Of a stretch of DNA of 29,977 bases, positions 1 through 29,977 are shown piece by piece; within the stretch, counting starts at the first letter, position 1; the number at the start of each line of letters is the position of its first letter. The notes beneath the pieces were generated by a model that was not told where the DNA came from, did no database searches, and worked only from the letters and a program-made list of their open reading frames with translations. Location: the IMG/VR virus record IMGVR_UViG_3300017991_000316, positions 1-29,977 of that record; one strand, 5' to 3'. Source of the DNA: a virus. A program made the position numbers and the translations under genes.

Positions 1-741
1 AGAGAAACTGAATTTGTCTATGACATTACTATTAGAGCCAGTATCCCCTCCACTAGCATACCCATAGTCAGAACTAGATTGTCCTCCGGAAGAACGTCTA
101 GCTACTGTAAGATCACCTACATCTGTAGCATTACCATCTGTAGAAAAACTGAATTTATCTATCACATCATAGGGGGATGGGTACCCGCCGCCGCTGTTAT
201 ATCCATAAGTATCTGAGGTTTGTCCCGCTTGGAATCTCCTAGCAGCAGTTAAATCTCCTACGTCAGTAGCATTACCATCTGTAGAAAAGCTCACCTTATC
301 AATCGTATTTAGATCAGAAGAAACTCTACCCCCACTAGTATACCCATAAGCAGAGCTAGATTGTCCTGCACATTGTTGTCTAGCAACAGAAAGATCTCCC
401 ACATCCGAAGCGTTAGCCGTGGTAGAAAACAGGAATTTATCTATGACATTGTCCTCTGTCCCCCCACCGCTAGTATATCCGTGTGTACTAGATGTTTGCC
501 CCGCAGGGAAGCTTCTAGTATCTGACAGATCACCTACATCTGCATCATTGCCGTCGGTAGTCAATGAGAACCTAGAGATGATATTTGTAGGATTAGATAT
601 TCCATTCTCCCCGCCGCAGACATAGCCATAACTACTGCCTTGGAAAGTGTAGGGTACGTGTCTAACTCCTGCTGCTTCAGCAGTATCATAACGAGGCATA
701 TACCCGTAACTATCTATGGAACTAGCTACACGAATAGCCAT
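1..741 (-). CDS. Kelch-type repeat tail fibre/adhesin, N-terminal part (cut by window edge)
   Basis: Reading leftwards from the ATG at 741, the frame stays open to base 1, so only the first 247 codons are present. From about residue 45 the protein is built of tandem repeats of about 45-49 residues, with four complete copies and the start of a fifth. The consensus runs YGYxSGG, a short variable stretch, then IDKFSFSTDGNATDVGDLT, then ARR and GQSSS. Blocks of this kind resemble kelch/beta-propeller repeats found in phage fibres and bind ligands; a role in host receptor binding is inferred from that and from its place at the end of the tail module. The start codon overlaps the stop of the upstream gene by one base (TAATG), which suggests translational coupling. 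Confidence 0.75.
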   Translation of the reverse strand, partial: MAIRVASSIDSYGYMPRYDTAEAAGVRHVPYTFQGSSYGYVCGGENGISNPTNIISRFSLTTDGNDADVGDLSDTRSFPAGQTSSTHGYTSGGGTEDNVIDKFLFSTTANASDVGDLSVARQQCAGQSSSAYGYTSGGRVSSDLNTIDKVSFSTDGNATDVGDLTAARRFQAGQTSDTYGYNSGGGYPSPYDVIDKFSFSTDGNATDVGDLTVARRSSGGQSSSDYGYASGGDTGSNSNVIDKFSFS

Positions 742-1064
742 TATAATACGCTTCCATGCAGGGTAATATTAACTTTGGCGGCAGTTGTAGTGACTGCTGT
801 AATCTTTGCGCCATTTGTACCATTAATTACTAGTCCCTCCCCCCTAAAATCAGGGACAAAGGTGTCATTAGCAGGCAGCGTGATATAATAGAACTTATAC
901 TCAGTAGTTCCGTCAGTAATGTATATCTGTACATCTTCATCGGTTGTATTAGTGTTGTGTACCATAATGTTATGCACAACACCTACAACACCGCTAGTAG
1001 GAGCATATATATCCCCCTTTGTAGCAGGTATTTGTGTATGTGCTAATAAGGTTGGTGTTGCCAT
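741..1064 (-). CDS. Small virion-type protein, unknown function
   Basis: A 107-residue protein preceded by a good ribosome binding site (AGGAG, 7 bases from the ATG). It has no cysteine and no membrane segment, and is rich in short alternating hydrophobic stretches such as KFYYITLPAND and AAKVNITLHGSVL, which suggests an all-beta sandwich. It lies between the large tail fibre and the kelch-repeat fibre and overlaps the latter by one base, so it is probably a tail-associated structural or fibre-accessory protein. No family is recognised with confidence. Confidence 0.7.
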   Translation of the reverse strand: MATPTLLAHTQIPATKGDIYAPTSGVVGVVHNIMVHNTNTTDEDVQIYITDGTTEYKFYYITLPANDTFVPDFRGEGLVINGTNGAKITAVTTTAAKVNITLHGSVL

Positions 1065-1074
1065 TATTTATCTC

Positions 1075-4000
1075 CTATGCGTTTAGTGCCCAAACTTGTG
1101 TGATATCTACACCAGCAGCCCCTCCGCTACCAGTACCGCCTGCTTTAATAACACTAACTGTCCATGTTCCTGCGATAACTCCATAACTTGCTAAGTCTAT
1201 GCTTAAGTTATTTGTGTCTGTAAAAGTTATTTCATCCGGGATAATTACTTTATCAGAGCCGTCGGAAACTACTACGTTTACTACTTTTTGCCCGAGACTA
1301 TGATTGACAGTAAGAATACCAGAACTGAGAGAACTATTAGTAAAAGTTGTGGTGTAAGCAGTAGTTTCACTTGTAGCACCCCCACCTAAATCATTGTATA
1401 TATCTACCGTGGTACCATCACTAGAGACTACACCATGTAGTACAGTAACAGCATCAGCGTCTGTATCTAACCCTAATGTACCTAACAAGTTAAAGTTAGT
1501 ATCTAAGGATAGAGTGTACCCACCTGTACCGTCTTGTATGACTATCCAATAATGCGTTGCCCCAGCTACAGTGTTTGTGGGGTTAGCTAATGTGGCGTTG
1601 CCTGTCAATGTTACTTGGTGTATATTGCCGTTATTACAATCAGTAGCTATACTTGCGCCGTAGCTTAGTGTGTCCGTTGGAGAATAGTACTGTCCACCGA
1701 CAGATAGATTATTCGTTAGCGCCAAGTTGCTGCTAGATATACTAGATATTGTCTGAAAAGCCTGTAGTTCTGTATATTCTGCGTTAGTAAGGTGGTAATA
1801 CTCGTCTACCGTACCGCCTTGTATACCAGTAAGATTGTTGTGTGTAGCAGTACCTGTTCCACCACCACCCCCAGATACCTCTGAGAAACGACCGTCTATG
1901 TAGTTAGCACCTTCTGCGGTCTGTACTACTCTAGTATTGACTGCGTTTGTAAACGCAGTCTTTGTTTCAAATATTACTGTACCAATCCACACCATTTCAG
2001 CACTAGGTAGCTCTCCCAACTGGAGATTGTTGACTTCATCTGGTGCCGCTGCTTGTGCCAATGCTAAAGTAGAGTACTGAGCTTGTCCCATAATAGAGAT
2101 AACATCATTCACTGCTACATAACTATTAGTAGCAAAAATATGCATCAAACCGAAGTCACCAGAAGTTATTTCAGTTCTTTGCCATGTAGCCCCTGTCCAC
2201 TCATTATATTGCATACGTGGGGTAGCCCCAACAAGAAAGCTGTACCCTGCATTTATCTGTCGTTCCCAAGTGCCGCTAGCTCCTGTCCTATAGTACACAG
2301 GCAAACCAGTAGTGCTAGTTACAGTAGCATTTGTGTGAGTGTAATCTTCATCAATTATTCTACCTTCCCCTACCCCAAATTGTGCGTCTGCGTTAGAAGC
2401 ACCTGTGCTGATAGAGAAATTGTCTAAAGCCAAACCACTAAGGTACTGTGCCCCGACGGTAAAATGTGCCCAAGCGTGTACCCCCGTGGGATAGTTAACT
2501 GAAGAATGTCTCTCGTCTCCACACAGAATGCATGACGAGCTAGTAGTACTCCAAAAGACAGTAGCGACCATCGTGTGTGAGCGAATAAGATGAGATACTT
2601 CACTATCCGAAGGATTAGTCAAGACAGACAAGGTATCTGCATCGTAGTATATATAATGCATACCGTACGTATTAGGTATGACTATGCTCTCAGCACTAGT
2701 TTTACGGTACTGATACCCGTCTTCGTAAAAGTAAAAATCAGACCCAGTAGGGGTAATGGTAAATGTCCGAGTACCATCTACAAAACTTAGTGTAGTATCA
2801 TCCGGGCGTATTACACCCCAACCAGTGACGTTATTAATTTCTTCTGAAAATTCTACTAATACGGGGTCTACATATATTCTACCGTCTACAGCGTCTACTT
2901 TAGTTACTATACCTACCTGAATAGGGAAATTACCTCCAGTAGGTCTAGTACTTGTTAAAGCTCCTATCGTAGTTGGGTCTAAATATAATATCTGTCCTGC
3001 GGTGTATCCTGTTGTATTTAAATCCCTGACGATACCCAACTTGGTTACTTTACCGTTTAGCCCATTTCCGATATCGTGTGTAGCAACACCGATAACACGA
3101 GATGAACTAAAGTCATTTGCAATAGCTTTAGCAAAAGTTGGGTTATCCCCACTAGCACCATTTATGTATACTACAGTACCATTAGGTATGTCTCCTCCGG
3201 TAAGGTTGGTTCCTCTGACTATTGTCTCTTGTCCAAGACAAGTAGCTGTGTCTGATTGATCGTCGTACGAAACATGACATTTCTCAACATCGCAATAGAA
3301 TAGTCTACCTTCTTCATGAGTAGGGCAGGTAGACTGTGGTGTAAAATCACGGTAATCCTCTGGACTCGCAGCTATCTGGCTTATCTTGTCGCTAGACCAT
3401 AATTTAGTAGTACTGATTACAGTGTCATCTATATCAGCTGAAACTATCACGTTATCAGTGCTTTGTGTTACTACTGCGCCTGTACCGCCTGTGATAGTAC
3501 GTAAGTTAGCTGTATTTGCTACCGTATTTTTGTATACTTCACTACCACCACCAACATTTGCTACACCACCCACTACCGTACTAGATGAAATACCGCTATC
3601 TATTGTAGTTCCTGCGATAGTAAATTCCGCCAGATTACCTACAACAGCGTCACCATCCCTTATTTGGTAGCGTGCGTCACCCTCAGATTTGGTGTAGTAA
3701 TCTGAAGTGGGTGGTGCGGGAGTAGTTGAACCTGAGTACAAGATATTTTTAGAAATAAAAGGGAACCTAATAGCCGAAACAAGACTAGTAGAAACTTCCC
3801 TACCTAAGAGTTCTAACAATGTATCGGACAAAGATGCTTGTGTGCCAATGCGTGTGTCAAACTCTGTTGTATTAGCGTCCATTACAAAGCTAAACTGCCC
3901 TAAAGCTGGGTCAGCAGTACCTCCACCTTCCCAATCCCCTGCTTGATTAAAAGCAGTAGAGTCTACATAAACAAGAGGAGCAGTAGCATCATCAAAATCA

Positions 4001-4206
4001 TTGTCTAATGCAGAAGAATATACAAGAGTAGCGTCACCAAACTCTGTGTAAGGAGTAAGATCACCATCAGTAACTAAGCGTATCCTAACTAACAACGACT
4101 GCTGATAGATAATAGAAGGCAGCAATGTAGCATCGGCTATCGCTGCACCTGAGCTATTTCTGTGGGTTTTGTTAGGTACGTCCCACCATATGTCTAATAT
4201 TTGCAT
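1075..4206 (-). CDS. Large tail fibre protein
   Basis: A 1043-residue protein, the largest of the window, with ribosome binding site AAGGA before the ATG. It carries sequences typical of trimeric phage fibres: YYTKSEGDARYQ at residues 170-181 (the YTKxExDARY shaft motif), later a HNNLTGIQGG...EYYHLT motif, and then a stretch rich in Thr, Asn and Gly with the phrase IVIQDGTGGYTL seen in fibre and adhesin domains. The C terminus is a beta-rich GIL/VNHSLGQKVVNVVVSDGSD segment followed by a Gly-rich linker. Composition (Thr, Ser, Gly and Asn rich, few Cys) fits an extracellular beta-helical fibre. It follows the tail-tip genes, as expected. The exact receptor cannot be read from the sequence. Confidence 0.85.
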   Translation of the reverse strand: MQILDIWWDVPNKTHRNSSGAAIADATLLPSIIYQQSLLVRIRLVTDGDLTPYTEFGDATLVYSSALDNDFDDATAPLVYVDSTAFNQAGDWEGGGTADPALGQFSFVMDANTTEFDTRIGTQASLSDTLLELLGREVSTSLVSAIRFPFISKNILYSGSTTPAPPTSDYYTKSEGDARYQIRDGDAVVGNLAEFTIAGTTIDSGISSSTVVGGVANVGGGSEVYKNTVANTANLRTITGGTGAVVTQSTDNVIVSADIDDTVISTTKLWSSDKISQIAASPEDYRDFTPQSTCPTHEEGRLFYCDVEKCHVSYDDQSDTATCLGQETIVRGTNLTGGDIPNGTVVYINGASGDNPTFAKAIANDFSSSRVIGVATHDIGNGLNGKVTKLGIVRDLNTTGYTAGQILYLDPTTIGALTSTRPTGGNFPIQVGIVTKVDAVDGRIYVDPVLVEFSEEINNVTGWGVIRPDDTTLSFVDGTRTFTITPTGSDFYFYEDGYQYRKTSAESIVIPNTYGMHYIYYDADTLSVLTNPSDSEVSHLIRSHTMVATVFWSTTSSSCILCGDERHSSVNYPTGVHAWAHFTVGAQYLSGLALDNFSISTGASNADAQFGVGEGRIIDEDYTHTNATVTSTTGLPVYYRTGASGTWERQINAGYSFLVGATPRMQYNEWTGATWQRTEITSGDFGLMHIFATNSYVAVNDVISIMGQAQYSTLALAQAAAPDEVNNLQLGELPSAEMVWIGTVIFETKTAFTNAVNTRVVQTAEGANYIDGRFSEVSGGGGGTGTATHNNLTGIQGGTVDEYYHLTNAEYTELQAFQTISSISSSNLALTNNLSVGGQYYSPTDTLSYGASIATDCNNGNIHQVTLTGNATLANPTNTVAGATHYWIVIQDGTGGYTLSLDTNFNLLGTLGLDTDADAVTVLHGVVSSDGTTVDIYNDLGGGATSETTAYTTTFTNSSLSSGILTVNHSLGQKVVNVVVSDGSDKVIIPDEITFTDTNNLSIDLASYGVIAGTWTVSVIKAGGTGSGGAAGVDITQVWALNA

Positions 4207-4215
4207 GTGTTATCC

Positions 4216-5025
4216 TTAATAAAATACCCACGTATCGTCCCCTACAGGAGCACAGTACAACCATACTGAGCCACCGCCTGCCGCGAGAAGACCTACTTCT
4301 AAAGACAAGGTAGTGTATAAAGGCAGGGTAATGGAAGGAAAATATTCCGCAATTTTAGAAGGAGTAAGTATATCCCCAGAACGAACCAGCGGTATCCCTG
4401 CAGCGGCAACTAACGTATTAAAAGCCTCCGGGTATAATATGTTGTCCATATTATGTGTGAATGATTTACCCCCCACAGAAACCGAAAGTGCCGCTCCCGG
4501 ACGAGAGTTAATAAAACCACTAGTATTCGCAAAAACAAACCCATCTATCGCTGAAATAGAGTACGTCTCGTCTTTAACGTATGTAATCGTGGGTTGTTGT
4601 GATGAAACAACACAAACATCATCGACATACCCAGTAATACCCACATAACCCTGATAAGTCAATGCTGTCGTGCCATAATAGGGATTACCCTCTTCCTCAC
4701 CACTTAGGAAAAGAGGAGCGTGTTCTTCAATGTAGAAAGGAGCACCAGCAAATAAAACACCATCTATTGTGCGATATAAAACAACGTATTGTTCCGCTAA
4801 AGTAGGGGGGATAATAAAACTACAGTAACCATTTATGTACCGACCGCGGTCAACATAAAAAGGATTATGCGTAGAATAAGAAGCATATATTTTATCCGCA
4901 TTAAAGGCACACCAATCCAAAGTATGTCTTCCTGCTCCTTCAGAACGCAAAGTAGGGAAGGCAAGTTTTTCATTGCTGATTGAACGCACTAAAAAACAAA
5001 TAGTATCGGGAGAGATAATACTCAT
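4216..5025 (-). CDS. Probable tail-tip or fibre-attachment protein, unknown family
   Basis: A 269-residue protein with no recognised domain. It is rich in Tyr, Gly and hydrophobic beta-type segments and ends in a tryptophan-containing tail (DDTWVFY). Its start overlaps the stop of the preceding gene by four bases (ATGA), which indicates translational coupling with the 171-residue neighbour. Position between the tape measure block and the large fibre suggests a distal tail component that connects the tip to the fibre. This is inference from gene order only. Confidence 0.75.
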   Translation of the reverse strand: MSIISPDTICFLVRSISNEKLAFPTLRSEGAGRHTLDWCAFNADKIYASYSTHNPFYVDRGRYINGYCSFIIPPTLAEQYVVLYRTIDGVLFAGAPFYIEEHAPLFLSGEEEGNPYYGTTALTYQGYVGITGYVDDVCVVSSQQPTITYVKDETYSISAIDGFVFANTSGFINSRPGAALSVSVGGKSFTHNMDNILYPEAFNTLVAAAGIPLVRSGDILTPSKIAEYFPSITLPLYTTLSLEVGLLAAGGGSVWLYCAPVGDDTWVFY

Positions 5026-5537
5026 ACGAACACCTGTGCTTGTATCTCCACTCCTGTGGAAGCTCCCTGTGCGTCAATCGCCTGTATACGTACTGTACGA
5101 GTATCCGCGGACACAGAATTTACTTTATACATTAAAGGGGCATCAGTAGGCACAACAGATACTAACGTTGCTTCCCCATTTTGTATACCATAGGCAACAA
5201 AACCTATGTTCCCCACCACTAAAGACCAACTATACGCCCCTGTGCCCATACGCTGCTCAAGAGCAAAAGTACCCTTTGCAAACGCTGGGGCAATTAAAGG
5301 GGAGTACGCTACACCAACCGTATTAGCTGCTATTTCTGCTGCACCCGAAAATAAAATAGTTGTAGAGGATAGATTATCTTCAATAGGTTTTCTCACAAGA
5401 TAGACATTATTATCTAATCCCGTAATTTCTAACGCACTATATGGAGGGATATACTCACTACAACGCACAGAATAAGAAGGCACCCCCTTCCCTCCTCCTT
5501 GCTGCCTATGCACTGGGTATCTGTATTGGTTGGTCAT
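5022..5537 (-). CDS. Probable tail-tip structural protein, unknown family
   Basis: A 171-residue protein. The N-terminal 20 residues are basic and glycine-rich; the rest is beta-rich with phrases such as IPPYSALEITG and IAANTVGVAYSPLIAPAFAKG, which look like a small beta-barrel of the kind seen in accessory virion proteins. No catalytic motif or membrane segment is visible. It sits two bases after the end of the 330-residue gene and overlaps the next gene by four bases, so the three are one translationally linked block downstream of the tape measure. Confidence 0.72.
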   Translation of the reverse strand: MTNQYRYPVHRQQGGGKGVPSYSVRCSEYIPPYSALEITGLDNNVYLVRKPIEDNLSSTTILFSGAAEIAANTVGVAYSPLIAPAFAKGTFALEQRMGTGAYSWSLVVGNIGFVAYGIQNGEATLVSVVPTDAPLMYKVNSVSADTRTVRIQAIDAQGASTGVEIQAQVFV

Positions 5538-5539
5538 AA

Positions 5540-6532
5540 TTAGTACCTAATGTCCTCATTAGTTGTATTGTAGAAGTAATTAGAAAAATCAGAAAATCTA
5601 GGAAGAGCCGCCCAATCAGCAGCATAATGAGCATCATAAGGGATGTAAAATGGATTGCCCTCGTCTAATACCCCTCCCGCACCATCTAACAAAACAGGAT
5701 CACGGACAGGATCATCCTCTATTTGCCCCTCTTCAATTGCTGCATTAGGGATATCACTGTACTTAATTGGTCTTTTCTTTACTAACCCATCAACATTAAA
5801 ATAAGCATTGAATCCCCTATCTAATATCTTACTTACATGTGTTCTAATGTCAATTAAAAAATCATAAGACACAGTGTAGTACTCTACGCCACTAGGAGTA
5901 TACTTTTTATCTGTAGCAATATTCTTTAATAGCGCCTGCTTAGGGAAAGCAGGAATACCAGCTATAGACACAGCTAGAGCATTGACAGTATTTGGATACC
6001 ATAATAGCAAAGTAGGAGGATATTCCTCCCTACTGACATCCACAGTCACTCTAATCAGGACAATAGGACGGGACTTAATGATAGGCGGATCAAATAAATC
6101 TCCAGCAGTATTAAGAACTGCGGCAGTAGGATTTGTAATATCCCCTGCTCCGCCAACACCATCTTCAAAATATGCTCGTTCAAACACCTCATCTACATAT
6201 TCTACACCGTAACTAATCACCGGATTATTTAACCAAGGTTGCTCTTGCTCATTTAAATCCTGTGCATAAGTAACTACAACCTCAAAGTTCTTAAGAGAGC
6301 CATCTTGGGGTGTAACGTTAACCGTTTTTACCCTAATGGTAGTATCTGACGGGTGTACCGAGTTCCATTTAGGTATTCTATCGTCTTCGTAAATAGTGCG
6401 TCCGATAGAAACTTGTGTAGCACAAACCACATCAAATCTACGTATAGCGAGAACATCGCCGTCCCCTTCTACTCTGAAGGAAGCCTGTTCTACAATAGCC
6501 TCTTCTATATCTAAATTCGGGTTAATCGCCAC
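5540..6532 (-). CDS. Probable tail-tip/distal tail protein
   Basis: A 330-residue protein directly after the tape measure gene. The start is GTG at 6532, one base of which is shared with the tape measure stop (TAGTG), so translation is coupled. The sequence has a beta-rich N-terminal half with WNSVHPSDTTIRVKTVNVTPQDG and FEVVVTY, and an acidic, proline-containing C-terminal third. In siphoviruses the gene after the tape measure usually encodes the distal tail or tail-tip protein, which gives the call; I do not recognise a named domain. Confidence 0.75.
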   Translation of the reverse strand: MAINPNLDIEEAIVEQASFRVEGDGDVLAIRRFDVVCATQVSIGRTIYEDDRIPKWNSVHPSDTTIRVKTVNVTPQDGSLKNFEVVVTYAQDLNEQEQPWLNNPVISYGVEYVDEVFERAYFEDGVGGAGDITNPTAAVLNTAGDLFDPPIIKSRPIVLIRVTVDVSREEYPPTLLLWYPNTVNALAVSIAGIPAFPKQALLKNIATDKKYTPSGVEYYTVSYDFLIDIRTHVSKILDRGFNAYFNVDGLVKKRPIKYSDIPNAAIEEGQIEDDPVRDPVLLDGAGGVLDEGNPFYIPYDAHYAADWAALPRFSDFSNYFYNTTNEDIRY

Positions 6533-8763
6533 TATATTACTCCTACACTACTTGTTCTTTTGACGGTGAATGCCTCTTTAGCTCTTTGCTGGGTGTTCAT
6601 CTGCTTAAGTATATCTACCATCATTTTAGTGTTGTTAGCTGTCTCTCTTTGTGGGTCTGTGGTTCTTATTTCCGCTCTATATGCTTCTACAGACCCTTTT
6701 AGGGCTGCTCCTGCGCGTTTAGTCGTGGCTTTATCTAATGCACCGCCATCTCCTGCTACGCCTTCTCCGCCAAATACTTTGTTGAAAGCGTCTACACCAT
6801 CAGACCAAACCTTAGCAAAATCTTGAACAAGGGTGCTGCCCTTGAATAAGTCACCAAAGCCCTTTGTTGTAGAAAATGCTTTTAAATCTCCTACAATGTC
6901 GTCACCCAAAACATTCTTAAAAGCTTTTCGTATATCTTTAGCTGCTTCAGTGTATCTCTTCTTAGTTTTAGAGAAATCAATTTCCATCAATGCACCGAAG
7001 TCACCTGCTGCGGCACGAACTAGCTTTTTCCAATCACTAAGCAAATCAAGAACAGCTTCACTAACAATGGAGGCTCCTCTAAATAGGGTTGTAAATATAG
7101 CAGCAGACACCCTACCTAACATCCGTAAAATGACTATCATATTATTTATAACAACGCCTAAGTTGTAAAATACGATAGATAAAGAACTTACTCTAGGTAT
7201 CGCTCCCGTAACAATGCGTTTTATGTCAGTGAATACGGATATAAAATCCTTGCCTACATTTACTAATGCCCCTTGTTCAGTAAAAAGTTGCTTATACGCT
7301 TCCCTGTATTGAACAAAAGCGATCGTTGCAGCACCAATAATGGGCACCAGTACTACGAAAGCAGCTTTTAGAATACCAAGACCCGCTGTAAGTGCAGCCA
7401 TAGTACCTGCCCACGTGATGCCCAGTGTGGTAAGGGAAACTAACGTGCCTGTTATAGCGGATACCCCAAATAAGACGGTAGCTAACGCAATACCAAATAA
7501 CGGGAGAACGGCTAAAAATCCTGTAAATATTAAAACAGCGGCTTTAATAGGTTTACTTAAATTAGAAAAACCATCGATCAATTTGCGAAGTACGTTCAAA
7601 ACAGCTATAATTTCGGTCTGGAAATCTATAAAGAAGCTTATCTTAAATGCTTCTACAGTAGCGTTTAGTCTTGTAAGACTAAAATTAACTGACTTAGTCA
7701 TTTCTAAAAAGGCGGCGAAAGAAGCACCAGAAACCGCAGCAGCAGTACCTGTTTCCTTGAGCTGTTTTGATAAACCAACACCGTAATCCTTTACTAAGGA
7801 TTCCATCAGTTTGATAGTGCGTTTATTACCAAACCAAGTAGTGAGAGGTGCGCCAGTACGTCTCGCCTCATCGAATATTCTTTGCAGTGTCTTTTCAAAA
7901 CCCAGCTTCTGTATAGCTCTAGCGGAACCACCCACATCAGAAAATAACTTTTTCATATTCTTAGTAGGCTTCTGTAGTTCAATCATAGCAGCAGCCATAC
8001 CAGTGACTGCGGTGCGTGCTCGTACACCTCTTCTGGTTGCCACGGCCATTACTGCACCAAACTCACCGAAGGTCACGCCAGCGCGAGCGACGATAGAGAT
8101 AGCATTACCATAAAACTTAGTCATTTCCTTAATGCTGATACTACCTTTTTCTTGTGTCTTAAACAAGAAGTCTGCAATTAGAGAGGCTTTACTTGCTTCC
8201 ATCCCGAATGCACGTATAGTGGTACCTATTAGTTTGATTGAGTCTGTAAGGTCAGCTGCTCCGCCTATAGCTGTTTCTAGACCAACCCTAAGTACCTTAA
8301 ATGATTCAGCGTTAGTGAAGGACAACTGCTTAATAGACTCGTATGCGTTCGCTATATCAGCCGGGAGAACTCCATATGCCTTACTAATCTCAAGAATGCG
8401 CTTGCTTAAGCCCATTAAGGATAAATCTGACATACGAGCGATAACATTTACTTTGCGCATCGCAGCGTCAAATTTTAACATAGCTTCCGTACCTTTTTTA
8501 ATAAAAGACACGAAAGGAACAGTAACTAAACGATACATCAAACCACTAAAGATACCAATGTCTACAGCGGCTCTACGTATACCCTGATTAAATTTAAGAA
8601 GATTATCCCCACTTAATGCCGCGCCAAATTTAGACACTTCCTTAGATGTATTAGCAACGCCCTTTTTTATCTGCTCGTTGCCTGCGACTACTTTGCGCAC
8701 ACCTGCTAAATACTTAGAAGTGTCTAAAATAATTTCTGCGTATAGGGATTCATCTACTGGCAT
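6532..8763 (-). CDS. Tail tape measure protein (TP901 core type)
   Basis: A 743-residue protein with ribosome binding site AAAGGA. Residues of about 90-330 match the TP901-type tape measure core in style: long amphipathic helices with ALxTAIGGAADLTDSIK, FLFKTQEKGSISIKEM and a phrase such as AVMAVATRRG. Residues of about 410-500 contain several hydrophobic segments (AAVLIFTGFLAVLPLFGIAL and the following ones), common in tape measures and thought to take part in membrane passage of DNA. The protein sets tail length; at roughly 0.15 nm per residue the tail would be about 110 nm (inference). It follows the G/GT chaperones and precedes the tip genes, the standard siphovirus order. Confidence 0.92.
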   Translation of the reverse strand: MPVDESLYAEIILDTSKYLAGVRKVVAGNEQIKKGVANTSKEVSKFGAALSGDNLLKFNQGIRRAAVDIGIFSGLMYRLVTVPFVSFIKKGTEAMLKFDAAMRKVNVIARMSDLSLMGLSKRILEISKAYGVLPADIANAYESIKQLSFTNAESFKVLRVGLETAIGGAADLTDSIKLIGTTIRAFGMEASKASLIADFLFKTQEKGSISIKEMTKFYGNAISIVARAGVTFGEFGAVMAVATRRGVRARTAVTGMAAAMIELQKPTKNMKKLFSDVGGSARAIQKLGFEKTLQRIFDEARRTGAPLTTWFGNKRTIKLMESLVKDYGVGLSKQLKETGTAAAVSGASFAAFLEMTKSVNFSLTRLNATVEAFKISFFIDFQTEIIAVLNVLRKLIDGFSNLSKPIKAAVLIFTGFLAVLPLFGIALATVLFGVSAITGTLVSLTTLGITWAGTMAALTAGLGILKAAFVVLVPIIGAATIAFVQYREAYKQLFTEQGALVNVGKDFISVFTDIKRIVTGAIPRVSSLSIVFYNLGVVINNMIVILRMLGRVSAAIFTTLFRGASIVSEAVLDLLSDWKKLVRAAAGDFGALMEIDFSKTKKRYTEAAKDIRKAFKNVLGDDIVGDLKAFSTTKGFGDLFKGSTLVQDFAKVWSDGVDAFNKVFGGEGVAGDGGALDKATTKRAGAALKGSVEAYRAEIRTTDPQRETANNTKMMVDILKQMNTQQRAKEAFTVKRTSSVGVI

Positions 8764-8769
8764 CTATAT

Positions 8770-9434
8770 CTATTCCTTTTCAGGGGGCTTCTTACCAAAT
8801 AAAGCTAGAAGCATTTTTTCTGCTCGTTTAGCGTTGTCTAGTGGTGTTCTTTCTTTCTCCACAGAGTCAAAACTAAGAAGGAACGGATCAAGAGATTTAC
8901 ATTTATCCTTAGACTCTCTAAACGCATTTTCCATGTGTATGGTATGGGAAATCACTGCGGCTTGGTAATCTGCGCGTCTATCACCTATCGGAGCGACGTA
9001 ACTATCGTATGCAATCCATCCCATAAATTCGTCTAAAGGCAGTTCTTCTATTTCAGCTATAGATTTATGTAAATGACCCCCTAAACGATACTTAAAGATC
9101 GTCAGGGGGTCATTCTTGATTAGTTTCCCACTTCTTCAGTATTAAAGTTATTTACTTCACGAAACTTAGTCATGAAGACCTTCATTTCGTCAGGACTCAT
9201 ATCAAGAACTTCCTCCACAGTAAAGAAAGGTGTGCTCTTATCTTCACTATAGATAGACATACTCAAAAGAGTAGCAACAGAGTCCAAAGACACATCCTCA
9301 GCTTTAGTGGGAAGCTCTATCTCCTTAAATATCCGGATAGGAAGTCTCTTAATGTAAAAGTCACCCATTGTTGGATCAGACACTTTAACAAATTTGTCCT
9401 TACCAGCAAATTGTTCCTTCTTAATAAATCCCAT
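8770..9434 (-). CDS. Tail assembly chaperone GT, made by -1 ribosomal frameshift
   Basis: Residues 1-104 are the same as protein G (frame from the ATG at 9434). At the heptamer GGGAAAC (9129-9123) a -1 shift avoids the TAA at 9122-9120 and enters a frame that is open down to 8770. This adds 117 residues beginning LIKNDPLTIFKYRLGG for a 221-residue product. The added part contains LHKSIAEIEELPLDEFMGWIAY, the typical 'T' signature of tail chaperones (an EIE...P..EF..WxAY pattern). The ATG at 9024 lies inside this extension, and a separate 84-residue gene starting there would lack the conserved part. GT-type proteins bind the tape measure and recruit tube protein during tail assembly. Confidence 0.85.
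9072..9129 (-). promoter_or_regulatory. Programmed -1 frameshift signal: slippery heptamer plus stem-loop
   Basis: In the mRNA (minus strand) the zero-frame codons GTG GGA AAC TAA contain the X XXY YYZ heptamer GGGAAAC at 9129-9123. An 8-base spacer follows. Then comes a perfect 11-bp stem, 9114-9104 paired with 9082-9072, whose 21-base loop can form a further 5 bp (ACGAT/ATCGT). Slippery site, short spacer and strong stem are exactly the parts of known -1 frameshift signals in tail chaperone genes. Confidence 0.85.
9120..9434 (-). CDS. Tail assembly chaperone G
   Basis: A 104-residue protein made when the ribosome does not shift and stops at TAA 9122-9120. It is charged, largely alpha-helical, and has no membrane segment. 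Ribosome binding site AAGGGG lies before the ATG. Position between tube protein and tape measure, and the -1 shift signal at its last codons, identify it as the short product of the G/GT chaperone pair that keeps the tape measure soluble during tail assembly. No sequence motif of its own is strong; the call rests on the frameshift architecture and gene order. Confidence 0.85.
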   Translation of the reverse strand: MGFIKKEQFAGKDKFVKVSDPTMGDFYIKRLPIRIFKEIELPTKAEDVSLDSVATLLSMSIYSEDKSTPFFTVEEVLDMSPDEMKVFMTKFREVNNFNTEEVGN

Positions 9435-9455
9435 TTTTCGTCCCCTTAATTAAAA

Positions 9456-9875
9456 TCATGTAACAGTAGGCTCTACCTCGTTACGACTATTATCCTGAAG
9501 TGTTGCTACAATAGTACCTGTACCTGTCCATCTCTCACCCTCAGCGGCTTCACCGGAAGTAAAGTTCTTGAGGTATCCCCAGAAAACTACTGTATTAGTC
9601 TCACAATCTGAAGGGAAAGTGAAGGTAATCTGCTGGTTGACATTTACTGCATTTTTAAGCTGAGTGAAGCTAATGGAGTCCATATCACCTGTAAATGTCA
9701 AATCAGGCACCTCATACAGCTCTCGTGCTTTTTTAGTCCGGACACTTAGGTGTGAAAGGAGAGTTGATTCGATAGCATCGCCTCCTTCTATACCCAAACC
9801 GGACAAAGTGATATTGTCGAATGTTATTGTCGAAGTACCAAAACTAATACTCGCACCTAGACCTTCTCTTGCCAT
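9456..9875 (-). CDS. Major tail tube protein
   Basis: A 139-residue protein with ribosome binding site AAGGAG. The sequence is beta-rich and contains GDAIESTLLSHLS, KKARELYEVPDLTFTGDMD and a WTGTGTIVATLQ segment near the C terminus; this is the usual style of short siphovirus tube proteins, where 'ESTxLSD' and 'DxTFTGxxD'-like phrases occur. It lies between the tail terminator and the chaperones, the standard place for the tube gene. The tube protein stacks as hexamer rings around the tape measure. Confidence 0.85.
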   Translation of the reverse strand: MAREGLGASISFGTSTITFDNITLSGLGIEGGDAIESTLLSHLSVRTKKARELYEVPDLTFTGDMDSISFTQLKNAVNVNQQITFTFPSDCETNTVVFWGYLKNFTSGEAAEGERWTGTGTIVATLQDNSRNEVEPTVT

Positions 9876-9878
9876 TTG

Positions 9879-10283
9879 TTATATCTCCTTACGGAAGCCT
9901 CTGTATTCTTTTACCATTATTGCTTGATTATTGTCATTGTACCCTAAAAACTGTTGGTTCATTGCGCTAGTACACGAAGTATACCTTGTGGTATCTAAAG
10001 TAAAGGGTGCCTTATAGTTTAGTACTTCATCTATTTCATCAAGTTTTTCTCTACACCCTACAAATCCGGAACAACGCACACGCACCTGAAATAAGTAATA
10101 CTCTGCTGTCTTTTCTTGTAAGGTGTTTGCTGCGGAACCGTCTAAATCGTAGATAGTAATGCAATTGATTGGGTCAGTAGGTTCCTTGTGTACATAGATA
10201 CCCCAGTCAGAAGACGAAGCAAACACACCTATTCCAGAATCTTCAAGTACAGTGGCAATATCTCTAGCTATATCAGAATACAT
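9879..10283 (-). CDS. Tail terminator / minor capsid-type protein
   Basis: A 134-residue protein whose N terminus MYSDIARDIATVLEDSGIGVF and later phrase DPINCITIYDLDG match the style of the small tail-terminator ('minor capsid') proteins that cap the tail tube. It begins 11 bases inside the upstream gp10-like gene and ends three bases before the tube gene. In siphoviruses the terminator is encoded just before the tube protein, as here. It probably forms the ring that stops tube growth and joins the head connector. Confidence 0.75.
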   Translation of the reverse strand: MYSDIARDIATVLEDSGIGVFASSSDWGIYVHKEPTDPINCITIYDLDGSAANTLQEKTAEYYLFQVRVRCSGFVGCREKLDEIDEVLNYKAPFTLDTTRYTSCTSAMNQQFLGYNDNNQAIMVKEYRGFRKEI

Positions 10284-10695
10284 TTTTCAGAACTTTCCTT
10301 AAGTGGCGTTTAGTGTCCGTTAAAACTACACCTTTGGATAAAAACTTAAACTGCTCTGTATCTCTTCGTAGGTGATCTATGCCTGATGCTATTCTCTTAG
10401 CATACTTAATATTGTATGCTGCTCCGTGTATTAATTCTGCTGTGTCGTGTACTTTCATGGCGTATTCTGTCGCGTAACCTACTCTTCTTACTACTCTATG
10501 TTCTGTGCTCTCAGAAGGGCTATTATATGCGGAACTAACCATCCTACCTGTGTCTATAGGGACAAAAGGGTATGCATTATGCAATACGTCTTCACCTATA
10601 CTTTCCGCAGCACGCTCCACTCTCTTTCTGAGTAAGGATATACTCTTTTCTATTGCAGGAGTGAGGGTATCTTCCATTCGGATAGAGCTAGTCAT
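10273..10695 (-). CDS. HK97 gp10-like neck/minor head-tail protein
   Basis: A 140-residue basic protein containing FVPIDTGRMVSSAYNSP and VGYATEYAMKVHDTAELIHG. This is the typical HK97-gp10 pattern: a 'P.DTG.L..S' segment followed by a 'YA..VH' segment. Such proteins act at the neck between connector and tail. It overlaps the terminator gene by 11 bases and its own start lies inside the upstream coiled-coil gene by 8 bases. Confidence 0.8.
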   Translation of the reverse strand: MTSSIRMEDTLTPAIEKSISLLRKRVERAAESIGEDVLHNAYPFVPIDTGRMVSSAYNSPSESTEHRVVRRVGYATEYAMKVHDTAELIHGAAYNIKYAKRIASGIDHLRRDTEQFKFLSKGVVLTDTKRHLRKVLKNVF

Positions 10696-11074
10696 TTGGG
10701 TGCTTTCTGTAGTGCTCGGCTAATAATGTGCTTGCAGCATCTCTAGCTATATACACACATACATCTTTAGTCACATACGTTGAAAGTTGTTTAGTTAGCT
10801 CGCTAAATCCTTTCGATATTGTAGACTCTAAAGAGGCATTTGCGGACTTCATATCTTTCTTGAGTTCTTTTAAGTCTTCTTTTTGGACGAACTCTTTCAT
10901 ATCTTTTTTGATATTATTAATTTCTGTTTGGTATGAGTTACGCATTTCTCGCATATCTTTAGAGTAGTGTTCTCTATCCTTGATATTTTGTACTCTCAAT
11001 TTATTTGCATAGTACGCTATACCAAACGTAATAATCCAAAAGAGAAGTTGAGAGGCCGCGTCCCCAAAATCCAT
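10688..11074 (-). CDS. Membrane-anchored coiled-coil protein (candidate inner spanin-like protein)
   Basis: A 128-residue protein. Residues of about 8-24 (QLLFWIITFGIAYYANK) form one N-terminal membrane segment, followed by a long charged, heptad-like region (about 30-95) with KDMREMRNSYQTEINNIKKD and repeated KD/KE pairs. One N-terminal anchor plus a coiled coil is the layout of inner-membrane spanins (Rz type), but also of other phage membrane proteins. It lies directly after a small lipoprotein gene (stop TAA next to ATG). Function is inferred from layout only. Confidence 0.6.
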   Translation of the reverse strand: MDFGDAASQLLFWIITFGIAYYANKLRVQNIKDREHYSKDMREMRNSYQTEINNIKKDMKEFVQKEDLKELKKDMKSANASLESTISKGFSELTKQLSTYVTKDVCVYIARDAASTLLAEHYRKHPND

Positions 11075-11326
11075 TTAATCATGTCCTACGAGAGTACCTA
11101 TGCCGAAATAGACCCATCTTTTGGCTACCTTACCACGATCGGTTATATTGCCGTGAATGTCTTTTCTTACGCCTACACGCACGTACACACACAACCAAAC
11201 TGGGTTAGCTAATTTCACTGCTACCCTAGGAGGTACGATAGCTTCCTTAGCAAAGGGGGGTTTGTAGCTACATGATATCCCGATTAAACAGGTCGTTATC
11301 ATCAGGACTAACAGAAGTACCCTCAT
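11075..11326 (-). CDS. Small lipoprotein (candidate outer spanin-like protein)
   Basis: An 83-residue protein with a lipoprotein signal: MRVLLLVLMITTCLIGISC, with a lipobox ending at Cys19 and a basic residue at position 2. The mature part is about 65 residues with an Arg/Val-rich middle. A strong ribosome binding site, GGGGAGGT, precedes the ATG. Signal peptidase II processing would anchor it to a membrane facing the periplasm, which indicates a Gram-negative host. Its neighbour is the coiled-coil membrane protein, so a two-component spanin pair is possible; proline content is lower than usual for outer spanins. Confidence 0.65.
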   Translation of the reverse strand: MRVLLLVLMITTCLIGISCSYKPPFAKEAIVPPRVAVKLANPVWLCVYVRVGVRKDIHGNITDRGKVAKRWVYFGIGTLVGHD

Positions 11327-11417
11327 CTACCTCCCCTTTCTTCTCCCAGATAAAGTCTAAGAGAATTCTGAATAGAATACCTAAAACACTAAGAACGCTT
11401 TTCACGATGTGTCTCAT
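11268..11417 (-). CDS. Possible 49-residue membrane protein overlapping both neighbours
   Basis: Reading from the ATG at 11417 to TAG at 11270-11268 gives 49 residues, with a hydrophobic N-terminal half (IVKSVLSVLGILFRILLDFIW) and an acidic hydrophilic tail. It overlaps the end of the 110-residue gene by 29 bases and the start of the lipoprotein gene by 59 bases, in different frames. No strong ribosome binding site is visible before the ATG, so it may depend on coupling to the upstream gene, or may not be real. Its place among holin-like genes makes a small holin or antiholin conceivable. Confidence 0.4.
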   Translation of the reverse strand: MRHIVKSVLSVLGILFRILLDFIWEKKGEVDEGTSVSPDDNDLFNRDIM

Positions 11418-11721
11418 TTATAGCTTCAACAATTGGGTCTGTCTCGGCCTTAGCTACCTTACTGCCGCGACTCTCTTCAATAACACGTATAGCATAGTTA
11501 AGGGCTACGTCCAACCGCTTAAGAGACTTATTATCAGTGTCATCTGGGATAGTCTCTTCCGCATACCTAATCGCATCTACGAAAATAGGCTTGTACTTAG
11601 TGTAGTACTTTTGCCATGATGGTTTCTTCTTGAAGAGAGAGGCAATAAGCCACGCTGCAATACTAGCTACAGTTGCAACTGCCGCATCGGTATTAAGAAG
11701 GTCAATAAAAGCTTGCCACAT
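11389..11721 (-). CDS. Membrane protein, possible LLH-type holin
   Basis: A 110-residue protein with one membrane segment near the N terminus (residues of about 13-30, AAVATVASIAAWLIASLF) followed by KKKP and a helical charged region containing FVDAIRYAEETIPDDTDNKSLKRL. One N-terminal membrane span with a downstream 'A..YAEE...K...A' helix is similar to LLH-family phage holins. Ribosome binding site AAGGGG lies before the ATG. It heads a run of four small membrane or lipid-anchored proteins inserted between the head-closure and gp10-like genes. Holin function is a hypothesis. Confidence 0.6.
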   Translation of the reverse strand: MWQAFIDLLNTDAAVATVASIAAWLIASLFKKKPSWQKYYTKYKPIFVDAIRYAEETIPDDTDNKSLKRLDVALNYAIRVIEESRGSKVAKAETDPIVEAINETHREKRS

Positions 11722-11731
11722 AATCGTCCCC

Positions 11732-12076
11732 TTATAAATAAACTACTTGTAATGTACTGTTGCCATCCAAAGAGTCCTGTGTATCTATTTTTAGAGCTCT
11801 ATATGCTCTTAAAACTGTTTCTGGATTTTGTCCGGAAACGTCTATTAACTCGCCTTTATATAAATAGGCATTTATGGAAATGCTTTGTGTCAAATATACT
11901 CTAGCTACGGATATTTTTAATTCCCCTTTATTGTCTTTGACTTCTTCTACCTTATCTTCCCAACGACAATTTATTTCAGTAGGGGAGTTGTATGTATACC
12001 CACCGTAGCCATTATTTGTGACACCATCCCATAAGACCGCTTTTTGGTAGAGGCGCAGCTCTTGTACTCTCAACAT
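11732..12076 (-). CDS. Head closure (stopper) protein
   Basis: A 114-residue beta-rich protein with INCRWEDKVEEVKDNKG, VARVYLTQSISINAYLYKGE and NPETVLRAYRALKIDTQDSLDGNSTLQVVYL. The pattern of a W-E-containing strand, then a 'G..I...G' turn, then a C-terminal 'V......D..G' segment is that of stopper/head-completion proteins. It comes right after the connector adaptor gene. Such proteins form a ring under the portal and close the filled head. Family assignment is by pattern and order. Confidence 0.7.
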   Translation of the reverse strand: MLRVQELRLYQKAVLWDGVTNNGYGGYTYNSPTEINCRWEDKVEEVKDNKGELKISVARVYLTQSISINAYLYKGELIDVSGQNPETVLRAYRALKIDTQDSLDGNSTLQVVYL

Positions 12077-12101
12077 TACTTAAACCACCTCACAAGAGAG
12101 C

Positions 12102-12148
12102 GGCTGCTGTAGAAAAAGGAGGGATGATAAATATAATCTACAGCAGCC
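12102..12148. repeat. 12-bp inverted repeat in the gap after the connector gene
   Basis: GGCTGCTGTAGA at 12102-12113 and its exact reverse complement at 12137-12148 flank a 23-base loop. On the minus-strand mRNA the stem starts two bases after the stop codon of the connector gene and ends before the ribosome binding site of the stopper gene. No uridine run follows, so it is not a standard terminator; mRNA processing or stability, or partial attenuation, are possible roles. Confidence 0.7.
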
Positions 12149-12149
12149 A

Positions 12150-12539
12150 CTAGGGGAATACGTACATGCTTACTGATTTAGGGTATTCACCATTCTCAAT
12201 CATTTTGTTGTAGCGAGCAAGAGAACCAGTAGAATCCAACATCATTGCCTGTTGGCCTTCTTTAGTAGCAGATAAACCCATTCTAGTCATATAATCATAG
12301 TATTCTCTAGCTGTGCCTAGTTCTTCTCTAGAAGTTTCTTTATCTCTTATCTTAACAAAATGACCGGATAACCATAGCTCTATAGCCTTCAGAAGACTGT
12401 CACTTAAATCACTATCTAGTAAATGCGTGTCAACTAAAATAGAAGCCGTGTCTATAAATGGGCTTAGATCAGAGGCAGCTAGCGTAGTGTCTCTGATCTC
12501 TATAATTGCTTTGACTTCATCTGAAGTTACACGAGCCAT
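12150..12539 (-). CDS. Head-tail connector adaptor (gp6-like)
   Basis: A 129-residue alpha-helical protein. It begins MARVTSDEVKAIIE and continues with LSPFIDTASILVD, then a helix with IELWLSGHFVKIRDKETSREELG, and ends in GQQAMMLDSTGSLARYNK. This order, an N-terminal helix, a 'PFI..A..LV' helix, a helix ending in a charged loop, and a 'GQ.A..LD.SG.L' segment, is typical of the gp6-like/Ad1 connector proteins that bind under the portal. Ribosome binding site TAGGGA. Its place before the stopper gene supports the call. Confidence 0.78.
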   Translation of the reverse strand: MARVTSDEVKAIIEIRDTTLAASDLSPFIDTASILVDTHLLDSDLSDSLLKAIELWLSGHFVKIRDKETSREELGTAREYYDYMTRMGLSATKEGQQAMMLDSTGSLARYNKMIENGEYPKSVSMYVFP

Positions 12540-12547
12540 ACTTGTCC

Positions 12548-13159
12548 CTAATCGTTATTATAACCGACCATAATCTTAACAACACCCGCCGTTGCTACTG
12601 CATTATAGGCATTAACTTTTGCTACCAAACCAGTGCTTACAGGATTCGTATAACCGCTGCCAGTCGTCCAATTAATACTCGTGCCGTCTAGTGTATATAG
12701 ATCACTGTCTGCACTGGTAAGAAAAGAGACAGCCATTCTAGAAGCAACTGAAGCAGTAGTGCACTGAACACCGAACACTTCCATATTAGCGGTGTTAAAT
12801 GCAATATCTAACTCAATACCTACACCCACAGTAACTGCTGTGTCCTGCACCGGTAGATTATCACCATCACCACCACTAAATGTGATAGTGTCAGTAGTCA
12901 CAGAATCAATATCGACGTTATAACGTGAGCCACCTGACCAGAAAATAGCTATAGTCTCTGTGTCTGCGATGCCGTGTCCGCTGATTGTAACAACACCGGT
13001 AGTATCGGTAGTACGGGTAGTTAGGCTACCTGCTTGTGCTGCTGGGACTGGTTCATCCGGACGATGGTCAATCGCAGAGTCAGTGGTAATTGACTCAAGT
13101 GTGTTTAGGAAAACACCACCTTCCAGTGACAAGTTTTCCGTATATCTGAAATTGGGCAT
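12548..13159 (-). CDS. Virion-type protein with Gly/Asp-rich beta module, unknown function
   Basis: A 203-residue protein. The middle (about residues 40-110) reads GSLTTRTTDTTGVVTISGHG, IFWSGGSRYNV and GGDGDNLPVQDTAVTV, a regular beta module with small glycine turns; I recall similar modules in phage structural proteins but cannot name the family. The C-terminal half (LYTLDGTSINWTTG ... VKIMVGYNND) looks like a second beta domain. Composition and place among head genes suggest a capsid or decoration component. Ribosome binding site GAGGAG. Confidence 0.7.
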   Translation of the reverse strand: MPNFRYTENLSLEGGVFLNTLESITTDSAIDHRPDEPVPAAQAGSLTTRTTDTTGVVTISGHGIADTETIAIFWSGGSRYNVDIDSVTTDTITFSGGDGDNLPVQDTAVTVGVGIELDIAFNTANMEVFGVQCTTASVASRMAVSFLTSADSDLYTLDGTSINWTTGSGYTNPVSTGLVAKVNAYNAVATAGVVKIMVGYNND

Positions 13160-13180
13160 ATCTTTCTCCTCGCCACTGTG

Positions 13181-13417
13181 TTACTTATTTTTTTTAGGTG
13201 GTCTTCCACGTCTTTTTTGTGTAGGCTCTTCAGATACTTCGTCAGACTCTATATTCTCAGTAGGCTCTACTACAGAGTCATCAGGAACTCTAACGAAAGT
13301 ATTGCGAAAGCAAACTGATAAATCTTTATCCGTCTCGACGATATCCCCTACTGTGTACACCGTGTAAGAATCACCATTATTTTTTTTGTACTCACCAGAT
13401 ATAACTTTAAAATACAT
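13181..13417 (-). CDS. Small protein with C-terminal AT-hook-like motif
   Basis: A 78-residue protein with ribosome binding site AGGGGAG. The first 45 residues are beta-type and resemble a small SH3-like barrel. The middle is acidic (EPTENIESDEVSEE). The end is QKRRGRPPKKNK, which contains the RGRP core of an AT-hook with flanking basic residues, so minor-groove DNA binding is plausible. It lies just downstream of the capsid terminator among head-connector genes. Possible roles are binding of packaged DNA or of host DNA; neither is shown. Confidence 0.65.
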   Translation of the reverse strand: MYFKVISGEYKKNNGDSYTVYTVGDIVETDKDLSVCFRNTFVRVPDDSVVEPTENIESDEVSEEPTQKRRGRPPKKNK

Positions 13418-13430
13418 ATTCTCCCCTAGT

Positions 13431-13490
13431 AATAAAAAGAGGGGCGAGGGGTCGTATTACTTAGTACGCACCCCTTCTTACCAACCCCTC
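13431..13490 (-). terminator. Rho-independent terminator after the major capsid gene
   Basis: In the minus-strand transcript, GAGGGG (13490-13485) pairs with CCCCTC (13444-13439). Inside this an inner stem forms: AGGGGT plus CGTA with TACG plus ACCCCT (13075-style numbering avoided: 13475-13447), with one bulged base. The right arm is followed at once by TTTTTATT. Two nested GC-rich stems and a U run right after the capsid stop codon fit an intrinsic terminator that would lower expression of the connector genes compared with capsid. Confidence 0.75.
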
Positions 13491-13496
13491 AGAAAA

Positions 13497-14585
13497 TTAA
13501 CTCATTACAACGACACCCTTGTAACCACCCTGTGTCGCACGAATCTGCGGGATAGCGATTTCAAGGGTCTTAAAGTGATGATTACCCATTGGGACAGCCT
13601 GCCACTGGATGTTTGTCATCGGCATACCCTGCAAAAGACGAACAATATCACTTGACTTCTGGTACAGGATAACTGTATTGGCAGGGAGCTTATCAACGAC
13701 GATAACTTCATCTACTCTGTCAATACGAAGGATAGCCTCACGGATTGTCTGAACACTAGCACCTGCTGTGTCATAATCCTTGTCCATAACTGTCTCGTAA
13801 GCAGTAGGAATGAGGAGGGAGTACGAACCGTACCGACGCTGGTCAATCAGTTCCTGCTTCATTGTAAGCACGTCATTACGAATCATAGTGCCTGTCTTGT
13901 CTGAAGCTGCCCAGTTCTTATCGGAGTCACCGAAGTCTACAGAAATCTTGTTTGGTGTATCAACAAGACCGTATATAATATTACCGTCGAAGCTGTAGTT
14001 GTCGGTGCCGTTGATAAACATATTCTCGATAGCTTCATCGATACTATTACGGGACATCTCCATGCGAGTGGTATCCAGAGGCTGTCCAAGTTTGCGACTC
14101 ATAGTCAGCTTACGATCTGAGATATACCAGTCTTCCATCCAAATCGGAAGAGGGAGGGTCTTAGTACTATACTCTGGGGCACTTGAGTTACCAGACTGTG
14201 TCACTTCCATGCCAAGGAACGGAGAGCCAACATCGTTAATATCTTCGTATGAGAAAGTGGTTGCTGAGTAGCCATCAAAGCTATAGGTTAGACCGGCACT
14301 TATGATGGACTGGGTGAAGGGAAGACGTACACGAGCTTCTGGGAGCAATTGGTCATCAAAAGCCTTCCATTCGTCCCTACGAAGAGTGGCGTTGTTAACC
14401 CGAAGGGCTAGATCTTCCTGTGCCATCGCCTCAAGCTGCTCTGGGGTAAGTTTGTTAATTTCATTAGCAGAAAGACGACTAATGTAGGGCTTACCATCCT
14501 CTGCGAAGTAGGGACGGAAAGCGTTAACATCGAAGTTACCACCGGCCTCTGCTACTAGCTGTGTTGAGTCGTAAAGATTACTCAT
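13497..14585 (-). CDS. Major capsid protein, HK97 fold, encapsulin-like
   Basis: A 362-residue protein with ribosome binding site AAAGG. The middle contains PIWMEDWYISDRKLTMSRK, then LGQPLDTTRMEMSRNSIDEA, then IENMFINGTDNYSFDG and IYGLVDTPNKISVDF. This order (a long helix starting before an 'R....G..LD' stretch, then 'AIE.M.ING...', then 'I.GL.D.P') is the style of encapsulin/linocin-type HK97-fold capsid proteins. The C terminus is a beta-rich P-domain-like part with QWQAVPMGNHHFKTLEIAIPQIR. It sits between the decoration gene and the terminator at the usual place for the capsid gene. Confidence 0.85.
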   Translation of the reverse strand: MSNLYDSTQLVAEAGGNFDVNAFRPYFAEDGKPYISRLSANEINKLTPEQLEAMAQEDLALRVNNATLRRDEWKAFDDQLLPEARVRLPFTQSIISAGLTYSFDGYSATTFSYEDINDVGSPFLGMEVTQSGNSSAPEYSTKTLPLPIWMEDWYISDRKLTMSRKLGQPLDTTRMEMSRNSIDEAIENMFINGTDNYSFDGNIIYGLVDTPNKISVDFGDSDKNWAASDKTGTMIRNDVLTMKQELIDQRRYGSYSLLIPTAYETVMDKDYDTAGASVQTIREAILRIDRVDEVIVVDKLPANTVILYQKSSDIVRLLQGMPMTNIQWQAVPMGNHHFKTLEIAIPQIRATQGGYKGVVVMS

Positions 14586-14603
14586 TATATAGAACCTTTC
14601 TAA

Positions 14604-15377
14604 TTAAAGAATTGTAACTTCGATTGCAGCAACTGCACCGCCAGAAGAATTATCCAAAGCCTCATTAGCTACAGCAATAGCTGAACCGCTAGAGTCAGCA
14701 TCTGAGCCACCAGTAAGAATAGCTGTTTCAGCAACAACAGCAGCGGCACCAGTGGAAGCACCTGTGTTAGTGCCTACGACAAGAGCAGCAGCACCAGCAA
14801 CACCTGCAACTGCCGGAATAATAGTTGCCGGGGTAGAGGTGATAGCACCACCACCATCGGTAGCGAGAGATACGTCAACAGTGTTCGACTCAGTTACAGT
14901 GACTGACAGTGACTGGCTATTTCCACCCGGGTCAATCAGATTAACTACGATCTGATTACCGGCAGCACCAACTGGCACAGCTGTCCATGTAATACCATTG
15001 TTGTTCCCTTCAACACCAGTAGTGGCCGCTGCCTGTACTGCTGCATCTGCTACAGCGAGAGCGCCAGCACCATCACTAGTCAAAAGACTACCGATAGAAG
15101 CATTCTCTCCGTCAGCAAGAAGGGCACTAACTTTATCACCTGAACGACATACTGCATAGCGCACGAGATCACCAGATGAATAGTTGTCTGTAGATACTGA
15201 ACCATTCAGACACTGCTCTTGTGCGAATGCTGGGAGTGCAGCACCGTCGGCAACAGCGTGTGGATCAACATCGCCATCTGAAGATGTCTGAATAAGCATA
15301 CCCGGAGTTATTGTAGACCCAGCGGTACCTTCTTCCTGAACATAATCACGATTGCTAAGAAAAATCTGACTTGCCAT
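14604..15377 (-). CDS. Capsid decoration protein with an inserted Ig-like/beta domain
   Basis: A 257-residue, Ala/Gly/Ser-rich protein immediately upstream of the capsid gene, where decoration or cement proteins are usual. Residues 1-117 and 229-257 together look like one small decoration fold: SLLTSDGAGALAVADAAV at one end and IAVANEALDNSSGG then a final beta strand (AIEVTIL) at the other. Residues of about 125-226 are a separate module (GAAGNQIVVNLIDPGG, SLSVTVTES, DVSLATDGGGAITSTPATI, ILTGGSD) of a type I recall from other phage virion proteins. The module seems to sit in a loop of the fold. Confidence 0.7.
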   Translation of the reverse strand: MASQIFLSNRDYVQEEGTAGSTITPGMLIQTSSDGDVDPHAVADGAALPAFAQEQCLNGSVSTDNYSSGDLVRYAVCRSGDKVSALLADGENASIGSLLTSDGAGALAVADAAVQAAATTGVEGNNNGITWTAVPVGAAGNQIVVNLIDPGGNSQSLSVTVTESNTVDVSLATDGGGAITSTPATIIPAVAGVAGAAALVVGTNTGASTGAAAVVAETAILTGGSDADSSGSAIAVANEALDNSSGGAVAAIEVTIL

Positions 15378-15406
15378 AATTATTAATCCTTTATATTAAG
15401 TATAAA

Positions 15407-15883
15407 TTAAACACCAAGAGGCATAATCTTTGGCTTCTTAGGTGCGGAAGAACCTACATTTACACCGCTAAAATCACTTGCATTAACAGTTGGTTCCTTC
15501 TCTTCGTCTTTTTCATCCGCCTTATTAGTCGCCAAGGACACGAGTTTGTTAAGTTCGGCTATGGACTTAGCCTGAAGTTCCTCATTGGTAAAGAGATCAG
15601 GGTTCTTTTCCTGAATCTTACTAATAAGGGAATTCTTCTTGTCTTCTACTACAGCGAAAGCTTCATTAATCTTAAGCTGTACATCGGTAGGAAGATCTGC
15701 AATAGTAACTTCCTTCTCTTCCTTCCTTACCTCTTCATTCATAGTTGGTTCCTTTTCTTGCTTCTCTTCATTAACCATTAGCTTTGCAAGTACACTCTCG
15801 TCAATACCATCTAACTGACTAAGTTCTTCTGTGGACAACTCAGCGTTAGCTGTAAGCTTTTCTACCAACTCATTACGAGCCAT
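15407..15883 (-). CDS. Nested in-frame scaffolding protein (internal start in protease gene)
   Basis: The codon ATG at 15883-15881 is codon 348 of the protease gene. It is preceded by TAAGGAG at 15896-15890 with a 6-base spacer, a near-ideal ribosome binding site, and no such site is needed for the coding sequence itself. Start there would give a 158-residue, highly charged helical protein beginning MARNELVEKLTANAEL. Lambda uses the same arrangement, in which the scaffold Nu3 is made from an internal start in protease gene C. A second, weaker internal start (AAAGGA before MNEEVRKEE) follows about 50 codons later. Use in vivo is inferred. Confidence 0.65.
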   Translation of the reverse strand: MARNELVEKLTANAELSTEELSQLDGIDESVLAKLMVNEEKQEKEPTMNEEVRKEEKEVTIADLPTDVQLKINEAFAVVEDKKNSLISKIQEKNPDLFTNEELQAKSIAELNKLVSLATNKADEKDEEKEPTVNASDFSGVNVGSSAPKKPKIMPLGV

Positions 15884-16924
15884 TTCATTCTCCTTACCAA
15901 ATTTACTCTCTAAAAGACTACGTGCTTTATTCTGTGCAGATTCTTTGGCTGAATTGGGTATATTTGCAGCAGCACCTCTGCCTCCCAATATAGCTCGTAA
16001 TGCTCCTGCATTAAGCTTGTTCGTACTTGGATTTACTACAGGGAAGAACACCAAATCCCTTGAATTATCTGCGTTCGGGTCACCAAGCAGTGTTTTACTG
16101 GCGACCCAACGTTTAACTGAAGAAGGCATTTCTTCCACAGAGGAAGGAAAATCGTCCGGCTTAACTTTACCAGTAGACTTAAAATATCCGTCGACGTAGC
16201 TAGAAACAGACTTATTTACCTCTGCCCAACTAATAATTTCTGTGCCAATATATGAAGGAGTCCTCGCCGTACCTAAAACGTTTATTGTTAAGTAGTCTAC
16301 TATGGTATCTACTTTGTCCATCAGAGTATCTAGAATACCTTTTTTGTTTTCTTTGTCTTCATTAAGACGAGGAAGACCTGCGCCATCTTCCCACGAACAT
16401 GCTCCTTTTTGGTCGGGGAGAACAGCTAAATGATCAGGCACATAATTAATGGCTATACCATAGTATGCTTTTCCATTAAACTCACCCGATTCATCCAAAG
16501 TATCGTGAAATAGGCCAGTGGAAACATCGATATTCTGGTTATTATTAAGTAGCTCTAATGTTAGAGTACTTACTTTAGGGAGTTTGTCCTTCTCAATATA
16601 AGCACTGCCTTTTAGTGCGTTTAGTTCAGCATCCCAATGAACGTTGAGGAGTAACCCAACTTGGCTATTCTCAATAACGTCTTTACTTGATGCAGATACA
16701 GGGGTGCCGTTAACTGTTGGGTGGTATATAGTTACAGGTTTGCCGTTCCATGTAACTGCTAGTTTAGCTAGCTCCTTAGCTCTATAAAGGAGGCCATTCA
16801 TAACCCCTTCCCGACACAGAATAGTAGGAAGAACGTAGTACTCTTTACCATCCAACGTATCGGAAGTAACTAATTCAGACATGTTGCTTGCAAAAACTGC
16901 TCTATTTTGTACTATTCCCGGCAT
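15407..16924 (-). CDS. Prohead protease (DUF2213-type) fused to scaffold region
   Basis: A 505-residue protein. Residues 1-185 look like a DUF2213-type head maturation protease: GKPVTIYHPTVNGTPVS (His68), DVSTGLF (Ser135), then YVPDHLAVLPDQKGACSWEDG (His165), which are candidate catalytic residues. Residues of about 215-345 form an extra helical domain with PSSVEEMPSSVKRWVASK and GGRGAAANIPNSAKE. The last 160 residues are Lys/Glu-rich and helical, as in scaffolding proteins, and include a nested start (see next feature). The protease matures the prohead and removes the scaffold. Position between portal and decoration genes fits. Confidence 0.78.
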   Translation of the reverse strand: MPGIVQNRAVFASNMSELVTSDTLDGKEYYVLPTILCREGVMNGLLYRAKELAKLAVTWNGKPVTIYHPTVNGTPVSASSKDVIENSQVGLLLNVHWDAELNALKGSAYIEKDKLPKVSTLTLELLNNNQNIDVSTGLFHDTLDESGEFNGKAYYGIAINYVPDHLAVLPDQKGACSWEDGAGLPRLNEDKENKKGILDTLMDKVDTIVDYLTINVLGTARTPSYIGTEIISWAEVNKSVSSYVDGYFKSTGKVKPDDFPSSVEEMPSSVKRWVASKTLLGDPNADNSRDLVFFPVVNPSTNKLNAGALRAILGGRGAAANIPNSAKESAQNKARSLLESKFGKENEMARNELVEKLTANAELSTEELSQLDGIDESVLAKLMVNEEKQEKEPTMNEEVRKEEKEVTIADLPTDVQLKINEAFAVVEDKKNSLISKIQEKNPDLFTNEELQAKSIAELNKLVSLATNKADEKDEEKEPTVNASDFSGVNVGSSAPKKPKIMPLGV

Positions 16925-17019
16925 ATTTTTGAGTCCTTAATTAAGAGTCTCTCTATTATATATTATTAGAAGTTAGGTGCTTTTTTAACGAAAATTTTAA
17001 TTTTTTTTTAAAAAAGTTA
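16925..17019. other. AT-rich gap between portal and protease genes
   Basis: 95 bases with A/T runs (an A/T block at 16982-17016 on the plus strand). It holds the ribosome binding site AAGGA of the protease gene and a TATAAT-like hexamer on the minus strand without a matching -35. I see no clear promoter or hairpin. Confidence 0.5.
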
Positions 17020-18444
17020 CTAATCTTCAGCAACCTCTTCTTGTATGGGTACTTGCTGTGTGGCCACTTCATTTTTGGATATGTCCCCTGCCATCTTTTC
17101 ATACACCTTAATTTCATCGTCAGAAATACCTAAATTGTACTTTAAAAAGAATCTAATAGGTAGACTAGGGACAATGGCCTTAGCCTGAGCGTACTGATTA
17201 AGACCAGTAGTAACCTTGAGGAACACTTCAGCTTTCTCTTGGTCAGTCGAAGTTTCGTACTCCGGCCAGATAACATAGTAATCGTCAACTTGGGGTAGAA
17301 TACCAATAGACATAAGTTTATTAATAAAGGGGCGCAAAATTCTTTCCTCCCCCTGATCCTGTCTACGTAACTCGCAGCGGTTATACCATGTTACACCATC
17401 CTGCTGTGATGCTAATTTACCCTGCTCCGACCCGATTAGAAGCCTCTGAGGTATCTTTGTTGTAGAAGCGATCAAACTAATGTTAATATCAAACGCTGAT
17501 CTAGGATCCGCTAAATCTTGTTCCAAAGAACGTACTTTCATTCCTTCAGTGACGATTGTCCTATTGAAGCGATGGGTAAAGTCTTCTGCAGCTGTCTGAA
17601 TTTCATTTCGCTTATCTTCCGGTATGCGAGCTTCCGGGTCTACTTCGTAAACCACCCCGGGGAATCCCCCTCGCCAGAACATCTCCGCAGAACCACCTGT
17701 AAGCTTCTGTATATTCATCAAAAGATTATACACCGGTTCTAGTCTAGGGTATCCAAATAAGTCACTATCTAAGCACTCATCAGCCACGTGTATAACTCTA
17801 GTGTAGTGTACTTTTACAGTACTAATAGCAGCATTAGCATTAGTAGTACCTACAGTAGAACTCTGGGTAATATTAGAGTTGCGAGTAACGGAATAAATAA
17901 CCGGTAAACCATATCGAGGAGAAGTAGGGTCATCCTCTACTTTAGAGATGGTCACCTTATCCTCGCCATAAGGTTGAAGATAAGTTATCTCAGTAGCTTT
18001 ACCTATAGGTTTTTCTAATGGGCGATTATCATTAACTCCTACTACCAATATCGCGAATCTACCTATGCCAGAAAGTACATCTAACTTACGTAGATAATCG
18101 TAGACCTTATTCTTCTTAAATACAGATTTTACCGCCCTATCAAACTTAGTGGTGGAGGAGTCCATCTTAGAAGTAATATCCGGTTTGAGCATCCACGTGT
18201 AATCGGGATTTGCCTCGACGATACGTTTGGCTATATCGTTTCTACCGTAAGTGTTAAAATAGTCGTTTATTGTAATAGTGTCAGGATACCCACACGACTC
18301 ATTTACACTACGATCTCCATTAAATTGGTACTGAATACCATAAGAAGATGTTACAGCTCTAGTAGGAAGTGATGTAGCATTCACTGTGACTTCTTTAGTC
18401 GGAGTAACCGTAATTGTTTCGGGTACTTTCTTCTTTCTTACCAT
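17020..18444 (-). CDS. Portal protein (DUF1073/Phage_portal_3 type)
   Basis: A 474-residue protein. Typical phrases are ESCGYPDTITINDYFNTYGR, DIAKRIVEANPDYTW, VYDYLRKLDVLSGIGRFAIL, LEKPIGKATEITYLQPYGED, VHVADECLDSDLFGYPRLEPV-like (HYTRVIHVADECLDSDLFGY) and RLLIGSEQGKLASQQDG. The order and spacing match DUF1073 portals, which are also often labelled 'anti-CBASS Acb1 family' in databases. It overlaps the large terminase gene by 7 bases and has ribosome binding site CGGAG. The dodecameric portal is the DNA gate and packaging platform. Confidence 0.88.
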   Translation of the reverse strand: MVRKKKVPETITVTPTKEVTVNATSLPTRAVTSSYGIQYQFNGDRSVNESCGYPDTITINDYFNTYGRNDIAKRIVEANPDYTWMLKPDITSKMDSSTTKFDRAVKSVFKKNKVYDYLRKLDVLSGIGRFAILVVGVNDNRPLEKPIGKATEITYLQPYGEDKVTISKVEDDPTSPRYGLPVIYSVTRNSNITQSSTVGTTNANAAISTVKVHYTRVIHVADECLDSDLFGYPRLEPVYNLLMNIQKLTGGSAEMFWRGGFPGVVYEVDPEARIPEDKRNEIQTAAEDFTHRFNRTIVTEGMKVRSLEQDLADPRSAFDINISLIASTTKIPQRLLIGSEQGKLASQQDGVTWYNRCELRRQDQGEERILRPFINKLMSIGILPQVDDYYVIWPEYETSTDQEKAEVFLKVTTGLNQYAQAKAIVPSLPIRFFLKYNLGISDDEIKVYEKMAGDISKNEVATQQVPIQEEVAED

Positions 18445-19853
18445 ATGGCTGCGCTCCGTTTCCTAGCTAATAGGTTGAATGCGCCTGCTGCGGCATCCAC
18501 CTGATCTTTAAATTTACCTTTAGGGAAGTACTGAAGTTCTCTTAAAAACTCTTCTGTCCAAGAGGCATTCATAATCTTAACGTTACCTACATTAAACTGA
18601 ATACTGAACGGCTCAGCTCTAGCCACCTTGTCCCCAGTAGGCTTATCCGTACGTACTGAGTAACCTGCTAGATCTTTTATGGTGTACTCCGCCGATTCTT
18701 TTCCTCCGCTCCCCGGCTCTTCTTCAATACCTATATCTACATCATAACCATCGGTGGCTGCTGTGTCACGCATGAGCTTATTACGGATGTCTGCACGCCA
18801 CTGTCCTTTGATTACGTCTAAAACAACGTATGAATTATCTTTTAGTCGGGCTATTTTTACTCCTGCTGTTCTACAACCACCATCTTGAGTGGCTGCTTTA
18901 TCCCAAAAACGGTATACTGCAGCGATAGCTGCGGGGTCTATAGTGCTCACTATTTCAGGGACTGATATATCGAACATGGAGGCACCTAGCGGTATAGGAG
19001 ACTGTCCGAACTGTCCTGCATACCCATACTCTGACATATCATTATTTTTTATGTCATCTAATGTTTCTTGACTTAGGCGTACAGGGTCAAATAACCCGTT
19101 TATATATTTTTCCCTAAGCTCAGGAGGTTTAACTTCATAATCATCAGTAGCGGGAAGACATATGTGTTTAATATTCTTACCACTTTTAGCTAACAAATAA
19201 CCCGTACAGTCATCTTCTGCGAGACGCTGCATGATCATAATTAGCGGGGTAACAGCCTTATTTACTTTGCGGGTAGATAAGGTATCACTAAGCCACATAT
19301 TAGCTTCCTTAATAGCAGTTTCACTACGGGCAGCTTTAGGGTCTAGTGGATCGTCAACAATATGTATGTGCGCATGTTCCCCAATAATGTTAGCGCTAGT
19401 AGACACGCAGTACCTAGAACCTCGTTGTGTGTTTACAAATAACTGTTTAGTGTTTAGGTCTTCTCTTATCTGAATCTCTGGAAAGTACTTCTTGTACCGT
19501 TCACTCATTACAATATCACGGGACTTAACAGACAAGCTTATAGCGAGGTTGTGTGTGTAAGAAGCACAGATAGTTCTACAGGAAGCCATTCTCGTCCAAA
19601 CCCAAGCAGGAAACATAACAGAGGCCAAACTCGATTTTGTGCTGCCCGGACTTATATTCACTATTAGGTCATATTCTTTTGGTTTGTTCACAAATACTCT
19701 TTCTGCAACAATCTGTAGCTCATTACAGAGGTATGGTATATGCCAGTTATACACTGGCTCCTCTTGAATAATTACAGGCCACATTTCTTTGACAAACTCA
19801 AAGAAACTATCCCTCATTATGGATGCTTTAAGCTTAACTTTATCAACCTGCAT
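18438..19853 (-). CDS. terL: Terminase large subunit
   Basis: A 471-residue ATPase-nuclease. Walker A-like SPGSTKSS at residues 68-75 followed by VMFPAWVW; Walker B IHIVDDP at 163-169; coupling motif around MIMQRLAEDD at 207-215. The nuclease part has RFWDKAATQDGG (Asp318), the EEEPGSGGKESAEY segment (about 377-390) and FPKGKFKDQVDAAAGAFN at 443-460, giving the acidic residues of the RNase H-like fold. It starts 11 bases inside the small subunit gene with ribosome binding site GAGGAA and overlaps the portal gene. It powers DNA packaging and cuts the genome. Confidence 0.95.
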   Translation of the reverse strand: MQVDKVKLKASIMRDSFFEFVKEMWPVIIQEEPVYNWHIPYLCNELQIVAERVFVNKPKEYDLIVNISPGSTKSSLASVMFPAWVWTRMASCRTICASYTHNLAISLSVKSRDIVMSERYKKYFPEIQIREDLNTKQLFVNTQRGSRYCVSTSANIIGEHAHIHIVDDPLDPKAARSETAIKEANMWLSDTLSTRKVNKAVTPLIMIMQRLAEDDCTGYLLAKSGKNIKHICLPATDDYEVKPPELREKYINGLFDPVRLSQETLDDIKNNDMSEYGYAGQFGQSPIPLGASMFDISVPEIVSTIDPAAIAAVYRFWDKAATQDGGCRTAGVKIARLKDNSYVVLDVIKGQWRADIRNKLMRDTAATDGYDVDIGIEEEPGSGGKESAEYTIKDLAGYSVRTDKPTGDKVARAEPFSIQFNVGNVKIMNASWTEEFLRELQYFPKGKFKDQVDAAAGAFNLLARKRSAAIW

Positions 19854-20610
19854 CGAATTCCTCTATTTCGTACTCAGCGTCAATAGTGTTCTCTTCTACA
19901 GAGGCATTTTCAATTGCTTCTAATAGTTCTTTTCTTCTCTCAAGTGATAGTTGATCAATGTCCACGGTATTCTGTTTATGCTCAACTGTGCCGGAGACGT
20001 CTATGTCTACTCTACGTGTCTTAGTCCACTCAGGCATTTTCTCGAGCACCCATAAAGTAGTTGGGATTTTACCATCTGTGGAAGTAGCTTCTTTCTCTAA
20101 AGCTGCTGCTAAGTTATCCTCCGCTTTATCTAGCAGGCGTTGTCTAGCATCACCCATAGCCCTTTCTGCGGAATCATAGTGCCTTATATGTTGCTGTACG
20201 ACCCATACTGGAGGAGGTACCTGCAACCCCATAAGGTCTTGTATAATGGGGGCTAGTGCTGAAGCCCCTCCTTTCCCCGCAGTGTGGAGGATGGCGGCTA
20301 GCAGTATCTCTTCAGGAATTATAACCCAACCTCTAACAGCTTGTATTTTTTTAGCTTCATATGGTACATAAGGGCGTATTTCTTTTATGTAGCACTGATA
20401 TAAGTCACTTTCCCTACGGAGCTTCTTAGCCATATTGATCGGATGCATGCCGAAGTAGTCTGCCAAAGCCTTATAGGTAGGGCAAGGTAGACTGCGGATA
20501 GCTTCAGTTAATTCACTAGACGTTATAGGCACACCCGGACGAAAGCCTTTTTGTACTATGTCTTTGTAGTGTGAGGGTGTATCAGCAATGATTTGCTTGC
20601 GTGATTTCAT
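19843..20610 (-). CDS. Terminase small subunit
   Basis: A 255-residue protein at the head of the packaging operon. Residues of about 33-70 form a helix-turn-helix-like region (PCPTYKALADYFGMHPINMAKKL), expected for recognition of the packaging site. The middle (RQRLLDKAEDNLAAALEKEA) is a long helix for oligomerisation; the C-terminal acidic tail (VEENTIDAEYEIEEFD) overlaps the large subunit start. The SD-like TAGGGG is 13 bases from the ATG, longer than usual. Call rests on the DNA-binding N terminus and position directly before terL. Confidence 0.75.
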   Translation of the reverse strand: MKSRKQIIADTPSHYKDIVQKGFRPGVPITSSELTEAIRSLPCPTYKALADYFGMHPINMAKKLRRESDLYQCYIKEIRPYVPYEAKKIQAVRGWVIIPEEILLAAILHTAGKGGASALAPIIQDLMGLQVPPPVWVVQQHIRHYDSAERAMGDARQRLLDKAEDNLAAALEKEATSTDGKIPTTLWVLEKMPEWTKTRRVDIDVSGTVEHKQNTVDIDQLSLERRKELLEAIENASVEENTIDAEYEIEEFDAG

Positions 20611-20650
20611 ATGTTGTATAGTCCCCTAAAGTAAATGTAAGGTCTTCTAT

Positions 20651-20678
20651 ATTATATTATTCCTATTTTCAGCTGCAA
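20651..20678 (-). promoter_or_regulatory. Candidate leftward promoter for the packaging/structural genes
   Basis: On the minus strand TTGCAG (20678-20673) and TATAAT (20656-20651) are separated by 16 bases, about 40 bases upstream of the terminase small subunit start. The -10 is a full match, the -35 matches only the first three bases. Late phage promoters may need an activator, so this is tentative. Confidence 0.4.
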
Positions 20679-20779
20679 ATAACCAAAAATATGTAGAAAA
20701 ATGTGTATTTATTAAAAAATATCAACTATTTCCAAGATTATAGAGTTTTTTCCTTGCGTAAAATGAAAAAAACGGGTTA

Positions 20780-20795
20780 ATATAGTTATACTATA
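20780..20795. promoter_or_regulatory. Palindromic operator candidate, shared with 29137-29151
   Basis: ATATAGTTATACTATA: 6-bp arms TATAGT and ACTATA around TAT. The first 15 bases occur again at 29137-29151 in the large non-coding region. A repeated palindrome in two control-type regions is what a dimeric phage regulator site would look like. Confidence 0.5.
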
Positions 20796-21010
20796 GATTA
20801 CTATGATACTAAGTAGTCTTAGACAGAAACATAAATAAGTTATATTGCAAACTGCCTTGCAGTTTGCGGTGATGGAATTCTAAGCAGTTCATAATAAAAT
20901 ATTAGGGCCATGGAATATAAGGAGATTTAGCTATCTATAGATATATATAGTTTACCTTGGCTCTACTAAGTATTATTAGGATTTTTAGGGATGAATCACA
21001 AACTTTTTTA

Positions 21011-21058
21011 GAAAAAATAAAAAATAATTTTGACAAGAGCTGTAATATGTGCTATATA
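21011..21058 (+). promoter_or_regulatory. Strong early rightward promoter with A-rich upstream element
   Basis: TTGACA at 21030-21035, a 17-base spacer and TATATA at 21053-21058, preceded by the A/T run at 21011-21028 that resembles an UP element. Transcription would begin near 21065, giving a leader of about 27 bases with AGGAG before the ATG at 21092. Confidence 0.75.
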
Positions 21059-21091
21059 GTATCTGTAACAGCTACAGACATAGGAGAAAAG

Positions 21092-21349
21092 ATGACTAAG
21101 CAAATCGTCAAATGGAATAGAGTCTTTTATCGCGAAGACGGGACAGTAGACACCAATGCCTCTGGCTTAACTGCTGATTTCTGTTATTTATGTTACACAA
21201 AGTGTGGTTTTATCTACCGTGTGTATTTAGACTATACTGAAGAATGGGATGATAAATCAACAATTTATACCCATTGGGCAGAGATTCCGGATTACAATAC
21301 CCCAAACGACTGTGAGGAAGATGATGCATATACTAGACGATCTGGCTAA
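21092..21349 (+). CDS. Early protein, 85 residues, unknown function
   Basis: The start is set at ATG 21092, since TAGGAG lies 6 bases upstream and the promoter at 21030-21058 lies downstream of the earlier in-frame ATG at 20957. The product begins MTKQIVKWNRVFYREDG, has CYLCYTKCGF near residue 31 (three cysteines) and an aromatic, acidic second half (EEWDDKSTIYTHWAEIPDYN). It is the first gene of the rightward operon, a place where phages often encode host-takeover proteins. No family recognised. Confidence 0.65.
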   Translation: MTKQIVKWNRVFYREDGTVDTNASGLTADFCYLCYTKCGFIYRVYLDYTEEWDDKSTIYTHWAEIPDYNTPNDCEEDDAYTRRSG

Positions 21350-21440
21350 TGAAGCTGATAGAAGTGGTTTTTGGGAATGGTTTATGAAATGGTTGGTTAG
21401 GTTGCTTAAGTTTGTCTCTAGGCATAGAAAGGAACAGTAA
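21324..21440 (+). CDS. Small protein of 38 residues, unknown function
   Basis: Starts at ATG 21324 (or the adjacent ATG 21321), within the end of the 85-residue gene, behind GAGGAAG. The product MHILDDLANEADRSG continues into a tryptophan-rich amphipathic and basic stretch (FWEWFMKWLVRLLKFVSRHR), which could lie on a membrane. Its stop overlaps the next start (TAATG), so the three genes are translationally coupled. Coding status rests on this packing. Confidence 0.5.
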   Translation: MHILDDLANEADRSGFWEWFMKWLVRLLKFVSRHRKEQ

Positions 21441-21808
21441 TGTTAGTTATGGCTTCTCTAATTATACTTGGCACCCTCTGTTATATAAGTTCGTGTTCTT
21501 CTAAACGTATGTGGTACAATAGTTTATCTATTACATTGTGTTGCCTCTGTATCGTACTACTTTTTGCCTTGTCCGTTATTATCGTTGGTGAGCATACCCT
21601 AGCTAAGAGTGAAGTACTAACGTACAAATTAACTAAAGAAGCAGTAGAGCAACAGGCTAACTCTTCAAACGTTATGGAAAGAGCAGTACTGTTTCGAATA
21701 AAGTTGAATATGAATAGGAGAATACTAAATGCCAAATATTGGAATGATAGCTTGTGGTTTGATTGGTTCATATCGGACGAATTTGCTAACCTAGAGTTAC
21801 TGAGATAG
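21440..21808 (+). CDS. Small membrane protein, two membrane segments
   Basis: A 122-residue protein. Residues of about 2-18 (LVMASLIILGTLCYISS) and 28-47 (SITLCCLCIVLLFALSVIIV) are hydrophobic segments separated by a basic loop (SKRMWYN). The rest is a soluble helical tail with LTYKLTKEAVEQQANSS and many Asn/Arg residues. Its start overlaps the previous stop; ribosome binding site AAGGA. It ends five bases before the tRNA. Function unknown. Confidence 0.65.
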   Translation: MLVMASLIILGTLCYISSCSSKRMWYNSLSITLCCLCIVLLFALSVIIVGEHTLAKSEVLTYKLTKEAVEQQANSSNVMERAVLFRIKLNMNRRILNAKYWNDSLWFDWFISDEFANLELLR

Positions 21809-21813
21809 TACAC

Positions 21814-21890
21814 ACCTACATAGCTCAGGTGGCTAGAGCAACGGATTTTTAATCCGTAGGCCGCAGGTTCAAGTCCTGCTGTAGGTACCA
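21814..21890 (+). tRNA. tRNA-Lys (anticodon UUU)
   Basis: A complete cloverleaf of 77 bases. The acceptor stem is ACCTACA/TGTAGGT, followed by A and an encoded CCA at 21888-21890. The D arm is TAGCTCAGGTGGCTAGAGCA. The anticodon stem is ACGGA/TCCGT with loop TTTTTAA, giving anticodon TTT at 21848-21850. The T arm is GCAGG-TTCAAGT-CCTGC. Phage tRNAs often supplement codons enriched in phage genes; AAA is common in the AT-rich genes here. It marks the left end of the compositionally distinct module. Confidence 0.95.
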
Positions 21891-21925
21891 AATTAATACC
21901 CGACAAGCCTCTCGCAGAAGCTAAA

Positions 21926-22216
21926 ATGGTCGACCTGAATAGACAGGTATCACCTGTGATGCCGCTAGCAGCTAGCAGGAGTGGGGTCTTTTCTAAGATT
22001 GGAGGTGGGGTTGTGGGTAGTTCTGATGCTATAGCGGTTTTTTTGGTGGGTGGCGTTTGTGCGCTTTTGCTTGTGTGCAGCTACTTCGTTGGCAGGAGCC
22101 ACGGGGCAGATATAGTTAGAGAGGAGGCTGCCGCTATTGGTTTTGGAGGCTACTATAGGGAAGGTAGTCATTTGCAGTGGCGTTGGCTACTACACAAGGA
22201 GTCGGGCGATGAATAG
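21926..22216 (+). CDS. Small single-pass membrane protein
   Basis: A 96-residue protein; start taken as ATG 21926, though no good ribosome binding site is visible and ATG 21959 is an alternative. Residues of about 35-55 (AIAVFLVGGVCALLLVCSYFVG) form one membrane segment, and the C-terminal part (REEAAAIGFGGYYREGSHLQWRWLLH) is the kind of tail seen in small phage proteins. Codon choice looks richer in G and C than the upstream genes. It overlaps the next gene by eight bases. Function unknown. Confidence 0.55.
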   Translation: MVDLNRQVSPVMPLAASRSGVFSKIGGGVVGSSDAIAVFLVGGVCALLLVCSYFVGRSHGADIVREEAAAIGFGGYYREGSHLQWRWLLHKESGDE

Positions 22217-22421
22217 GAGAAGCGTAGATTTTAAGGGGAAGAATCCGTTTTATAATCAGCAAGAAACCGCCACTCTCAAGGCCGAGAACGAAAAGCTCAA
22301 GGCCGAGGTGGAGCGGTTGAGGGAGGCATTGAGGCGTATAGTTGACGAGCGCGATTACACCGCTCCGGAAAAGGCTACACAAATTGCTCGCAAAGCCCTT
22401 GCGCCACAACCAAACAAGTAA
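22209..22421 (+). CDS. Small coiled-coil protein
   Basis: A 70-residue protein, start ATG 22209 chosen because it overlaps the upstream stop by eight bases, as elsewhere in the operon. It carries a leucine-zipper-like helix ENEKLKAEVERLREALRRIV (about residues 25-44), then DERDYTAPEKATQIARKALA, a pattern common in hypothetical phage and prophage proteins. It probably dimerises by the helix. No catalytic residues. Function unknown. Confidence 0.6.
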   Translation: MNRRSVDFKGKNPFYNQQETATLKAENEKLKAEVERLREALRRIVDERDYTAPEKATQIARKALAPQPNK

Positions 22422-22455
22422 CAATTATTTTAATATTAGCCGAGGAGGTGGAGTG

Positions 22456-22803
22456 ATGTGTGATTACCAAGGAGACAAGTTTGGTGCAAGATTTACCGAT
22501 TGGCTGCGATGCGGGGGCGGCTACCTTTACGACGACGCTCCCTATTATTGTCGGTGGGGTTTTTTCTCAATCGCCCCAAACGAGATGCCATGTCCGGCAT
22601 GCAACACCAAAGAATGGTTGAAGTACATCAAGGAGACCGTGATCGAGCTCGGATACAATGAGTACTATAACGGTTTAGATGCGGAGCACAATCCATTTTT
22701 ACCGACCGGAAAACACGGAAACCCGACCGCCACATATCAATTGCGTACCTGGTGGCTTGATGGCTATCGAGAAGCTTTGACCAACCAGAGCGAGGAGGGG
22801 TGA
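22456..22803 (+). CDS. Small protein with CxxC and an RMF-like C-terminal motif
   Basis: A 115-residue protein; ATG 22456 lies 7 bases after GAGGAGGTG, better than earlier in-frame starts. The middle has MPCPACNTKEWL (a CxxC pair that could bind metal). The C terminus has a GLDAEHNPF segment followed by RTWWLDGYREALTN, which resembles the 'G....NPY......WLDGWREA' end of ribosome modulation factor (RMF) and RMF-like phage proteins. Likeness to RMF is from memory of the motif. The basic residues of true RMF are fewer here, so binding to ribosomes is only a suggestion. Confidence 0.6.
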   Translation: MCDYQGDKFGARFTDWLRCGGGYLYDDAPYYCRWGFFSIAPNEMPCPACNTKEWLKYIKETVIELGYNEYYNGLDAEHNPFLPTGKHGNPTATYQLRTWWLDGYREALTNQSEEG

Positions 22804-22804
22804 T

Positions 22805-23011
22805 ATGGTTACTGCATTTCCACGGGTGCACATTATATGCGGAGCATGTGGGTGTAAAAAGATGCTTCAGTACAGAATAGAGCGAGATGGGGCGTACGAC
22901 GATGATACCGACACGTATAGTGATACCGTTTGGCTTTCATGCAAAAATTGCTCTACGGTGACAGAGTTAGATGAGTTAATGGAAGCCGAACAGCGGAAGG
23001 AGCAAGCATGA
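22805..23011 (+). CDS. Small zinc-ribbon protein
   Basis: A 68-residue protein with two cysteine pairs: CGACGCKK (about residues 12-18) and CKNC (about 46-49), separated by about 30 residues of beta-type sequence, the layout of a zinc ribbon. Start ATG 22805 follows GAGGAGGGG. It overlaps the MazG-like gene by four bases. Zinc ribbons of this size often bind nucleic acid or protein; the partner is unknown. Confidence 0.65.
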   Translation: MVTAFPRVHIICGACGCKKMLQYRIERDGAYDDDTDTYSDTVWLSCKNCSTVTELDELMEAEQRKEQA

Positions 23012-23346
23012 AGGCAATCAGTTTTGATGAAGCGTGGAAAGTACTACAGTGTCGAGCCTATAACACAGCGACAAGAAAAGGTTGGCATGACGATGAGAAA
23101 ACCGATGGGGAATACATTGCGCTGATGCATTCAGAGTTGTCGGAAGCGTTGGAAGCGTTACGTAAAGACAACCCACCATCTACAAAAATACCTGATTTTA
23201 CATCTCTTGAGGCAGAGCTTGCTGACACTGTAATCCGCATCATGGATTACGCAGAGGCAAAGGATTTAAACGTAGCCGGAGCGATTCTCGCAAAGATGGA
23301 ATTTAACCGTAGCCGTGAGCACAAACACGGTGGTAAGAAGTTTTAA
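23008..23346 (+). CDS. MazG-like nucleotide pyrophosphohydrolase
   Basis: A 112-residue all-alpha NTP-pyrophosphatase. It has HSELSEALEALR (Glu43, Glu46, Glu49) and EAELADTVIRIMDYA (Glu70, Asp73), the two acidic helices that bind magnesium in this superfamily (ExxE ... ExxD), and a C-terminal FNRSREHKHGGKKF close to the usual 'N..R...H...K.F' end. It hydrolyses (d)NTPs or signal nucleotides such as ppGpp in related phage proteins; the true substrate is not readable. Start overlaps the previous gene (ATGA). Confidence 0.88.
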   Translation: MKAISFDEAWKVLQCRAYNTATRKGWHDDEKTDGEYIALMHSELSEALEALRKDNPPSTKIPDFTSLEAELADTVIRIMDYAEAKDLNVAGAILAKMEFNRSREHKHGGKKF

Positions 23347-23362
23347 GGAAGGAGGGGGTGTG

Positions 23363-24499
23363 ATGGGGATTAGGTACTTATCAAAGTTTAGCGGTATAGG
23401 GGGATTCGAACTTGGAATACAGAGAGCCTATCGTGCTGCACAAGCCAAGAGGCAAATACAAGGGACTGCTGACTCGGATATGTCCGGCCATGACGAAAAG
23501 CTCATGGCATCAGAACCACTTTGTGTTGGTTTTTCCGAAATCGACAAGTATGCAAAATCAATCTATCAAAAACACTTTAAGGAGCATAGAGACTATGGAT
23601 GCGCAAGATCAATCAACGAAAAAGAACTGCCGGACTTTGACATGCTTGTCGGAGGTTTCCCCTGTCAGGCTTTTTCAGTCGCTGGAAGAAGGGGAGGATT
23701 CAGCGATACAAGAGGTACGCTCTTCTTTGAAATCGCACGGATTGCTCGGGAAAAGCAACCACGGATTTTACTGCTTGAAAACGTTAAGGGGCTTTTATCT
23801 CACAACAAGGGATATACGTTCGCAACCATCCTCAACGCGTTGGATGAAATCGGGTATGATGCGGAATGGCAAGTGCTTAACAGTACGGACTTCGGAATAC
23901 CCCACAACAGGGAAAGAACCTATATTGTCGGACATCTTAGAGGAACAGGTACACGACAAGTATTTCCTCTCAGACGAGCAGACGCAGCGGTTATTGGAGA
24001 ACACAAAGAAGCAACTCGGCTGATACCGGCTACAGTGGATAAGGTAGATAAACAGGGTAGTGTTTATCTACATAAATTTAACAAAGTTAACGCTAATTGC
24101 CTGTGTGCCAGAGATGCAAAAGGGCTATGTAGAAGCTATAACGTAATCCTCGAGTCACCTGACATTATCAAGACTGCCACAGCCGGCAACTCTCGACCGC
24201 AGCGAGTTAATACAATTGATCGTAGCAGTGTCACTATTGCAGCCACCATTGGTGGCGGTGGAGCTGGCACAGGGTTGTATGCTATACCAGCTCTTGATAA
24301 AGATGCCTATGACGGTTGCAGGATAAGGAGGCTAACTCCTACAGAATGCGAACGTTTACAGGGCTTCCCGGATGGGTGGACGGCTGAGGGTGTGACCGGG
24401 GCTATATCGGATACGCAGCGCTATAAGTGTCTTGGGAATGCCGTAACAACAAATGTGGTCGAGGCGGTTGCCAGTGAACTGTTGGAGTGTTTAGCCTAA
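23363..24499 (+). CDS. DNA (cytosine-5-)-methyltransferase
   Basis: A 378-residue C5-methyltransferase; ATG 23363 is used because GGAGGGGG lies just upstream. Motif I KFSGIGGFELG (8-18), motif IV GGFPCQAFSVAG (97-108) with catalytic Cys101, motif VI LLENVKGL (138-144), motif VIII QVLNSTDFGIPHNRERTYIVG with the RxR-type Arg residues (about 170-190), and motif X GNAVTTNVVEAV (359-370). Residues of about 205-320 form the target recognition part. No restriction endonuclease is next to it, so it is likely an orphan enzyme that modifies phage DNA against host restriction; target unknown. Confidence 0.93.
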   Translation: MGIRYLSKFSGIGGFELGIQRAYRAAQAKRQIQGTADSDMSGHDEKLMASEPLCVGFSEIDKYAKSIYQKHFKEHRDYGCARSINEKELPDFDMLVGGFPCQAFSVAGRRGGFSDTRGTLFFEIARIAREKQPRILLLENVKGLLSHNKGYTFATILNALDEIGYDAEWQVLNSTDFGIPHNRERTYIVGHLRGTGTRQVFPLRRADAAVIGEHKEATRLIPATVDKVDKQGSVYLHKFNKVNANCLCARDAKGLCRSYNVILESPDIIKTATAGNSRPQRVNTIDRSSVTIAATIGGGGAGTGLYAIPALDKDAYDGCRIRRLTPTECERLQGFPDGWTAEGVTGAISDTQRYKCLGNAVTTNVVEAVASELLECLA

Positions 24500-24514
24500 C
24501 GGCAGGAGGGGATT

Positions 24515-25116
24515 ATGAATAACGAACAGTTATGTAGTGAGGGATGGCTTGAGACATTTACGCATAAGAGGTTCTATGTATTGAATCCAAGGCCGGAGGA
24601 TATTGACATTAAACCTGCATTGCGCAAGCCCTCTCGTTGCAATGCAGGTTTAATGGACATTGCGATTGGTTTTATTCTGTAGCTGAACACTCAATTCGCG
24701 TGGCTGAAATATTGCCTGATGATCTGAAGATATATGGATTATTGCATGATGCTGCTGAGGCATACATTGGGGATATACCCAGACCGCTTAAACAATCGCT
24801 AATGTTCCGTGATGCTGTCCGTGATGAAACAGTCCACATATCACAAGTTGAAAATAGAATCATGGACGTAGCTGCAAAGGCATTCGGTCTGAACGCTGCG
24901 ACCTTTAAGTCCCCAGCAATAAAGAGGGCTGATAATTTGCTTCTGGGGCATGAAGCTAAAGCGCTTAAGGATATTCAACCATCAGAATGGGGATTGCCGA
25001 CAGTCGGGAAAAGCGAGCCTGAGTTGGCAAAACTTGGATGCCCACCTAACCCTACAAATGTTTTCTTTCAGTTTGTGGAGATGTTTGAGGCGCTGCTGAA
25101 AAGTAAGGAGGTGTGA
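24515..25116 (+). pseudogene. HD-domain phosphohydrolase (YfbR-like), frameshifted at a 17-bp palindrome
   Basis: The frame from ATG 24515 (SD GGAGGGG) gives MNNEQLCSEGWLETF and KRFYVLNPRPEDIDI, the normal start of this family, but then runs out of register and stops at 24680-24682 after 55 residues. The rest of the protein is in the -1 frame: IAQALS, LQCRFNGHCDWFYSVAEHS, LLHDAAEAYIGDIPRP and KRADNLL, with the HD metal ligands (the AEH His, the HD pair, and a later Asp). The out-of-register stretch coincides with a perfect 17-bp inverted repeat (24607-24623 and 24639-24655). No good start exists for the second part (TTG 24637 has no ribosome binding site). Either a broken gene, recoding, or a sequence error. 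Confidence 0.82.
24607..24655. repeat. Perfect 17-bp inverted repeat inside the HD hydrolase gene
   Basis: CATTAAACCTGCATTGC at 24607-24623 and its exact reverse complement at 24639-24655, loop 15 bases. The right arm encodes the conserved CRFNG part of the family. The left arm replaces about six expected bases by eight, which makes the frame shift. Confidence 0.9.
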
Positions 25117-25118
25117 CG

Positions 25119-25361
25119 GTGGGGATTAGGACTGATGATCTTGATTTTATCAGAAATAAAGCAGCCGTAAAGAAGGACGGAGTGTACACAGCCAGAGGGA
25201 TTGCCTACCGAGTCAAGAATGGTTGTGTTACGCATTGCCTTGTACCGGGAGGCGAAGTCCTTGAGGTGTTTAATCATTTCACAACTACAATTGCAGAGGT
25301 AGGTTTGGTTTCTGACAAAAAGGCTGTGTTGCGTAAAATACTCAAGAAAGGTGGGGAATGA
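25119..25361 (+). CDS. Small protein of 80 residues, unknown function
   Basis: The start is taken as GTG 25119, seven bases after AAGGAGG; GTG 25113, which overlaps the HD gene stop, is too close to it. Sequence: VGIRTDDLDFIRNK, then DGVYTARGIAYRVKNG and HCLVPGGEVLEVF, ending in a basic helix (AVLRKILKKGG). The 'DGVY..RGI.YRV..G.VTH......G..L..F' pattern occurs in hypothetical proteins of phages of Proteobacteria, so it is probably real. The first ten bases repeat those of the methyltransferase start (GGGGATTAGG). No function is known. Confidence 0.6.
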   Translation: MGIRTDDLDFIRNKAAVKKDGVYTARGIAYRVKNGCVTHCLVPGGEVLEVFNHFTTTIAEVGLVSDKKAVLRKILKKGGE

Positions 25362-25362
25362 A

Positions 25363-25458
25363 ATGAATAACGAACAGTTTGAGAAAATCGGAGATATGAT
25401 CAACTACCTAATTTTACTCGAGGCGGTGCTGACAGAAGAGGGGAATGACGGTGGATGA
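25363..25458 (+). CDS. Possible 31-residue protein
   Basis: ATG 25363 follows the upstream stop by one base. The first 17 bases (ATGAATAACGAACAGTT) are identical to those of the HD hydrolase gene at 24515, giving the same MNNEQ start. Downstream lies a short amphipathic helix (FEKIGDMINYLILLEAVLTEE). It overlaps the next gene by 14 bases. It could be a small gene or the remnant of a longer one. Weak evidence. Confidence 0.4.
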   Translation: MNNEQFEKIGDMINYLILLEAVLTEEGNDGG

Positions 25459-25693
25459 TTTTGCTATCCAGTGCTTTATGTATATCGGATGTGCCTTATG
25501 TATTACTGGTGGACTTGTTCTGGCTGCATTAATAATAGCCTGTGCCTGTGATGTTTTTGAGTGGGCTTTAGATAAGTATTTAACAAGAAAAGGGCTTTTA
25601 CAGGTATTCATCAGGTTCTTAAATGATGATTTCGCTAGGCGGCGCAAAAATGGAGAGTTGCCATCTAAAGCTAGAGATGCAGATGAATGGTGA
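25445..25693 (+). CDS. Small membrane protein of 82 residues
   Basis: ATG 25445 lies after GAGGGGA. Residues of about 8-35 (QCFMYIGCALCITGGLVLAA and the following LIIACACDVF) form one long or two short membrane segments with several cysteines; the C-terminal half is basic (LLQVFIRFLNDDFARRRKNG). The stop overlaps the GTG start of the next gene. No family recognised; packed into the early operon. Confidence 0.55.
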   Translation: MTVDDFAIQCFMYIGCALCITGGLVLAALIIACACDVFEWALDKYLTRKGLLQVFIRFLNDDFARRRKNGELPSKARDADEW

Positions 25694-25863
25694 ACTTTAT
25701 AAGTAAAGAGGATGCACTTGCTGAAGGCATGAACAACAAGTTTGTACCAAGGACATTATTCCATCATACATGGAACTCCATCTATGAATCTAAAGGTCTG
25801 GAGTGGAATGCTAACCCGTGGGTTTGGGTGGTGGAGTTTGAGGCAACGAAAGGGGGCGAGTAG
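25690..25863 (+). pseudogene. C-terminal fragment of an ASCH-domain protein
   Basis: From GTG 25690 the 57-residue product contains SKEDALAEGM, then LFHHTWNSIYESKGLEWNAN and PWVWVVEFEATKGGE. The 'EDA.AEG...F..TW.SIY...G..W..NPWVWV..F' order is the C-terminal half of phage-type ASCH proteins, a fold linked to RNA binding. Members usually have 120-190 residues with an N-terminal half that is absent here; the upstream ORF is unrelated in sequence. So the gene seems truncated at its 5' end, perhaps by recombination. Whether the fragment is still made is unclear. Confidence 0.6.
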
Positions 25864-25866
25864 AAA

Positions 25867-26355
25867 ATGGCAATAATTAAAGGAAAAGACTACACGCCAA
25901 CACACAGAGAGCTTATCGACCGAATGAGCATGTGGCTAGAGCGTAAATATAATTGCCCTGTTACGCTGCTCGAGCGGCTGGGGCACGGTGGTACTGGCGA
26001 GTCACCAGACATTCTGGCATGGCGAGCGGATGGGAAAAGCTATTTGATCGAGGTCAAGATAAGCCGCTCTGACTTCCATGCCGACAAGCATAAGCCTTGG
26101 CGCAGAAATATGGATGATGGCTTGGGGCAGACACGGTATTACGCAGCTCCAAAAGGGATACTAAAACCTGAGGATATACCTGCCGGTTGGGGCTTGCTGT
26201 CTGTTACAGAGCATCAGGTTCGGGAGTTAAAACAACCCGAAGCCATCAAACAAAATGAAACAGCAGTACGTGCGGAGATGGCAATGCTTATTCGTGCATT
26301 GCGTGACCTCAGGCTGGGTGCTGTTATTGTGCAAAGAGAGAAAGGGGAGGGATGA
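25867..26355 (+). CDS. MmcB-like PD-(D/E)XK nuclease-fold protein
   Basis: A 162-residue protein. SPDILAW (Pro47-Asp48) and YLIEVKISRSDF (Glu62, Lys64) form the PD...ExK core of the PD-(D/E)XK fold, followed by DKHKPWR, GLGQTRYYAAPKG and IPAGWGLL, the usual C-terminal phrase of the MmcB/DUF-type family linked to DNA repair. An N-terminal helix (HRELIDRMSMWLERKYN) precedes the core. It follows the ASCH fragment by three bases. A role as a nuclease or repair helper on phage or host DNA is inferred from the family. Confidence 0.78.
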   Translation: MAIIKGKDYTPTHRELIDRMSMWLERKYNCPVTLLERLGHGGTGESPDILAWRADGKSYLIEVKISRSDFHADKHKPWRRNMDDGLGQTRYYAAPKGILKPEDIPAGWGLLSVTEHQVRELKQPEAIKQNETAVRAEMAMLIRALRDLRLGAVIVQREKGEG

Positions 26356-26435
26356 AGATAATTAGGGATGTAGAAATACTCGAAGTAGCAGATGCTGCAA
26401 TTTACCGTACTGTAAAGAGGCGTAAAATATGGTAA
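26352..26435 (+). CDS. 27-residue ORF at the module boundary
   Basis: ATG 26352 overlaps the MmcB-like stop (ATGA) and has GGAGGG upstream, so it is probably translated. It codes for MKIIRDVEILEVADAAIYRT followed by a basic end (VKRRKIW). It ends within the start of the next gene. It looks like the N terminus of a longer protein cut off where the GC-richer module meets the AT-rich phage genes; alternatively a small leader. Confidence 0.4.
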   Translation: MKIIRDVEILEVADAAIYRTVKRRKIW

Positions 26436-26641
26436 CGATATGTCTAACTCCAGAACAGATGAATAGTGTACGAGGTACGCTTGAGGACATTATCAATGGG
26501 ACTTGCTCCTGTTCTCAGCTAAGACTTAAGGGCGTTAGTATTTCCCATGATGGTGAAGGTACAGAGTTTAGTAAAAATGAGGAGGTAATTGTATCTCCAC
26601 TTTTTGAACATATTGTAATTGGTAAGGAGAGGAAGGTTTGA
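26429..26641 (+). CDS. Small protein of 70 residues, unknown function
   Basis: ATG 26429 overlaps the 27-residue ORF by seven bases; GAGG lies about ten bases upstream. Content: ICLTPEQMNSVRGTLEDIIN then TCSCSQLRLKG and VSPLFEHIVIGKERKV. No domain recognised. From here on the base composition is again AT-rich like the structural genes. It overlaps the next gene's TTG start by four bases. Confidence 0.55.
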   Translation: MVTICLTPEQMNSVRGTLEDIINGTCSCSQLRLKGVSISHDGEGTEFSKNEEVIVSPLFEHIVIGKERKV

Positions 26642-27249
26642 GAAAATACTGTACGAAACACAAACATAGTATAGAGAACCATATTGGGTACTGCCCATAT
26701 TGTGCTATAGAAGAACTACAAAGCACAGCCATTAATACCACGGAAAAAGAACTAGAAGAACCGACAGGTTTGCAAGGAGCGAACAGAATGTGGGCACTAA
26801 GTTATGGAAAAGAGAAGTATGAAGTACCCCAACACACCAGTAGCCCCAAACTAAACTGGGGGAAATACACATGGGAGATACACCATGTAGATATTCTACG
26901 CCACGCTGCTGTTCTTCATTGTAATGTACGAGAATCAGAATTTACACCAGAAATGTACGCAGACAATGTCAATCGTAGGCAAAAACTTCGTATAGTACAT
27001 GAAGATGAGGGTTACATTTTTACAGGGTACATAACAGCGTGTAAAGCGTACCCTTCTTCTGATGTACTTGTCCTTGAATTTGATATCATATACGAAACTA
27101 TGTTTATGCACGAATGTGGTATAATAGAAGAGCCAGACTGCATATTAGATTATTACGGAGAATTGGTAGTAGCAGCTCTGTTGCATCAATGCAACTCTCC
27201 TAATATGTTTGAGAAGACTAAAGAAGACTACCTATCTACCGTTGATTAG
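26638..27249 (+). CDS. Protein with N-terminal Cys/His cluster, unknown function
   Basis: A 203-residue protein starting at TTG 26638 (TTGA overlap; ribosome binding site AGGAGAGGAAGG). Residues 5-23 contain C-x(n)-HKH ... CPYC, which could be a small zinc site. The middle is beta-rich with WGKYTWEIHHVDILRHA and LRIVHEDEGYIFTGYITA, reminiscent of a small barrel; the C-terminal third is acidic and helical. It has no recognised family. Gene order gives no further clue than an early phage role. Confidence 0.65.
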   Translation: MRKYCTKHKHSIENHIGYCPYCAIEELQSTAINTTEKELEEPTGLQGANRMWALSYGKEKYEVPQHTSSPKLNWGKYTWEIHHVDILRHAAVLHCNVRESEFTPEMYADNVNRRQKLRIVHEDEGYIFTGYITACKAYPSSDVLVLEFDIIYETMFMHECGIIEEPDCILDYYGELVVAALLHQCNSPNMFEKTKEDYLSTVD

Positions 27250-27260
27250 ATGGAGATAAA

Positions 27261-27560
27261 ATGAAATATTTACCATATATATTTAGAAGACCCAAAGGAG
27301 CAAAACAAGCAAAACGCAATAAGTGTAGGGCTATTCCCCCGTGTTCTTACTATGACCTTAGACCTGCTAAGATGAAAGCTATTACTTCCTATATCACTAG
27401 GATGCGAAAGAAAAACTATACATATCATGAAGCTATAATCTCTTTGGCTAAGAAATACAACACAACACCCAAACGTGTAAAACGATGGCTTACTAAGGAT
27501 TTGTACAATAGAATATCTGGTGTATACATACAAAACCATATATCAGATGACCTATACTGA
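27261..27560 (+). CDS. Basic protein with helix-turn-helix-like segment
   Basis: A 99-residue, Lys/Arg-rich protein. Residues of about 62-82 read EAIISLAKKYNTTPKRVKRW, the shape of a helix-turn-helix recognition unit as in resolvase or transposase N termini, and the N-terminal half has FRRPKGAKQAKRNK. DNA binding is likely. It begins 11 bases after the previous stop behind GGAG. As a phage early-region DNA-binding protein it may be a regulator, perhaps of the palindromes found here. Target unknown. Confidence 0.6.
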   Translation: MKYLPYIFRRPKGAKQAKRNKCRAIPPCSYYDLRPAKMKAITSYITRMRKKNYTYHEAIISLAKKYNTTPKRVKRWLTKDLYNRISGVYIQNHISDDLY

Positions 27561-27654
27561 AGAGAAAATATGAAAACAACTTTGCATAATTTAGCAGCCA
27601 ATCGATAACATATGGTTACTTTATTACCCATAGGTTTATAGAAAGGAGTACATT

Positions 27655-27915
27655 ATGGAGCAACGAGGAACAGTGTATGATACAAAAGTACTTAACTTGT
27701 TTGAGGCTATGAACGAGCTTGGCTTCACACAGGAGGAAAAGGGAACACTATTTATGCCTATAGTTGAAGAGTACACACCATATAATGATATATACGTAGA
27801 CTCAGTCGGATTACTAGAGTACCCACCAGAAGACATAGCGTTTGGTAAGTTGGCAGAACGGGTTATTGCTGCATACGGCGTAACAGATGACCACTTGTTG
27901 TATATCTCTTGGTAG
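27655..27915 (+). CDS. Acidic protein of 86 residues, last gene of the rightward operon
   Basis: ATG 27655 lies behind GAAAGGAG. The product begins MEQRGTVYDTKVLNLFEAMN, is acidic (many Glu and Asp) and seems globular and helical, with FGKLAERVIAAYGVTDDHLLY at the end. An acidic small protein at the end of an early operon could be a DNA mimic or host-protein inhibitor, but nothing in the sequence proves it. It is followed by the large non-coding region. Confidence 0.6.
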   Translation: MEQRGTVYDTKVLNLFEAMNELGFTQEEKGTLFMPIVEEYTPYNDIYVDSVGLLEYPPEDIAFGKLAERVIAAYGVTDDHLLYISW

Positions 27916-27966
27916 TTCCTTGTCAGATGAGGTATGTCTAAAGTATCTGCAAGCTAGCTCTGTAGT

Positions 27967-27999
27967 AAAGCTGAGATATCAAAGTAGTACCTTAGCTTT
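27967..27999 (+). terminator. Weak hairpin after the rightward operon
   Basis: AAAGCTGAG at 27967-27975 pairs with CTTAGCTTT at 27991-27999 (one G-U pair), loop 15 bases. It is about 50 bases after the last rightward gene, but only a mixed CTGAGGTTG follows and no U run, so termination is uncertain. Confidence 0.25.
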
Positions 28000-28173
28000 C
28001 TGAGGTTGTTTGTGGCTAAGTTGTTGGTGTGCCTAGGTTTAAATCTAAAGGGGGTTCTCAAGAAAATTTTTTGCGCAATCTGAGGGGTGCTCATAAGCAA
28101 CCACCACCCACCCCCGATCTGCAAAAGACCCCCACACCCCCTAGGAGTATAGCCTTATATACCCCCCGTACAC

Positions 28174-28253
28174 CCCTTGTAAGCTCCTGTAATCAATAGT
28201 ACATACGCAAGCACTACCTAAGTCTAACTATTGCACACAGAGGCTTACAGAGG
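28174..28253. ncRNA. Candidate structured RNA: compound symmetric stem-loop
   Basis: Three helices stack in register: TGTAAGC (28178-28184) with GCTTACA (28243-28249), CTGT (28187-28190) with ACAG (28237-28240), and CAATAGT (28194-28200) with ACTATTG (28227-28233). They are separated by symmetric internal loops of 2/2 and 3/3 bases, with a 26-base end loop. Two more C-G pairs extend the base. No promoter is obvious, so transcription and strand are unknown. Confidence 0.45.
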
Positions 28254-28423
28254 CATTCACGGGGCTATTTCTAGATATAGTGGTACTGGCGGGGGATATA
28301 TCTATATATAGTCTTTGGTTTTCACGTGTTAGTTTCGCTTGTATGGGCTTTAGATTGGCTTAGGGTACATATGGGTAGTCTATGGCGGAACTATTGTTTA
28401 TATCCCTTGATTTGGCTATGTAT

Positions 28424-28833
28424 AAACCATACTTATGACTATTGAATTGAGCAATTGAATAATATAGATGGTTTTGTAAGGTCTTGATATGATTATAGTT
28501 ATGAAAGCAGGGAAAGAAAATTGCCTATAGGAGAAGATGAGTTGACAAAAGTCATAAGTATAGTGTGAGCATGAGTAGGGGAGTAGGTGGCTGTATATAC
28601 ATAAGTCTTCGTGTGCTAAGGAGCTTATGACTACTTTAGGTTTATGGCTGCTATGGGTGTACTGGTGGGGTAGAACTGGAGATTGTACAAATAGGACTTA
28701 TGACTATTAGAGTACACGATTGAATAATGTAAGCGCTAGTTGTAAAGGCTAGGGGTGTTTAGGGTTATGGCTTTAGGGGGGCTATGTTTGCCTATAGGGG
28801 ACTTTTGTTTGACCAAAGTCATAAGTATGGTTT
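28424..28833. repeat. Field of ACTTATGACT repeats, direct and inverted
   Basis: ACTTATGACT occurs at 28431-28440 and 28696-28705 (plus), inverted at 28550-28559 and 28817-28826, and with one change at 28623-28632 (plus). The two plus copies belong to a bipartite unit, ACTTATGACTATT, 10 variable bases, then ATTGAATAAT (28431-28463 and 28696-28728). The two inverted copies share TTGAC, one variable base, then AAAGTCATAAGTAT (28542-28561, 28809-28828). AAACCATACTTATGACT at 28424-28440 is exactly inverted at 28817-28833. Start-to-start spacings are 119, 73, 73 and 121 bases. Confidence 0.85.
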
Positions 28834-28939
28834 TATGTGCGTATATGGGTACGATTTTAGGTTGGGGGCTTGGTTTTGGTATGATTTTAGGTTAGTTTTT
28901 GGCGATGTAGGTGCGTCCATGGTGCGGGGGATTCTAGGT

Positions 28940-29031
28940 TTTAGACTATTTTGGGATACACTTTGATCATATTTAGTTACTTTAGACTATTTTGGGATAC
29001 ACTTTGATCATATTTAGTTACTTTAGACTAT
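28940..29031. repeat. 41-bp tandem repeat, two full copies plus start of a third
   Basis: Copies at 28940-28980 and 28981-29021 are identical; the next ten bases (29022-29031) begin a third. Each full copy contains TTTGATCATATTTAGTTAC with a GATC site. A diverged relative (TTTAGATCATATTTAACC) lies at 29196-29213. Confidence 0.95.
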
Positions 29032-29032
29032 A

Positions 29033-29092
29033 TTTGGCTTATACATTTGATTGCTTTGGCTTATACATTTGATTGCTTTGGCTTATACATTT
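29033..29092. repeat. 22-bp tandem repeat, 2.7 copies
   Basis: TTTGGCTTATACATTTGATT plus GC forms the unit at 29033-29054 and 29055-29076; the first 16 bases follow at 29077-29092. It directly abuts the 41-bp repeats. Confidence 0.95.
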
Positions 29093-29136
29093 GGCTATAA
29101 TATGATCAAAAGTAACCCTATTATACACGCGTTGAC

Positions 29137-29151
29137 ATATAGTTATACTAT
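29137..29151. promoter_or_regulatory. Second copy of the shared palindrome
   Basis: ATATAGTTATACTAT, identical to 20780-20794. It begins at the last base of a TTGACA hexamer (29132-29137), but no -10 at proper spacing follows on the plus strand. Confidence 0.5.
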
Positions 29152-29352
29152 GCCAACATCATATCATGATCATAATTAATTAATTACGTACTTACTTTAG
29201 ATCATATTTAACCATGTTACTATATATGGGGGTACGTAATATAGTAATGATTATATATAGCATAGTAATCCTGTTTATTATAATACTATATGGCAATATA
29301 TCTTATTTTTTATACACACAAGTTAACATATTTTGGTAATACTTGTATTGAA

Positions 29353-29388
29353 AGACGTAACTACCAATAATATATGGTAGTTACGTCT
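29353..29388 (-). terminator. 14-bp perfect hairpin, possible terminator of the leftward genes
   Basis: AGACGTAACTACCA (29353-29366) and its exact complement (29375-29388) flank an 8-base AT loop. It is 137 bases beyond the stop of the gene ending at 29525; in the minus-strand transcript TTTCAAT follows, a weak U tract. It might instead be a protein-binding palindrome. Confidence 0.45.
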
Positions 29389-29524
29389 AATGTTATACTT
29401 ATGTTGTCTTTTTGTTATACTTTTGTTGTACTTCTAATAGCTTTTGTAATAATTACCAACTTTAAAATTCATTTTATCCCCTTCACATAGTCAAATCATT
29501 TGGTTAAACTATTTTGCCAACGTT

Positions 29525-29764
29525 TTACATCTCTTTACGTACTACCACATAATCACCTGTTTCATAGTCCAGAAAATTATCACCAACTTTAACCGCAGCA
29601 CATGCCCATCTATCACCACCACACCGCTCTTTAGTCAACCTTAATTTAATCGCTCTATTAGTGCACTTACCGGTGTATTTTTCCCCAAACCCTGTATCCG
29701 CACCCTCACCTGAGATAATGTAAATATTTTCATTTGCTAATTCTTCGTTTGTCCAGCTAATCAT
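29525..29764 (-). CDS. Small protein of 79 residues, unknown function
   Basis: ATG 29764 follows CAGGAG at an 8-base distance on the minus strand. The product begins MISWTNEELANENIYIISGE, has GKCTNRAIKLRLTKERCGGD with two cysteines, and ends GDNFLDYETGDYVVVRKEM, a compact beta-type small protein. It is the last gene of a leftward group that enters the window from the right and converges on the rightward operon. No family recognised. Confidence 0.65.
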   Translation of the reverse strand: MISWTNEELANENIYIISGEGADTGFGEKYTGKCTNRAIKLRLTKERCGGDRWACAAVKVGDNFLDYETGDYVVVRKEM

Positions 29765-29879
29765 TTTTTATCTCCTGTTTGTTATAGTTTGATTCGTCAA
29801 GATTACGTGCTATGTATTCGGCTGTATCTTCTGGTTTCTCTATTTTATACGGATACGTAGCACGTAATCTGTGACTTTA
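29765..29879 (-). pseudogene. Remnant of a small gene with an in-frame TAA, overlapping an inverted repeat
   Basis: From 29876 the minus strand is open in one frame to TAG 29762, with protein-like sequence RLRATYPYKIEKPEDTAEYI followed by ARNLDESNYNKQEIKND. It has no start codon; the frame's only upstream ATG (29891) gives MRLI and then TAA at 29879-29877. The ATG overlaps the previous stop (ATGA) and the remnant's stop overlaps the next start, as in an operon. An imperfect 21-bp inverted repeat (29800-29820 and 29850-29870, 13 bp of it perfect) lies inside. Loss of the 5' coding part or sequence error is likely. Confidence 0.4.
29800..29870. repeat. Long inverted repeat (13 bp perfect, 21 bp with two G-U pairs)
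   Basis: AGATTACGTGCTA at 29800-29812 is exactly complementary to 29858-29870. The stem continues to 29820/29850 with two wobble pairs. The loop is 29 bases. It lies within the remnant gene, so it may be a mutational by-product or an mRNA element before the next gene. Confidence 0.8.
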
Positions 29880-29887
29880 AATAAGCC

Positions 29888-29977
29888 TCATACCTCAAAT
29901 TCTGTCAGGTACAAAATTAAAGATTCTATAGATTCGGAATTTAGACACATATTCATTGTAATATCCATACTTATATA
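29888..29977 (-). CDS. End of a small ORF entering from the right edge
   Basis: The frame is open from the edge to TGA 29890-29888. The first ATG in the window is at 29968, giving MDITMNMCLNSESIESLILY and then LTEFEV. The stop overlaps a following ATG. Length beyond the edge is unknown; a small helical acidic protein or the tail of a larger one. Confidence 0.35.
   Translation of the reverse strand, partial: YISMDITMNMCLNSESIESLILYLTEFEV

Follow-up and report, generated by a model that had tools for sequence, protein, structure and literature searches.

What function, if any, is served by five copies of a short box that stand in both orientations within the sole long gap between the genes of a viral record? 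The window, that is, the whole stretch of DNA analysed here, is the entire IMG/VR virus record IMGVR_UViG_3300017991_000316, with a length of 29,977 bases; end repeats are absent, so the record is probably a fragment of an incomplete phage. It carries leftward structural genes, including those for a portal, a terminase large subunit and a capsid-like protein, together with a rightward cluster encoding a C-5 cytosine methylase, nucleotide pyrophosphatase-like and deoxynucleotidase-like products and small proteins. The rightward cluster is followed by the non-coding stretch and then by a leftward 79-aa gene, and the convergent genes 27655-27915 (+) and 29525-29764 (-) form the borders of this gap. 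The array sits inside the gap, where the rightward cluster of genes ends, and the record ends 450 bp beyond the array and its origin-like surroundings.

Several other features of the record were observed. A tRNA-Lys (TTT) gene is found at 21814-21890, inside the rightward cluster, and an Rfam scan gave no match besides this tRNA. Judged from base composition, CCWGG (1 occurrence vs 33 expected), GGCC (19 vs 56.6) and GATC (52 vs 110.7) are scarce in the whole window and GTAC (173 vs 110.7) is in excess, meaning that some restriction or methylation sites are strongly avoided in a phage with its own C-5 cytosine methylase (23315-24499). At 47-60% identity, relatives of the 79-aa protein are found in phages that are otherwise unrelated, one of them a 142.6-kb Desulfovibrio phage, and the gene for this protein appears to be a small mobile gene to which no known family is assigned; a 21-nt, 90% inverted repeat at 29800-29870, upstream of it, is a possible operator. 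A perfect 14-bp stem with an 8-nt loop at 29353-29388 may be a terminator. On the + strand, a C-rich patch at 28101-28200 precedes a non-coding, G-rich segment at 28301-29000 with strong G-over-C asymmetry (skew ~0.3-0.6).

Boxes of the array

A preliminary description of this DNA had listed five box copies in the order +, -, +, +, - with start spacings of 119, 73, 73 and 121, and this arrangement holds, four copies being exact and one carrying a single mismatch (Table 1). The 17-bp inverted repeat that it attributed to the outermost copies (28424-28440 and 28817-28833) is perfect, with 376 nt between its arms, and the TTGAC reported beside both inverted copies was confirmed in the sequence. 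A second box had been placed at a fixed distance of 10 nt from two of the copies; the second box, ATTGAATAAT, is indeed present at 28454 and 28719, but the distance is 13 nt after the 10-bp box, and 10 nt is obtained only when the box is read as ACTTATGACTATT.

The clustering had also been described as beyond chance, and the counts agree. Within 500 bp, a count of at least four copies is reached by ACTTATGACT alone among the 10-mers of the window, and when the local region was dinucleotide-shuffled 400 times, no 10-mer ever reached this count. If one mismatch is permitted, the whole window holds six box matches against 3.34 expected, an unremarkable number, and five of the six fall within 396 bp; the full-window motif search that had been proposed thereby shows local clustering, with equal density seen nowhere else. 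The five copies are not equivalent to five independent events; for the most part they go back to a single duplication of a module with two boxes.

Table 1. Positions of the array elements and of neighbouring features within the window
Feature	Position	Strand	Remarks
Non-coding stretch, 1.6 kb	27916-29524		ORF list and gap scan; sole long gap of the record
Module copy 1	28419-28564	+	site A 28419-28466, variable middle, site B 28521-28564
Box 1, ACTTATGACT	28431-28440	+	exact; site A, copy 1
ATTGAATAAT	28454-28463	+	13 nt after box 1
TTGCCTATAGG	28521-28531	+	first element of site B, copy 1
Box 2, ACTTATGACT	28550-28559	-	exact; site B, copy 1; TTGAC on its + strand left side
Box 3, GCTTATGACT	28623-28632	+	one mismatch; lone, between modules
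Module copy 2	28684-28831	+	site A 28684-28731, variable middle, site B 28788-28831
Box 4, ACTTATGACT	28696-28705	+	exact; site A, copy 2
ATTGAATAAT	28719-28728	+	13 nt after box 4
TTGCCTATAGG	28788-28798	+	first element of site B, copy 2
Box 5, ACTTATGACT	28817-28826	-	exact; site B, copy 2
41-bp tandem repeat	28940-29037	+	2.4 copies; TTTGATCATATT and a weak box-like ACTTTAGACT in each
GATC cluster	28965-29203		five sites in ~240 bp; whole window 52 vs 110.7 expected
22-bp tandem repeat	29033-29093	+	2.8 copies; iteron-like; repeat analysis
Inverted TTTGATCATATT	29099-29110	-	motif search
AT-rich stretch	29131-29480		candidate unwinding element; window's highest 300-bp A+T
TTATACACA	29310-29318	+	exact DnaA-box consensus; single in region

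A duplicated module of two facing sites

Repeat searches and alignments recover two diverged copies of one module of ~150 bp, offset by 265-267 bp. Each copy contains a composite site A, made of the box, 13 bp and ATTGAATAAT, and a composite site B, which faces site A and is made of TTGCCTATAGG, 18 bp including TTGAC and the inverted box, the two boxes of one module starting 119-121 bp apart. Both sites align without gaps between the copies, site A with 35 of 48 positions identical at an offset of 265 and site B with 35 of 44 at an offset of 267, and the homology persists when the four boxes are masked (better than 1000 of 1000 shuffles). Extension of the duplication beyond the modules was rejected on either side, the weak local scores of 30-34 being at about the level of shuffled module sequence.

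The two copies serve as a natural internal comparison showing which bases and spacings matter. Box positions are identical at 20/20 against 88/146 elsewhere (Fisher p ~9e-5, an optimistic value because the choice of boxes followed inspection of the data and the alignment is itself biased towards identity). The spacer within site A measures 13 nt in both copies although only 6 of its 13 positions are identical, and that within site B measures 18 nt in both at 10/18 identity. The stretch between A and B comprises 54 nt in one copy and 56 nt in the other, and its alignment needs several indels, which makes a protein-coding role unlikely. Kept boxes and rigid intra-site spacing in diverged copies point to selection on rigid bipartite protein sites, since fixed boxes, fixed short distances and loose DNA between them form the pattern that composite protein-binding sites would be expected to leave.

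The same comparison bears on whether the array does anything at all. Duplication alone turns two exact copies into four, and no relative confirms constraint, as would suit duplicated non-coding DNA without function in which box identity reflects chance and recent ancestry; against this, boxes and internal spacings stayed exact while identity over the remainder of the module fell to ~60%, and we regard this account as improbable. The array is real and probably functional. Marginally less credible still is a remnant of a small, MITE-like mobile element with terminal inverted repeats, duplicated later and now without function. In module copy 1 the inverted ends do match over 19 nt at 89%, 101 nt apart, but the flanking match is just 3 bp (TAT) and gives no convincing target-site duplication, no copies occur elsewhere in viral contigs or in phage and plasmid collections, and in copy 2 the inverted match shrinks to the ~10-bp box while the internal ATTGAATAAT and TTGCCTATAGG are kept, which is not expected from neutral decay.

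Duplication also accounts for most of the mirror-like order that had been proposed. Order and spacings are real, but the symmetry is mostly a by-product, because duplication of an inverted pair gives +, -, +, - with equal inner spacings and hence a mirror look. The lone box at 28623 stands midway between the modules, and the accessory boxes track the direct duplication, not the mirror. A nested single-strand fold was considered and set aside: its stem is stable (DNA z -3.5; RNA z -2.25 and -1.32), but this follows from the inverted boxes themselves.

A recombination site would draw on the same geometry, whether the boxes are arm-type integrase sites of an attP or the 17-bp inverted repeats delimit an invertible segment: inverted boxes that face each other across a central stretch are reminiscent of arm-type sites, and the perfect repeat flanks 376 bp. 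Lambda-type attP arm-type sites resemble the array in that boxes of ~10 bp are spread, in both orientations, over a few hundred bp; they differ in that here a recognisable core site is absent and no integrase is found in the window or in relatives. Tyrosine integrases gave 0 matches in the window and in the records of ten relatives, all possibly fragments, and serine recombinases gave none in the window or in four relatives. With the accessory boxes following a direct duplication and not an inversion, a role in recombination is about as improbable as the absence of any function.

Surroundings of the array and its candidate functions

Directly to the right of the array lies a succession of repeats. 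TTTGATCATATT occurs there in three exact copies and one with a single mismatch, in both orientations, and is followed by the window's peak of 300-bp A+T (76%, at 29171). The box-like ACTTTAGACT in the 41-bp repeat was rejected as a true box, 38 of 300 shuffles being as good. The DnaA-box consensus TTATNCACA occurs three times in the window against 1.68 expected by chance, one of these, at 29310, in the region, and two of the five clustered GATC sites stem from the tandem repeat; as evidence for an origin, both the GATC cluster and the single DnaA box are weak by themselves. Taken together, boxes, tandem repeats, AT-rich DNA and a DnaA box correspond to the usual anatomy of an initiator-dependent origin: repeats are present as boxes and as 41-bp and 22-bp tandem repeats, and an adjacent AT-rich region is present as judged from A+T content.

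The suggestion that the array resembles binding sites for an initiator or regulator therefore stands in part, a protein-binding array fitting best with the kept boxes and spacings and the origin-like surroundings, while the mirror geometry cited for it is mostly duplication. Our leading reading, at a probability of roughly 0.4, is that the array forms the part of a phage replication origin to which an initiator binds; a regulatory array comes second. Direct repeats spaced by ~20 bp are the norm in origins, and the distances of 73-121 bp between the boxes, in both orientations, count against the origin reading. Initiator, helicase and primase were not recognised in the window, which is a fragment, nor did Rep_3 and DnaB-like profiles match in it. 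DnaB-like helicases are present in two relatives, distinct from those carrying ParB_N.

The sequence itself shows that a module of facing sites A and B was duplicated and that the copies diverged while boxes and intra-site spacings were kept. If the array does belong to an origin, its action may be pictured as follows. A phage protein, with partners at the second boxes, may bind A and B and loop or wrap the ~120 bp between them, and the two A/B complexes would combine with the lone box in a nucleoprotein assembly. With the iteron-like tandem repeats, this assembly would open the AT-rich DNA at 29130-29480, where host DnaA (at the 29310 box) or a phage helicase loader would then start replication; the initiator gene presumably lies in the unsequenced part of the genome. 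It is conceivable, though unlikely, that the locus is a phage origin or segregation site of a new kind, in which duplicated modules of rigid facing composite sites ~120 bp apart are paired via looping by an uncharacterised phage protein; if true, such a design would differ from packed direct iterons.

Alternatively, the locus may be a transcription control region, with the boxes as operators or activator sites for a phage regulator and site A doubling as a rightward promoter that makes a non-coding or priming RNA. Looped inverted operator pairs ~120 bp apart are common in known regulation and fit this explanation. At both A sites, ATGACT-17-AATAAT provides a -35-like and a -10-like element of weak sigma-70 resemblance with a conserved 17-bp spacing, but promoter-like sites are not enriched (11 found vs 11.7 expected), the presumed transcription starts near 20600-20960 have no box upstream of them, and the rightward direction offers no downstream gene before the convergent gene at 29525. 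A small HTH-like gene is nearby, at 27261-27560; structure prediction gives its 99-aa product three helices in an HTH-like arrangement at low overall confidence (pLDDT 59.7), with weak homeodomain-like structural matches (best PDB E 0.18) and a Pfam match, below threshold, to a late-transcription coactivator. The weak HTH prediction counts against the regulatory explanation, and the product is at best a weak candidate binder, nothing more. Transcription control is doubtful, albeit the most credible of the alternatives to an origin.

Short-box arrays in both orientations in non-coding DNA are also typical of plasmid centromeres. The array was weighed in the same way as a partition or centromere-like site, or a packaging site, to which a ParB-like protein or a terminase of the phage would bind. 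P1 parS, a bipartite plasmid centromere with A and B boxes, is similar in that short boxes of two types keep a fixed spacing relative to each other and stand in several orientations; it differs in its sequences, and the record presented here has an adjacent AT-rich, origin-like region and, within the window, neither ParA nor ParB genes. Two distant relatives (G002 and G006) carry ParB_N-like genes, but ParB is absent from the window and ParA/AAA_31 has no match in the window, a fragment, or in four relatives. Packaging by way of cos or pac sites, which are usually at or near the small terminase gene, is disfavoured by the 8 kb between the array and the terminase genes. We consider a partition or packaging role rather improbable, though less so than recombination.

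Relatives and known systems

Order and spacing could in principle be followed among relatives, and the best terminase match reaches ~50% identity in viral contigs and 40% in named phages, with homology extending to the neighbouring structural genes. The array, the non-coding stretch and most early genes are absent from all of these terminase relatives (80 viral and 55 bacterial-assembly loci), and no relative of the array was found in viral contigs, in phage or plasmid records or among ~150 loci. No relatives of the neighbouring 203-aa and 99-aa proteins were found, and the five loci with relatives of the 79-aa protein do not share the array. Pattern scans of all viral contigs with each composite site and the inverted pair gave either nothing or two single chance matches. 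Two arrays encountered in this search were dismissed, a direct-repeat array in L084, which is unrelated, and mixed-orientation repeats in the relative G003 (L094), which are coding repeats inside the gene for a 1636-aa repetitive protein. In that distant relative, the protein (L094:6239-11149) has many AIG-type repeats, appears by eye to be tail-fibre or YadA-head-like, and its coding repeats mimic a mixed-orientation array of DNA sites. Another viral contig (L153:1-5000) shows only short ORFs when read with table 11 and may use a recoded genetic code.

A literature search for the box string returned unrelated matches only, none in a phage context. The motif is thus without an earlier phage-context record in the literature searched, and the kind of element is already known. 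The initiator of the PLE of Vibrio cholerae binds within non-coding DNA, at a repeat that contains 13-bp inverted sub-repeats (PMC7145576). This satellite origin, with its RepA_N initiator, is like the array in being a non-coding repeat region of a phage-related replicon, its iteron containing the 13-bp inverted sub-repeats, but RepA_N iterons are mostly semi-palindromic direct repeats that converge on a poly-A tract (PMC7145576). The array, in contrast, has inverted boxes ~109 bp apart in composite sites, its sequence is unrelated, and an initiator is not seen in the window. In lambda-like origins, initiator-binding repeats are combined with an AT-rich segment (PMC7466680); the O protein iterons and the repeats described here, which are putatively initiator-binding, both lie beside an AT-rich tract, but the O gene itself contains the lambda-like iterons, four to six in number, whereas the boxes of the array are sparse, in both orientations and non-coding.

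If the locus is not an origin, it would be a clear case of a 'mirror-symmetric' site array born from duplicating one inverted pair. If it is an origin, a phage lineage without a cultured close relative would gain a replication start that is tractable in experiments.
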